Source: Bacteroidales bacterium
GTDB lineage: Bacteria; Bacteroidota; Bacteroidia; Bacteroidales; UBA12077
Assembly (NCBI GenBank): GCA_019038645.1
Contig: JAHOYT010000003.1
Location: 31,527-95,526 of the forward strand
Length of the DNA: 64,000 nt
Reading direction: 5' to 3'
The translations under genes were made by a program, and so were the position numbers. The notes beneath the pieces are model-generated. The model was not told the DNA's origin, did not search any database, and worked only from the letters and a program-made list of their open reading frames with translations. This document shows positions 1 to 64,000 of the stretch, one piece after another (within the stretch, counting starts at the first letter, position 1; every line of letters begins with the position of its first letter).

Positions 1-44
1 AAAGATTTTAATATGTCGCTTAAAATTTTCACTTCCGTTTTCAA

Positions 45-2174
45 TTAATTAAATGACATTTCAAGAACAACTAAATCACCCTTTAAAATTCCTGTGCCCG
101 GAGCAATAGATTGCTTTAGAATTGTTCCACGCCCTTGCAATTCAACACTCAATCCCATATTTTCAAGAATAAAAACAGCATCTTTAACTCCCATTCCTTT
201 TACATTAGGCATTAAATTTTGGACTATTGTTCTGTTTTCCAGCTTCACACAGGAATCCAGTCTGGTTGTGAGTACCCAATCGGAAACAACATCTTCATCG
301 TTCACATTTATACCCAAATAATTAAGGGCATTCTTTAATTCATCTCTATTGCTGTTTTTGGTATATGGAATATCTATTTCGCTTTCCATTTCATTATCTG
401 CCATTTTTAATCCTTCGTGCATATCAACGTTTGTGGCATAAACTTTATCGGCTATTTCTTTAAAAACAGGTCCTGCAACTAAATTTCCGTAATAAACATT
501 TCGTGATGGTGCATTCACAACCACAATACATGAATATTTTGGATTATCGGCAGGGAAATACCCCGCAAACGAAGCCTGATAACTAATTTTTGATTTATCG
601 CTATAACCTGATTCTTTATTTGCTATTTGTGCAGTTCCGGTTTTTCCGGCTATCTTATAGTTTTCATTTCTGATATTTTTTGCCGTACCACGCTCAACAA
701 CTCCCTCAAGCATTATTTTTACTTTTCGCAAAGTAGATCTTGAACAAACTGATTGTTTTAAAACTTCTGTATTGAAAGTTTTTACCAAATCTCCATGATA
801 CATTAAGCCTTTTACAAACTTTGGTTTTACCATTTTACCATCATTTGCTATTGCATTGTATAATGTGAGTGTTTGTAATGGAGTTAACCGGACTTCATAT
901 CCAATCGACATTTGTGGTAATGAAACGCCCGACCATAACTTATCGCCCGGATATTTTATTTCCGGCTCGCCTTCACCCTTTATTGCTATTCCCAGCCTAT
1001 TATTCAGGTTCATGCCATACAAGCGGTTAATGAATTTTTCTTCTTTACCGGTGTAATAATCAGTAACAAGTTTGGAAATTCCAACATTTGATGATAGTTC
1101 AAAAACTTCCTGAACCGTTATTATCCCATGCCCTCCTTTTTTTGTATCCGCAATTTTTTTATCGTAATACATTATTTCTCCATTACCAGTATGAACCGTG
1201 TCTTCTAATTCAACATAACCATCTTCCAGTAAGGCAATTATAGAAGCAAGCTTAAAGGTTGATCCTGGTGCCCGGCTTTCTCCTATTGCATAGTTATAAG
1301 ATTCTTTATACTGTCCTTTGCTATTTCTTTGGAGATTTACAATTGCCTTAATTTCACCAGTTGAAACTTCCATTAAAACAGCTGTTCCATGCCTTGCTTC
1401 ATGACGAGTTAATTGCTTTAACAATGCATTTTCAGCAACATCCTGAATATCAACATCAATTGTTGTGACAATATCCATTCCATCTCTTGGTTCAACTTCA
1501 TTTCCATCGTGAACAGGCATCCAAACATTTCCGTTTAAACGCTGCATTAATCGCACTCCCTCAACACCTTTCATTTCTTTATCGTAAGCTCCTTCAATTC
1601 CTACAACATTTCCACCTTCACCTAGAGTAGTTTTGCCTATTGTTCTTGATGCCAGACTAACATGGGGCTGAATTCTTAGATTTGTTTGAATTGCAATAAA
1701 TCCACCTTTATACTGACCCAATCTGAAAATTGGGAATGTCTTAATTTTTTTTAGCTGATTATAATTAACTCTTCTTTTTATTAGGTGAAATCGCTCTCCA
1801 CTTTTCCTTGCTTTAACCAGATCATTTTTATATTCGCTTTGAGATTTATCTCTAAAAAGTTCAGAAAGCTTCATCGATAAAGAATCAATACCGGAATTAA
1901 ATATTGCGTCGTCCATTCCTGTACTTCGCGTATCCATTCTTATTTCGTAATACGGAACCGAACTTGCAAGTAGTCTTCCGTCAGAAGCCAGTATGTCTCC
2001 ACGATTCGGTTCAATTGTTATGTCCTGTAGGGTAAGTGTTTGTGCTTTATCTTTCCATTTAGCACCTTCTATTAATTGTAAATAAAGAATTTTACCAATA
2101 ATAAGAATAGCAAAAGCCAGCATGAAAATATAAATCACACCTACTCTCCAAACTATTTCTTTTTTTAATGGCAT
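45..2174 (-). CDS. ftsI: Penicillin-binding protein 2 / FtsI-type transpeptidase with C-terminal PASTA domain
   Basis: ORF; N-terminal TM, transpeptidase motifs (SxxK in APGSTFKLA, KTGTAQ), PASTA-like C-terminus (MPNVKGMGVKDAVFILENMGL); dcw context. Confidence 0.93.
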   Translation of the reverse strand: MPLKKEIVWRVGVIYIFMLAFAILIIGKILYLQLIEGAKWKDKAQTLTLQDITIEPNRGDILASDGRLLASSVPYYEIRMDTRSTGMDDAIFNSGIDSLSMKLSELFRDKSQSEYKNDLVKARKSGERFHLIKRRVNYNQLKKIKTFPIFRLGQYKGGFIAIQTNLRIQPHVSLASRTIGKTTLGEGGNVVGIEGAYDKEMKGVEGVRLMQRLNGNVWMPVHDGNEVEPRDGMDIVTTIDVDIQDVAENALLKQLTRHEARHGTAVLMEVSTGEIKAIVNLQRNSKGQYKESYNYAIGESRAPGSTFKLASIIALLEDGYVELEDTVHTGNGEIMYYDKKIADTKKGGHGIITVQEVFELSSNVGISKLVTDYYTGKEEKFINRLYGMNLNNRLGIAIKGEGEPEIKYPGDKLWSGVSLPQMSIGYEVRLTPLQTLTLYNAIANDGKMVKPKFVKGLMYHGDLVKTFNTEVLKQSVCSRSTLRKVKIMLEGVVERGTAKNIRNENYKIAGKTGTAQIANKESGYSDKSKISYQASFAGYFPADNPKYSCIVVVNAPSRNVYYGNLVAGPVFKEIADKVYATNVDMHEGLKMADNEMESEIDIPYTKNSNRDELKNALNYLGINVNDEDVVSDWVLTTRLDSCVKLENRTIVQNLMPNVKGMGVKDAVFILENMGLSVELQGRGTILKQSIAPGTGILKGDLVVLEMSFN

Positions 2175-2182
2175 AAATCAAA

Positions 2183-2563
2183 TTACTTTTCAATTATTAT
2201 TTTTTTTGGTGGTTCTATAGATTCTTTTAAACCAAGCCCCCTGCTTTCAACCAGTTTTGCAACTTCTGTCTGTTTACTTATAAACATCAGCTCAGACGAT
2301 GTTGTAATTGCTTCAGCCCTCAAATCACTTATTTCTTTAGTTAGTTCGACGCTGGCACGTACAATTTTTTCAGCATGATACCTGTTTGCGATATATACAA
2401 ATGCCAGTACTACCATAAACACTATATAAGTAAGTTGCTTAGCAATAAAATCATTGGCTATCAGAGAACCATCGAGCAAATCCTTAATAGAACCAAATTT
2501 ATGTTCTTTGCGTTCCTGCTTTTCTTCAATAAACTCAACGTTATCTTTTTTATCGCCTATCAT
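2183..2563 (-). CDS. FtsL-like small bitopic cell division protein
   Basis: ORF between rsmH and ftsI, single TM followed by coiled-coil-like region; position typical of ftsL. Confidence 0.75.
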   Translation of the reverse strand: MIGDKKDNVEFIEEKQERKEHKFGSIKDLLDGSLIANDFIAKQLTYIVFMVVLAFVYIANRYHAEKIVRASVELTKEISDLRAEAITTSSELMFISKQTEVAKLVESRGLGLKESIEPPKKIIIEK

Positions 2564-3456
2564 ATTCTTTCTGCAATTCTTAGTTTGGCGCTACGCGCTC
2601 TGTTGTTTTTTCCAATTTCTGCATCATCGGGCACTATTATTTTTCTGTTGACAGCCTTGAAAGGAACTGATACATTTCCAAAGAAATCTTTTTCAACTTC
2701 GCCTTCAAACTGACCATTTTTAATAAAATTCTTTACAATACGATCTTCTAATGAATGATACGTAATAACCACCAATCTTCCACCCGGCTTTATTATATCC
2801 ATAGTCTGAAGAAGCATTTCCTTTAAAAACTCCATCTCGCGATTTACTTCAATTCTTAAAGCCTGAAATACTTTTGCCAAAAACTTATGCTCAGCATGCT
2901 TTGGTAAAAAAGGCATTAAAAGGTTAGTAAATTCTTTTATGGTTTCTATTTTTTTACTTCCCCGCTGACCTGCAATTGCTTTTGCTAGTTTTCTACTACT
3001 TTTCAACTCTCCATATTCCCAAAAAATCCTTGCCAAATCCACTTCTTCATACTCGTTTACAATATTCTCAGCAGAAACCTTTGCACTCTGATTCATTCTC
3101 ATATCAAGTTTGCCATCGAAACGGAATGAAAATCCCCGTTCAGGCTTATCGAAATGATGAGATGAAACTCCTAAGTCTGCTATAAGCCCATCGACCTTAT
3201 CAATTTTATGATACTTCAAAAAATTCTTTAAGAACCTGAAATTATGATTAACAAAAACAAATCGCTTGTCATCAATTAAATTAGGCAAAGCATCATCATC
3301 CTGATCGAATGCAACCAGCTTTCCTGTTTCAATATGTTTTATGATTTCGCCTGAGTGGCCTCCACCTCCAAAAGTTACATCGACATAAATCCCGTCTGGT
3401 CTTATTTGTAAGCCTTCAACACTTTCATTGAGTAAGACTGGTGTATGATACCCCAT
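2560..3456 (-). CDS. rsmH: 16S rRNA (cytosine1402-N4)-methyltransferase RsmH
   Basis: MGYHTPVLLNESVEGL..DVTFGGGGHS motif, VITYHSLEDRIVKNF. Confidence 0.96.
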   Translation of the reverse strand: MGYHTPVLLNESVEGLQIRPDGIYVDVTFGGGGHSGEIIKHIETGKLVAFDQDDDALPNLIDDKRFVFVNHNFRFLKNFLKYHKIDKVDGLIADLGVSSHHFDKPERGFSFRFDGKLDMRMNQSAKVSAENIVNEYEEVDLARIFWEYGELKSSRKLAKAIAGQRGSKKIETIKEFTNLLMPFLPKHAEHKFLAKVFQALRIEVNREMEFLKEMLLQTMDIIKPGGRLVVITYHSLEDRIVKNFIKNGQFEGEVEKDFFGNVSVPFKAVNRKIIVPDDAEIGKNNRARSAKLRIAERI

Positions 3457-3462
3457 TACTAA

Positions 3463-3927
3463 TCAATTTCCTGATTCAAACTCTCCCCCCATTATTTTTT
3501 CAGCCAGAGTAGCAAAATCGTCTTGCTTTTGCCCGACTAATTCATACAACTCTTTAGACCAAACTTCAATTTTACCGTCCTGTCCGGCCAAAATTGCTTC
3601 TTTAGAGATATTTGCAAGATCCAGCAATCTTTTTGGAATAAGCATTCTGTTGTTACTATCAAGTACAATTTCTGCTGATCCCCGATAAAAATTTCTCAGA
3701 AATTTATTGTGCTCTTTGTTATAAGGATTTATTTTCCCGCGAATTATTGCATTTTGCCGTTCCCATTCTTCGATAGGGAACAATACCAGACACTGTTCAA
3801 ATATGTCCTTTTTTACAACAAAACGGCTTTCAGAAACAGACCCCATCTGTTTCTTAAGTGAAGAAGGAAAAGTAACCCTTCCTTTTTCATCTACTTTACA
3901 ATTGTAATCACCTATTAATGTTGTCAT
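3463..3927 (-). CDS. mraZ: Transcriptional regulator MraZ
   Basis: ORF with duplicated SpoVT/AbrB-like MraZ repeats, first gene of dcw cluster. Confidence 0.95.
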   Translation of the reverse strand: MTTLIGDYNCKVDEKGRVTFPSSLKKQMGSVSESRFVVKKDIFEQCLVLFPIEEWERQNAIIRGKINPYNKEHNKFLRNFYRGSAEIVLDSNNRMLIPKRLLDLANISKEAILAGQDGKIEVWSKELYELVGQKQDDFATLAEKIMGGEFESGN

Positions 3928-3965
3928 ATAGCAATACCTTCTTAACTCGTAAAAATATACAAAAA

Positions 3966-4025
3966 TCTACCACAATTTACCACTTTCTCCCATTTTTTAC
4001 CACTTTGTTAATAACTTTTACCACT
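3966..4025 (-). promoter_or_regulatory. Putative MraZ-binding box: 10-bp-phased GTGGT(A) direct repeats upstream of mraZ
   Basis: Plus-strand ACCAC at 3969, 3979, 3999 and 4020, degenerate CCCAT in phase at 3989; i.e. GTGGTAAA repeats on the minus strand. Confidence 0.8.
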
Positions 4026-4199
4026 TTCTATATATTTAAACGATCTACTCCCTTTAACACAATCCCCTAAAACCAAGAAACTACGGGCTTTTTACAGAAT
4101 TTACAACTATTTAATTCTCCCGTATATCCTTATCAAATTTTACTGGGAAATTTTATAAGAATATTTACTTTAATTTTGTAGCATAAATCAAATATTAAA

Positions 4200-5027
4200 A
4201 TGGATAAAATTAATATCAGAGAAGTTTTCAGGAAAAGGAACCCAAAGGTTGCTAAAATGCTGCCTGGGTTTATTTATAAATATATTGAACGTATTGTACA
4301 TCAGAAAGAAATTAACGATGCGATTCCTATTATTGGTGATAAATATGGTCTTGATTATGTAAAAGCCGTTGTTGAATATTTCAATATAAAAATATGTGTA
4401 AATGGCAAAGAAAATATTCCAACAGACGGACGTAATCTTTTTGTAGCAAACCACCCCCTTGGCGGGCTAGACGGAACTGTTCTAACACATACGCTTGGTC
4501 AAATTCATCCTGAACTTCATTTTTTGGTTAACGATTTATTAATGAGTTTTGAAAATGTTGATCCTATATTTATTCCTATTAACAAACATGGGAAGCAATC
4601 TGTTGAGTATGTAAAAAGAATTGAAGAGGTATACAAATCAGACAAACAAGTACTTAGTTTTCCGGCCGGCTTATGTTCCAGAAAAATTAAAGGAGAAATT
4701 ATTGATCTTGAATGGAAAAAAAGTTTTGTTTCAAAAGCTATTCAGCATAAACGAAATGTAGTTCCGGTTCATATTGATGGAAGAAATACTAATTTCTTTT
4801 ATAATCTTTCAAATTTCAGAATATGGCTAGGTATTAAAACCAATTTTGAAATGTTTTACCTTGCTGACGAAATGTTTAAGCAACGAAATAAAACCATAAC
4901 ATTAACATTTGGAAACCCAATTCCATATACACATTTTGACAAATCATTACATCCAAGAGAGTGGGCAAAAAAAGTACAAGACCATATATATAAACTGAGA
5001 GAAAACAGTACTGAAATATTTAAATAG
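4200..5027 (+). CDS. Lysophospholipid/1-acyl-glycerol-3-phosphate acyltransferase-like protein (possible GlsA/OlsA-type O-acyltransferase)
   Basis: ANHPLGGLDG (HxxxxD-type) motif; followed by OlsB/GlsB-like GNAT. Confidence 0.8.
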   Translation: MDKINIREVFRKRNPKVAKMLPGFIYKYIERIVHQKEINDAIPIIGDKYGLDYVKAVVEYFNIKICVNGKENIPTDGRNLFVANHPLGGLDGTVLTHTLGQIHPELHFLVNDLLMSFENVDPIFIPINKHGKQSVEYVKRIEEVYKSDKQVLSFPAGLCSRKIKGEIIDLEWKKSFVSKAIQHKRNVVPVHIDGRNTNFFYNLSNFRIWLGIKTNFEMFYLADEMFKQRNKTITLTFGNPIPYTHFDKSLHPREWAKKVQDHIYKLRENSTEIFK

Positions 5028-5081
5028 AGTTAAAATAAAATATTTTGTAAATTTGTATTCCTAAACTACTACAATAAAAAA

Positions 5082-6005
5082 ATGAAAGATGTAATTGAAG
5101 CTGTTGAAAAAACACTATTAAAGAAAGAATTATCTCCTGAAAGATTGCTACGAAAGACTAATAACGGAGGAAATGAATTATATATAATAAATTATCACAA
5201 TTCTCCGAATGTTATGCGAGAAGTTGGCCGGTTACGGGAACTAACTTTTCGAAATGCCGGTGGAGGAACAGGTAAAGATATTGATATTGATAAATTTGAT
5301 ACTCAGGAAGAACCTTACGAACAATTAATTTCGTGGGATCCGGAAGCAATGGAAGTTTTAGGGGGTTATCGATTTAATACATGCAATGCTGACTGTGTTT
5401 CTGAAAGTCTGGCAACTTCTAAATTATTTAAATTTTCAAAAGAGTTTACGAAAGAGTATTTGCCTTTTATGATTGAACTGGGAAGATCTTTTATTCAACC
5501 TAAATTTCAGTCTGCATCGGCGGGTCGTAAAGGATTATTTGCCCTGGATAATCTTTGGGATGGATTAGGTGCTCTTGTTGTGGAGAATCCACAAATAAAA
5601 CATTTCTTTGGAAAAGTTACCATGTATCCTCATTTTAACAAGGATGCGCGAAACATGATTCTATATTTTCTTAATATGCAATTCCCTGACAACAAAAAAC
5701 TGGTTACACCTGTAAGCCCTCTTGAATTGGGCATAGACAAAGAAAAAATGGGAGCTCTGTTCACCGGGGAAAATTATAAAGAGAATTATAAAATCCTTCA
5801 AAAAAGTGTAAGAGAATTTAACTTAAATATCCCTCCGTTAATTAATGCTTATATGAATCTTTCTCCAACTATGAAATTTTTTGGAACATCAATAAATGAA
5901 ACTTTTGGAGGAGTTGAAGAATCTGGTATTTTGATTACTATTGATGAAATCCCACCTACAAAAATAGAAAGACACATAGACACGTATATTGATCAAAAGA
6001 AATAA
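5082..6005 (+). CDS. GNAT-family N-acyltransferase (hemolysin/OlsB/GlsB-like)
   Basis: ELTFRNAGGGTGKDIDIDKFDT..LELGRSFIQPKFQ pattern of OlsB-like acyl-ACP N-acyltransferases. Confidence 0.78.
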   Translation: MKDVIEAVEKTLLKKELSPERLLRKTNNGGNELYIINYHNSPNVMREVGRLRELTFRNAGGGTGKDIDIDKFDTQEEPYEQLISWDPEAMEVLGGYRFNTCNADCVSESLATSKLFKFSKEFTKEYLPFMIELGRSFIQPKFQSASAGRKGLFALDNLWDGLGALVVENPQIKHFFGKVTMYPHFNKDARNMILYFLNMQFPDNKKLVTPVSPLELGIDKEKMGALFTGENYKENYKILQKSVREFNLNIPPLINAYMNLSPTMKFFGTSINETFGGVEESGILITIDEIPPTKIERHIDTYIDQKK

Positions 6006-6021
6006 TTACATGAATTACGTA

Positions 6022-6049
6022 AAAATGCGCTTAACACAGCGCATTTTTA
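6022..6049. terminator. Bidirectional hairpin terminator (AAAAATGCGC-TTAACACA-GCGCATTTTT)
   Basis: Perfect stem flanked by A and T tracts between convergent genes. Confidence 0.8.
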
Positions 6050-6066
6050 TTTTTGAACTAATACTT

Positions 6067-7968
6067 TTAGTAAGCTCTCTGATTTTTACCTTCAATAAAG
6101 TTAACAAATGATTTATTAACTACTTTATTACCTCCGGGAGTTGGGTATTTACCTGTGAAATACCAGTCGCCCGTATCATTAGGGCATGCTGCATGAAGGT
6201 TTTCAATAGTTTGAAAAACAATTTGCACTTCGGCTTTTACCTCTTTTGATTTCAGTAATTCTGATATTTTTGCTGAAATTTCTTCAGGTGTAAATGGCTT
6301 ATAAATCTCTTTTACATAATTAACAATTTGTTCTTTAGGTAAATTTTCCTGCGCTTTTGATTTTTTATAAATATCATTAATCACAGCCTCCTTTCCATTT
6401 TCTTTTAATAACTCTACGGCCGCTTTAAACGCAACAAAATCTCCAAGTTTTGCCATATCGATACCATAGCAATCAGGATATCTGATTTGAGGAGAAGAAG
6501 ATACGACGACAATTTTCTTTGGTTTTAAACGATCAATAATTTTTAATATACTTTCGCGCAAGGTTGTTCCCCGAACAATCGAATCATCAATAATAACAAG
6601 ATTATCAATCCCTTCACGTACTGTTCCATATGTTATATCATAAACATGGCCCACCATATCGTTTCGCCCCTTATCCTGTGCTATAAATGTTCTGAGTTTT
6701 ATATCCTTTACGGCTATTTTTTCAACACGAACCTTTTTAGTCATGATCCGGTCGTATTCTTTTTCATTGATCTTTTCGCCCAGTGCCAGTATCTCTTTTT
6801 TCTGTTCTTTAAGCACATGAGATTTTAACTCGTCAATCATTCCATAAAATGCTGTTTCGGAGGTATTAGGAATAAATGAAAAAACAGAATTTTCAATATC
6901 GTTATCAATTGCTTTTATTATTTGAGGAACAAGTAATCTTCCAAGTTGCTTTCTTTCCTGATAAATATCCTTGTCGCTTCCGCGTGAGAAATAAATTCGT
7001 TCGAAGGAACAGGAAGTTCGTTTCTGTGGAACTCTTATTTCTTCGGATAATATTGTCCCGTCTTTTTTAATTATCAGCGCTTCTCCTGGATTAACCTCAT
7101 TAACCTTCCCTGTTTCAATATTCATAACTGTTTGTATAACCGGACGTTCTGAAGCAACTACTACAATTTCATCGTCGGAATAATAATAAGCAGGGCGAAT
7201 ACCGTTCGGATCACGCATAACAAAAGCATCGCCATGACCTAAAACACCTGCAATTGCATATCCTCCGTCCCAGTCCTTGCTTGCTTCCTGTAATATTTTC
7301 CTAATATCAAGGTCTTTAGCAATAAGTGATGATATTTCCTTATTTATAAATCCATCATTTTTATACTGACGAAATAAAAGCTGATTCTCCTCGTCTAAAA
7401 AGTGCCCAACTTTTTCAAGCACTGTTACTGTATCAGAATATTCCTTTGGATGTTGCCCAAAATCAGTCAGAACTTTAAATAACTCATCTACATTTGTCAT
7501 ATTAAAGTTTCCAGCCAGCATAAGGCTTCTGGATTTCCAATTATTTTCGCGCATCAGAGGTTGTACGAATTCAACATCATTTCCACCAAAAGTTCCGTAG
7601 CGGAGATGTCCGAGGTAAATATCTGCTGCAGAAGGTAAATTTTCCTTAGCCCAAACAGAATCATTTAATAAATCCGGATTTTTCTCTTCAATCGCAGTAT
7701 GAAAGCTATTTACTTCAGAAAAGACCTCTTTGATAGGAGATTCTCCATTGGATCTAAACCGGTGTATATATTTTTTACCCGGACGCAAATCAAATTTTAA
7801 TGTTGCAAGACCAGCGCCATCCTGGCCACGATTGTGTTGTTTCTCCATTAACAGATATAACTTATGCAAACCATACATCCATGAACCATATTTAGCCTGA
7901 TAATATTCTAATGGTTTTAATAAACGTATTAATGCTATGCCACATTCGTGTTTTATCTGATCGCTCAT
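6067..7968 (-). CDS. Amidophosphoribosyltransferase-like protein (long PurF form)
   Basis: Ntn Cys (HECGIALI), glutaminase features (NRGQDGAG, GHLRYGTFG), PRTase motif VIIDDSIVRGTT. Confidence 0.88.
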   Translation of the reverse strand: MSDQIKHECGIALIRLLKPLEYYQAKYGSWMYGLHKLYLLMEKQHNRGQDGAGLATLKFDLRPGKKYIHRFRSNGESPIKEVFSEVNSFHTAIEEKNPDLLNDSVWAKENLPSAADIYLGHLRYGTFGGNDVEFVQPLMRENNWKSRSLMLAGNFNMTNVDELFKVLTDFGQHPKEYSDTVTVLEKVGHFLDEENQLLFRQYKNDGFINKEISSLIAKDLDIRKILQEASKDWDGGYAIAGVLGHGDAFVMRDPNGIRPAYYYSDDEIVVVASERPVIQTVMNIETGKVNEVNPGEALIIKKDGTILSEEIRVPQKRTSCSFERIYFSRGSDKDIYQERKQLGRLLVPQIIKAIDNDIENSVFSFIPNTSETAFYGMIDELKSHVLKEQKKEILALGEKINEKEYDRIMTKKVRVEKIAVKDIKLRTFIAQDKGRNDMVGHVYDITYGTVREGIDNLVIIDDSIVRGTTLRESILKIIDRLKPKKIVVVSSSPQIRYPDCYGIDMAKLGDFVAFKAAVELLKENGKEAVINDIYKKSKAQENLPKEQIVNYVKEIYKPFTPEEISAKISELLKSKEVKAEVQIVFQTIENLHAACPNDTGDWYFTGKYPTPGGNKVVNKSFVNFIEGKNQRAY

Positions 7969-8174
7969 TTTATCTAAAGTTATTGACTGTATTTATACAA
8001 AAATTAAACAATAAAAATCTGAAAAAGGGATAAAACCGGCTTCGGTTTTTTCAGTTAAATGCTTTGAAAATATAATTGATCTTTTATTCAGGCTTCGGAT
8101 AACATTGCTTCTATTTATCAAAGAAGCTTTTTTTATTATTCTGATATCCTTCTTTTCTGACATAAAATTTAAAC

Positions 8175-8651
8175 TTATTCTTCAAGTTTAGGGTAATTTA
8201 TTTTATCGGGAGCAATAAACGCCGATGGGAAATATCTCTTAACTCTCTTAAAATCCTTTAGAGCATCTATCCTGGTTCTGTAATCGCCAACCAAAACTCT
8301 GTAATAAGGACTTACATATCCGCGATAAATTGGGATCTCAGGGAATAATCCGTAAAATTTAGCTTTTGTTTGCTGAGATGCACCTCTGGCAGAACTTCCT
8401 AAATCTGAGTAAATTCTTATTCTGTACCCTGGAACTCCCTCTTTACGCTTGTTTTGTTCGATGTGGCTATATATAAGATCATTAATTCTCATATCCTGGA
8501 AAATTAATATATCTCCCTGATTTACTTCCTTTTCCTGAATTTTAAGAAAAATATCCTCACTATCGACAGATTGGGAATATGACTGACCAAAAACACCACA
8601 AACTGAAATGAAAACAAATAATATTGCTAATGTTTTTTTTAAATATGTCAT
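8175..8651 (-). CDS. Secreted SPOR-domain-like protein
   Basis: Signal peptide; GYRIRIYSDLGSSARGASQQTKAKF..YYRVLVGDYRTRIDALKDFKRVKRYFPSAFI. Confidence 0.75.
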   Translation of the reverse strand: MTYLKKTLAILFVFISVCGVFGQSYSQSVDSEDIFLKIQEKEVNQGDILIFQDMRINDLIYSHIEQNKRKEGVPGYRIRIYSDLGSSARGASQQTKAKFYGLFPEIPIYRGYVSPYYRVLVGDYRTRIDALKDFKRVKRYFPSAFIAPDKINYPKLEE

Positions 8652-8733
8652 CCTTTACAATTATTGAGAATACAAAATTAAACATTTTTTCTTAGAAACC
8701 TTTATGCTGTATGAAATAAAGAGATTCCAAATA

Positions 8734-9195
8734 TTAAATATTAACAGTCTGTTTTTCTGACACTTCTATTGTTTTGCTACTAATAAATGCTTTTACTTTA
8801 ATAGTTCCTTCAATCTGCATTTCAAAGCTATTCGATTTTCGTATTTTATACAATGAAGACATACTTGCCAATATATTTGTGACATGTATATCAACCGGAA
8901 AAACCTGTAAATCACTTGATTTAGCTGGGATAATAATTTCAGCTGCATTTTTCATTTTTCCTAAATATTTCCCATTAATTGTCACATCCAAATCCATTTC
9001 TTTTATTTTAATTTTATATGTATTTGGATTCGTAACCGGAATCGACAATTCAAGGCTTATTTTATTATCCGCCATTCCTTTGAAATTCACATTATCTACA
9101 TCTCCAATATCAACTGTTTTATATGCATTACAGCTACTTAAAATAATAATCAGTACAATAAGTCCTGCGATATTCTTAATTATATTTTTTCCCAT
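8734..9195 (-). CDS. LEA14-like lipoprotein (WHy domain)
   Basis: Lipobox LSSC; NISLELSIPVTNPNTYKIKIKEMDLDVTING pattern. Confidence 0.7.
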   Translation of the reverse strand: MGKNIIKNIAGLIVLIIILSSCNAYKTVDIGDVDNVNFKGMADNKISLELSIPVTNPNTYKIKIKEMDLDVTINGKYLGKMKNAAEIIIPAKSSDLQVFPVDIHVTNILASMSSLYKIRKSNSFEMQIEGTIKVKAFISSKTIEVSEKQTVNI

Positions 9196-9229
9196 CTTTT
9201 ACATATTACAAAATTTGTTCCTTAAAAAT

Positions 9230-10720
9230 TTACTGTTGCCAATTCATTGCTTTTTCAACGGCTTTGTTCCAACCTTTATATAATTTTTCTCTTTTTTCTA
9301 CATTCATTGCTGGTTTAAAAGTCCTTTCTATTTCCCGTTGTTCAATAATTTCATCCATAGTCCAAAAATTCACAGCCAAACCTGCCATTAAAGCTGCTCC
9401 CAATGCAGTAGTTTCAATATTTACTGGTCGGTTTACCTGAACATTTAAGATATCAGCCTGAAATTGCATTAAAAAATTATTCACACAAGCTCCACCATCA
9501 ACATTCAGAGATTTTAACTTAATTCCAGAATCTTTTTCCATTGCTTTAAGCACGTCCATCGTCTGATATGCCAAGGATTCCAATGTTGAACGAACAATAT
9601 GCTTATCAGTAACTCCCTGTGTTAATCCTAATATTGCACCACGAGCAAACATATCCCAATAGGGAGCTCCTAAACCCGAAAATGCAGGAACCACGTATAC
9701 TTCTTCGGTATCCTCAATCTCATTAGCAATTTGTTCTGTTTCTGATGCATTATTTATTAGCTTCAACGCATCCCGCAACCATTTAATTGCTGCACCTGCA
9801 ATAAAAACACTTCCTTCAAGAGCATATTTTATTTCACCATTTAAACCCCATGCAATAGTTGTTAATAATCCTGATTCTGATTCAACAGGCTTATTACCAG
9901 TATTCATTAACATAAAACAACCGGTGCCATATGTATTTTTTGCCATTCCATCGGATAAACATGCCTGCCCGAATAATGCTGCCTGCTGATCACCCGCAAT
10001 GCCAGCTATCGGAATTTCCGTTCCGAATATTGATTTATCGGTAAGTCCATAAATTTCTGAAGACATTTTTACTTCAGGTAATATTTGTTTTGGAATTCCA
10101 AATAATTCCAGCAAATCATCATCCCATTTTAAACTTCGGATATTAAATAACATTGTTCTGGATGCATTTGAGAAATCTGTAATATGCAATTTACCAGCAG
10201 AAAGTTTCCACACCAACCATGTATCAATTGTTCCGGCCAGAATTTCTCCTTTCTTTGCTCTTTCAAGAACTCCCGGAACAATATTTAATATCCAATGAAT
10301 TTTTGTTGCTGAAAAATATGAATCAATTACTAAACCTGTATTTTTCTTTACATACTCATCCCAGCCTTCTTTAGATAGCTTTTTACATAATTCGGCTGTA
10401 CGTTTATCCTGCCAGACGATTGCCCTGTAAACCGGTCCTCCTGTATTCTTATCCCACAGAATAATGGTTTCTCTCTGATTTGCAATACCAATTGCACCAA
10501 TTTCACACAGATCAATTTTTCGCTTTTCAATTAGCTTTTGTGCAGTCGATATTTGTGATTCCCAGATTTCCAAAGGATCGTGCTCAACCCAACCTGCTTT
10601 AGGATAATATTGTTTAAATTCAGTTTGGTCCCAATCGACAACATTTCCTGCTTTATCAAATAATAATGATCGTGAACTCGAAGTACCCTGATCTAAAGAA
10701 AGAATAAACTTTTTACTCAT
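9230..10720 (-). CDS. glpK: Glycerol kinase
   Basis: [41 protein letters not shown]; start trimmed from 10753 to MSKKF. Confidence 0.96.
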
Positions 10721-10833
10721 TATCCGAAATTTTAGAAGATCATAAAAATACAAATTATTAATATTATTCCGGGAAAAAATAAAAAACGGTCAAATCTATG
10801 AAGAAATGACCGGCTAATATAATTCTTAAAAAT

Positions 10834-11577
10834 CTATTCCATTGCTTCTGCAATCTCATCTGTAAGCTCCAGACTATGGTATACATCCTGAACATCTTCA
10901 TCATCCTCAAATGCGTCGATCATTTTTAAAACTTTTAATGCATTAACAACATCCAATACTTTTGTATCATTTGGAACACGTTGTAATCCTGCATTTTCAA
11001 CTTCAACATTCAAAGAATCCAGCTTTTTCTGTACACTCCCGAAATCTTCCTTTGCAGTTGTAATCGTAATTAAACCTTCGTCAATTTCAATATCCTCAGC
11101 ACCAGCATCTATCATCTCAAGTTCGAATTCATCCATATCCATATCTTCCGAAACCGGAAAGTTAAAAATACCTTTAGTATCAAAAAGGAAAGTTAATGAT
11201 CCGTTTTTACCTAAGTTTCCTCCGTATTTTGTAAATACAGCTCTTACATTACTAACCGTCCTGTTTTTATTATCTGTTAAGCAATCAACAAATACAGCAA
11301 TTCCAAAGGGAGCGTATCCTTCAAAAGACATTTCTTCAAGGTTATCACCTTCTTTATCAGCTTTGCTAATTGCACGCTCAACATTATCTTTAGGCATATT
11401 AACACCTTTGGCATTATTCATTGCTAAACGTAATCTTGGATTAGCTTCCGGATCGGGGCCACTTTCTTTAACAGCTATTGAAATTTCTTTTACAATTTTT
11501 GAGAACATTTTAGATCGCTTAGCGTCTGCTGCTCCCTTTTTTCTTTTAATAGTTGACCATTTACTGTGACCTGACAT
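10834..11577 (-). CDS. YebC/PmpR family DNA-binding regulatory protein
   Basis: MSGHSKWSTIKRKKGAADAKRSKMFSKIVKEI signature. Confidence 0.96.
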   Translation of the reverse strand: MSGHSKWSTIKRKKGAADAKRSKMFSKIVKEISIAVKESGPDPEANPRLRLAMNNAKGVNMPKDNVERAISKADKEGDNLEEMSFEGYAPFGIAVFVDCLTDNKNRTVSNVRAVFTKYGGNLGKNGSLTFLFDTKGIFNFPVSEDMDMDEFELEMIDAGAEDIEIDEGLITITTAKEDFGSVQKKLDSLNVEVENAGLQRVPNDTKVLDVVNALKVLKMIDAFEDDEDVQDVYHSLELTDEIAEAME

Positions 11578-11767
11578 AACAATATATTTATTGTGTTTAT
11601 TATATAATATGATAGCAGTAAAATTAATAAATTTTAGAAATAAATATTCAACTAGCCAGGAAAATAAATTATACGAAACAGTCTTTATTAAGAAAAACTG
11701 ATAATCTGAATTTTACTTTATATTTTTAATAAATTTGCATAGGTATTTTCACATAAGAATATTTAAA

Positions 11768-13141
11768 ATGGATAGTTCAAAATCGGGAGAATCTCAAAAA
11801 CTATATATTGAAACATATGGATGCCAAATGAATGTTGCAGACAGCGAAGTTGTTGCGTCTGTAATGGAAGATAAAGGCTATATTGTAACCGAAGATATTT
11901 ACGAAGCAGATGTAATTCTGGTAAATACATGCTCCATAAGGGAAAATGCAGAACAGCGCATCTGGGGCCGTTTGGATGTTTTTAAGCAAATTAAAAAGAA
12001 AAAACCTGAACTTACTGTTGGTGTGATTGGCTGCATGGCAGAAAGGCTTAAAGAAAAATTAATTGAAGAAAAGAAAATTGTTGACCTTGTAGTCGGACCC
12101 GATGCCTACAGAAGCTTACCCGAATTACTGGAAACTGTAGAAGCAGGACAAAAAGCAATAAACGTGATCTTGTCTAAAGAAGAAACTTATGCAGATATAA
12201 GCCCTGTGAGACTAGACAAGAATGGTGTTTCTGCTTTTATTTCTATAATGCGCGGGTGTAATAATATGTGTTCTTATTGTATTGTACCTTATGTACGTGG
12301 AGCTGAGCGTAGCAGGGATCCGCAATCAATTTTAAGAGAAGCTGAAGATCTTTTTCAAAAAGGATATAAAGAAATAACTTTACTGGGACAAAATGTTGAT
12401 TCATATAACTGGAAATCAGAAGATCATGACCTGACTGCAGGCAAGCAAGGTAGAACAATAAAATTTGCTCAACTACTTGAAATGGTTGCTAAAATTAGTT
12501 CTACATTAAGAATCAGATTTTCCACATCACATCCGAAAGATATGTCTGATGATGTGCTTTTTACAATGGCAATGTACAGTAATATATGTAATCATATTCA
12601 TTTACCGGCACAATCCGGAAGTACTGAAGTTCTTGAAAAGATGAAACGCGATTATTCAAGAGAATGGTATATGGATAAAATATTGTCGATTAAAAAAATT
12701 CTGCCAGACTGTGCTATCTCGACCGATATTATGACTGGTTTCTCAGGAGAAACAGAAGAAAATCATCAAGAAACACTTAGCTTAATGACCTGGGTTAATT
12801 ATGATTATGCCTTCATGTTTAAATACTCTGAACGACCTAAAACATACGCAGCCAGACACTTAAAAGATGACGTTGCTGAAGATGTTAAGTCAAAAAGATT
12901 AACAGAAATAATTGAATTACAAGGAAAACTGTCTGAAATAAGTAAAAAAATAGATCTGGGAAAAGTATTTGAGGTGCTGGTTGAGGGTGTTTCAAAAAAA
13001 TCAGAAGATCAATTATTTGGTAGAAACTCACAAAACAAAGTAGTTGTTTTTCCTAAACAAAATTATAAAACCGGTGATTATGTTTTTGTAGAAATAACAG
13101 ACTGCACTTCGGCTACACTTATAGGCAAGCCTGTTGATTAA
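11768..13141 (+). CDS. miaB: tRNA-2-methylthio-N6-dimethylallyladenosine synthase MiaB
   Basis: YIETYGCQMNVADSE, radical SAM CxxxCxxC (RGCNNMCSYC), TRAM; start trimmed from 11735. Confidence 0.96.
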   Translation: MDSSKSGESQKLYIETYGCQMNVADSEVVASVMEDKGYIVTEDIYEADVILVNTCSIRENAEQRIWGRLDVFKQIKKKKPELTVGVIGCMAERLKEKLIEEKKIVDLVVGPDAYRSLPELLETVEAGQKAINVILSKEETYADISPVRLDKNGVSAFISIMRGCNNMCSYCIVPYVRGAERSRDPQSILREAEDLFQKGYKEITLLGQNVDSYNWKSEDHDLTAGKQGRTIKFAQLLEMVAKISSTLRIRFSTSHPKDMSDDVLFTMAMYSNICNHIHLPAQSGSTEVLEKMKRDYSREWYMDKILSIKKILPDCAISTDIMTGFSGETEENHQETLSLMTWVNYDYAFMFKYSERPKTYAARHLKDDVAEDVKSKRLTEIIELQGKLSEISKKIDLGKVFEVLVEGVSKKSEDQLFGRNSQNKVVVFPKQNYKTGDYVFVEITDCTSATLIGKPVD

Positions 13142-13179
13142 TTCATAAACCGAATTTATTCCGGAAATATCCTGAAATA

Positions 13180-13485
13180 TTAATTTATTTCAAAAACACG
13201 GTCTAATTCAACTAACTGCATAAGTTCCATTAATTCTTCAGAAAGGTTTATTAGATTTAAATTTGAATTATGCAGTTTTGAAGTTTTATATAAACTTAAA
13301 AGTGCCTCAAAGCCTGAGCTATCGATAAATTTTATTCCGGAAAAATTTAAAGTCAAATTTGAATCGGCCTGACATATTAAAGAAACCAATCTGGATTCAA
13401 TTTCTTTAGAATTTAAGACATTTAACTTTGTAACATTATAAAAAGACACTAAGAATCTATTATCAATCTGATCAACTGTAAGCAT
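13180..13485 (-). CDS. STAS-domain protein (anti-sigma factor antagonist-like)
   Basis: LTLNFSGIKFIDSSGFEALLSLYK STAS phosphosite motif. Confidence 0.85.
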   Translation of the reverse strand: MLTVDQIDNRFLVSFYNVTKLNVLNSKEIESRLVSLICQADSNLTLNFSGIKFIDSSGFEALLSLYKTSKLHNSNLNLINLSEELMELMQLVELDRVFEIN

Positions 13486-13616
13486 AGTATATATATGGGA
13501 TTAATTATTCGATGTGAAAATACGATCAGATTAATTAATACTTTAAATAAAAGAAGCTAAGTTTTTAACAAAAATTGTTAAAGTTTTACACATCGAAAAA
13601 TTATGAACAGCTCCTT

Positions 13617-14957
13617 TTAAAAAGTAAGAGTAAAAACTGCGCCTTCATTAGGTTCAGACTTCACAGAAATATTTCCTTTATGCAGGAACATAATTTGTCT
13701 GGCAATACTCAACCCAATACCTGAACCTTCGGGCTTTGTAGTATAAAAAGGGATAAATATATTTTCAAGTTCTTCAATTGAAATACCCATCCCATTATCT
13801 TTAATAATAATAACAATATGATTTTCTGCGTTTCGGTTTATTTCTATTTCCAGAATCGGTTTTTCAGTTTCCTTTAAAGCATCAATAGCGTTTAAAATGA
13901 TATTTAAGAAAGCCTGTTCAACCAGAGATTGATCAGCGATTATTTTAATTTCGTCCTCAGGAATGTTAACATTAAGCAGGATTCCTGATTCATTTATTTT
14001 TGATTTAAGTAAAGAAATAATTCTACTAATAACCGGTTGTATGGAAATCTCTTTAAGCTCCGGTTTTGGCATTTTAGTAAAACTTCTTGTTGCCTCAACA
14101 AAATTAACAAGGCCTTTACTTCTGCTTTCAATCGTATTTAAGCCTTCTTTAATATCAGATTTTTGCTCTTCGTTAATTTCCGTAAAAAACTGATTGTTTT
14201 TATCAAAAAGCATTTGATAAACCAATCCGGATAAATTAGAAATTGGAATTGCTGAATTCATTATTTCGTGCGTTAAAACCCTGGTAAGTTTTTGCCATGA
14301 TTCTAATTCATTTTGTTCCAGTTCACTTTGAACATTAAGGAATGTAAACAATCTATAATCTTCCTTAAGCACTTTAAAATCTGCTAACTGAATTGAATAG
14401 TTATATAATTCACCTCTAATACTGAATTTAACTAATTTTTTTTCTCCAGTTTTCAATTTTTTTAATATGCCGGGTAAATCATCATTTGAAATATGTAAAG
14501 AATTAATATTTCTGAGAACATTTTTCTTAAATAATTTATTGGATGAATTGTTTGATAAAACAATTTTTCCGGAGCTGTCGACACATACAATCGCAGTATC
14601 AACCTGGTTTATTATTGTCTGCAGGTACTGATAATTAATCTGAGCTTCATCACGTAATGAAACAATTACCTGTGAAAGTTTCTGAAATGCATTGTTTAAA
14701 TCCAGATCTTCAAAACTTTTTGAAAAAGGAGGAGAAAAATCATCCTGATCTATAGAATTCAAAAAATGGGATAATTTTTTATATTCTCTTTTAATAAATC
14801 TTAAAAAAATTACAATAGCTCCAAGGTTAATTAAGAAAATCCAAAATGACGTTAACCAAAAATATGTATTAAATAAGATATAAACACCTGCGGCTGTTAA
14901 TATAATAATTACAACAATATAAAATATTGAGATATTTCTAAACGTTTTAAATATCAT
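13617..14957 (-). CDS. NtrB-like sensor histidine kinase
   Basis: 2 TM, PAS-like region, H-box LTHEIMNSAIPISNLSG, N/G boxes. Confidence 0.92.
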   Translation of the reverse strand: MIFKTFRNISIFYIVVIIILTAAGVYILFNTYFWLTSFWIFLINLGAIVIFLRFIKREYKKLSHFLNSIDQDDFSPPFSKSFEDLDLNNAFQKLSQVIVSLRDEAQINYQYLQTIINQVDTAIVCVDSSGKIVLSNNSSNKLFKKNVLRNINSLHISNDDLPGILKKLKTGEKKLVKFSIRGELYNYSIQLADFKVLKEDYRLFTFLNVQSELEQNELESWQKLTRVLTHEIMNSAIPISNLSGLVYQMLFDKNNQFFTEINEEQKSDIKEGLNTIESRSKGLVNFVEATRSFTKMPKPELKEISIQPVISRIISLLKSKINESGILLNVNIPEDEIKIIADQSLVEQAFLNIILNAIDALKETEKPILEIEINRNAENHIVIIIKDNGMGISIEELENIFIPFYTTKPEGSGIGLSIARQIMFLHKGNISVKSEPNEGAVFTLTF

Positions 14958-16314
14958 ATTTCTTCATTTTTCGATACAGGGTACTTCTTCCCAAGCCAAG
15001 TTCACCTGCAGCTTTTGTATAATTCCCATTGTACTTCTGTATAGCATTAATAATTGCCTGTTTCTCAAGATTCTCAACATTAAGTGAATCAGTCAAATTA
15101 GTTTTGTTATATTTTTTAAGAGAAAAATCTGTTTCTGTAATTGTTTTATCCTCTGTCATTATTACTGCTCTTTCAACCAGATGTTGCAGTTCTCTAATAT
15201 TTCCTGGCCAGTTATAATCTGAAAGAGCCTGAGTTGCTTTGGAAGAAACCTTTAGATCTCTTTTGTTATACTTTTCGCTATATTTTTTCAGAAAACTTTC
15301 CGTTAATACGGGAATATCTTCTTTCCTGTTTCTTAAAGGAGGAATATTTATTTCAACAGTATTTATTCTATACAATAAGTCCTGTCTGAATTCACCCCTT
15401 TCAACCATTTGATACAAATCTTTATTTGTTGCACAAATTAACCTGATGTCTATATCAATATTTTTATTTGACCCCACAGGGTTTATTGTCCTGTTTTGAA
15501 TAACAGATAATAATTTCGACTGGAGATTTAGAGGGAGATTTCCTATTTCATCCAAAAACAGAGTTCCTTCTGAAGCTATTTCAAATCTTCCGGGTTTATC
15601 TTCTTTTGCATCTGTGAATGCTCCTTTTTTATGTCCAAATAATTCTGATTCAAATAATGTTTCAGAAATAGCACCAAGATCTACATTAATAAAAGGATTC
15701 TCAGAGCGCTTTGATTTTCGGTGAATCTCTCTTGCCACCACTTCTTTACCTGTTCCGTTTTCTCCCAAAACTAAAACCGTTGCGTCTGTCCCCGACACTT
15801 TTTCAATTGCTGAAAATACAGGCTTCATTGAACCTGATTTGCTTATAATTTCAGGGAAATTTTTTTCGATTTCCTGATTTAGTATTTGTTGAGTAAACTG
15901 TAATTTATTTACTTGTTTTCGGGTTTTACTTAATTTAAAAACTGATTGTACCGTTGCTAAGAATTTTTGAGTTTCCCAGGGTTTTACAATAAACTCACAT
16001 GCTCCTAATTTCATTGCTTCTACAGCTATTTGTATATCTCCATACGCAGTATTCATTAATACACATAATTCAGAGTCAATTTCCAGAATCTTTTTTAACC
16101 AAAATAGGCCTTCCGCTCCGTTTGTAGCTCCTGGTTTAAAATTCATATCAAGAATAATAAGATCAAAATCTTCATTTTTTATATAATCAGGAATCCTTTT
16201 TGGATTTTCTTCTGTTACTATATCCGTAAAGCATTGTTTTAAAGCAATACGTGCTGTAGTTAAAACATCTTTATCATCATCAACAATTAAGATCCTCCCC
16301 TTGATACTGCCCAT
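14947..16314 (-). CDS. Sigma54-dependent response regulator (NtrC family)
   Basis: REC domain, AAA+ with GENGTGKE and FESELFGHKKGAFTDA (GAFTGA variant), Fis-type HTH. Confidence 0.96.
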   Translation of the reverse strand: MGSIKGRILIVDDDKDVLTTARIALKQCFTDIVTEENPKRIPDYIKNEDFDLIILDMNFKPGATNGAEGLFWLKKILEIDSELCVLMNTAYGDIQIAVEAMKLGACEFIVKPWETQKFLATVQSVFKLSKTRKQVNKLQFTQQILNQEIEKNFPEIISKSGSMKPVFSAIEKVSGTDATVLVLGENGTGKEVVAREIHRKSKRSENPFINVDLGAISETLFESELFGHKKGAFTDAKEDKPGRFEIASEGTLFLDEIGNLPLNLQSKLLSVIQNRTINPVGSNKNIDIDIRLICATNKDLYQMVERGEFRQDLLYRINTVEINIPPLRNRKEDIPVLTESFLKKYSEKYNKRDLKVSSKATQALSDYNWPGNIRELQHLVERAVIMTEDKTITETDFSLKKYNKTNLTDSLNVENLEKQAIINAIQKYNGNYTKAAGELGLGRSTLYRKMKKYDI

Positions 16315-16352
16315 AATTATTATTAATATTGATATTATTCAAAAGTACGAAT

Positions 16353-16392
16353 TGTCTCAATATGACACAAATTTTTGTGCCATATTGGGACA
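16353..16392. promoter_or_regulatory. 40-bp near-palindrome: two head-to-head enhancer-type sites (TGTGYCATATTGRGACA)
   Basis: TGTCTCAATATGACACAAATTTTTGTGCCATATTGGGACA; the two 17-mers match 15/17 after reverse complementing one. Confidence 0.85.
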
Positions 16393-16455
16393 CTACTACA
16401 TTAAAAAACAATAGACATAAACCACAAATACTTTATTGTCAGGCGTTTTTAGAGA

Positions 16456-16472
16456 TTGGCACAATTTTATCA
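16456..16472 (+). promoter_or_regulatory. Possible sigma54 -24/-12 promoter for the FtsX-like permease
   Basis: TTGGCACAATTTTATCA: good -24 element, degenerate -12; about 37 bp before ATG at 16509. Confidence 0.5.
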
Positions 16473-16508
16473 TTAGTTCTTATTAAACAGGGCTAAAATT
16501 ACTAAAAG

Positions 16509-18893
16509 ATGATAAAAAATTATTTAAAAACAGCGTTTAGGAACATTTACAGGAACTTTGGATATTCGTTAATAAATTTTATCGGATTATCAATTGGAAT
16601 TACACTTTTCATTTTAATTAATTTATTTGTAATAAATGAATATTCGTTCGATAAATTCAACGAAAATTACGATCGGATTTATAGATTCGAGCAGGGAGAT
16701 GCAGAATCCGTTCATCTACCATCAGCTATGGGTCTCGATGCTCAGGACTGGTATCCAGAAATTGAAAAAGTAGTAAGATTTAAATCCTGGGGAAGTCAGG
16801 TTTTTCATCATGAGGCTACAACTTTTAAAATTCCTCATATTATGCTTACCGATTCTACATTTTTTGATGTTTTTACAACTCAATTTGTAAAAGGAAATCC
16901 GGAAACAGCTTTTGAAGTCGCTAACTCTATTATTCTAACAGAACGAATAGCAAAAATATTTTTTGGTGATATTGACCCCATTAATCAGATTATTAAAACA
17001 ACCAGAGGTTATGAACTTGTTGTGAAGGGTGTTATCAAAGAATTTCCAAATTTTCATATTCAAATAGAAGCATTAATCCCTTTTAAACTTTTAGGGGTTT
17101 TAAATGGTAAAGAATATTTAAGGAGTTACGGAACCTGGCAATTTCAAACATACTTTTTGCTTCCTGAATATTTCGATAGTAAAAATTTGGAAAGAAAGCT
17201 GGACGATGAATTTACAAAAAAATTTGCCGAGCATTTTGAAGATGGCGAAGACCTTATTATTACATTAAGACCGTTAAAAGATGTGTATTTCGCAGATCAT
17301 ACTCAGGCAGATTTTGGTGTAATACATGGCAATAAAAATAACGTAAAGCTATTTTTTGCAATTGGTCTTTTTATCATTTTTATAGCCTGTATTAACTTTA
17401 TAAACCTTACTACAGCAAAAGCTTCTTCAAGAGCAACAGAAGTAGGAATGCGAAAAGTTTTAGGAGGCTTTAAAAGACAACTCATATTTCAGTTTTTATC
17501 TGAATCTATTTTAATAACTTTTATTTCGTTTGTGATTGCAATTACTCTTGTACAAGCCTTACTCCCTTTTTACAACAACCTAATGCAGAAGAGCTTATCT
17601 TTAATTACTGTTATTAACCCAACATTTTTGAGTATTTCAGTTGTTGGAACTATTTTAATTGGTGTTATAGCAGGGCTATACCCTTCATTTTACCTTACAG
17701 CATTTAAACCCATAAGTGTATTAAAGGGTGAAAAAACAAAAGGTAAAAGTGCTGCAATTTTTAGAAAAATATTGATCATAGTTCAATTTACAATATCCAT
17801 AGCACTAATAGCTTGTACCATTACTGTTCAGAAACAACTGAATTTTTTGAAGAATAAGGATATGGGATTCAATAAAGAAAATATTATCACTTTAAGTTTG
17901 AATTCGAATATAAGATCTCAAAAAGATGCATTTAAACAAAGGTTATTGAATCACCCGGAAATTAAAGAAGTTGCATATAGCGGGGGGAAATTAACGTCAA
18001 TTAGAAATACAGAAGGATTTGACTTTAACTCTGACGGAAAACTAACTGGCATCCAATTACATCCGATTGATCCCGCATATTTTGATCTTTATGAAATAGA
18101 ACTCATTGAGGGTCGTAATTTTAATTTTGACAGTAAAGCTGATTACCAGAAAAAGATCATATTAAATGAAGAGGCTGTAAAAAAAGCAGGCTTGAAACTT
18201 GGGGAAGCCGCAGGAACTATATTTCATAGGGATGAATGGTATTTTACTGCTTTACCAAGTAAGGAGTGCGAAATAATTGGAGTTGTTAAAAACTTTCATT
18301 ACAGGTCATTGCACGAACAAATAGGTCCTCAGGGACTTGTATGGAACGGAGATTGGCATGGTGCTGTTAACATTAAAATTCAACCTGAAAATACACAGGA
18401 AACAATAGAACTAATTGAAACGGTTTTTAAAGAATTCTCTGAAAATGTGCCTTTTGAGTATAGTTTTGTAGAAGAACAAATCGATAATTTATACAAATCG
18501 GATAATCGTTTAGGAAAATTTTTCAGGTATTTCTCAATAATTGCTATAATTATTGCAATACTTGGATTATTTGGACTTGCGGCTTTTATTGCAGAAAGTA
18601 GAACTAAGGAAATCGGTATTCGTAAATCATTAGGTTCTTCGTCATCTCAAATTATTATTATGATTTCTAAAGAATTTATTAAATGGGTTCTTGTTGCTAA
18701 TATTTTTGCAATACCTATCGCATATTACGGCATGAATAAATGGTTACAAACTTTTGCATTTAAAATCAAAATTTCTCCAGACATTTTTATATTATCGGCT
18801 TTAATTTCAATATTAATAGCATTGGTTACAGTTTTTTATCAATCTCTTAAAGCAGCACGAAGTAATCCTTCCGATGCATTACGATACGAATAA
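16509..18893 (+). CDS. FtsX/MacB-type ABC transporter permease
   Basis: MacB periplasmic-core and two FtsX-like TM regions (EVGMRKVLGGFKRQLI, EIGIRKSLGSSSSQII). Confidence 0.93.
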   Translation: MIKNYLKTAFRNIYRNFGYSLINFIGLSIGITLFILINLFVINEYSFDKFNENYDRIYRFEQGDAESVHLPSAMGLDAQDWYPEIEKVVRFKSWGSQVFHHEATTFKIPHIMLTDSTFFDVFTTQFVKGNPETAFEVANSIILTERIAKIFFGDIDPINQIIKTTRGYELVVKGVIKEFPNFHIQIEALIPFKLLGVLNGKEYLRSYGTWQFQTYFLLPEYFDSKNLERKLDDEFTKKFAEHFEDGEDLIITLRPLKDVYFADHTQADFGVIHGNKNNVKLFFAIGLFIIFIACINFINLTTAKASSRATEVGMRKVLGGFKRQLIFQFLSESILITFISFVIAITLVQALLPFYNNLMQKSLSLITVINPTFLSISVVGTILIGVIAGLYPSFYLTAFKPISVLKGEKTKGKSAAIFRKILIIVQFTISIALIACTITVQKQLNFLKNKDMGFNKENIITLSLNSNIRSQKDAFKQRLLNHPEIKEVAYSGGKLTSIRNTEGFDFNSDGKLTGIQLHPIDPAYFDLYEIELIEGRNFNFDSKADYQKKIILNEEAVKKAGLKLGEAAGTIFHRDEWYFTALPSKECEIIGVVKNFHYRSLHEQIGPQGLVWNGDWHGAVNIKIQPENTQETIELIETVFKEFSENVPFEYSFVEEQIDNLYKSDNRLGKFFRYFSIIAIIIAILGLFGLAAFIAESRTKEIGIRKSLGSSSSQIIIMISKEFIKWVLVANIFAIPIAYYGMNKWLQTFAFKIKISPDIFILSALISILIALVTVFYQSLKAARSNPSDALRYE

Positions 18894-18908
18894 ACCTTAT
18901 TCTCATTA

Positions 18909-18946
18909 AAAAAGAAGGGCTATATTAAATATATAGCTCTTTTCTA
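18909..18946 (+). terminator. Intrinsic terminator downstream of permease
   Basis: AAGGGCTATATtaaATATAGCTCTTTTCT hairpin. Confidence 0.6.
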
Positions 18947-19055
18947 TTACTCTAACATTCAGGCCATTATCTTGTCCCGATAGGGTGTTTATTTATTTCT
19001 TCATCTTTAAATTAGAAAACAAATATTAAAAAGTTAAATTTTAAAACATAAAGTT

Positions 19056-20006
19056 ATGAAAACAATAAAAAAAATAATGTTCGGAATAGTGTGGACGGCA
19101 TTTATTGTAATAAGTGTAAACGCCCAGCCAAAATCAGAAATTATTGATGATAAGGAAACAAAAATAAATTGGGCAGAAGCTGACACATTGTATACCTTCC
19201 AGTTTAATACTCAATCAAACTCATGGGTATTTTTCCAAAGGGAAATAAGAAGGTTTAATGAAAAAAATCTTCCGACTGAAAATTTTGTACAGAACCGGGA
19301 TAATATAAATCAGAATTGGGTGAATTATTTAAAAGTAAATTACACCTACGATGAAAGAGGTTTCGAAATCGAAGAAATTAAACAGGAGTGGAATCAAAGC
19401 TACAATAATTGGATTAATGCAAACCTTAAAACCATAACTTACAAGGGTAGGAAAATAGAAGAAATTTTGTTTCAGGAATGGAAAAAACCAACCAACGAAT
19501 GGTATAACATTATAAAATACCTTATTAAATATAATGACAAAGGTGTTGAAAATGCAATAACTGTTAGCCTTTATAACGGAATAACTAAAACCTGGGATAA
19601 CCACAAGAGATTTAAAATGGAATTTGACTTCATATATTCTCCTCCAACCAAGGTTGTTTCAGAAACCTGGTTAAACGAAAATTGGAAAACCGAGGGGATG
19701 TATGAACTTGAGTATAACAGTAGAGGATACAAAACAATGGAAACAAGATATACCTGGCAGAGACCTGGTATATGGATTGAAGGCATAAAAATTGAGATAA
19801 TTTATGATAAAAAAGGGAACCAGTTAGAATATAACGAGATGAGATTTGACAGTAATAATAACGACTGGACCAGGTTTAACAAGAATGAAGCTCTTTATAA
19901 TGAAGATGGATATATGACCGAAAAAATTGAATACACCTGGAACCGCAATACCAGCCAGTGGGATGTTAAAGGAAAATACAGGTTTACTACTGAAACAAAA
20001 ATATAA
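19056..20006 (+). CDS. Secreted protein with tandem Trp/Tyr/Asn-rich repeats
   Basis: Signal peptide; repeated units such as YDERGFEIEEIKQEWNQSYNNWINANLKTITY and YNEDGYMTEKIEYTWNRNTSQWDV. Confidence 0.75.
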   Translation: MKTIKKIMFGIVWTAFIVISVNAQPKSEIIDDKETKINWAEADTLYTFQFNTQSNSWVFFQREIRRFNEKNLPTENFVQNRDNINQNWVNYLKVNYTYDERGFEIEEIKQEWNQSYNNWINANLKTITYKGRKIEEILFQEWKKPTNEWYNIIKYLIKYNDKGVENAITVSLYNGITKTWDNHKRFKMEFDFIYSPPTKVVSETWLNENWKTEGMYELEYNSRGYKTMETRYTWQRPGIWIEGIKIEIIYDKKGNQLEYNEMRFDSNNNDWTRFNKNEALYNEDGYMTEKIEYTWNRNTSQWDVKGKYRFTTETKI

Positions 20007-20025
20007 TAATACTCCTAATAAGTAA

Positions 20026-20064
20026 AATAGCTCTCCCGATAAATATCGGGAGAGCTATTTTTTT
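20026..20064. terminator. Bidirectional terminator with CCCGATA/TATCGGG stem
   Basis: AATAGCTCTCCCGATAAATATCGGGAGAGCTATTTTTTT. Confidence 0.9.
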
Positions 20065-21811
20065 ATTTAATAACTTTTAACGTAAGTTCCTTAAGCTGTT
20101 TCTCATCTACAACAGACGGTGAATCAATCATTACATCCCTGCCAGAATTGTTTTTAGGGAACGCAATATAATCACGGATAGATTCGGAACCACCAAAAAC
20201 AGAACACCAACGATCAAATCCAAAAGCTATTCCTCCATGTGGAGGTGCTCCAAATCGGAATGCGTCCAGTAAAAATCCAAATTTTTCCTCAGCTTCTTCA
20301 GTTGAAATTCCAAGTGCATTAAACATTTTTTGTTGCAGTTCAGCATTAAATATCCTTATTGATCCACCTCCTATCTCAACTCCGTTTATAACAAAATCAT
20401 ATGCATTTGCATGCATTTTTGCAGGATCAGAATCAAATAATGCAATATCTTCAGTTTTTGGAGATGTAAAAGGGTGATGTTTTGCAAAAAATCGCTTCTC
20501 TTCATCGACCCATTCCAGTAAAGGAAAATCTACAACCCAGCATGGTGCAAACTTATTTTTATCTCTAAGGCCAAGTCTGTCACCCATTTCTAAACGTAAT
20601 ACATTTAATGCATTTTGGGTATCATTTTTGTTCCCTGCTAGAATTAGTAATAAGTCACCTGGTTTAGCATTCATAAAATCAGCCCAACTTTTCAAATTAT
20701 CAGGTGAAAAGAACTTATCTACAGACGATTTAAATGTTCCATCCTGATTATATTTTACATAAACTAATCCCTTTGCACCAACTTGTGGTTTTTGGACAAA
20801 TGCTGTTAACTCATCAACCTTTTTTCTTGAATATTCAGCACAACCATTAGCAACAATCCCACCAATATATTCTACACTATCAAATACTTTAAATCCTTTC
20901 CCCTGTGCAATTTCAGTTATCTCAGAAAACTTCATCCCAAATCTTAAATCAGGTTTATCCGATCCATAATAATTCATGGCATCGTCGTAAGTTATTCTTG
21001 GAAAAGATTCCTCAAATTTTGCCCCTTTTACTTCTAAAAATAAATATTTAGCTAGTCCTTCGAAAGTATTTAGTACATCCTCCTGATCAACAAATGACAT
21101 TTCACAATCAATCTGCGTGAATTCAGGCTGGCGATCTGCTCTTAAGTCTTCATCACGAAAGCATTTAACAATCTGGAAATATTTATCAAACCCTGATACC
21201 ATTAACAATTGCTTAAACGTCTGTGGTGATTGTGGTAATGCATAAAACTCTCCCGGATTCATTCTTGATGGAACAATAAAATCACGTGCACCTTCAGGTG
21301 TGGATTTAATCAAATACGGAGTTTCAATTTCCATAAATTTTTCACCATCGAGATATTTTCTGATTTCCTGACCCATTCTATGTCTTAACTCAAGATTTTC
21401 TCTTACAGGATTTCTTCTTAGATCAAGGTATCGGTATTTCATTCTTATTTCATCGCCACCATCAGTTTCGTTTTCAATAGTAAATGGGGGAATCTCAGAT
21501 TTACTTAATACTGTTAAATGTTCTGCAATAATTTCCACATCACCAGTCGGCATTTTTGGATTTTTACTACTCCTTTCAACTACATTTCCGATAATTTTTA
21601 TAACAAATTCTCTACCAAGCTCTTCTACCTGATTTTTTATTTGTTCCGGAGTATTTTCATCAAACACTAATTGTGTAATTCCGTATCTGTCACGCAATGC
21701 AACAAATGTCATTCCTCCTAAATTTCTTATGGTCTGTATCCATCCGCTTAGGGTAACTTTCTCTCCAAGATTTTCAATTCTTAATTCACCGCAGGTATGT
21801 GTCCTATACAT
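20063..21811 (-). CDS. aspS: Aspartyl-tRNA synthetase
   Basis: [10 protein letters not shown]..., class II motifs ([27 protein letters not shown]). Confidence 0.97.
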
Positions 21812-21970
21812 AATATTATCGTTAATAATCTTTTACAATAAAATTCATTCGTTTGAATTGCGAAAATATGATTTTATTTCCTTTTTAAAAACCGGAATCT
21901 TTTAAATATTTAAAATATCTTTTATTTAAAATTTCGAATGATATATATTTGATTCATTAAATCTTATAAT

Positions 21971-22411
21971 ATGGATCTGTTCCCACATGAATATTTTATG
22001 AAAGAAGCCTTGAAAGAGGCTAACAAAGCTTTTGATAAAAACGAAGTTCCGATTGGTGCTGTAATAGTTAATAACAATCAAATTATTGCGAGGGCGCATA
22101 ATTTAACAGAAACATTAAATGACGTTACAGCTCATGCAGAAATGCAGGCTTTCACGGCAGCAACAAATTTTTTAGGAGGAAAATACTTAAATGATTGCTT
22201 GTTGTATGTTACATTAGAACCCTGTGTTATGTGTGGAGGAGCATCGTACTGGACGCAGATTTCTCAAATTATTTATGGTGCTTCGGATAAAAAAAGGGGT
22301 TATAATACAATTAATCAACACATTTTGCATCCAAAAACTCAAATTCTTTCAGGAGTGCTGAAAAATGATTGCAGCAATTTGTTGATTGATTTTTTCAAAC
22401 AAAAAAGGTAA
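21971..22411 (+). CDS. tadA: Nucleoside/tRNA-adenosine deaminase
   Basis: HAEMQA and PCVMCGGA zinc deaminase motifs. Confidence 0.9.
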   Translation: MDLFPHEYFMKEALKEANKAFDKNEVPIGAVIVNNNQIIARAHNLTETLNDVTAHAEMQAFTAATNFLGGKYLNDCLLYVTLEPCVMCGGASYWTQISQIIYGASDKKRGYNTINQHILHPKTQILSGVLKNDCSNLLIDFFKQKR

Positions 22412-22453
22412 CTTTCAAAATTATAGATTACTTTTATAACTAAATTTTAAAAA

Positions 22454-22469
22454 GGTGATGTAAATCACC
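22454..22469. promoter_or_regulatory. CRP/FNR-like inverted repeat GGTGATGTAAATCACC
   Basis: Near-perfect palindrome just upstream of a TAATTTTG (-7-like) element at 22475-22482. Confidence 0.5.
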
Positions 22470-22530
22470 AATGTTAATTTTGCAAATAAGCAAATACTTT
22501 AAATCTTTGTTCTGTTTTTAAACAAAGTAT

Positions 22531-23046
22531 ATGAAACGTTTTTTTATCCTGTTTTTCACACTGTTAACTATTAATCTTACTGGTTTTGCCCAATCATCTT
22601 TATATGAAGCAGAAGCCGGAATGATTTATAATTTTACTAAATTTTTTGACTGGCCACAAACAGAAAAATCCGATGATTTTATAATTGGCATTTTTGGTTC
22701 GAAGGATTTATATAAGGAAATGGTAACGGTTACTAAGGATAAAAAGAATGTTACTCAGAACATTGTAGTTAAATATTTTTATAATTTTAATAATATTAGT
22801 AAATGTCACGTAATTTTTGTAACATCAAGTAAGTCAATTCATTTACGTGAAATTTATAAGAAAACCGGGGTGCATTGCTTGATAATAAGCGATAGTATGA
22901 CAGCAATAGAAAAAGGTGCTGCCATTCAGTTTTTCCTGGAAAATAAACGACTAAAATACGATTTCAGTCAGGAAAATGCATTGAAACACGGACTTAAATT
23001 TCATTCAAAAGTATCTGAAATGGCTAATAAAACTTACTCTTATTAA
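22531..23046 (+). CDS. YfiR-family (DUF4154) periplasmic protein
   Basis: Signal peptide; AGMIYNFTKFFDWP, LIISD, GAAIQFFLENKRLKYDFSQENA. Confidence 0.8.
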   Translation: MKRFFILFFTLLTINLTGFAQSSLYEAEAGMIYNFTKFFDWPQTEKSDDFIIGIFGSKDLYKEMVTVTKDKKNVTQNIVVKYFYNFNNISKCHVIFVTSSKSIHLREIYKKTGVHCLIISDSMTAIEKGAAIQFFLENKRLKYDFSQENALKHGLKFHSKVSEMANKTYSY

Positions 23047-23098
23047 ATTTCTAAAAATATCATTTTTATTAATCCAGTGCTCTTTTTGTATAATCGAA

Positions 23099-24127
23099 TC
23101 AGTACTTCCATTTATTAGCTAATGCTACAAGCGATAACATTACAGGAACTTCGACCAATACTCCAACAACAGTAACTAATGCAGCCGGTGATTGCAGGCC
23201 AAACAATGCAATTGCAACGGCAACTGCTAATTCAAAAAAGTTGCTTGCACCGATCATTGCAGCAGGAGAATTAATATTGTGAGGTAAGTTTAGTTTTTTA
23301 CCTCCAAACCATGCAATAAAAAATATAAAATAAGTTTGAATGATCAAGGGAACAGCTATGAGTAAAATTATGAAAGGATTGTTCAGAATATTTATACCCT
23401 GAAATGCAAAAAGCAATACTAGAGTAACAAGCAATGCTATAATACTAACAGGTTTTAGTTTAGGTAAAAATTCTATTTTAAACCACTCTTCACCTTTTAT
23501 ACGGACTAATAATTTATGCGTAATGTATCCGGCTACTAAAGGAATCACAACAAAAATAATAATGCTTGCAACTAAAGTATCATAAGGTATTTGAATGTTT
23601 GTAATCCCTAATAGTAATCCAACAATAGGAACAAAAGCTACTAAAATAATAAGATCATTAACTGAAACTTGTAACAAGGTATAATTTGGATCACCATTTG
23701 TAAGATATGACCATACAAAAACCATTGCTGTACATGGCGCTGCTCCCAGTAGTATTGCACCTGCGATATATTCGTCTGCTAACTCAGGTTCAATAAATGC
23801 ACCATAAAGTTTTGAAAAGAATATCCATGCAAAAAAAGCCATCGTAAAAGGCTTAATGAGCCAGTTAACAACCAGTGTAAGAATTAATCCTTTAGGTTTT
23901 TTGCCAACATCCTTTAAACTTGAAAAGTCCACCTGTAACATCATTGGGTAAATCATAAGCCAAATTAATATAGCTACAGGAATATTCACATTAAACATTT
24001 CCATTTGACTCAAAAATTGCATGCTATCTCCGATAAAATGGCCTATAGCGATTCCCCCGGCTATACATAGTGCAACCCAAATTGTCAGGTACTTTTCAAA
24101 AAACCCAATGCGCTTTTTTTGTGCCAT
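23099..24127 (-). CDS. arsB: ACR3-family arsenite efflux transporter
   Basis: ACR3 motifs [25 protein letters not shown] and [18 protein letters not shown]. Confidence 0.94.
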
Positions 24128-24153
24128 AATAATATTTTATTTAACCTTCATAT

Positions 24154-24960
24154 TTACTTTTTTGCAAACACATTAATACTAAAAATTCCTAAATTGCTAT
24201 CTTTAAAATTAATTAATTCTTGTTCATTCATAAAATTTAACAAGATGTCATCAGGGATTTCAATTTTTTTCTCTTTTTGAATTTCGATATCCTTAAAGCC
24301 TGATTCTTTAATAATCTTAACGTAATCTTCTTTTTGAATTGCTCCTGAAACACAGCCAGCATACATTTCAGCACTTTCTTTCAATTTTTCAGGCAACTCT
24401 CCTGATAATACAACATCAGAAACAGAAAAATGAGCTTCGTTTTTTAAAACTCTATAAATTTCGGAAAAGGCCTTTTGTTTATCCGGAACTAAATTTAAAA
24501 CACAATTACTAATAACAACATCTATTGAATTTGATTCAACTGGCATTTCCTCAATGTCTCCTTTCAGGAATTGAACATTTCCGTAACCTAGCTTAGAAAC
24601 ATTTTCTTTGGCTTTTTTTAACATTTCATCTGAAAAATCTATACCAATAACTTTTCCAGAATCGCCAGTTATTGCCCTCGCAACAAAACAATCGTTTCCA
24701 GCTCCTGAGCCTAAATCAAGTACAGTGTTTCCATTTTCAATTTTAGCAAATTCCGTTGGGAGCCCACATCCCAAACCCAAATCCGCATCTTTGTTATATC
24801 CCTTTAAATTGGAATAATCATCACTAAATATAGTGTAGCCCATATCATCGCAACAACCTGTGCTTCCACAACAAGACGATTGATTTTGCTTTTTACTTTG
24901 ACTTGCAATAAGACTATACTTTTCATTTACAATATCTTTAATATTCTTTTTAGTTTTCAT
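24154..24960 (-). CDS. arsM: Arsenite S-adenosylmethionine methyltransferase
   Basis: SAM motif VLDLGSGAGNDCFVA, Cys-rich N-terminus SSCCGSTGCCDD, ISNCVLNLV. Confidence 0.93.
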   Translation of the reverse strand: MKTKKNIKDIVNEKYSLIASQSKKQNQSSCCGSTGCCDDMGYTIFSDDYSNLKGYNKDADLGLGCGLPTEFAKIENGNTVLDLGSGAGNDCFVARAITGDSGKVIGIDFSDEMLKKAKENVSKLGYGNVQFLKGDIEEMPVESNSIDVVISNCVLNLVPDKQKAFSEIYRVLKNEAHFSVSDVVLSGELPEKLKESAEMYAGCVSGAIQKEDYVKIIKESGFKDIEIQKEKKIEIPDDILLNFMNEQELINFKDSNLGIFSINVFAKK

Positions 24961-25375
24961 AACTTAAATTTTTAATGTAAAATTCATAAAATTGATTTTT
25001 TATCTCATCTCTTACTCTATAAAACTCACTCATTATAAATTCATTGGAACCCTTTGCATGTGATGGATCATCAAATCCAATATGCAATCTGGTTTTAACT
25101 TTTCCTACAAAAGCAGGACATACTTCATTTGCGTCTCCACAAACTGTAATTACGAAATCCCATTCTTCTTTCAGATATTTCTTAACCGGATCTGATGTAT
25201 GATGACTTATATCTATTCCTGTTTCTTTCATTACAGCAATCGCTTTATCGTTCAGCTTTCCGGATGCTTCAGTTCCTGCAGAAAAAACCTTTAAATCTTT
25301 ATCAAAAGACTTTAAAAAGCCATGAGCCATTTGACTACGACATGAATTACCTGTACAAAGAATTAATATATTCAT
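24950..25375 (-). CDS. arsC: Arsenate reductase (low-MW PTP-type)
   Basis: ILCTGNSCRSQMAHGF P-loop, CGDANEVCP. Confidence 0.95.
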   Translation of the reverse strand: MNILILCTGNSCRSQMAHGFLKSFDKDLKVFSAGTEASGKLNDKAIAVMKETGIDISHHTSDPVKKYLKEEWDFVITVCGDANEVCPAFVGKVKTRLHIGFDDPSHAKGSNEFIMSEFYRVRDEIKNQFYEFYIKNLSYEN

Positions 25376-25387
25376 ATTTATAATTTA

Positions 25388-25603
25388 TTAGTTACAACAT
25401 GACTTATTTTCCTGTACAGGTGGACAAGACTCGCTGCCATACGAACAATATACACAACAATCTCCTTGCTTCGGTTTAAGAATTGTTTTACAGTTTTTAC
25501 ATTCGTAAAAGAACTGGCAACTATCAACCGGCATTTTCTCCAACTTTTGTTGTCCACATTCGGGGCATGTAATAATTGATTCGTAAATAATTTCTTTTTT
25601 CAT
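25388..25603 (-). CDS. GDCCVxC-domain small Cys-rich protein
   Basis: 71 aa, CPECGQQK..CKNCKTILKPKQGDCCVYCSYGSESCPP. Confidence 0.88.
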   Translation of the reverse strand: MKKEIIYESIITCPECGQQKLEKMPVDSCQFFYECKNCKTILKPKQGDCCVYCSYGSESCPPVQENKSCCN

Positions 25604-26022
25604 TTTTTATCTCGTTTACGTAACATACACATACATGAACCTGTAAGACGTTCAGATTTATCAATCTTAACCGGCATCCCATCTCTTTCCCATTCAACCA
25701 AACCACCAGCCATATTTGCAATATTTTTGAACCCCTTTTCTTTTAAAAACAAAACAGCCTCTTTGCTTTTAAGTCCAACCGCATCAGCAAAAATCAAGGA
25801 TTTGTTTTTAGGTATTTCCAAATAGTTTTCTTCTAAAATACTTCCTGGACAGAATATCAGTTCTTCAACATCGAACATCTTGAAACGTCCCATATAATCT
25901 TCGCGGACATCAACAATAATTGCTCCTATTTGACATAGGTCATATGATTCTCCGGGAGAAAGATGCAATATGCCTGATGAAACAATACCTTTGTTTTTAA
26001 AAAAATCGCTCATTGCTAACAT
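25600..26022 (-). CDS. Rhodanese-like protein without canonical catalytic Cys
   Basis: Rhodanese fold signature VDVRED..IFADAVGLKSKEA..NMAGGLVEWERDGMPV; C-terminal CMCM. Confidence 0.82.
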   Translation of the reverse strand: MLAMSDFFKNKGIVSSGILHLSPGESYDLCQIGAIIVDVREDYMGRFKMFDVEELIFCPGSILEENYLEIPKNKSLIFADAVGLKSKEAVLFLKEKGFKNIANMAGGLVEWERDGMPVKIDKSERLTGSCMCMLRKRDKK

Positions 26023-26348
26023 TTGCTATTCTGGTGTATAAAAATTTCTTTGAAGAACATATCAAATGCTTTTTTAACATCATCAATACATGAACTGCAT
26101 AAACAATAATTCACTTTTAGGCCATCTATTTCACCTTTAATTAATCCAACTTTTTTTAACTCTTGTAAATGCTGAGAAACAGTTGTTCTGCTTAATGGAA
26201 TTTCATTACCTATATCGCCGGAAATACATGTATTACATTTTGCTAAATAACGTAATATAGCTAATCGGGCCGGATGACTCATCACTTTTGCAATTGACGC
26301 AAGGTTTTGCAGGTCAGCATCAAACAGTTCGTTTTTTGTATATGTCAT
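26016..26348 (-). CDS. arsR: ArsR-family metalloregulator (copy 1)
   Basis: wHTH: SHPARLAILRYL..CNTCISGDI..SRTTVSQHLQELKKVGLI. Confidence 0.94.
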   Translation of the reverse strand: MTYTKNELFDADLQNLASIAKVMSHPARLAILRYLAKCNTCISGDIGNEIPLSRTTVSQHLQELKKVGLIKGEIDGLKVNYCLCSSCIDDVKKAFDMFFKEIFIHQNSKC

Positions 26349-26362
26349 TTCAATTATGTTTT

Positions 26363-26382
26363 ATGTCGCAAACATACGACAT
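26363..26382 (-). promoter_or_regulatory. ArsR-1 operator overlapping promoter -7 element
   Basis: ATGTCG-CAAACATA-CGACAT inverted repeat; loop is the reverse complement of TATGTTTG (TAnnTTTG), with TTG (CAA 26397-26399) 20 nt upstream. Confidence 0.82.
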
Positions 26383-26424
26383 TATTTCGGATAAAACAAT
26401 CTTTATATATTAATTCTGTTTTGA

Positions 26425-26922
26425 TTATTTTTCTATTATTTTATTAATTTGATTGCTTAGGTTTTTTGTAGTATAAAAACCTGTATGCCTAAAGAATTCT
26501 TCAGCTCTTTTGTCTAATAGTACTTGGGTTGGTATGGCTGCTATTCCAAAATATTTCATCAGGTTTTGATTCTCAGGAAGTGTTACATTTAAAGAAATAA
26601 TATTTACAGTCGTTGGATACTTTTCATTGATTTCTTCTAAAACTGTCTCCATGCGTTTACATGCTACACATCCTGTTGACCCAAATTCAAGCAGAGTTAC
26701 ATGAAAATCCGAATTATTTTTTTGATAATTAAATAGAGAATCAACATAAGTCGATGCTGAATTAATGATTTCGACATTGACTTGTGACAATATTACTTTA
26801 GATGCAACATTATTAAGTTTTTCTTTAAAAGTAATCAAGAAAATAAAAAACAAAATAATAAGCAATAAAGCAATCAGGTTTATAACATGCTTTGCTTTAA
26901 TGGATAACTTCTGCTTTTTCAT
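26425..26922 (-). CDS. Membrane-anchored thioredoxin-like protein
   Basis: N-terminal TM and CVAC motif (STGCVACKRMETVLEEI); start trimmed from 26970 to MKKQKLS. Confidence 0.82.
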   Translation of the reverse strand: MKKQKLSIKAKHVINLIALLLIILFFIFLITFKEKLNNVASKVILSQVNVEIINSASTYVDSLFNYQKNNSDFHVTLLEFGSTGCVACKRMETVLEEINEKYPTTVNIISLNVTLPENQNLMKYFGIAAIPTQVLLDKRAEEFFRHTGFYTTKNLSNQINKIIEK

Positions 26923-27262
26923 AAATTGTATTAATGTTTTCTTCTGTGGCAGGAGTTTTACCTTTCTCAAATCCTAAATCTGTAATTCTTAAATATTTAT
27001 ACTCCGTCAAGCCATTCTTTTTCATAATCTTTCTACCACAATCAACCGGACAACCATCAATGACAAGTATGTTTTTCGTTTTAAAATCTTCAAGAGATTT
27101 TTCAATACCTGCACCAACAACAGCAAGACAATTCATTTTCCGAACACCCTCATCACGCAATTTTCTGGCTACAAGATCTGAAATATGTCCAAGATCTGAA
27201 GCTCCTGAACAAGCAAGAACCATATTCTCGCTAGCGCTACATTCACAATCTTTCTTCTCCAT
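26897..27262 (-). CDS. DGC-type putative zinc-binding protein
   Basis: LACSGASDLGHISDLVARKL..VIDGCPVDCGRK. Confidence 0.82.
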   Translation of the reverse strand: MEKKDCECSASENMVLACSGASDLGHISDLVARKLRDEGVRKMNCLAVVGAGIEKSLEDFKTKNILVIDGCPVDCGRKIMKKNGLTEYKYLRITDLGFEKGKTPATEENINTIYEKAEVIH

Positions 27263-27271
27263 AGTACTTTG

Positions 27272-28588
27272 TTATATTGTTCCAAAAATTAAACCTGATA
27301 TGGTTGCCATAATAACAACCAGTAAGATATATACAATAGTTTTCTGCGTTCCCATAACACCCCTAATAACAAGCATATTTGGTAGTGATAAAGATGGACC
27401 TGCCAATAATAAAGCTAATGCCGGCCCTTTGCCCATTCCTGCGGCCATTAAACCTTGTAAAATAGGCACTTCGGTTAAAGTTGCAAAATACATAAATGCT
27501 CCAACAATTGATGCAAAGAAATTTGAGAATATAGAATTTCCACCAACTAAATTAGCAACCCATTCATTTGGTATTAACCCTGCCAGTTGAGTATCATCAT
27601 GTGTTGAGCCCAGTAAAAATCCTGCTATAATAACACCTAATGCTAATAAAGGCATAATTTGCTTAGTAAAATCCCATGTAGATAATGTCCATTCTTTATT
27701 TTCCCCATCATTTTTATCCGTTAAGGTAATAATGCTTAAAAGTGATATCCCTACTAACATTGGTACAAGCGGGCTTGGTGATAAAAATCCTGATATTGCT
27801 GTAACAACTGCAGCTCCTATCACAAAGTACCATTTAAGTTTAAGTATTTTAATTAGTGAGTAAATAAGAAGTATTCCGAAAGCTGATGTGATATACCATT
27901 TATTCGTCCAAATCCAGAACCATGCACCACTGGTGGTTTCGCTATCGGGTTTGCCCCAATTAGCAAATACTAAAATTACTACTAAAGTGAAGAAATGAAA
28001 CATAGTTTGCCACATTGGCCTTTTCTCTGGTAAGGCCTGAATGTTCATTTGCGATTCGCGTTTTTCATTTTCTTCCTTTCTGTAAATTAATGACATAGTA
28101 ACACCAATAACAACACTAAAAACAACGGCTCCAACCACTCTGGCCACTCCCATTTCAAATCCCAAAATTCTGGCAGTTAAAATTATTGCGAGAATGTTTA
28201 TAGCAGGGCCGGAATATAAAAATGCAACTGCAGGACCTAAACCAGCACCACGTTTATGAATACTTGAAAACAATGGTAAAATCGTACATGAACAAACAGC
28301 TAAAATAGTTCCTGAAACGGAAGCTATTGTATAAGCTAACCATTTTTTAGCGTTAGCTCCAAAATATTTTATGACTGAGTTTTGACTTATAAAGACTGCA
28401 ATAACTCCTGCAATAAAAAATGCCGGTAGTAAACATAAAATAACATGTTCCTGTGCATACCATTTAACAAGGTCTAATGTTGCGCTAACAGCTTCCTGAA
28501 ATCGGGCACTTTCGATTGGCATAAAGAAAGCCAACACGAAAAATAATGCAATCCAGAATAGTATTTTAATTTCTTTTTTTAGTTCCAT
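27272..28588 (-). CDS. PF03773-type permease (ArsP / SO_0444-like efflux family)
   Basis: Multi-TM; VCSCTILPLFSSIHKRGAGLGPAVAFLYSGPAINILAI. Confidence 0.85.
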   Translation of the reverse strand: MELKKEIKILFWIALFFVLAFFMPIESARFQEAVSATLDLVKWYAQEHVILCLLPAFFIAGVIAVFISQNSVIKYFGANAKKWLAYTIASVSGTILAVCSCTILPLFSSIHKRGAGLGPAVAFLYSGPAINILAIILTARILGFEMGVARVVGAVVFSVVIGVTMSLIYRKEENEKRESQMNIQALPEKRPMWQTMFHFFTLVVILVFANWGKPDSETTSGAWFWIWTNKWYITSAFGILLIYSLIKILKLKWYFVIGAAVVTAISGFLSPSPLVPMLVGISLLSIITLTDKNDGENKEWTLSTWDFTKQIMPLLALGVIIAGFLLGSTHDDTQLAGLIPNEWVANLVGGNSIFSNFFASIVGAFMYFATLTEVPILQGLMAAGMGKGPALALLLAGPSLSLPNMLVIRGVMGTQKTIVYILLVVIMATISGLIFGTI

Positions 28589-28602
28589 TTTTCTTTAATT
28601 CA

Positions 28603-28620
28603 GTTCGTTATATTGCGAAC
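28603..28620 (-). promoter_or_regulatory. ArsR-2-type operator upstream of permease operon
   Basis: GTTCGTTATATTGCGAAC inverted repeat; 14/17 match to the site at 30372-30388. Confidence 0.72.
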
Positions 28621-28636
28621 AATTAATGTAAAAAAT

Positions 28637-29335
28637 TTAAAATATTGTAATAATTGTATAATAAATACCAAAGGCGAAAAATAAAACAGCCACAATTCGT
28701 CTAAACCAAAGTTCGAACGTTTTTATTTTATTATATAAACCACCAAGCCCTGATACTGTGTATGCAATAACCCAGGCAAATAATATTACCGGTAATCCTG
28801 TTGCAATTGCAAAAACAACAGGCAAATATAATCCTGAAGCACTTGTAATTGTCATTGGTATTAACATAGCAAAGTATAGAACTCCACTATAAGGACAAAA
28901 TGCTAATGCAAACAGGACACCAATAATAAAAGCTTCCCAGAAACCCTTTTTTTCTTTCTTGCCTATTTTTTCTGACAGCTTACCAAAACCAGGAAAATTG
29001 ATTTTAATAATACCTATCATAAATAAACTAATAAGGATTAACAGTGGACCTAATATCTTTTCACCGTATTGCTGAAAGAATCCGGATATCTCAAATTGAT
29101 TTGCGCTAAAAAAAAGAACAACTGCGAGAGCAGTATATGAAAAAGCACGTCCTAAAGTATAAATAATACCATTTACAAATACTTTTCTTTTACTTTGTAT
29201 GTCCTTGCTAATAAATCCAATTGCTGTAATATTTGTAGCTAAAGGACAAGGACTGATTGCTGTCATCAGCCCAAGAATAAAAGCAGAAAGTATTGGTAAA
29301 TTATTATTCTCAATTAATGAAGATAAAAAATCCAT
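28637..29335 (-). CDS. arsG: ArsG-like aromatic arsenical efflux permease (DsbD/CcdA-like fold)
   Basis: 6-TM; ISPCPLATNITAIGFISKD and AFCPYSGVLYFAMLIP; arsEFG gene order. Confidence 0.8.
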   Translation of the reverse strand: MDFLSSLIENNNLPILSAFILGLMTAISPCPLATNITAIGFISKDIQSKRKVFVNGIIYTLGRAFSYTALAVVLFFSANQFEISGFFQQYGEKILGPLLILISLFMIGIIKINFPGFGKLSEKIGKKEKKGFWEAFIIGVLFALAFCPYSGVLYFAMLIPMTITSASGLYLPVVFAIATGLPVILFAWVIAYTVSGLGGLYNKIKTFELWFRRIVAVLFFAFGIYYTIITIF

Positions 29336-29344
29336 ATTATTCTA

Positions 29345-29770
29345 TCAGATTAATTCATCAACCGTTTCTTTAATTTTTTCTTTAAGTTTTTCAGGATTGC
29401 TACGTGCATTCATGAAACCCTCTGTTGTTAAGTCAACTTTTTTATCTCCTTTTACAAATATTAAAGCCTGACCTGAAACACCGTGTTTTTCAGCAATTTC
29501 TTTGGAGCCGGCTTCCTCGAGGTTTAACGATATAAAAACAATATTCTTACTTTCAACCTGACCGGCATATAATTCGTTAAGAATTTCATTTGTTTTGTCT
29601 TCAACGGCATTGCATGTTGCACATCTACGCGTAAAGTGAAAATAATAAACATTTATTACGTCTGTTGTAACAGCTGTCTGCTGATCTCTATTCTCTGCAC
29701 TTTGTGCATTACACGAAAGAAATAATGGCAATGTCAATAATACAAAAATGAACGATTTAACAATTTTCAT
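29345..29770 (-). CDS. arsF: ArsF-like lipoprotein (nitroaromatic arsenical reductase subunit)
   Basis: Lipobox LSC; YYFHFTRRCATCNAVE CxxC; adjacent to arsG and arsE. Confidence 0.8.
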   Translation of the reverse strand: MKIVKSFIFVLLTLPLFLSCNAQSAENRDQQTAVTTDVINVYYFHFTRRCATCNAVEDKTNEILNELYAGQVESKNIVFISLNLEEAGSKEIAEKHGVSGQALIFVKGDKKVDLTTEGFMNARSNPEKLKEKIKETVDELI

Positions 29771-29775
29771 AATTA

Positions 29776-30012
29776 CTATTTTTGGGTTAATAATTCGGTT
29801 AATTCTTTTTCAGAAGGCAGCCTCCCACTCAAGACAACTTTTCCATTTATAACCAAAGCAGGCGTTTGCATAACACCCGCATTCATTATATCAACAATAT
29901 CCTCAACTTTTGTTACCTGAGCATCAATTTCCAGTTTTTCGACAGTTTCGCGGGTTATTTTTTCCAATGATTTACATTTTGGACAACCCGTGCCTAATAC
30001 TTTTATTTCCAT
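29776..30012 (-). CDS. arsE: TM0996/MTH895-type small thioredoxin (ArsE-like)
   Basis: 78 aa, VLGTGCPKCKSLEK, TPALVINGKVVLSGRLPS. Confidence 0.8.
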   Translation of the reverse strand: MEIKVLGTGCPKCKSLEKITRETVEKLEIDAQVTKVEDIVDIMNAGVMQTPALVINGKVVLSGRLPSEKELTELLTQK

Positions 30013-30065
30013 ATTTTAATTTGTTGTTAGTTATTCGTAGAAACACGAACAAAGGTATAAATTAA

Positions 30066-30371
30066 TTATAAATTCAAAAATAATTTGAAATATTTTTTTG
30101 CCTCGTCCCAATTATCTCTACTTAAACAATACTTTATTTTAGGGGTTTCAATTTCCCCTTGTATTAAGCCTGCATTTTTTAGCTCTTTTAAATGCTGTGA
30201 TAATGTTGATTTTGCAATAGGTAAAATTTCTGTTAAATCTCCGCTGTAACAACATGATTGATTTGATAAAAGCTCTAAAATGTATATTCTGATTGGGTGT
30301 GACATTGCCTTACTGTACCGGGCAAGTTTTTTTTGGTCGTTAGTAATTACATCTTTCATACCAGGTTTCAA
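30066..30371 (-). CDS. ArsR-family regulator (copy 2)
   Basis: wHTH: SHPIRIYILELLSNQSCCYSGDL..KSTLSQHLKELKNAGLI. Confidence 0.93.
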   Translation of the reverse strand: MKPGMKDVITNDQKKLARYSKAMSHPIRIYILELLSNQSCCYSGDLTEILPIAKSTLSQHLKELKNAGLIQGEIETPKIKYCLSRDNWDEAKKYFKLFLNL

Positions 30372-30395
30372 TTCGTTAATTTACGAACAAAAGTA
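30372..30395 (-). promoter_or_regulatory. ArsR-2 operator and adjacent -7 element
   Basis: TTCGTTAATTTACGAA inverted repeat abutting CAAAAGTA (reverse of TACTTTTG). Confidence 0.72.
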
Positions 30396-30417
30396 ATAAA
30401 ATAAATTACAAAGTAAA

Positions 30418-30445
30418 AAGCTGCACATAAATGTGCAGCTTTAAA
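30418..30445. terminator. Hairpin terminator downstream of M3 peptidase gene or upstream ars leader
   Basis: AAAGCTGCACATAAATGTGCAGCTTTA. Confidence 0.6.
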
Positions 30446-30463
30446 TAAAAACTTGTAACAATT

Positions 30464-32452
30464 TTATAATCCTATCATTTTTAAGAACGCTGCATCATTA
30501 GGCTCTCTGCCTAAAAACTCTTTAACAATTTCCATTTCATCAACTGTTGAGCCTCGTTCAAGAACTATTTCCTTTAATCTCAGACCTGTTTTCTGATTCA
30601 TAATTCCATTTTGTTCAAACACAGAAAACATATCATCTGCAAACACCAATGCCCATAAGTAACTGTAATATCCTGCAGCATACCCATTTAAATGCCCGAA
30701 ACCGGCTTCAAAATGTGTCCCTTCCTGAAATTTATATAAGGTAATATCATTTTGCAATTCCTTTACCAACCCGGTTGTTGATTTTTCCCCATTTGGGTCA
30801 TATTTATCATGATAAGTCATATCAAGTGTTCCATAAAAAATTTGTTGTAATACATGCAATCCGGAACCAACATTTTTAGCAGCAATCATTTTACTGTGCA
30901 ATTCTTTTGGCAGCACTTCTCCTGTTTTATAATGTTTAGCAAACAAACTTAATGCTTCATAATCCCATGCCCAATTTTCAAATATTTGCGAAGGCATTTC
31001 AACAAAATCTCTTGCCACGCTAGTACCTGCTTGCGATGCTAATTCAGCTTTTGTTAAAAGATCATGCATTAAATGTCCGAATTCATGAAAAAATGTTACT
31101 ACATCGCTGTGCGGCATTAATGCTGGCATATCATTGGTTGCTTTTGGAAAATTACAAACCAGACTAGCGGTAGGAATCTGATATTCGTTACGAATATTTT
31201 TACCCGGAATCATTCCGAACATTGCGGCATGATTATATTTATTTTTACGTGGATATAAATCAAGATAAAAACGTGCAATTAAGTTATCATTTTCTTTAAC
31301 TTCATAAAACATCACTTCCTCACTCCATACTGAGGGTCTTTCACTTTGCTCAAATTTAACACCATATAAATGTTGTGAGATTTTAAATAATCCATCAATT
31401 ACATTTCCAACTTCAAAATATTCTTTAAGCTTTAGATTGTCCAGTTCATATTTTTCTTTTAATAATATATTATCGTAAAAAGATGCTTCCCAGGATTCAA
31501 TAGAATTTATCGATTCATCTTTTAAATATTTTTGTTTTACATTTAGTAGCTCATCATAATCGCGTTCTGCTTTTTTTCTGACTTTTGCCTTCAGGCTATT
31601 TTCAAAACCCCATACATTTTGTGGAGTTTTGGCCATTCTATTTTCTGTTCTATATTCTGCGAATGTCTTATATCCTAACACCTGCGCAAGTTTCACACGT
31701 TCGATAAAGATTTGCTTTAAAACCTCCAGGTTTTTATCTGATGCAATATTTTTATATTTCTTAGCGAGTTTTTTTCTTGCTTCATTTGATTTGGAATATT
31801 TCATAAAAGGCACATACGATGGATGGTCCAAACTAATTTTATATGTTCCGTCATCCTGCCGGTGTACGTTTTTATAATCTTCAGGTAATCCTTCTATTTG
31901 CTCTTCGGTTGTAACAAGAAAATCCTGATAAGAACTAATGTTTGAATCAAACTGAATACCTAAATCGGATAACTTATCTTGAATAATCTTTAATTCAGCT
32001 CTTTTTTCTTTTGGCAATGCAAACCCATTACGTTCAAATTCTTCAATCGTTTCCTTCAAATATTTTTTTTCTGCACCAACCAATTCCAGCGCTTCATCTA
32101 ATTTCGAATAAGCTTTTACTGCATTGTATAATTCTTCGCTCAACGAAATCTCATTAAAAAACTTCCCAAATACAGCAATGCTTTTTAAACACTCATTTCT
32201 AATATCATCATTTGGATGCACATATGCCAAAAGTGAAATTACCTCATTTACTTTCATTAATTCATTAAATACATCATCCAAAGCACGCATTGTATTTCCA
32301 AATGTTTGTTCTTCCTGTTTAACTAAATATATCTTAGCTAAACTCTCCTTTGCCATTTTGATTGAATCTTCTGTAGCCTCTTTAACAAGCCCTGCATTTA
32401 TACGACTAAAATCTATTGTTTGATTAAGCTTATTAAAAAATGGATTTTTCAT
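30464..32452 (-). CDS. M3-family metallopeptidase (oligopeptidase/Dcp-like)
   Basis: HEFGHLMHDLL zinc motif; M3 domain architecture. Confidence 0.93.
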   Translation of the reverse strand: MKNPFFNKLNQTIDFSRINAGLVKEATEDSIKMAKESLAKIYLVKQEEQTFGNTMRALDDVFNELMKVNEVISLLAYVHPNDDIRNECLKSIAVFGKFFNEISLSEELYNAVKAYSKLDEALELVGAEKKYLKETIEEFERNGFALPKEKRAELKIIQDKLSDLGIQFDSNISSYQDFLVTTEEQIEGLPEDYKNVHRQDDGTYKISLDHPSYVPFMKYSKSNEARKKLAKKYKNIASDKNLEVLKQIFIERVKLAQVLGYKTFAEYRTENRMAKTPQNVWGFENSLKAKVRKKAERDYDELLNVKQKYLKDESINSIESWEASFYDNILLKEKYELDNLKLKEYFEVGNVIDGLFKISQHLYGVKFEQSERPSVWSEEVMFYEVKENDNLIARFYLDLYPRKNKYNHAAMFGMIPGKNIRNEYQIPTASLVCNFPKATNDMPALMPHSDVVTFFHEFGHLMHDLLTKAELASQAGTSVARDFVEMPSQIFENWAWDYEALSLFAKHYKTGEVLPKELHSKMIAAKNVGSGLHVLQQIFYGTLDMTYHDKYDPNGEKSTTGLVKELQNDITLYKFQEGTHFEAGFGHLNGYAAGYYSYLWALVFADDMFSVFEQNGIMNQKTGLRLKEIVLERGSTVDEMEIVKEFLGREPNDAAFLKMIGL

Positions 32453-32548
32453 TTACTTCAGATTTAATTATAAAGTTTTAAGGTAACAAAAGTAATATTT
32501 TATAAATTACACTTTATTATAACATACATTTTACTTACTTGTTTATAT

Positions 32549-33325
32549 ATGAATTTAAATTCGTTTAAAACAGAAATAAAAGATAAAATTAAGCTTCGTA
32601 ATATGAAGTATATTTCTGATCAGGAAGGAATTATGCGCAGATATATACGAGAAAGGCATGATTGGAATATTCATATAAAAGAAACTAAAAACTTCATCCT
32701 TAAATCAGCAAAAACAAAAGAAAAAAACAGGGTTGTAGTTTTAGGAAGTGGCTGGCTACTTGATTTACCATTAAAGGAGCTTAGCGAAATTTTTAATGAA
32801 ATTATTTTAATCGATATATATCATCCTAAACAAATTAGAAGAAAGGCAAAAGAGTTCTCAAATGTGACTTTACAAACAAATGATATTACAGGAGGCCTAA
32901 TTGACTTCTTCTATAAAAACAGAAAGAAAAAAGTATTATTTTCCTCGGCAGATTCATTTAAGTATTTAATTCCAAAGGACACAGATTTTGTAATTTCTTT
33001 AAATATTTTATGCCAGTTACACATAATCCTTATCGATTATTTGAAGAAATTTGGTATTTATTCAGTACAAGAACTTAAAACTCTGGAAAAACAAATTCAG
33101 TTATCACATTTAACAATGCTTCCTAAAGAAAAAACCTGTTTAATTACTGATTACGAAGAAGAAATTTATGATGAAGATAACATCTTAATCGGTATTAATC
33201 CTTTGTTGCATTTTGATTTACCAAATGGTAATTTTTCTAATAAATGGCAATGGAAATTTGATTCATTAATGACATACAGAGATAATGCCAAAACATTTTT
33301 TAACACAACTGCAATCGATTTTTAA
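32549..33325 (+). CDS. Uncharacterised protein with Rossmann/SAM-methyltransferase-like core
   Basis: VVVLGSGWLLDLPLKEL..EIILIDIYHPKQIR resembles motif I/II region. Confidence 0.5.
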   Translation: MNLNSFKTEIKDKIKLRNMKYISDQEGIMRRYIRERHDWNIHIKETKNFILKSAKTKEKNRVVVLGSGWLLDLPLKELSEIFNEIILIDIYHPKQIRRKAKEFSNVTLQTNDITGGLIDFFYKNRKKKVLFSSADSFKYLIPKDTDFVISLNILCQLHIILIDYLKKFGIYSVQELKTLEKQIQLSHLTMLPKEKTCLITDYEEEIYDEDNILIGINPLLHFDLPNGNFSNKWQWKFDSLMTYRDNAKTFFNTTAIDF

Positions 33326-33343
33326 ATACACCGGATTGAAAAA

Positions 33344-34177
33344 ATGAATAATCAAACCCTGAAAATAGTAATTACTGATCTTGACGGAACTTTGTTAAAT
33401 AATAACAGAGAAGTGAGTTTAACAGATATGAAATCTCTGTTCTGGCTTGGCGAAAAGAATATTGTCCGTGTAATTGCCACAGGACGAAATTTCTTTTCTG
33501 TTAGTAAAGTCCTAAAAGATAATTTCCCTATTGATTATCTTATTTTTTCATCGGGAGCAGGAGTTTTCGACTGGAAAAATAAGGTTCTTATGCATTCTCA
33601 ATATTTGCCCGGTTATGAAGTTGAACAAATTTCAAAAATCCTTATTAATAATCAGGTTGATTTTATGATTCACGAAATAATTCCTAAGAATCACAAATTT
33701 GTGTTTCACCGATCCGATAATCAAAATCCTGATTTTGAGCGCAGAATTCAGGTCTATAAAGATTTTGCAGTTGAACTAAACCCGGAAACAGAGAAATATG
33801 ATCATGCCAGTCAAATTTTAGCAGTATTCCCGAACAATGTTGATCTTTTTGATAACATTCAACAGAAATTTAATGATATTAAAATAATACGAACCACATC
33901 TCCATTGGATGGAGACTCTATATGGATGGAAATTTTTCCGGAATCAGTTTCAAAAGGTCATGGAATAGATTGGTTATGCAAAAAACTTAGAATCGACCCT
34001 GAACATACATTTAGTATTGGTAATGATTATAACGATATTGATATGCTGGAATACACTGCAGAAAAATACATTGTTTCAAATGCACCTGAAGATTTAAAAC
34101 AGATGTTCCCTGTATGTAAAAGTAACATTGAAAGTGGTTTCACGGATGCACTCGATCTGCATTTTGATTTTAATTAA
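33344..34177 (+). CDS. Cof-type HAD-IIB family hydrolase
   Basis: ITDLDGTLLNNNREV..SIGNDYNDIDMLEYT. Confidence 0.92.
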   Translation: MNNQTLKIVITDLDGTLLNNNREVSLTDMKSLFWLGEKNIVRVIATGRNFFSVSKVLKDNFPIDYLIFSSGAGVFDWKNKVLMHSQYLPGYEVEQISKILINNQVDFMIHEIIPKNHKFVFHRSDNQNPDFERRIQVYKDFAVELNPETEKYDHASQILAVFPNNVDLFDNIQQKFNDIKIIRTTSPLDGDSIWMEIFPESVSKGHGIDWLCKKLRIDPEHTFSIGNDYNDIDMLEYTAEKYIVSNAPEDLKQMFPVCKSNIESGFTDALDLHFDFN

Positions 34178-34767
34178 TTCATTTTTGTTACTTTCTTAAA
34201 TCGATATCTAACCCCAAAAGACAGTCCTAATAATTTGGGATAGCCGGGGATAATTGTAACCGAAAAATCTAAAGACTTTTTCAATTTATAATTAAATTCA
34301 AGTTCGCCACCATACCATAAAAACTTATATTGCCAAAAATCTGTTTCATTTCCATTATAAAAACCTGAATTTATATAATCATCAAATTTAGAGTACCAGC
34401 TTCTTCTGTAAATAAATGTTGGTCCCAATCCACCATTAATTGAAAATTTTTTCCTTTGTAAAATAACACCTCTAAATCCTACATGAACTAAACCTGAAAA
34501 AAGGCCTCCACAATCGGAATAAAAAGCAGCAGCGGTTTTTAAAGAGAGTTTATCTTTCGAAACAAAGTGTTCGTACCCAAAATACATTCCCAGGTTAATA
34601 ACCACAACACCATTTCTGTCAATTTTAGTTGGCATGTTATCGGCATTTTCATCTCCGTCGGGATGAAAACTAAAACCAAAGAATTTAGCAGTGAAATTAT
34701 CCTGTGAAAATCCGGTTGTGGATACAATTATTAATAAAACAAACAGGATAATCTTATTCATAAACAT
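34174..34767 (-). CDS. Secreted outer-membrane beta-barrel-like protein
   Basis: Signal peptide, alternating amphipathic strands, terminal FGVRYRFKK. Confidence 0.55.
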   Translation of the reverse strand: MFMNKIILFVLLIIVSTTGFSQDNFTAKFFGFSFHPDGDENADNMPTKIDRNGVVVINLGMYFGYEHFVSKDKLSLKTAAAFYSDCGGLFSGLVHVGFRGVILQRKKFSINGGLGPTFIYRRSWYSKFDDYINSGFYNGNETDFWQYKFLWYGGELEFNYKLKKSLDFSVTIIPGYPKLLGLSFGVRYRFKKVTKMN

Positions 34768-34869
34768 ATTGTTACAAAAGGCTTCAAATTTACGACGAAG
34801 TTTTATGATTTTCTCTTATAAAAAAACGGAGCGCTTTTCAGGAACTCCGGACTAGCAATTTAGTTTTTC

Positions 34870-35346
34870 TTATTGCTCAAAAAATGCCTCTGCTCCGGGA
34901 TAATGGAATTTTCTTTTCGCAATCTCCAAAGGAAAAATAAAGTATTTAACTTCAGCTTCCGAACATACATTTTCGTTATGATCCAATAGTTCGGTATGAA
35001 TGGTAGCAAACCTTTTATTTTGATCAATTATTTTAGCCCGAATTGTTAATGCCCCTTTATTAGTAAAAACAGGATATTTATATTTTACATTTAAATTTGC
35101 CGTAACACCAGCAGTTTTAACTTTAGTATATACAACCCAACTGGCTATTTCATCATGAATAGTTGATTGTATTCCACCATGTAAAACATTTCCATAACCA
35201 GATAAATGAGCTTTGGGCTCCCATCTACTTACAATAAAATCGCCTTCTTCATAAAACTCCATTTGCAGGCCTAATTCATTTTTCGATGAACAACCAAAGC
35301 AATTATATCCTTCAAGATTAGTATATGGGTTTATTATCTTTCTCAT
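34870..35346 (-). CDS. PaaI-like hotdog thioesterase
   Basis: NVLHGGIQSTIHDEIASWVVY. Confidence 0.87.
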   Translation of the reverse strand: MRKIINPYTNLEGYNCFGCSSKNELGLQMEFYEEGDFIVSRWEPKAHLSGYGNVLHGGIQSTIHDEIASWVVYTKVKTAGVTANLNVKYKYPVFTNKGALTIRAKIIDQNKRFATIHTELLDHNENVCSEAEVKYFIFPLEIAKRKFHYPGAEAFFEQ

Positions 35347-35357
35347 TAAAATTAATT

Positions 35358-35831
35358 TTAGTATTCAAACGATCTGCCAGTAATTGATTCAACAGGAATT
35401 TTAATTATTAAAATATTATCCACAGATGGTTTAGAGTATTCAAATTCTTTATCGGAGTAATTTTTCATAAATACATTTAATGCTTTTATTTTTTCATCAT
35501 AGTCTTCAATAAAAATTGCATGACCATGAATCAGTACACTTTTATATGCAAATCTCCATGAACATGCAACATGCTCATGTCGCGAGAAAAGTTTATGATC
35601 AGTGTCAAACTCCAGGCAAACTTTATTGTTTCGTTTTAATATATCGATTTTCTTGCCTTCTTCTGCACAATGTAACCAAATAGTCTGGTCCTCATACCCA
35701 AAATTCATTGCCAGAACATAGGGGTCATCTCCATCGACCATACCAACCCGGCAAATTTTGCATTTCATAATGATTTCTTCAAGTTTATCCAGCTCTATAA
35801 TATCTTTAATTGCATTATCACGCTTAGCCAT
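35358..35831 (-). CDS. Pyridoxamine 5'-phosphate oxidase family (NimA-like) flavoprotein
   Basis: CRVGMVDGDDPYVLAMNFGYEDQTIWLHCAEEGKKIDILKRN; start trimmed. Confidence 0.88.
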   Translation of the reverse strand: MAKRDNAIKDIIELDKLEEIIMKCKICRVGMVDGDDPYVLAMNFGYEDQTIWLHCAEEGKKIDILKRNNKVCLEFDTDHKLFSRHEHVACSWRFAYKSVLIHGHAIFIEDYDEKIKALNVFMKNYSDKEFEYSKPSVDNILIIKIPVESITGRSFEY

Positions 35832-35910
35832 AATGATTAAATTTAAAGTCAAATTTTAACTGATTATAAAGATACGAATTTGAGAAAGTAAAAATTACAA
35901 ATAAAATAAA

Positions 35911-37968
35911 TTAGTTTTCTGTCATATTAAGCAAAGGCAATGTAAAAGTAATTGCAGTTCCTTTTCCTTTTTCACTTTCAATATAAATGTCGCCATTGTT
36001 AATTTTTACAAACTCTTTACAAAAGAAAAGGCCCAAACCTTTACCCGTTTCACCTTTGGTTCCACCTCCATGACCATTAGCCAATTCGAATATCATTTTC
36101 TTCTTTTCTGTTGGTATTCCTATTCCTGAATCTTTCACCCAAATTTTAGCAAATTGCTGATTACTATCTATTCCAACAACAATCTCCCCTTTTTCCGGAG
36201 TGAACTTTACAGCATTATTCAATAAATTTCTCATTACTGTGAATAACATATTTCTATCTGCAAAGACCATTATATCTTTTGAAAATGTAAATTTCAAATC
36301 AATATTTTTAATTTCGGCAATAGGGCGATAAACATCTATTGTTTCTGCTAAATTTTCCTTAAGGTCAATATTCTCTGGCTTATAAGGAAATTCCCCCTGC
36401 TGGTTTAATGCCCAGTTTAGTAAATTATCTATTAAAGACAATACATTATTTACAGATATCTCCAGCGTTTTTGAAAGTTTGCTTAAGGAATCAAAATCCT
36501 GCTCTTCGACCCAATAAGGTATTAATTGAGTAATACTTTCCATAGAAATCAGTGGACTTCTGAGGTCATGTGCAATTATTTGAAATAAACGGTCTTTAGT
36601 ATTATTTGATTCCAATAATTTTTCATTTTGATCTACAATTTCAGCTCTCTGATCAATAATTTTTTTATTTTTCCTAATAAGAAATGCTACAAAAACAATG
36701 GCAAATACAACAAATATTATTAATATATTTTTTTGAAAATTTTTTTTATTAGCTTCAATGGTTTTTTTTGAATAATTAAGTTTTTGAATTTCCTGTTCTT
36801 TTTCTAAAAAAGCAATCTGTTGTTCTCGTTTTTCAGCATCGTATCTATGTTCGAGTTCGGTAATTTGTTTTATTTTTTCTAGTCCCAGCAAACTATCACT
36901 TACACTTTGATAAATCTTTTGGTAATATAAACCATTTTTATAATCCCCCGTTATTTGGTATGCCCAAATTAAACTTTCGGAAAGATTTTTCCATTTTAGA
37001 AGATTTCCTTGATCTTTAGCTAAGTTATAAGCTCTTAGTAAATAGGCAAAACCTTCATTATAGTTTCTTTCAATTATTAGAACATTACCCAAACCTTGCA
37101 AGGTATATATAAGTCTATCTTGTTCTCCGATTTCCTCTTCAATTTCCAGAGCTTTTAAATAATAATTCTTAGCACTTTTAAAATACCGTTTAATTTGGTA
37201 GATATCACCCATGTTTTGCAACAATGATAACTGATAATATTTATTTGTATTTTTATCTATTAAATTAATAGCCTCTTTATAATAATCTAAAGCTTTATTG
37301 TTTTCATTTGTTTCTCTATAAACTGCTCCTATATTCATTAATGTTTTAAATATCAACTCCTTGTCTACACCTAATTTACGTCTAACTTCCAAATTTTGCA
37401 AATGAAAATCAAGAGATTTTTCATATTCTCCCATTTCAAGATATAAAACCCCCAAGTTATTCATTACATAACTAACTTTCACAGAATCACTTATTTCTGT
37501 GTATATTTTAAGGCTGGATATGAAATATTCTACAGATTTTTTATAATCCCCAACCCTTTTATAAGTATTTCCCAAAGAATTCAGCACTCTTGCTTTTTCT
37601 TCAGATTTATCCATTTTTTCAAATAAATTATATGATTTTTTTGAATACTCTATAGCTTTTTGATAATTACTTTGATACCGTAAAACCAAACCTAATTGAA
37701 ATAAGCTCTTTGCAGTTCCATATTCAAAATCTAATTCCTCAGATATGTCCAAAGCCTTTTGTCCTAAAATAAATGCGGTATCTAATTGAAATTCCAGATA
37801 TTTAAAAGAAAGTTCATTAAGCTCTAAAACTTTTAATGAATCATCAGGTAATGAATTGACATAAAAGAATAAACTATCAGGAGCAGTATTTTGTAATCTT
37901 TCTTCACCAAATATATAAAATGAAGAAAAAAGAAAGATTGAAACAAAACAATAATAAACGAAACCCAC
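35911..37968 (-). CDS. Periplasmic-TPR sensor histidine kinase (paralog 1)
   Basis: Signal peptide, multiple TPRs, one TM, H-box IIAHDLRSPLISMESI, HATPase G-boxes. Confidence 0.93.
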   Translation of the reverse strand: MGFVYYCFVSIFLFSSFYIFGEERLQNTAPDSLFFYVNSLPDDSLKVLELNELSFKYLEFQLDTAFILGQKALDISEELDFEYGTAKSLFQLGLVLRYQSNYQKAIEYSKKSYNLFEKMDKSEEKARVLNSLGNTYKRVGDYKKSVEYFISSLKIYTEISDSVKVSYVMNNLGVLYLEMGEYEKSLDFHLQNLEVRRKLGVDKELIFKTLMNIGAVYRETNENNKALDYYKEAINLIDKNTNKYYQLSLLQNMGDIYQIKRYFKSAKNYYLKALEIEEEIGEQDRLIYTLQGLGNVLIIERNYNEGFAYLLRAYNLAKDQGNLLKWKNLSESLIWAYQITGDYKNGLYYQKIYQSVSDSLLGLEKIKQITELEHRYDAEKREQQIAFLEKEQEIQKLNYSKKTIEANKKNFQKNILIIFVVFAIVFVAFLIRKNKKIIDQRAEIVDQNEKLLESNNTKDRLFQIIAHDLRSPLISMESITQLIPYWVEEQDFDSLSKLSKTLEISVNNVLSLIDNLLNWALNQQGEFPYKPENIDLKENLAETIDVYRPIAEIKNIDLKFTFSKDIMVFADRNMLFTVMRNLLNNAVKFTPEKGEIVVGIDSNQQFAKIWVKDSGIGIPTEKKKMIFELANGHGGGTKGETGKGLGLFFCKEFVKINNGDIYIESEKGKGTAITFTLPLLNMTEN

Positions 37969-37991
37969 CTTTTATACAATTTAATGTAGCA

Positions 37992-37999
37992 CAAACATA
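37992..37999 (-). promoter_or_regulatory. Possible -7 promoter element (TATGTTTG) for TPR-HK 1
   Basis: CAAACATA on plus strand, between peptide-gene terminator and kinase start; no well-spaced -33 seen. Confidence 0.35.
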
Positions 38000-38012
38000 G
38001 TTAATTAATATC

Positions 38013-38044
38013 AAAAAAATAACTGCTTGAATTTACAAACAGTT
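38013..38044 (-). terminator. Intrinsic terminator of the 30-aa peptide gene
   Basis: Minus strand AACTGTTTG-TAAATT-CAAGCAGTT-A-TTTTTTT (9-bp stem with one G-T, U-tract). Confidence 0.8.
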
Positions 38045-38059
38045 ATCTAATTTTTTGAA

Positions 38060-38152
38060 TTAATCATCCTCCTCAGTTGTAGGAGGTGGTTTTGGTGGAT
38101 CTGGATCTGGATCTGGCACTCTGTTTACAATTGAATAGTTAAATAATTTCAT
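38060..38152 (-). CDS. Tiny Pro/Asp-rich peptide (30 aa) MKLFNYSIVNRVPDPDPDPPKPPPTTEEDD
   Basis: Manual translation; below the ORF-track cutoff; followed by its own terminator; upstream of TPR-HK 1. Confidence 0.6.
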   Translation of the reverse strand: MKLFNYSIVNRVPDPDPDPPKPPPTTEEDD

Positions 38153-38368
38153 GTTCTTTATATTTTAGTTAATCGTATTAAAACTAATTAAAAAAATCGA
38201 GTTTTCTATGAATCATGCAAAAAACACTTATTTACATTGCTGTATTTCAGCCACTTCACAAATCAGCAATCCGTTTTTCGACATTCATATTTTGAGTCAT
38301 AAATGGGTGTGAGAAAATAAATTAGATAACTATTAAACAAGTTGAATCATGTTGAAACCTAGCCAAAT

Positions 38369-40459
38369 TTAGTTCTCTGCAATATTAAATAATGGTAATG
38401 TAAAAGTTATTTTAGTACCCTTACCTTTTTCACTTTCTATATAAATATCTCCATTATTTAACTTTACGAACTCTTTACAAAAGAAAAGGCCCAATCCTTT
38501 TCCTGTTTCACCTTTTGTGTCTTTTGTGCGACCATTGGCTAGTTCAAAAATTTCATCTTTTTTATTATCCGGAATGCCAATACCAGAATCTGCGACCCAA
38601 ATTTTAGCATACTGTTGATTACTATCAACTCCAACTATTATTTCACCTTTTTCAGGTGTAAATTTTATGGCATTGTTTAGCAAATTCCTCATTACGGTGA
38701 AAAGCATGTTTCTGTCGGCAAAAACCATCACATTTTTTGTAATCTGCAATTTCAAATTGATATTTTTCATTTGCGCAATTGGTCGGTAAACATCAATCGT
38801 TTCAGCGATATTTTCTTTGAGTTTTAGATTTTCAGGTTTATAAGGGAATTTTCCCTGCTGATTTAATGCCCAGTTTAACAGATTATCAATTAATGACAAT
38901 ACATTATTCACAGAAAGCTCAAGAGTTTTTGAAAGTCTGCTTAAGGACTCAAAGTCTTGTTCTTCAATCCAATATGGAACTAACTGCGTAATACTTTCCA
39001 TTGATACCAAAGGACTTCTAAGGTCATGAGCAATAATTTGAAATAAACGATCTTTGGTATTATTGGATTCGAGTAAATCTTTATTTTGATTTGCTATTTC
39101 AGTTCGCTGATCAGTGATCTTTTCATTTTGCTTTAATAGCAAGCGATTAAGCTTTTTACGTTTTTTGCTATCAATAAAATAATAAATTAATAATGAAACT
39201 ACCATTATAACAAGAATAACCAGGGCATTACGCTGAAAACTCTTCTGCTTATTTTCTATTTCTTTTTTTGATAATTCGAGTTGATGTATTTCTTGTTCTT
39301 TTTCTAAGAAAGCAATTTGTTGCTTCCTTTTTTCCGTCTCAAACTTTTGTTCCAACTCAACAATTTGTGCTTTTCTTTCAAAACTATATATACTATCTTC
39401 CAATGCGACAAATTCTCTCAAATAAAAAATACTGTTTTTATAATCACCATAGTTAAAGTATACTTCATACAAATTTCTTGATAATCTATGTTCTTTTCTT
39501 ACATCCTTTATTTCTTTTGCCAGATCATAACTTTGTAATAAATATTTTTCGCCATCTTTAAAACTTCCTTCTTTTATTAAAGAATTTCCAAGTCCTTGCA
39601 ACGAGAAAACTAGCATTTCTTTAAAGTTAATTTCTTTTTCAAGCTGAATTGCTATTAAATAATATTGTTTAGCACTTCTATAATCTTCAGTCGCTTCATT
39701 AATCAGAGCTATATTATGAACTAATAGCGATTTGTCATATTTATTTCCGTCTTCTCCAATTAAATCTAATGCTTCCTTATAGTGCAATATTGCCTTATCA
39801 TATTCATGCAAACCTTCATAGTTATTCCCAATATTCATTAAAGCAATTGGGATATTGCTCCATGAATTTAATTTCTTTTTTATTTCTAAACCCTGAAGTT
39901 CATATTCCAAAGATTTCTCATAATCTCCCAATTCATTATACAAAATCCCAATATTATTTAACACTGAAGATATCCCAACAGAATCTTCTAATTCTTTATA
40001 AACCTTTAGGCTTTTTGTAAAACTCTCTATAGATAACTCATACTCTCCGTATCTTTTATAAACATTAGCCATTCTATTTAATACACTTGCCCGTTCTGAA
40101 TCAATTTTAAGGCTATCAAACAAGATTAACGACTTTTTATAATAATATAAAGAAGAATCAAATTGAGCCATATACTTAAAAACTAATCCCATTTGATTTA
40201 AAGAAGTAGCATATCCAAAACTATAATCTAATTTCTTTGAAAGTGTTATGGACTTTTTACAAAGCACATAAGACGTATCTAATTGTACCTTAAGATATTT
40301 ATAGGAAAGACTCTTTAGTTGCAATACTTTGTTTGTATCATCACGTGCAATATGCACCTCTGTTCTAAGACTATCTAATTTGCTATCCGCACCATAGGCA
40401 GTATCTGTAGCGCCTAAGGATAAAATATACAATACTATGAATCCAACTAAATATTTCAT
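38369..40459 (-). CDS. Periplasmic-TPR sensor histidine kinase (paralog 2)
   Basis: Same architecture as 35911-37968; kinase domain almost identical. Confidence 0.93.
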   Translation of the reverse strand: MKYLVGFIVLYILSLGATDTAYGADSKLDSLRTEVHIARDDTNKVLQLKSLSYKYLKVQLDTSYVLCKKSITLSKKLDYSFGYATSLNQMGLVFKYMAQFDSSLYYYKKSLILFDSLKIDSERASVLNRMANVYKRYGEYELSIESFTKSLKVYKELEDSVGISSVLNNIGILYNELGDYEKSLEYELQGLEIKKKLNSWSNIPIALMNIGNNYEGLHEYDKAILHYKEALDLIGEDGNKYDKSLLVHNIALINEATEDYRSAKQYYLIAIQLEKEINFKEMLVFSLQGLGNSLIKEGSFKDGEKYLLQSYDLAKEIKDVRKEHRLSRNLYEVYFNYGDYKNSIFYLREFVALEDSIYSFERKAQIVELEQKFETEKRKQQIAFLEKEQEIHQLELSKKEIENKQKSFQRNALVILVIMVVSLLIYYFIDSKKRKKLNRLLLKQNEKITDQRTEIANQNKDLLESNNTKDRLFQIIAHDLRSPLVSMESITQLVPYWIEEQDFESLSRLSKTLELSVNNVLSLIDNLLNWALNQQGKFPYKPENLKLKENIAETIDVYRPIAQMKNINLKLQITKNVMVFADRNMLFTVMRNLLNNAIKFTPEKGEIIVGVDSNQQYAKIWVADSGIGIPDNKKDEIFELANGRTKDTKGETGKGLGLFFCKEFVKLNNGDIYIESEKGKGTKITFTLPLFNIAEN

Positions 40460-40474
40460 TACATTAAAGTGTTT

Positions 40475-40816
40475 TTACTCAAGTTCTCCATTCCCTGAAC
40501 CCGTCTTACCTTCTCCATCAGGATCTCCGTTTCTTAATAAATTATCATAATTTTTAACTATGATTTTAATGTTATTCAATTGCTTAACATCCGATGGTGT
40601 TAATTCAATATTAAATTCTTCCATTTTTTCCTTTTCAGCATCTAAAGAATCATTCTTTTCTTTTAATTTAATTCGAACTTCCCAGTAATCATTAATATAA
40701 TTTTGCTCAATTGCATCTTCGACACAATTGCCTGGCATTTTAACTATTACATCTAAGCGATAGTTCGTTGTTCCGGCTTTATAAAACAGATTAAAATAAG
40801 GATAATAAAGTTTCAT
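40475..40816 (-). CDS. 113-aa protein with acidic Gly/Ser-rich C-terminal tail, operonic with TPR-HK 2
   Basis: 15-bp gap to kinase; tail DGEGKTGSGNGELE resembles DGDGGTGSGSGDID of the 36-aa peptide. Confidence 0.65.
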   Translation of the reverse strand: MKLYYPYFNLFYKAGTTNYRLDVIVKMPGNCVEDAIEQNYINDYWEVRIKLKEKNDSLDAEKEKMEEFNIELTPSDVKQLNNIKIIVKNYDNLLRNGDPDGEGKTGSGNGELE

Positions 40817-40893
40817 TTGATTTATTTAAATGTTAAACAATAAGTTAATTAAAGTTAACATAAAAAAAACTAACTCCAATAGTCATTAAAAAC

Positions 40894-40920
40894 AAAAAAG
40901 ACACAGAAATTACCTGTGCC
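40894..40920 (-). terminator. Intrinsic terminator of the 36-aa peptide gene
   Basis: Minus strand GGCACAG-GTAATTT-CTGTGTC-TTTTTT. Confidence 0.8.
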
Positions 40921-40941
40921 TTTGAATACATTAACATCAGG

Positions 40942-41052
40942 TTAAGAATCTATATCTCCACTACCTGATCCGGTACCACCATCACCATCGTCAGCACCTC
41001 CCTTAATAATAAGCATTTCTTCAATTGTTAATTGTAATTCATCTGTAAACAT
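40942..41052 (-). CDS. Double-glycine-leader-type peptide (36 aa) MFTDELQLTIEEMLIIKGGADDGDGGTGSGSGDIDS
   Basis: Manual translation; LTIEEMLIIKGG matches GG-type leader pattern; own terminator downstream. Confidence 0.65.
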   Translation of the reverse strand: MFTDELQLTIEEMLIIKGGADDGDGGTGSGSGDIDS

Positions 41053-41136
41053 AGCACTCAACTTTTAGATTAATAAAAATTTAACTTGTTTAATATTTTC
41101 GGCATCTAATTTAACAAGGTTTATGTGAATATATTA

Positions 41137-41652
41137 TCACATATAATTTTGTCTTTGCCATTCAAATAAAACAGCTGCTAATGCATGCGAAACATTAAGC
41201 GATGTGTTGTTCCCATACAAAGGGATATGCACAATTTCACTGCACAAATCCAGTACTTTGGGGTCAATACCTGAAGCTTCGTTCCCAACAATAAATGCTA
41301 CTTTTTGAGGAAGTTTGGTTTGAAAAACACTAAGTGAGTCACTGGAAGTTTCTATAGCTATCCAATTGTAGTCAGCCGGAATTTTACTTTGTAACTCTTC
41401 AATGGAACAAAAACTCCACGAAATAGAATCAAAACTTGAAGAAGCGGTCCTTTTTATTTTCGAAACACGCATATTTTCTTCATCCGAAACAATAATAACC
41501 TCTTTACAACCAACATTGTCGCCTAAGCGTATTATGTTTCCAATATTCTCAGGAGTTTTAATATTATATCCAATAATAATCGGTAGACAATATTTTTCCG
41601 GCAATGATTTGTTTTTAAATAAATATTTAGAATGGATAGTTCTTTTCGCCAT
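41137..41652 (-). CDS. TrmH/SpoU-family RNA 2'-O-methyltransferase
   Basis: IGYNIKTPENIGNIIRLGDNVG..VAFIVGNEASGI..LNVSHALA. Confidence 0.92.
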   Translation of the reverse strand: MAKRTIHSKYLFKNKSLPEKYCLPIIIGYNIKTPENIGNIIRLGDNVGCKEVIIVSDEENMRVSKIKRTASSSFDSISWSFCSIEELQSKIPADYNWIAIETSSDSLSVFQTKLPQKVAFIVGNEASGIDPKVLDLCSEIVHIPLYGNNTSLNVSHALAAVLFEWQRQNYM

Positions 41653-41659
41653 GTAAATA

Positions 41660-42199
41660 TCAATCTGTAATAATTAAATCCATCTTTACATCGTGTTCAT
41701 TTATCGGGACCGAACTTAGAAGCTGAAAATCGAAACAAACTCCTACTTTTAAAGCTTTTGTTTTTTTTAAGAGTTTATCATAATAAGCTTTTCCACGGCC
41801 AAGTCTATTTAGATTTTTATCAAAAGCAATTCCGGGAATTATTATCATATCTATTTGATCAATATTCTCAAAATGTTCACCAACAGGCTCTCCAATTCCA
41901 AAGCTTTCTCCAGGTTCCATATTGCTTAAACCTGTGAATTTTTTCAACACTAAATTGTCACCTTTTACCACAGGTAAAATTATTTGTTTTTCACCGCAAT
42001 ACTTCAGAATAAAGTCATGAGTAAAAACTTCATCATCCATAGACCAGTATGCCATAACGATTTTTGATTTCAGGAATGCATCAAGTTTTTCAACTTGTCC
42101 CATTACGGAAGCAGATTTTCTTTTTTTCTCTTCTAAGAAAAATCTGTTCTTTTTGTTCCTTATTTGTTCCCGAATCTTCTTCTTTTGTTCGTCAGGCAT
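41660..42199 (-). CDS. 5-formyltetrahydrofolate cyclo-ligase
   Basis: IIIPGIAFDKNLNRLGRGKAYYDKLL. Confidence 0.93.
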   Translation of the reverse strand: MPDEQKKKIREQIRNKKNRFFLEEKKRKSASVMGQVEKLDAFLKSKIVMAYWSMDDEVFTHDFILKYCGEKQIILPVVKGDNLVLKKFTGLSNMEPGESFGIGEPVGEHFENIDQIDMIIIPGIAFDKNLNRLGRGKAYYDKLLKKTKALKVGVCFDFQLLSSVPINEHDVKMDLIITD

Positions 42200-42213
42200 T
42201 ATATTAAATCTTA

Positions 42214-42903
42214 TTAAACAATTAATTTATACCCTTTCCCATGAATATTTAATATTTGAATTGAAGAATCATCTCTCAAATATTTTCTAAGTTTTGTAAT
42301 ATAAACATCCATGCTACGTGCATTAAAATAACTATCTTCCTGCCAGATTGTATTTAGAGCAAAGTTTCTTTCCAGAATGTTATTCATGTTATCACACAAT
42401 AACTTTAACAACTCGGATTCTTTGGTCGTTAATTTTTGTTCTCTGCCACTATATTTAAGGATTTGCTTTTGCGAATCAAAATCATAATCCCCAATTTTAT
42501 ATTTTTCATCAGGCTGTATAGTATTATTATCTGTTCTACGGAGGATAGCCCGAATACGGAATAATAATTCTTCCATACTAAATGGTTTGGTCATATAATC
42601 ATCAGCTCCAGCTGTAAATCCTTCAATTACGTCTTCTTTTAATGATTTAGCTGTCAGAAAGATAAAAGGGACTTTTTTATTCTGCTTTCTTATTTCCCTT
42701 GCCAGCGTAAAACCGTCCATTTTAGGCATCATAACATCAAGTAAACACAAATCATACTTGTTTTTCCTAAATCCTGCAAGAGCAAGTTCCCCGTTAACAA
42801 AAAGATCTGTATTTAATCCTTTTGCAATTAAGTACTCTCTTAATAAGGATCCAAGATTTTCGTCATCTTCAGCCAATAAAACTTTTAAATTTTTTTCATC
42901 CAT
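42214..42903 (-). CDS. OmpR-family response regulator (RprY-like)
   Basis: REC plus winged helix. Confidence 0.93.
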   Translation of the reverse strand: MDEKNLKVLLAEDDENLGSLLREYLIAKGLNTDLFVNGELALAGFRKNKYDLCLLDVMMPKMDGFTLAREIRKQNKKVPFIFLTAKSLKEDVIEGFTAGADDYMTKPFSMEELLFRIRAILRRTDNNTIQPDEKYKIGDYDFDSQKQILKYSGREQKLTTKESELLKLLCDNMNNILERNFALNTIWQEDSYFNARSMDVYITKLRKYLRDDSSIQILNIHGKGYKLIV

Positions 42904-44482
42904 TGTTTATGTTGTTATTTGGAAAAAATATTTCAAATGTTGTTCCTTTATTAAATTCAGAAGCTAACTTTATTTCACCTCCATGTGCAGCAACAATTTT
43001 TTTAACATAGCTTAGTCCCAGTCCAAATCCTTTTACATCATGAACATTTCCTGTCGACACACGATAAAATTGATCATAAATTCTTTTCTGCTCCTGTTTT
43101 CTTATACCAATTCCTTTATCTGAAACCGAAATACTTAATCCATTTTTGGTTTCTTTTGTGCTTATTAATATCTCCGGATTCTCTTTGCTGTACTTTACTG
43201 CATTGTCAAGCAAGTTAAAAATAATATTTGTAAAATGGACCTTATCAATATTCAAAACTGGTTTTTTAGCTTCGAGTTTCCTGATTAATTTACCGTTTTT
43301 AGATTTAACCTGAATCTCGAAATTTTTAATAACATTCTCAATTATATTATGAATATTTAATTCCCGAAGTTTTAGGTTAATTTGACCCTGATCAAAAAGG
43401 GCTGTTTTTAGCACCTTCTCAACCTGATAACTCAACCTTTTGCTTTCATCATCAATTATTCCGGAAATATAGGCCAGATTCTTTGCTTCTGTAGGAATAC
43501 TATTATCCTTTAGCATCTGAGATGCAAGCGAAATAGTTGATATTGGCGTTTTTAGTTCATGTGTCATATTATTAACAAAATCATTTTTTATTTGAGAAAG
43601 TCTCTTTTGTTTAAACATAATATGTATTGATAAAGAAAACCCCAGTAAAATGATTATTGTTAGTAAAACCGAGGAAAAAGCCATAAATCCGGTTGATTTT
43701 AAAATAAAGCTTCGCTCCTCAGGGAAGAAAACATAAAGATAATTTCCTTTAGCAAAAACATCTTTTGGAAATAATTGCGCCGAGAATTTTCTTGTTTTTA
43801 TCTGTTCCGAGTAATTAGCCGAATTATAAACTATTTTATATTTATTTTTTGTTACTGCATATTCATAATCTATATCAATTCCTAAATCAGTAAAGGTTCT
43901 TTCTAATATCATCTCTACAGTTTCTTTATCAATACGATCTTCTAATTCAACATCAATTTGTATCAGCTTATTCACAACATTTTCAACAAAAATAGTTCTG
44001 TTATTCAATTTTTCAGTAAAATCACTATTAACTCTTAAATTACCAAAGCCCTGTTGCTTGTTTTCATTACCTAGCTGCAAACCTGATTTGTTTCTAAATT
44101 GTATAGCATTATTAGCAAGTAACTGTAACTGAGATCTGATATTTAATGAATCGCTTTCATTAATAATAAAAACTTCTTTTTCTTCATCAGTTGTTGATAA
44201 GCTAAATGTACTCTGATTAAGTTTATTTAATTTATAAGTTATGGAAGGCGTCCCTGTTGGAGATACATCCTGATATGGGTCCATCTCGTTTACAACCTGT
44301 GATATAACTTCTCTGTTTTCAATTTCCTCAACAATGTTTTCCATCCCTTTTATAACAAGCTGATGAAATTGTTCCTCGTTAATTTTAATCGCATTATTTA
44401 TCCAGTAAGCCTGAACAAATATCAGACACATTAATGTAACAGATAAAGTTATTGTAATAATCCACAGTATTTTTCTTTGCAT
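42896..44482 (-). CDS. Sensor histidine kinase (RprX-like)
   Basis: 2 TM, FVNNMTHELKTPISTISLAS H-box, overlaps cognate RR. Confidence 0.93.
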   Translation of the reverse strand: MQRKILWIITITLSVTLMCLIFVQAYWINNAIKINEEQFHQLVIKGMENIVEEIENREVISQVVNEMDPYQDVSPTGTPSITYKLNKLNQSTFSLSTTDEEKEVFIINESDSLNIRSQLQLLANNAIQFRNKSGLQLGNENKQQGFGNLRVNSDFTEKLNNRTIFVENVVNKLIQIDVELEDRIDKETVEMILERTFTDLGIDIDYEYAVTKNKYKIVYNSANYSEQIKTRKFSAQLFPKDVFAKGNYLYVFFPEERSFILKSTGFMAFSSVLLTIIILLGFSLSIHIMFKQKRLSQIKNDFVNNMTHELKTPISTISLASQMLKDNSIPTEAKNLAYISGIIDDESKRLSYQVEKVLKTALFDQGQINLKLRELNIHNIIENVIKNFEIQVKSKNGKLIRKLEAKKPVLNIDKVHFTNIIFNLLDNAVKYSKENPEILISTKETKNGLSISVSDKGIGIRKQEQKRIYDQFYRVSTGNVHDVKGFGLGLSYVKKIVAAHGGEIKLASEFNKGTTFEIFFPNNNINNG

Positions 44483-44640
44483 AATTATACAAATATAATT
44501 GCTTGATCCGTTCTAAATGAATAATTTAACATAATTTAACATAGGTTTAAATAACTTAACCATTGTTTAAAATACTTTTGCTGATGACAATAATAAGAAT
44601 GCAAGGAAATATTGTCACATAGGTTTATATTTTAGGGTTA

Positions 44641-44673
44641 TAAAAAAAGAGGGATATTGTTCTCTCTTTTTTT
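44641..44673. terminator. Hairpin terminator with A/T tracts
   Basis: AAAAAAAGAGggatattgttCTCTCTTTTTTT. Confidence 0.6.
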
Positions 44674-44689
44674 AATTCACGAAGTATTA

Positions 44690-45121
44690 TCAGAAAACAA
44701 AAACATTTTTTATTTTATCCGGTAAATCATCAATAAAAAAGGCGGTAATAATAATATTAACTTTCTTCAACTCCCTTAACAAATCTTTTAAAAAATCAAT
44801 ATCCGGTTCACCCGATACTTTAAGCACGAAATCAAGATTTTTCATTTCAGGCAGAAGAAATCCTTTTTCCGATTTATTCGAAATAAGATGATAACTGATA
44901 AAATTATTATCATCATTAAAATTATACATCGAATAATCAATCTGAATTTTATGTTTAGGGTGAGTAATTATTAAATCTTCAGTTTTAATAAGTTCTATGC
45001 CAAGTGAATTATTTACAGCCCAACTTAATCTATAATCATTTTCGTGAGACGCAATCCCTATTAACCTGAAATCACTCTCTAATTCAAACGATAATTTATG
45101 AATCTTTTTTTTAGCACTCAT
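44690..45121 (-). CDS. IPExxxVDY-family protein
   Basis: HKLSFELESDFRLIGIASHENDYRLSWAVNNSLGIEL pattern. Confidence 0.75.
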   Translation of the reverse strand: MSAKKKIHKLSFELESDFRLIGIASHENDYRLSWAVNNSLGIELIKTEDLIITHPKHKIQIDYSMYNFNDDNNFISYHLISNKSEKGFLLPEMKNLDFVLKVSGEPDIDFLKDLLRELKKVNIIITAFFIDDLPDKIKNVFVF

Positions 45122-45185
45122 TTCTTTAGTTATGAAATAAAATTAGAACTATTTATTTACATTAACTATTAACAAATATAAATTA

Positions 45186-45923
45186 TTATAAAATGTGGGG
45201 TAAATCATCTAAACTGATTAAAGCTTCCTTTGATGCATTTTGCTGAGCTTCTTTTTTGGATAAGCCTTTGCCCTTTCCAAATATTTTTTCGTCGATTTTT
45301 ATTGCTGAGGTAAAATATGAATTGTTTTGTTCTGTACTTTCAATTTCTTCATCTTCAAATATGATATTAGTTTTATTTTTCTGAGCCCATTCAATTACCT
45401 GACTCTTATAATCAGAATCAGTAACCGAAAGTTCCTTCATATCAATATTTTTTTTGATAATTCTTTTTATAATAAATTCTTTCGTTTTTTTATATCCTTT
45501 ATCCACATAAATAGCACCAATTAATGCTTCCAATGCGTTGCCGTAAATATTCTTTGTGCCGTTAATGTTATTTTGAGAAATAATATGAAATTGCAGGCCC
45601 ATATTCAAAGCTATCTCATTTAGTTGTTCACGACTAACTATTCGGGCACGCATTTTCGTCAAAAACCCTTCTTTTTTAAACGGGAAATATGAATATAAGA
45701 AATCGGCAACAACCGATGCAAGTATAGCATCACCTAAAAACTCAAGACGTTCATTATTAAGTTTTTTTGTATTGTCGGAATTTCGTGAAGCTGATTTATG
45801 TGTAAAAGCAATTTCAAAAACCTGCAAATGTGAAGGATAAATTCCGGTAAGCTGAAAAATCAACTTATAAAATTTCTTATTTTTTGATAAATAATATTTT
45901 GCAGGAGGTATACCTATTAACAC
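45186..45923 (-). CDS. rnc: Ribonuclease III
   Basis: NERLEFLGDAIL catalytic motif, dsRBD at C-terminus. Confidence 0.95.
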   Translation of the reverse strand: MLIGIPPAKYYLSKNKKFYKLIFQLTGIYPSHLQVFEIAFTHKSASRNSDNTKKLNNERLEFLGDAILASVVADFLYSYFPFKKEGFLTKMRARIVSREQLNEIALNMGLQFHIISQNNINGTKNIYGNALEALIGAIYVDKGYKKTKEFIIKRIIKKNIDMKELSVTDSDYKSQVIEWAQKNKTNIIFEDEEIESTEQNNSYFTSAIKIDEKIFGKGKGLSKKEAQQNASKEALISLDDLPHIL

Positions 45924-45932
45924 AAAAAAAAT

Positions 45933-47186
45933 TTATTCTGAATATTTTTTTACAATTACTGATGCATTATGGCCTCCAAAGCCAAATGTATTACTTAATG
46001 CAGCTCTAACTTCTCTTTTTTGAGCTTTATGCAGAGTTAAATTAAGTTTACCATCAATGTTAGGATCTTGCTCAACATGATTAATTGTAGGAGGAATAAC
46101 TCCATTTTGAATAGCGCAAATAGCTGCTAAAGTTTCAACTGCACCAGCTGCCCCTAAAAGGTGTCCTGTCATTGATTTAGTAGCACTTATGTTCATTTTA
46201 TATGCATGATCACCAAATACATCCTTAATGCCAAATAGTTCTGCAGTATCACCCCTTGGTGTTGCAGTTCCGTGTACATTGATATAATCAATATCTTCGG
46301 GTTTCATATTGGCATCATCAAGTGCATTTTTCATTACATTCATAGCACCTAATCCTTCAGGATGAGGAGCTGTTAAATGATGTGCATCAGCAGACATTCC
46401 TCCACCCACAACTTCAGCATAAATTTTTGCACCACGCTTTTTGGCATGTTCCAATTCTTCAAAAATTAATGCTGCCCCACCTTCACCCATCACAAAACCA
46501 TCACGAGTATTACAGAACGGCCTTGATGCTGTACTATATTCATCATTTCTTGGAGAAATAGCTTGCATTGAGCTAAAACCACCCATACCAGCCTCATTAA
46601 TTGAAGCTTCAGAGCCTCCGGTAATAAAGATGTCAGCTTTTCCTAATCGAATGTAATTTAGAGCATCAATCATTGCATTGGTTGATGACGCACATGCAGA
46701 TACAGTTGTAAAGTTTGGACCACGAAAATTATATTTCATAGATATATGACCGGCTGCAATATCAGCAATCATTTTAGGAATAAAGAAAGGGCTAAAACGC
46801 GGTGTACCATCACCATTCGCATAGCTTCTTATTTCTTCCAAAAAAGTCTCAAGTCCACCTATACCCGAACCCCAAATAACACCAGCTTTGTCATGGTTGA
46901 TTGCTTCCAGATCAATCTTAGAATCCTGAATAGCTTGTTCAGTAGCAACCAAAGCAAACTGAGCAAAACGGTCCAGCTTTCTGGCTTCTTTTCGGTCAAA
47001 ATATTGATTTGGGTCGAAGTTTTTAACTTCACAAGCAAATCTTGTTTTAAATTTAGTTGCGTCAAAGTGTGTAATAAGGTTGGCGCCACTTACTCCATCC
47101 ATTAAATTCTTCCAATATTCTTCAACATTGTTACCTATCGGGGTAATTGCTCCAAGGCCTGTAATAACTACACGTCTCAATTCCAT
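45933..47186 (-). CDS. fabF: Beta-ketoacyl-ACP synthase II
   Basis: VSACASSTNAM active site, GHLLGAAGAVE. Confidence 0.96.
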   Translation of the reverse strand: MELRRVVITGLGAITPIGNNVEEYWKNLMDGVSGANLITHFDATKFKTRFACEVKNFDPNQYFDRKEARKLDRFAQFALVATEQAIQDSKIDLEAINHDKAGVIWGSGIGGLETFLEEIRSYANGDGTPRFSPFFIPKMIADIAAGHISMKYNFRGPNFTTVSACASSTNAMIDALNYIRLGKADIFITGGSEASINEAGMGGFSSMQAISPRNDEYSTASRPFCNTRDGFVMGEGGAALIFEELEHAKKRGAKIYAEVVGGGMSADAHHLTAPHPEGLGAMNVMKNALDDANMKPEDIDYINVHGTATPRGDTAELFGIKDVFGDHAYKMNISATKSMTGHLLGAAGAVETLAAICAIQNGVIPPTINHVEQDPNIDGKLNLTLHKAQKREVRAALSNTFGFGGHNASVIVKKYSE

Positions 47187-47226
47187 AACAAATAAAATTT
47201 AAAACAAGATTTTGAAATATTAAAAA

Positions 47227-47463
47227 TTACTTAGCGTGCTCTTCAATATATTTTGTAGCATCGCCAACAGTACCAATGTTCTCAGCTTGATCATCAGGAA
47301 TAGAAATATTAAATTCCTTTTCAAATTCCATGATTAATTCAACAGTGTCAAGAGAATCGGCACCTAAGTCGTTAGTAAAACTAGCTTCTTGTGTAACTTC
47401 ATTTTCATCAACTCCTAACTTATCAACGATAATAGCTTTTACTCTTGATGCAGTATCAGACAT
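47227..47463 (-). CDS. acpP: Acyl carrier protein
   Basis: [18 protein letters not shown]. Confidence 0.98.
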
Positions 47464-47660
47464 AACTTTAAGTTTTAATTAATAATTAAGTTTAATTTTT
47501 AACAGTGCAAAGAAATATAATTAACTATGATAAATCAAAAATATTTCCTTATTTTTTGGTGTAAAAATAGCTTTTTTTGGATTTTTAAAACCATTTTTAC
47601 AATAAAATTTTAATAATTCATTCTAAACAAAGGCGTAATACACGCTATAAAATATTATAT

Positions 47661-48227
47661 ATGAACAAAATAGCAATCTTTGCTTCCGGCTCCGGCACTA
47701 ATGCTGAAAACATTATTAAGTTCAGCAAAGAAAATAAAAATTTTGAAATCTCTGCAATTTTTTCGAACAATAAAAATGCCTACGTTATTCAACGAGCTAT
47801 ATATCACAACATTAAATACTATATTTTTTCCCGACCGGACTTTTACGAATCTAAAAAAGTGTTGAATATTCTGGAAGAAAACAACATCGATTTTATTGTT
47901 CTTGCAGGTTTTTTATGGTTAATTCCGGAATATTTAATTGAAGCTTATCCAAATAAAATAATAAACATTCATCCGGCACTTTTACCAAAATACGGAGGAA
48001 AAGGGATGTATGGGATGAAAGTTCATGAAGCAGTTGTTGCTAATAAGGAAAAAGAATCAGGTATTACCATACATTTTGTTAATAAGCAATATGACAAGGG
48101 CGGTATTATTTTTCAGGCCAGGTGCGATGTATTACCAGACGACAATCCGGGAGATATTGCAAAAAAAGTGCATGAATTAGAATACAAACATTTTCCAAAA
48201 GTTATCAATAATCTACTTAATGCTTAA
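47661..48227 (+). CDS. purN: Phosphoribosylglycinamide formyltransferase
   Basis: IFASGSGTNAENII, NIHPALLPKYGGKGMYG, SGITIHFV. Confidence 0.96.
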   Translation: MNKIAIFASGSGTNAENIIKFSKENKNFEISAIFSNNKNAYVIQRAIYHNIKYYIFSRPDFYESKKVLNILEENNIDFIVLAGFLWLIPEYLIEAYPNKIINIHPALLPKYGGKGMYGMKVHEAVVANKEKESGITIHFVNKQYDKGGIIFQARCDVLPDDNPGDIAKKVHELEYKHFPKVINNLLNA

Positions 48228-48817
48228 AAGTATATTCTAATTCCACAGTCAAAATGTGTTATTTCATAAATTCTTATTTCTTCGTTATCGAAAAAACTAA
48301 ACAGAAGCAAATCGTTAGTGCCAAATTCATAGAATATCTCTTTAGCCTTTATTTTTGCTGTCTCTTTTGAGAATAACATTAAACTTTGTCCTAGTGTAAC
48401 TCCATATCGAGTATTAGTTGTCCACCAATAATATCCCTCAGGGTAATCTTCTCCATTCAGTTTAGTATATTGTTCTCCTACAGAGTAGCTTGAATATAGT
48501 CCAAATTTTACAGGCACAAAATAATGCTGCTTTTGAAAGATGTTTATATACCAAGGCCGGTAAACTATTTTTGTATTTAATGTAAATATGTCTGCACCAC
48601 CTGCAAATTCTGGTAAATATCCAAACAAAAAATCTATTGTTAATTTGTTTTCTTTAATTCCATAACCAGCTCCCACTGATAAAAATCCCAGATCGCCTGC
48701 AAATTGGGAAACAGCATGAGAAGGAACATACCATTTTTTAGGATTATTTTCATTTAGTGCCTGAGACTGTGCTAATCCAGCATATAAAATAAATACTAAA
48801 AAGAATATATATTTCAT
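48224..48817 (-). CDS. Secreted outer-membrane-like protein
   Basis: Signal peptide; beta-rich; convergent with purN. Confidence 0.5.
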   Translation of the reverse strand: MKYIFFLVFILYAGLAQSQALNENNPKKWYVPSHAVSQFAGDLGFLSVGAGYGIKENKLTIDFLFGYLPEFAGGADIFTLNTKIVYRPWYINIFQKQHYFVPVKFGLYSSYSVGEQYTKLNGEDYPEGYYWWTTNTRYGVTLGQSLMLFSKETAKIKAKEIFYEFGTNDLLLFSFFDNEEIRIYEITHFDCGIRIYF

Positions 48818-48828
48818 TACGTCAGGTA

Positions 48829-49647
48829 TTAGAAATCAACAATCTCGTAACTGTGACTTCTATCAATGTCATCTCCTTCCCATATCTTAATTTTTAAATA
48901 TTTACATTCATCAAGTGCAAAAGAATTTAAATAATGAATACTGCCATCATAAAGATAACCTGACGTAAAATAATGTCTGTGTCCATTTAAAACAAGAATA
49001 GTTTTTCCAGAGAAATGAATGGCATTCACAAATTCTTGTTCTACATTACTGTCAAAATCGTCATCTTCCGGCGGAACATGCATAACAATAATAGCACGCT
49101 CGTAATTTGTCGTATCATTAAGTACCGAATTCATCCAAACAATATTTGGTACTTTACCATCAAAACCATATTCCCGGCTATTGGTATTAACAAATACAAA
49201 TCGAAATCCATATAAATCAAAGAAAAAATCCAGTTCTCCGAACATTTCATCATAAATCTCAGCACCATTATATAAAAGATCATGATTTCCTACGACTGCA
49301 ACATAAGGAACTGCCAAGTCATTTATTATACCATTCATCTTGCTATATTCAAACTGTAAACCAAAATCAGTCAAGTCTCCGGCAAAACATACAAAGTCTA
49401 CTGTTGTGTCACTATTAACTTTATCTACAAAATCCGAGGCTTCATCATAATGGTGTTGTGCATCCCCTGCGAAAACAAAAATAAAAGTATCATTCTGAGG
49501 AATTTGATTAATCTTTTGAATATTACGTATATTTAAGTCTCTTTCATCACTCTCAGGTCTAACCTCATACGGACTGTATTCGATACAACGCCACACAATA
49601 ATTATTAATATTAGTAATACTATAAAAAGAATACTTTCTTTTTTCAT
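48829..49647 (-). CDS. Calcineurin-like metallophosphoesterase, membrane-anchored
   Basis: FAGDAQ..CFAGDLTDFG..VVGNHDLLY..GHRHYF. Confidence 0.9.
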   Translation of the reverse strand: MKKESILFIVLLILIIIVWRCIEYSPYEVRPESDERDLNIRNIQKINQIPQNDTFIFVFAGDAQHHYDEASDFVDKVNSDTTVDFVCFAGDLTDFGLQFEYSKMNGIINDLAVPYVAVVGNHDLLYNGAEIYDEMFGELDFFFDLYGFRFVFVNTNSREYGFDGKVPNIVWMNSVLNDTTNYERAIIVMHVPPEDDDFDSNVEQEFVNAIHFSGKTILVLNGHRHYFTSGYLYDGSIHYLNSFALDECKYLKIKIWEGDDIDRSHSYEIVDF

Positions 49648-49733
49648 TACTCATTTATATGTTTATTATGTAGCAAGTTACTAACTAGCGTAGATCATGT
49701 CAAGTTTTACAGTGTTTTCTTGTCTTTATTAGG

Positions 49734-49922
49734 TTAGAATTGCCAAAAGAAAAAGGTATCACCATTCATTTTGTTAATAAGCAATATGACAAGAGCGATA
49801 TTATCTTTCAGGCGAAATGCAATGTATTACCAAACGACACTCCTGAAGATATTGTAAAAAAAGTGCACAAATTAGATTATGAGCACTTTCCTATAGTGAT
49901 TAAAAAATTATTTAGTAATTAA
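49734..49922 (+). pseudogene. Duplicated 3' fragment of purN
   Basis: GITIHFVNKQYDK.. about 55 aa, 38/55 identical to PurN C-terminus; no N-terminal two thirds; 27-nt identical block cattttgttaataagcaatatgacaag. Confidence 0.9.
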
Positions 49923-50635
49923 AAATCATATTTACGTCCAATATTGAAATTCAGACCAATATTCATTATGAATGATTGATAATTGAAATTTACCTGGTCT
50001 TCTCCAAAAGGGACAGAAAATCCAAACTGAGCTACAAATTTTACATACTTAAATCCAACTTTTGAAGTAAAAACCGGCTCTAAAAATACATTATAGTTAC
50101 CTGACCTGAAATCAGATCCTTGCGGGTTCATTTGTATCAAAACAAAGCGTGGTGAAAAACTACCGTCAAAAATACCGGTTGAAATGCCAATGCCTGGCTG
50201 AATAAAAAACCGGTTATAATTCGCATTTGTAATCTCCGAACCGAACAGGGCATTTTCGAAAAACCCTTCCGCTTTACCAATACCATATCCACCATATATT
50301 TCATATCGTCCTTTATCGCCAATTTTCTCATAATATCCAATTCCTGCTTCTATGAACGAGTGTCTGTGAAAATCATCTGTAGAATCGTTTGTTTCGTTAC
50401 CATAACTTCCGTTAACCATTATTCCAATATTATCAGTAATAGCTAAAGCAGTTTGTGCATCAAAGTTACTTGTTCCGGTAGCTATAGTTGCCTGAAATTC
50501 GCCCTGATTACTTAACATTGGAGAATTTACCATATTCGGAATATACTCAGGACTGCATGAAGTAAGAACAATTGCTAAACCTAAAATATACATTGCATTT
50601 TTAGAAATCTGCTTTAATAAGTTTTCTTTTTTCAT
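49919..50635 (-). CDS. Lipoprotein with beta-barrel-like repeats
   Basis: Lipobox LTSC; amphipathic strand pattern, terminal MNIGLNFNIGRKYDF. Confidence 0.6.
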   Translation of the reverse strand: MKKENLLKQISKNAMYILGLAIVLTSCSPEYIPNMVNSPMLSNQGEFQATIATGTSNFDAQTALAITDNIGIMVNGSYGNETNDSTDDFHRHSFIEAGIGYYEKIGDKGRYEIYGGYGIGKAEGFFENALFGSEITNANYNRFFIQPGIGISTGIFDGSFSPRFVLIQMNPQGSDFRSGNYNVFLEPVFTSKVGFKYVKFVAQFGFSVPFGEDQVNFNYQSFIMNIGLNFNIGRKYDF

Positions 50636-50687
50636 TGAAGTGTGGATTAAAATTGGTTACGGTTTTAACGAATAATTTATAGTCAAA

Positions 50688-51944
50688 TTAAGAATCTATT
50701 TTATCCAGTTCCTGCTGATATTCCTTTTTCTTTTTTTCAAATGTCAATTGATTATTCTCAAAAATAGGTTCTACAGGCGGTGCTTTAATTGTTAATGGAT
50801 TAATGGCCTGTCCGTTTTTCCATACTCTAAAATCAAGATGTGGGCCTGTTGCATACCCTGTGCTTCCTACGTAACCTACAATTTGTCCCTGAGTAACTTT
50901 TTGACCAACTTTCATTCCTTTGGGATATCGTGACAAATGATTGTAGCCGCTTGTATAAACACTATTATGTTTTACTTTGATGTAATAACCTGCCGATTTA
51001 GTATATCCTTTTCTAATAATTCTCCCCTCACCAATGCTGTAAATTGGAGTTCCTTTGGGGGCAGCATAATCAACCCCCCTGTGAGGGCGTCGAATTTTAA
51101 GAATAGGATGCATACGACTATTTGAATATCCGGAACTTATTCTTGAGAATTTTAAAGGTGTCTTCAAAAACTGACGCCGCAAACTTTTACCTTTCTCATC
51201 AAAAAAACTTTTAACCCCATTTTGTTCAAATTCATAAGCAAATAATTCTTCGCCATGATGAGTAAAACATGTTGCATAAATCTCACCAATTCCAATTGGA
51301 ATGCTATCTACAAATTGCTCATCGTAAATAACTTTAAACTGATCTCCTTCCTCAAGCCCAAAAAAATCAACTGACCATGCATAAATTTCAGATAAACGAT
51401 TCGCCATCATAGGATCAATATTGTTCTCAATCATTGTAGCCCATAAAGATGAAGAAATTGTTCCGGAAGAGTTCTTTCTAATAGTAACAATCTCCTTTTC
51501 GCCCAATACCACATGTGGCTCATCCTGTAAATTAATTTTGAGATATTCGGTTGGACTATGCTTATATACAAAGTATTTAAGTATTCCCGGACTATCCTTA
51601 GTATAATATAATCTATACTGATTACCTGCTTTTATTTTTCTGATATCAAAAACTTCGGAAGAACTTTGTGTAGCCTTTAATATAGATTGATTGTTTACTC
51701 CGGCTTCCGAAAGCAATCTCGCTAAACTGTAATTACGCTTAATCTTAAACTGATTTATTTCGAATGAATCTATTGTAATTCCAAATTCCTTTTTAATGTC
51801 ATGATAGATAATATTCTGATCAATTCCTATTGCATAAATATTCCTGTTTCGTTGAATAATACTACTTTCTGAAGGTTTAAAAAAACTTGCCAGAATAACT
51901 ATTAATATAACTGAACTTATAATTGTAATTCGCTTAATATGCAT
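50688..51944 (-). CDS. M23-family metallopeptidase
   Basis: HPILKIRRPHRGVDYAAPKGTPIYS..GPHLDFRVW. Confidence 0.94.
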   Translation of the reverse strand: MHIKRITIISSVILIVILASFFKPSESSIIQRNRNIYAIGIDQNIIYHDIKKEFGITIDSFEINQFKIKRNYSLARLLSEAGVNNQSILKATQSSSEVFDIRKIKAGNQYRLYYTKDSPGILKYFVYKHSPTEYLKINLQDEPHVVLGEKEIVTIRKNSSGTISSSLWATMIENNIDPMMANRLSEIYAWSVDFFGLEEGDQFKVIYDEQFVDSIPIGIGEIYATCFTHHGEELFAYEFEQNGVKSFFDEKGKSLRRQFLKTPLKFSRISSGYSNSRMHPILKIRRPHRGVDYAAPKGTPIYSIGEGRIIRKGYTKSAGYYIKVKHNSVYTSGYNHLSRYPKGMKVGQKVTQGQIVGYVGSTGYATGPHLDFRVWKNGQAINPLTIKAPPVEPIFENNQLTFEKKKKEYQQELDKIDS

Positions 51945-51997
51945 ATAATTAAGTATTTGCCACCAAAATAAACAATAAATATCTAAATTTCAAATAA

Positions 51998-52858
51998 TTA
52001 AGCTTTTATTCGGTCAAAACCTCTTCCGTAAACGCCCATTACATTATTAACTGAAATAAAAGCATCCGGATCAATCTCCTTAATTATTCTTAACAAACTA
52101 TTTGATTCTTGTTTTTTTACAAGTACCATTAATATTTTAGACTCCTGCTTTGTATACCATCCTGTTCCGTCAATTAATGTGATTCCACGATTTATATCCT
52201 GTGTCACTCTCCTGGCTATTTCATCATACTTTTTTGAAAAAATAAAAAGCTGCACCGTTCTTTTTGCCCCGGTTAAAATAAGGTCGATGGCATAAGCTGT
52301 TACTGCCATTGTAACATAACCATAAACTGTTTTTTCGATTGATTTAAAGATTAAAAATGATGAGGAGATAATTAAGACATCGGCATATAAAATTATCTTA
52401 CCAGGGCTTATATTTCGGTACTTATTTATGATCATGGCAATAATATCTGTTCCACCCGTACTGCCACCCTGACTAAAAACTATACCGACACCTGCACCAG
52501 CCAGTATTCCTCCAACAACTGAAGACATAAAATTTTCGGTAACAATTGGTTCTGTAATTAATCCCTGTAAAACAGAAAAGAAGAGAGTTAAAACAACAGT
52601 AGAATATATCGTTTTTATTCCAAAACTTTTCCCAAGAATTTTAATGCTAACTACTATAAGAATTAAATTAATCATAAGATACGGAATCCATACAGGAATC
52701 TCGGTAGCGTAAAAAATAACAGTCGCAACGCCAGTAATTCCTCCACCTGTAATTTCGGCGGGAATCAAAAATGCAGTCCATCCTAAGGCATTTATAAAAA
52801 GCCCAATAGTGATTATCAGATATGTTTTAAAAAAACTTAGCAAATTACTCTTTCCCAT
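51998..52858 (-). CDS. YitT-family membrane protein (DUF161/DUF2179)
   Basis: GGGITGVATVIFY, SQGGSTGGTDIIAMII, C-terminal DUF2179-like. Confidence 0.92.
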   Translation of the reverse strand: MGKSNLLSFFKTYLIITIGLFINALGWTAFLIPAEITGGGITGVATVIFYATEIPVWIPYLMINLILIVVSIKILGKSFGIKTIYSTVVLTLFFSVLQGLITEPIVTENFMSSVVGGILAGAGVGIVFSQGGSTGGTDIIAMIINKYRNISPGKIILYADVLIISSSFLIFKSIEKTVYGYVTMAVTAYAIDLILTGAKRTVQLFIFSKKYDEIARRVTQDINRGITLIDGTGWYTKQESKILMVLVKKQESNSLLRIIKEIDPDAFISVNNVMGVYGRGFDRIKA

Positions 52859-52863
52859 AACTG

Positions 52864-55650
52864 TTATATTACGATGTTAACAATCTTTTTCGGAACAAAG
52901 ATTACTTTTCGTGGCGACTTTCCTTCAAGCCATTTCTGTGCCATCTCATGTTTAAGAACTTTTTCTTCTGCTTCTTTTGGGTTAATATCTATTGGTAATT
53001 CTATTTTAAATCTCATTTTACCATTAAAAGATACCGGGTATTCATATGTACTTTCTTTCACATATTTTTCATTATATTCCGGGAAAACCGCATAAGAAAT
53101 ACTTTCGGAATTACCACAAAACTGCCATAATTCTTCAGTTATATGCGGTGCAAATGGTGATAATAAAACTAACAAAGGTTCCAGAACTCCTCTTTTTTTG
53201 CATTTTAATTCAGTAAGCTCGTTAGCACAAATCATAAATGCACTTACCGAGGTATTAAAAGAGAACCTTTCAATATCATCCTGAATTTTCTTTATTGTTT
53301 TATGCAACACTTTTAATTCATTATCAGCCGGGTTGTCATCTGACAACGCAAAATTGTTATTTTCATCATGAAACAATCTCCAGAATTTTCTTAGAAATTT
53401 ATGTACACCATCAATTCCGTTTGTATCCCATGGTTTTGACATTTCTAACGGCCCCAGAAACATTTCATACATACGCAAAGTATCTGCCCCATATTGTTCA
53501 ATTATAACATCGGGATTAACAACATTATACAATGATTTTGACATTTTCTCAACTGCATAACCACAAATGTATTTCCCATCCTCCAGAACAAAATCAGCAT
53601 TTTTATATTCCGGATTCCAGTTTTTAAATGCTTCAGTATCCAGAATGTCATTGCTTACTATGTTTACATCAACATGAATTGGTGTAATATCATATTCTTT
53701 TCTTAAATTAAGTGAAACAAAACGGTTGGTTCCTTTAACTCTGTATACAAAATTTGAACGTCCCTGAATCATTCCCTGATTAATCAGTTTTTTAAATGGT
53801 TCGTCTTTACTTACCCATCCAATATCAAATAAAAACTTATTCCAGAACCTTGAATAAACCAGATGTCCGGTTGCATGTTCTGTACCTCCAATATAAAGGT
53901 CAACATCCTGCCAGTACTCATTCGCTTCTTCAGATACTAATGCATTTTTATTATTTGGATCCATATATCGAAGATAATACGCAGATGAACCGGCAAAGCC
54001 AGGCATTGTGCTTAATTCATAAGGATAACCGTCTTCGTTTTTCCAGCTTTTTGCCCTTCCTAAAGGAGGCTCGCCTTTTTCTGTAGGCAGGTATGCATCA
54101 ACTTCAGGCAATTCGAGCGGCAAATTTTCTTTTGCAACCGGATACGGTAAACCATCTTTAAAATATATTGGAAATGGTTCGCCCCAATATCGCTGGCGGC
54201 TAAAAATTGCGTCACGTAATCTGAAATTTATTCTCCCCTTTCCAATACCTTTTTCCTCAATAAACTGAATAGTTTTTTCAATTGCCTCATTAACATCAAG
54301 ATTGTTAATAAATCCTGAATTTATCATCTTCCCTTCTTTTGAATCACAGGAATCTTCCCATGTTGCCGTATCTGTTGGTTCTTCTCCTTTTTTAACTACA
54401 ACCTGAATAACCGGCAAATTAAAATGACGAGCAAATTTAAAATCCCTGCTATCATGACCAGGAACTGCCATAATAGCTCCGGTACCATATCCCATCAATA
54501 CATAATCGCTTATGTATACAGGCATCTCATTGTTGGTTAAAGGATTAATGGCATATGCACCTGTAAACTGTCCGCTAACATTTTTTGCATCTGTCATTCG
54601 CTCCCTTTCAGATCTCTTTTTTGTTAAATCGATATATTTTTGTACGTCATCTTTATATTCCTGAGTTGTAACTTTATTAACCAGATCGCTTTCCGGTGCT
54701 AAAACCATAAATGTTACACCCCAGCTTGTATCAGGTCTGGTTGTAAAAATTTCCATTTCAGCATCCATGTCTTTAATTTTAAAGATCATTTCGGCTCCTT
54801 CGGAGCGACCAATCCAGTTTCTTTGAATTTCCTTTAATGAATCGGTCCACTCAAGTTTTTCAAGATCATTTAACAATCTTTCTGCATATGCAGAAATTCT
54901 TAAAGACCACTGTTTCATTTCTTTCTGAACTACAGGAAAACCTCCACGTACTGAAAAACCTTCTTTTACTTCATCATTAGCTAAAACTGTTCCTAGTTCG
55001 GGACACCAGTTAACTAAAGTGTCGGCCAGATATGCCAATCTATAGTCTAATAGAATCTCTTGTTTTCTATGATCAGAAAAACTTTTCCAGTCTTCAGATG
55101 AAAAAACTACTAAAACAGTATTACATGCAGCATTTAACTTAGTATTTCCATCTTTTTCAAAAATATTTACCAGATTTATTATTGGTTCAGCCTTCTGTGA
55201 TTTATTATTATACCAATGCTCAAACAGTTCAACAAAAACCCATTGTGTCCATTTATAATATTCGGGATCACTAGTACGTAATTCACGGTCCCAGTCAAAT
55301 GAAAAACCAATTTTTGTTAATTGCTCCTTATATCTCTTAATATTATTTTCTGTTGTTATTGCCGGATGCTGTCCGGTTTGAATGGCGTATTGTTCCGCAG
55401 GCAACCCAAAAGCATCATACCCCATAGGATGTAAAACATTAAATCCTTTCAATCTTTTATAGCGGGAATAAATATCTGAAGCTATATACCCTAAGGGATG
55501 TCCTACATGTAAACCCGCTCCGGAAGGATATGGAAACATATCCAAAACATAATATTTTGGTTTAGAGGTCTCAATACCTGTCTTATATGTTTTATTTTTA
55601 TCCCAATAACTCTGCCACTTTGTTTCTATATCTCTAAAATTGTATTCCAT
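52864..55650 (-). CDS. leuS: Leucyl-tRNA synthetase
   Basis: HIGH-like HVGHPLGY and KMSKS motifs, full length. Confidence 0.97.
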
Positions 55651-55798
55651 AATTTACTCTGATTGAAAGATTGTTTTTCAAATTGCGAAATTAGAAAAAG
55701 TTTATTAATAATCAGTAAGAAGAATTAAATAAACATTACACTAAATAAGGATATTTCTTAGCTGGAATTAAATATTTTTATAAATTTGCAATCCTATC

Positions 55799-55871
55799 GG
55801 CCCAGTAGTTCAATGGATAGAATATCAGATTTCGGCTCTGAGGGTTGGGGGTTCGAGTCCTCCCTGGGTCA
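55799..55871 (+). tRNA. tRNA-Arg (anticodon TCG)
   Basis: Cloverleaf: acceptor GGCCCAG/CTGGGTC, anticodon stem TCAGA-TTTCGGC-TCTGA, GGTTCGAGTCC T-arm. Confidence 0.92.
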
Positions 55872-55875
55872 CAAT

Positions 55876-55904
55876 AAAAAGGTTGGCAGATGTCAACCTT
55901 TTCT
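55876..55904. terminator. Terminator after tRNA-Arg
   Basis: AAAAGGTTGgcagatgTCAACCTTTTCTTTTT. Confidence 0.8.
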
Positions 55905-55907
55905 TTT

Positions 55908-56300
55908 TTACTGAACTAAATAAAGTTTTATGAGTGATGAACCCAGCTTATTATCTTCAAAATGAATTAATATATCGTAAAATCCTGTTTTAGTGCATTT
56001 AAACATGAATTTTTCATAATATTTATTATTTACAAAATTTGCCGCCACAGTTTTGTCATGATCAAGTATCTCAACTACCGCATTTCCAGGGAAATCGCCA
56101 ATATGATTTAAAACTGTAAACTTATATAATGAATTTTTATTTAAAGTTATAGTAAGAAAATATTCATTTTCATACTGATTTGCACTTAATTTTTTTAACT
56201 CGAATTGAAATTCCTTGATAAAAATATCCTTTTGAGCAATAGATTTTGTGTTTACTAATAAGAGTAATAAAGGGAAAATTAATACAACTACCTTTTTCAT
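55908..56300 (-). CDS. Secreted hypothetical protein
   Basis: ORF with signal peptide; no family recognised. Confidence 0.6.
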   Translation of the reverse strand: MKKVVVLIFPLLLLLVNTKSIAQKDIFIKEFQFELKKLSANQYENEYFLTITLNKNSLYKFTVLNHIGDFPGNAVVEILDHDKTVAANFVNNKYYEKFMFKCTKTGFYDILIHFEDNKLGSSLIKLYLVQ

Positions 56301-56430
56301 AGAACTAACTTAAAAAACAAAGTAGGTGACCCTACAGTGTAAAATTCTCACTTAATATACTAAGATATTTGATACAAATATAAGATTTTTTAAAAATGTT
56401 CTACTATTTAACTATAATTCGGGTAAAAAT

Positions 56431-56464
56431 AAAAAGAGGAGATGAAAATTCATCTCCTCTTTTT
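56431..56464. terminator. Bidirectional terminator
   Basis: AAAAAGAGGAGATGAAAATTCATCTCCTCTTTTT. Confidence 0.9.
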
Positions 56465-56481
56465 ATATAAGTATATCTATT

Positions 56482-56955
56482 TTATTCTATAGCTTCGACT
56501 TTTCTTGTAGAATAATTGATTTTAAGAGCACTGGCTTTACGCAGTTCCTGCTTCACATCGATAATAATTCCCATCTTGGTTTTTTCGTCAACCTTGAGAG
56601 ATACCGTCATAAGAGGGCGTTCATTTTCGTCCATTTTCTCTCTTTCGGCAGTAATATAATCTCTTATATCTACAACTTTTGCAAATGCATCATTCAGTTG
56701 AATTCTTGGCTCGCTTCCATACATAGCTTTCAAACCTGGTATTGGACTACCAATACTTATTGTACTAACCAATGATTTTCTCTCCATTTTCTTTACTTCA
56801 GTAGCACCAGGCAATTGCTGATCAACCATCAAGGTGTTTTCACGCATTACAGTACTTACCATAAAAAAGAATAGTAACATAAAAACAATATCTGGTAACG
56901 AAGCCGTTGATACTTGTGGTAATCCACCTTTTCCTTTTCGTTCGAATTTTGCCAT
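56482..56955 (-). CDS. ExbD/TolR-family biopolymer transporter
   Basis: STASLPDIVFMLLFFFMVSTVMRE; start trimmed from 57051. Confidence 0.9.
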   Translation of the reverse strand: MAKFERKGKGGLPQVSTASLPDIVFMLLFFFMVSTVMRENTLMVDQQLPGATEVKKMERKSLVSTISIGSPIPGLKAMYGSEPRIQLNDAFAKVVDIRDYITAEREKMDENERPLMTVSLKVDEKTKMGIIIDVKQELRKASALKINYSTRKVEAIE

Positions 56956-56956
56956 T

Positions 56957-57535
56957 TTACTTTCCTCCGATATTTTTAGGTTCAGCTTCAGAAATAATCT
57001 GAGGATAATATTTTTTAACAGCATCCTGCTTATCTTTCGGCAAATCTTCATAATGCCTGCTGAATTCGCTCATAGCAACCTCATCTCTAACTTCGTTGTA
57101 TGCTGCAATAAGCTCATTCTGAACTTTTATATAAATACCATATGAAGTTCCCCTGTCATTCATCAAAGAAATAATTCCTTTCGGAGCCATTACAGTTCCA
57201 AAATAATCAATCTCCCTGGGTTCTTTTTCCGGTAGATTTTCTTTGTTTGCAGGATTCACGATGAATTCTTTAGCCTCATCACGAAGATTATATACATCCA
57301 TTTGTTTACCGTTAACCATTAACTGGTCATTTGCATTAATAAGCACAACAAAAACGTTACGTTCTTTAATTTGTTTATTGTCCTGCTCTGCACCTGGTTC
57401 CGGCATTGGAGGCAATTTTCTGGATAAACCTGTATCAATGTCCATCGTAGTGGCAACAAGGAAAAAGATAAGCAGCAAGAAAGCAATATCCGCCATAGAT
57501 GCTGCACTAAATTCTCCTGTGGGTCTTATAGGCAT
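56957..57535 (-). CDS. ExbD/TolR-family biopolymer transporter
   Basis: SAASMADIAFLLLIFFLVATTMD. Confidence 0.92.
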   Translation of the reverse strand: MPIRPTGEFSAASMADIAFLLLIFFLVATTMDIDTGLSRKLPPMPEPGAEQDNKQIKERNVFVVLINANDQLMVNGKQMDVYNLRDEAKEFIVNPANKENLPEKEPREIDYFGTVMAPKGIISLMNDRGTSYGIYIKVQNELIAAYNEVRDEVAMSEFSRHYEDLPKDKQDAVKKYYPQIISEAEPKNIGGK

Positions 57536-57595
57536 AGACTATATTTTTTATAATTTAAAAAAAGCATGGTGGTTTCATTGCCACCCTGCTATATA

Positions 57596-58027
57596 CTATT
57601 TAAATATTTTAGCTACTTCAGTATACAACATTGACACAATAGCTAAAAGTGCCAATACGTATATTGAATTAATCATCATTCCGGCATACTTTAATGTAGA
57701 CGGAACATCATATTGAACTAATTCAGGGTTTTTAATTCCAAGTACTTCGCTTGAAGAAAATCCATAAGCGATTGCAACTACAACTGCTAAGGCAACAATA
57801 CCTAACAAGCCTTTTTTGGCATTTTTAGGATTTGTTATCATTTGAAAAACCGGGAATATAACTGTAAATCCAACGGCGATACCAGTTAGCACATATGCCC
57901 ACAAAATAAAGATATTTGTAAATACTGGTTGACCGCTTATATCCTCACCACCTGCGTAAAATAATATTGTTAAGAAAGCAGATATGGCAAGAAGGACAAT
58001 TAAAACTATCCTTAAAATTTTACTCAT
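57596..58027 (-). CDS. Small membrane protein of exbB/exbD cluster
   Basis: Multi-TM ORF in operon context. Confidence 0.7.
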   Translation of the reverse strand: MSKILRIVLIVLLAISAFLTILFYAGGEDISGQPVFTNIFILWAYVLTGIAVGFTVIFPVFQMITNPKNAKKGLLGIVALAVVVAIAYGFSSSEVLGIKNPELVQYDVPSTLKYAGMMINSIYVLALLAIVSMLYTEVAKIFK

Positions 58028-58033
58028 GGTGTA

Positions 58034-58870
58034 TTATTTTTTAAAATTGTATTTTACTAATATATCAATTAAAGAAATTGAAGCGTCTTCCATATCACCT
58101 ACAATGCTATCGATCTTTGAAATAATATAATTATAAAATACTTGTAAGATAACCGCAACGATCAAACCAGACACTGTAGTAATCAACGCAACCTTAATAC
58201 CTCCGGCAACTAATGATGGAGAAATATCACCTGCAGCTTCGATTGAATCGAAAGCACCAATCATACCAATTACTGTACCCATGAAACCTAACATAGGAGC
58301 GGTAGCAATAAATAATGAAATCCAGGTAATGCCTTTTTCTAATAATCCCATTTGAACTGAACCGTAAGAAACTACTGATTTCTCAACAACTTCGATACCT
58401 TGATCCATTCTGTCTAATCCCTGATAAAAAATACTGGCAACAGGGCCTTTTGTATTACGACAAACTTCTTTTGCAGCTTCAACACCACCTTGGCTTAAAG
58501 CTTCTTCAACACTTAATAAAAGTTTATTAGTGTTAGTAGTTGCAAGATTTAAATAAATAATTCTTTCAATTGCGATAGCTAAACCTAAAATTAAACAAAG
58601 AAGTACAACACCCATAAATCCAGGTCCACCTTCAATGAATTTAAGCTTAATTTGTTTGTGCAATGTAGGTCCTTCAACCTCTGCAACAACCTCTTCGGCA
58701 ACTTCTTCTTCAACTACAGCAACTGTATCTTCAATTGCTTCTTCCATTTCTACAGAGTCAGCCTGTTCAACAGTCATTTCTTCAGTTGTTTCATTCTGAG
58801 CAACCGTGTAGAATGATGCTCCTAATATAAGCATCCCAAAAACTGCTATAAATGCAAATAATTTTTTCAT
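58034..58870 (-). CDS. MotA/TolQ/ExbB-family proton channel with Glu/Val-rich N-terminal extension
   Basis: TAPMLGFMGTVIGMIGAFDSIEAAG. Confidence 0.93.
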   Translation of the reverse strand: MKKLFAFIAVFGMLILGASFYTVAQNETTEEMTVEQADSVEMEEAIEDTVAVVEEEVAEEVVAEVEGPTLHKQIKLKFIEGGPGFMGVVLLCLILGLAIAIERIIYLNLATTNTNKLLLSVEEALSQGGVEAAKEVCRNTKGPVASIFYQGLDRMDQGIEVVEKSVVSYGSVQMGLLEKGITWISLFIATAPMLGFMGTVIGMIGAFDSIEAAGDISPSLVAGGIKVALITTVSGLIVAVILQVFYNYIISKIDSIVGDMEDASISLIDILVKYNFKK

Positions 58871-58948
58871 GGTTTGTTTTCTGTTTAAATTATTAACGAT
58901 TTTTATGTTTGTAAAATTATTAAAAAATTCACTAATTAAAAATTATTG

Positions 58949-59036
58949 CGGAGAAAGAGGGATTCGAACCCCCGATACCCTTGTGAGGTATACACACTTT
59001 CCAGGCGTGCGCCTTCGACCACTCGGCCATTTCTCC
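58949..59036 (-). tRNA. tRNA-Ser (anticodon GGA)
   Basis: Class II cloverleaf: GGAGAAA/TTTCTCC acceptor, CACGC-CTGGAAA-GTGTG anticodon arm, long variable arm. Confidence 0.95.
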
Positions 59037-59097
59037 AAATCACATCGCCCACAATTCAGGGGCACAAATTACAAAAAAATAAACAAAATCAAATAAT

Positions 59098-60135
59098 TTA
59101 TTTTGTTATTTCGCCACTAATCGATTGATTTAATTTAAATTTAATTGTATTATCATCAAAATTCTGTCCTAACAAGTGCATCAATTTTGTAACAGCTGCT
59201 TCGGTAGTAATATCATATCCGCTGACAACTCCCAGTTTCAGAAGCTCATTTCCGGTTTCATATTTAGTCATATCAACTTTACCTGCTAAACACTGAGTAA
59301 CATTTAATATAATTTTGCCTTCCTTAATAACTTCTTTTAACTCATTTAAAAACCATTTTTCGGTTGGGGCATTTCCTGCCCCATAAGTTTCAATGATTAT
59401 TGCTCTTATTTTTTTAATATTTAATATTGCATGCACGGTTTCTTTCCCTAATCCGGGAAACATTTTAAGTATGGCAATATTTGTATCTAATTCCGCATGA
59501 ATTTTAAGTGCCTTATTAAAAGATGAATAGTGAATTGACCCGTTATTAAACTTTAAATTAATACCTGCTTCAGCCAGGTTTGGATAATTTGGAGACTCAA
59601 AAGCATTAAAATGTTCCGAATTATATTTGGTTGTTCTGTTACCACGCATAAGTTTATTTTCAAAATAAACACATACTTCAGGAGCCAAAGGCTGCCCATT
59701 CTTTTCTGTTGCTGCAATTTCTATTGCTGAAATCAGATTTTCTTTTCCATCTGTACGCAAAGTTCCTATGGGAAGCTGCGATCCTGTAAATATTACAGGT
59801 TTATCAAGATTTTCAAGCATAAAACTTAATGCAGAAGCCGAATATGCCATCGTATCTGTTCCGTGAAGAATTACAAATCCATCGTAATTATTATATTTAT
59901 CTTTAATAATTTCTACCAGTTTTATCCAGACTTCCGGATTTAAATTTGAAGAATCTATTACGGGAGAAAAAGATATTGTGGAAAGATTAAACCCGAATCT
60001 TTTTAATTCCGGAACTTCGTGGAGAATCTGATCAAAATCAAAAGGAGAAAGGACTCCTGTTTCAGAATCTTTAATCATTCCGATTGTACCACCGGTATAT
60101 ATTATTAATATAGATTTTGATTTATTATCTTTCAT
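59098..60135 (-). CDS. Type I L-asparaginase
   Basis: IYTGGTIGMI, VILHGTDTMAYSASAL. Confidence 0.95.
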   Translation of the reverse strand: MKDNKSKSILIIYTGGTIGMIKDSETGVLSPFDFDQILHEVPELKRFGFNLSTISFSPVIDSSNLNPEVWIKLVEIIKDKYNNYDGFVILHGTDTMAYSASALSFMLENLDKPVIFTGSQLPIGTLRTDGKENLISAIEIAATEKNGQPLAPEVCVYFENKLMRGNRTTKYNSEHFNAFESPNYPNLAEAGINLKFNNGSIHYSSFNKALKIHAELDTNIAILKMFPGLGKETVHAILNIKKIRAIIIETYGAGNAPTEKWFLNELKEVIKEGKIILNVTQCLAGKVDMTKYETGNELLKLGVVSGYDITTEAAVTKLMHLLGQNFDDNTIKFKLNQSISGEITK

Positions 60136-60140
60136 ATTGT

Positions 60141-60908
60141 TTACAACCTGAAGAGTTGTTTTGCATTGTTTGTTGTTATTTGCGCTACCTCTTTTAATGA
60201 AATATTTTTAATTTCTGCAATTTTTTGTGCAATATACATTATATAAGAGCTTTCGTTTCTTTTGCCTCTTTTAGGAACAGGAGCCAGGTATGGTGAATCC
60301 GTTTCTAAAACGATATTATTAATATTAATATTATACACAACCTTATCTAAACCTGAATTTTTGAACGTTACAATCCCTCCAATTCCAATTTTAAAACCCC
60401 ATTCAATAATTCTACCCGCCTGACTTTCGTTACCCGTAAAGGCATGAAAAACTCCATTAAGTTTTTCATCTATTACTTCATCCAGTATTCTAAAAATTTC
60501 ATCAAAAGATTCCCGTGCATGAATAACAACCGGTAAATTATATTTTTTTGCCAAATCCAGCTGATATCTGAACGCTTCCTCCTGTTGTGTTTTAAATGTT
60601 TTATCCCAATATAAATCTATACCTATTTCTCCAATTGCATAAAATTTTCTTCTGTCAAGCCAGCTTTCTACATTTGCAAGCTCTTCCTTATAATTTTCTT
60701 GTACTGATGTTGGATGCAAACCCATCATTGGAAAACAAAAATCAGGATACTTATCAACAAGATCAAGCAAATGCTCAATTGTAGTTCTATCAACATTTGG
60801 AAGAAGAACTTTCTCAATACCATTTTCCTGAGCATTTAGAATAACCTGATCGCGATCAGAATCAAACTCCGGCAAAAATAAATGTGTATGTGTATCTATA
60901 AACTGCAT
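60141..60908 (-). CDS. TatD-family deoxyribonuclease
   Basis: FIDTHTHL, AIGEIGIDLYWD, LETDSPYLAP. Confidence 0.95.
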   Translation of the reverse strand: MQFIDTHTHLFLPEFDSDRDQVILNAQENGIEKVLLPNVDRTTIEHLLDLVDKYPDFCFPMMGLHPTSVQENYKEELANVESWLDRRKFYAIGEIGIDLYWDKTFKTQQEEAFRYQLDLAKKYNLPVVIHARESFDEIFRILDEVIDEKLNGVFHAFTGNESQAGRIIEWGFKIGIGGIVTFKNSGLDKVVYNININNIVLETDSPYLAPVPKRGKRNESSYIMYIAQKIAEIKNISLKEVAQITTNNAKQLFRL

Positions 60909-61029
60909 AAAATTTTAAAACGCTGCAAACATAAAAAATTTCTTTATCATAATTCATGTTCAGCATTTAATTCTGCATGTCTTAAAACATTTAATATTTA
61001 ATATGATTACTATTTTAAGTAATACCCTA

Positions 61030-61060
61030 AAATAAAAAGGGAGACAAAATATGTCTCCCT
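61030..61060 (-). terminator. Terminator of gdhA
   Basis: Minus strand GGGAGACATATTTTGTCTCCC-TTTTTATTTT. Confidence 0.85.
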
Positions 61061-61084
61061 CAACTTTATATACAAATAAATTAA

Positions 61085-62509
<1,425 letters not shown>

Positions 62510-62616
62510 TTAATTAATCCATCTGTTAATTAAATAACAGAACCATTTATTACTCTGTAGTTTACACATAATGGGAATTTCAAACACTACATGTTTAACA
62601 ACACTCCTGACTTTTA

Positions 62617-63741
62617 TCATAAATAAATTGACGAAATCAGCTTGTATGCCTTGCCAGGTAATGTCTTTACAACACCCATAAACTCCAGATTTAACAAGAT
62701 TGGCGACACTTTACTCGTTGGCATATTGCATTTTAGGCATATCGAATCAATAGGAAGCTCAGTGTGATTCTTAAGAATTTCAGCAATTATCTTTTCATCA
62801 TTATTTAAATTAACAAACAAATCTCTTTGCACAGCTTCCTTATCCTTTTTCCCGGGCTCCCATCCCAATAGATATTCTAAATCCTCTATTGAAGTTAGCA
62901 TTGCTGCTTTATTTGTTTTTATTAAATTATTACATCCTTTAGAATAAATATCTGAAACCCTTCCAGGAACTGCAAAAACATCACGATTATATGAATTTGC
63001 AATATCAGCCGTAACTAAGGACCCTCCTTTTCCGCCGGATTCTATAACAATTGTTGCATCCGACAAACCTGCAATAATCCTGTTTCGTTTTATGAAATTA
63101 TTTTTGTCACGAATAGACTTAGCAGGAAAATCGGTAACCAACATCCCCTGCTTTATAATATTACCAGCTAATTTTTTATGTGATGCAGGATAAATAATAT
63201 CCAGTCCATGACCAAGAACTGCAATAGTTAGCAAATCATTTGCTAAAGCAGCTTTATGTGCTGCTGCATCAATACCATAAGCCAGACCACTTACAATTAT
63301 TGGATTATGCTCTCTTTGTTTAAGATCTTTTATCAGTTTTTCGCAAAAGGCTATTCCTTCAGTTGTCGCTTTTCTTGTACCAACTATACTAATAATCTTT
63401 CTTGTATTCAGGTCAACTTTCCCTAAAGTATATATAAGCACGGGGGCATCTTCGCAATGCTTTAGCCTTTCCGGATATTCTTTATCAAGGTAAAAAATTG
63501 GGTTAATTTTATGTTCATTGATAAAATTGATTTCCTCCTCAGCTTTTGGTAGAACATCTGTGTTTATAATTAAATCAGCAAGTACTGATCCAATACCAGG
63601 AATTTTCATTAAGTTACTCTTTGTTTCTTTGAAGATCCCCTCGAAATTACCAACATATGCAACTAATTTTTTTGCTGTAATATGTCCAACTTTCGGAATT
63701 AAACTAAGAGCAATTTTATATTTTAAATCATCATTTATCAT
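62617..63741 (-). CDS. dprA: DNA-processing protein DprA
   Basis: VGTRKAT..SGLAYGIDAAAH..ESGGKGGSLVTADIA..FAVPG. Confidence 0.95.
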   Translation of the reverse strand: MINDDLKYKIALSLIPKVGHITAKKLVAYVGNFEGIFKETKSNLMKIPGIGSVLADLIINTDVLPKAEEEINFINEHKINPIFYLDKEYPERLKHCEDAPVLIYTLGKVDLNTRKIISIVGTRKATTEGIAFCEKLIKDLKQREHNPIIVSGLAYGIDAAAHKAALANDLLTIAVLGHGLDIIYPASHKKLAGNIIKQGMLVTDFPAKSIRDKNNFIKRNRIIAGLSDATIVIESGGKGGSLVTADIANSYNRDVFAVPGRVSDIYSKGCNNLIKTNKAAMLTSIEDLEYLLGWEPGKKDKEAVQRDLFVNLNNDEKIIAEILKNHTELPIDSICLKCNMPTSKVSPILLNLEFMGVVKTLPGKAYKLISSIYL

Positions 63742-63854
63742 AATTGTATAAAAATTGAGGCATATGAGAGCATGAATAAAAATTCAACGGTGTGATATTA
63801 ATCGCTGACATAAATTTTAATCAGCTGAAATTAATAAAAATATTTATAAAAAAA

Positions 63855-63892
63855 GAAGGTACTCTCCGATAGCTATCGGGAGTGTACCTTCT
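63855..63892. terminator. Long hairpin GAAGGTACtCTCCGATAGCTATCGGgAGtGTACCTTC
   Basis: Nearly perfect dyad between dprA and next gene; shares CCGATA/TATCGG core with 20026-20064. Confidence 0.75.
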
Positions 63893-63951
63893 TACCATAA
63901 ATTACAAACCTGTATATCCTGACTTCGCCAGGCAGGCAAGTTATATTAATA

Positions 63952-64000
63952 CTAAATAACTCCCTGATCCATCATTGCATCAGCTACTTTTAAGAAACCT
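63952..64000 (-). CDS. C-terminus of second glutamate dehydrogenase-like gene (truncated by window)
   Basis: Translates to GFLKVADAMMDQGVI*, matching [15 protein letters not shown] of gdhA. Confidence 0.75.
   Translation of the reverse strand, partial: GFLKVADAMMDQGVI

Follow-up and report, generated by a model that had tools for sequence, protein, structure and literature searches.

Small acidic-tailed proteins encoded upstream of FimS-like TPR histidine kinases: a candidate ligand–receptor cassette in an uncultured Bacteroidales genus

Two TPR kinases and their upstream small genes

In the genome of an uncultured Bacteroidales bacterium, and across its genus, histidine kinases with a periplasmic TPR domain are directly preceded by genes for small proteins ending in acidic tails. 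We propose that these genes form a genus-specific ligand–receptor cassette, in which the tails would be the cognate ligands of the adjacent FimS-like kinases; we infer binding, export, signalling and output, and give the proposal a probability of roughly 0.55. Each kinase would sense the acidic, extended C-terminal tail encoded upstream of it through the groove of its eight-TPR domain, the tail being carried by interchangeable N-terminal parts: a GG leader, a leader of the form MKLxxYxIVxRVP or a beta domain.

The window (the whole stretch of DNA that was analysed, 64 kb) is part of contig C5 of a 3.39-Mb genome, here called G000. The cassette lies on the minus strand, as do all genes and elements listed here, between a TrmH-like methyltransferase gene (41137..41652) as left boundary and a pyridoxamine-oxidase-like (PNPOx) gene (35358..35831) as right boundary. 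Both stand outside the cassette and are kept in the genus genomes as its upstream and downstream neighbours, respectively. In transcription order the cassette comprises a 36-aa ORF (type A, 40942..41052) with the GG leader MFTDELQLTIEEMLIIKGG and the tail ADDGDGGTGSGSGDIDS, an intrinsic terminator (AAAGGCACAG..CTGTGTCTTT plus T-run, 40897..40923, −12.7 kcal/mol), a 113-aa ORF (type C, 40475..40816), the kinase TPR-HK2 (696 aa, 38369..40459), a 30-aa ORF (type B, 38060..38152) consisting of MKLFNYSIVNRVP and the tail DPDPDPPKPPPTTEEDD, a second terminator (GATAACTGTTTG..CAAGCAGTTATT plus T-run, 38018..38047, −12.8 kcal/mol) and the kinase TPR-HK1 (685 aa, 35911..37968). A preliminary description of this DNA had given the same order, with a hairpin and U-tract behind both tiny ORFs; every element was found in its place and the hairpins are real. 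Its picture of two kinase paralogs with a tiny gene each undersells the arrangement, as a 113-aa protein with the same type of tail immediately precedes HK2 and the system, with several interchangeable N-terminal modules, extends across the genus. Of its further statement that neither a transporter nor a response regulator is adjacent, the first half holds, the exporter being encoded elsewhere; the second needs qualifying because an OmpR-type response regulator (42214-42903) and its own kinase are encoded ~1.2 kb further upstream, in the same orientation and as part of a conserved block (42214-44482).

Both kinases contain TPR_12 repeats and HATPase_c according to Pfam, with HisKA just under the cut-off (24 versus 26.9 bits). 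HK2 is composed of a signal peptide, eight TPRs, a coiled coil, one TM, HisKA and HATPase_c; HK1 has the same architecture, and its GTG start aligns with the ATG of its relatives. Signal peptide, multiple TPRs, one TM, HisKA and HATPase_c together make up the FimS-like TPR sensor histidine kinase layout. FimS (NF053520) is also the best NCBIfam match of both proteins, at 252.8 and 263.2 bits; with a cut-off of 600 bits, the kinases are not FimS itself. As had been proposed, the TPRs lie between the signal peptide and the single TM and are hence periplasmic by topology, the hydrophobic stretches being read directly. An AF2 model of the HK2 ectodomain shows eight TPRs running into a long helix (mean pLDDT 89.9). 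Its closest solved folds are those of LGN in peptide complexes (4wnd, TM 0.76/0.87), and Rap proteins with pheromones as well as NprR-NprX were also among the structure matches. In the LGN complexes (4wnd, 3ro2) a groove of likewise eight TPRs holds an extended peptide; the likeness is at fold level only, LGN being eukaryotic and cytoplasmic, with ~18% sequence identity to the kinase TPRs.

Acidic tails are conserved upstream of the kinase clade

A tail was scored when D, E, G, P, S, T or N made up 12 or more of the 15 C-terminal residues and three or more of these were acidic. Among the 36 intergenic small ATG ORFs of the window three passed, namely the 36-aa, 113-aa and 30-aa ORFs, compared with 0 of 7119 small ORFs in simulated DNA with the second-order Markov statistics of the window. 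Since the 113-aa protein has the same kind of tail (NGDPDGEGKTGSGNGELE) and is the commonest kinase partner, it belongs to the tail-bearing set, in which the preliminary description had overlooked it. Its AF2 model consists of a beta-rich domain (approximately residues 1-93) and a disordered tail, with a mean pLDDT of 77.9 and values below 50 in the tail; a search of this model against the PDB gave no significant match (best E 0.69). The small ORFs have no convincing family match in NCBIfam or Pfam, type C being without a Pfam family.

We found orthologs of the kinases in 18 of the 20 genus genomes, mostly at the same site between the TrmH and PNPOx genes and sometimes in two copies; in genome G007, the site without the cassette consists of the TrmH gene, a 132-aa gene and the PNPOx gene. 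Directly upstream of all 22 kinases of this clade there is a tail-bearing small ORF. Twenty of these pass the strict test, and those of G006 and G012 fall short of it on the acidic count. The tiny ORFs are thus conserved beside orthologous TPR kinases, and the check on conservation put forward in the preliminary description, in which their absence would have spoken against the idea, came out in its favour. Strong matches to TPR histidine kinases occur in 79 of 149 genomes of the order, and none of 28 TPR kinases of other families within the order has such an upstream ORF (3 of the 28 have <170 nt of upstream sequence), so the tail ORF is not a general feature of TPR kinases. Type C (112-118 aa) is present in 12 of the 20 genus genomes and was found in none of about 390 other genomes sampled in the order. 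Profile searches for further peptides placed type B, with the leader MKLxxYxIVxRVP, in 6 genomes, where it precedes a B-clade kinase wherever the TPR half is complete, and type A with its GG leader in 5 genus genomes. Further N-terminal modules were seen once each, in G008, G010, G011 and G012, and several of the leaders lacking GG carry [RK][VMF]P directly before the tail.

In the type A and type B ORFs the frame is kept, length changes are in-frame and most pairs have pN below pS; for type A this is the case in all pairs, marginally so for G018 and G011. The window and G019, a very close pair, differ by only 2 changes, both nonsynonymous, and are uninformative in this respect. We regard the peptides as conserved coding genes. 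The element [TC]AAAA was found at −22 to −7 of 25/26 peptide starts, compared with 14/91 starts of neighbouring genes and 11/143 other nearby ATGs. Flavobacterium johnsoniae has an excess of adenines at −14 to −11, and their presence there correlates with ribosome density (PMC6847099); judged by its sequence, the adenine run at the peptide starts matches this motif of efficient Bacteroidetes translation.

A strong terminator of the type ATAACTGTTTG..CAAACAGTTAT with a U-tract follows all six type B peptides. The motif TATGTTTG then appears 60-70 nt past their stop codons and ahead of the kinase (6/6); in the window it is located in the gap between terminator and HK1 (37992..37999, minus strand), where it matches the −7 element of promoters in Bacteroidetes. 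Its sequence agrees with the pattern TAnnTTTG of this element. The 30-aa type would appear to give a discrete transcript, as the preliminary description expected, with a terminator and then a separate putative promoter element for the kinase. In G017, G005 and G011, too, the type A peptide is followed by a terminator, and in G018 by a weaker one. In the window no terminator separates type C from its kinase, and a gap of 15 nt lies between the type C gene and the start of HK2; the two are probably co-transcribed. A tiny ORF, a terminator and a regulated gene form the classic layout of leader-peptide attenuation, an explanation that the preliminary description had omitted: translation of the tiny ORF, with stalling at its Pro or acidic codons, would control read-through into the kinase gene, and several tails are in fact poly-Pro. 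However, the candidate promoter element after the terminator of all six type B loci speaks against it, Pro-free tails of Gly, Ser and Asp occupy the same position, and the tail is common to the 113-aa type C protein, whose gene in the window is not separated from the kinase by a terminator. Furthermore, Rfam at gathering thresholds yielded no known RNA element, and we consider attenuation improbable.

Sensor half and peptide type change together

In a tree of the TPR halves, those type B kinases whose TPR half is complete (5/5) group in one clade (support 100/100) and require a single change of state. The tree of the kinase halves requires four changes for type B, and a type B clade is rejected there (p-AU 0.012). 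Pairwise identities give the same picture: in the TPR half HK1 is 45% identical to HK2 and 81% identical to the type B kinase of G017, compared with 82% and 75%, respectively, in the kinase half. From this contrast we read that the output half is exchanged or kept similar between paralogs and that the sensor half stays with the peptide type. The kinases would accordingly share an output domain kept similar by paralog exchange, with sensor and peptide diverging as a pair, comparable to pheromone specificity groups. The association has exceptions: in G014 and G018 the type C gene is accompanied by a TPR domain that falls outside the main clade of type C.

Groove positions in repeats 2 and 3 are type-specific. 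Residues 125/129 of repeat 3 are R/S in 4/5 type B kinases (E/S in G006) and S/R in 7/9 type C kinases of the main clade, with I/R and G/R in the other two. These positions flank the invariant Asn128, one of a series of Asn residues found every 40 residues in the TPR domain (128, 169, 209, 249). Recurrent Asn residues are a general trait of peptide-binding TPRs and are no proof here. We also considered a basic TPR domain that would match the acidic tails by global charge and rejected it: net charges range from −6 to +10, with one of +30, and values near zero provide no global electrostatic match.

The suggestion of the preliminary description that the small peptides may be ligands or modulators of the kinases is supported in part: changes in peptide type and tail go with changes in the TPR sensor, and not with those in the kinase half. 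As the TPR half and the peptide gene adjoin on the DNA, their co-inheritance could be mere linkage, and linkage could contribute to it in any case. In the extreme, small genes of unrelated function would be carried along when the 5′ half of the kinase gene recombines, since a breakpoint between the two halves of that gene would transfer the peptide gene and the TPR half as one piece. This would leave unexplained why a small ORF is present at every kinase of the clade, why unrelated leaders have tails in common and why the type A tail matches its neighbour, and we hold linkage without interaction to be quite unlikely.

The last of these observations concerns the tails themselves. Beside a type C gene the type A tail is Gly/Thr-rich and C-like (G000, G017, G018); beside the type B gene of G005 it is poly-Pro and ends in PGEDD like its neighbour; and in G011 it agrees with the D-type peptide next to it. 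Among all 120 permutations of type A and partner tails the actual pairing ranks first, calculated over a small set of five loci that are not independent. Local DNA copying is another possible cause of this likeness.

A different role for the small proteins, ranked next after that of ligands, is that of a cytoplasmic accessory or inhibitor acting on the kinase or on a shared partner, in which the tail docks and nothing is secreted. It would account for types B and C having neither signal peptide nor GG site, for type C being a folded domain with a disordered tail encoded 15 nt before HK2 in an apparent operon, and for the kinase half being cytoplasmic. Yet it is the periplasmic TPR half that the peptide type tracks, rather than the cytoplasmic kinase half, and type A combines a clear exporter-type GG leader with the common tail; we judge this role unlikely, though worth keeping in view.

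Export is where the reading of the tails as ligands is put under most strain. A leader with the hydrophobic/acidic pattern ending in GG was found in type A only (LQLTIEEMLIIKGG; GD in the G018 variant). Types B and C contain no recognised export signal, neither a GG site nor a signal peptide; with the TPR domain predicted to be periplasmic, this is the weakest point of the proposal. The genome encodes one C39-peptidase ABC exporter (G000:C4:104912-107113), followed by an HlyD-like gene. Its cluster also contains a GG peptide (MKSLKNIF..LDLNAMIMIKGG + EGDNDDDLWPPTTIPPGND), a HisKA protein, two LytTR proteins and a divergent TPR-CHAT protein. The type A leader resembles that of this C39-linked peptide of the same genome (LDLNAMIMIKGG). 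Across the genus the exporter cluster is preserved together with its own GG peptide, and 18/20 genomes encode C39 domains; given this single, conserved exporter, type A is a plausible substrate. The GG-leader form would probably be cleaved and exported by the unlinked C39 ABC exporter, and the mature peptide of ~17 aa may re-enter the periplasm to act as a signal, either autocrine or at the level of the population.

The GG peptide could instead be a bacteriocin-like product whose production is regulated by the kinase. Bacteroidetes C39 exporters do export bacteriocins with GG leaders (PMC6671954), and some genomes of the genus have cysteine-containing GG peptides near the exporter. The tails, however, are acidic, of low complexity and for the most part without Cys, none of the adjacent genes encodes an immunity protein, a thiol oxidoreductase or an exporter, and in most genomes the kinase occurs without a GG peptide, which leaves a bacteriocin very improbable.

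Relation to known peptide systems

FimS of Porphyromonas gingivalis has a periplasmic eight-TPR domain followed by a TM and a HisKA/HATPase kinase; its ligand is unknown and has been proposed to be a polypeptide (PMC11053733). The kinases described here have the same eight-TPR periplasmic sensor layout and differ in the small tail proteins encoded directly upstream. The RRNPP receptors (Rap, NprR, PlcR) are described as cytoplasmic proteins of Gram-positive Firmicutes that are not histidine kinases (PMC10075063). The likeness lies in a TPR receptor encoded beside a small propeptide, and Rap and NprR-NprX were among the matches to the TPR model; with a TPR domain between the signal peptide and TM of a histidine kinase, the cassette does not belong to this family, which is defined by a cytoplasmic TPR receptor having DNA-binding or Rap activity. 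Bacteroidetocins are made with a GG leader, a peptidase-domain ABC exporter and Cys residues, and with neighbouring exporter and thiol oxidoreductase genes (PMC6671954). They too are small Bacteroidetes peptides with a GG leader, but the window tails are Cys-free and neither exporter nor oxidoreductase is found among the neighbours, so that we do not assign the peptides to this group. ComC/ComD-type systems combine a GG-leader peptide with a membrane histidine kinase that has a polytopic sensor. The cassette resembles them in its GG-leader peptide, the C39 exporter in the genome, the membrane kinase and the joint divergence of sensor half and peptide; it differs in its periplasmic TPR solenoid sensor, the unlinked exporter and carriers that mostly lack GG.

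In the open-access literature we found no paper on the pairing of tail peptides with TPR kinases; subscription papers and preprints were outside the scope of this search. The pairing of kinase and small protein in these uncultured Bacteroidales, as read from their genomes, suggests an undescribed Gram-negative peptide-signalling system. It may represent a new class, characterized by periplasmic TPR kinases, adjacently encoded acidic-tail ligands on interchangeable carriers, an unlinked C39 exporter and sensor–ligand pairs diversifying against a shared kinase; we put this forward tentatively, with the balance tilting slightly towards doubt. If binding is confirmed, the system would work like a peptide pheromone circuit.

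FimS is the best-studied Bacteroidales TPR kinase, and the cassette allows a direct test of peptide ligands for that architecture. Because the candidate ligands are encoded beside their receptor and change with its sensor half, the ligand, the specificity residues 125/129 and the export route are directly testable. If the proposal is true, the tails would be the first candidate ligand class for FimS-like kinases; if confirmed, the cassette would give Gram-negative bacteria their own counterpart to peptide pheromone circuits, in which sensing is carried out by periplasmic TPRs.

C39 exporter cluster with TPR proteins

A C39 exporter cluster that is conserved genus-wide was found at C4:99217-107113 (loci L091/L092) of G000, the genome that holds the window. 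It encodes a 928-aa TPR-CHAT protein with a signal peptide, a TPR protein, two LytTR proteins, the C39 exporter, HlyD and a HisKA protein without a HATPase match. The GG peptide of this cluster is divergent and bears an acidic core (DDDLWPP); the cluster is a second case of a TPR protein paired with an acidic GG peptide.

GG-leader peptides in other genomes

Cysteine-containing GG-leader peptides, which are bacteriocin-like, lie close to the exporter cluster in genomes G005 and G008 (L234:13257-14142 and L239:11555-11728). Four GG-leader ORFs are arranged in tandem at about 802-1808 of L177, a locus on contig C116 of genome G016. The cores of these ORFs include DGTDRDKIIE, DGDPTSRDNDFD and DGPATSRNEGID.

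Kinase relative and candidate output partner

Elsewhere in G000, C4:93309-93650 (L091) encodes a protein of 113 aa that has a signal peptide and contains a tandem repeat around YDYQA. A relative of the TPR kinases at C9:63592-65543, whose reading frame is interrupted by several in-frame stops, is apparently a pseudogene. An OmpR-type response regulator with its own kinase (528 aa) is located at 42214-44482 of the window and is kept in the same block throughout the genus; this pair is a candidate output partner of the orphan TPR kinases.
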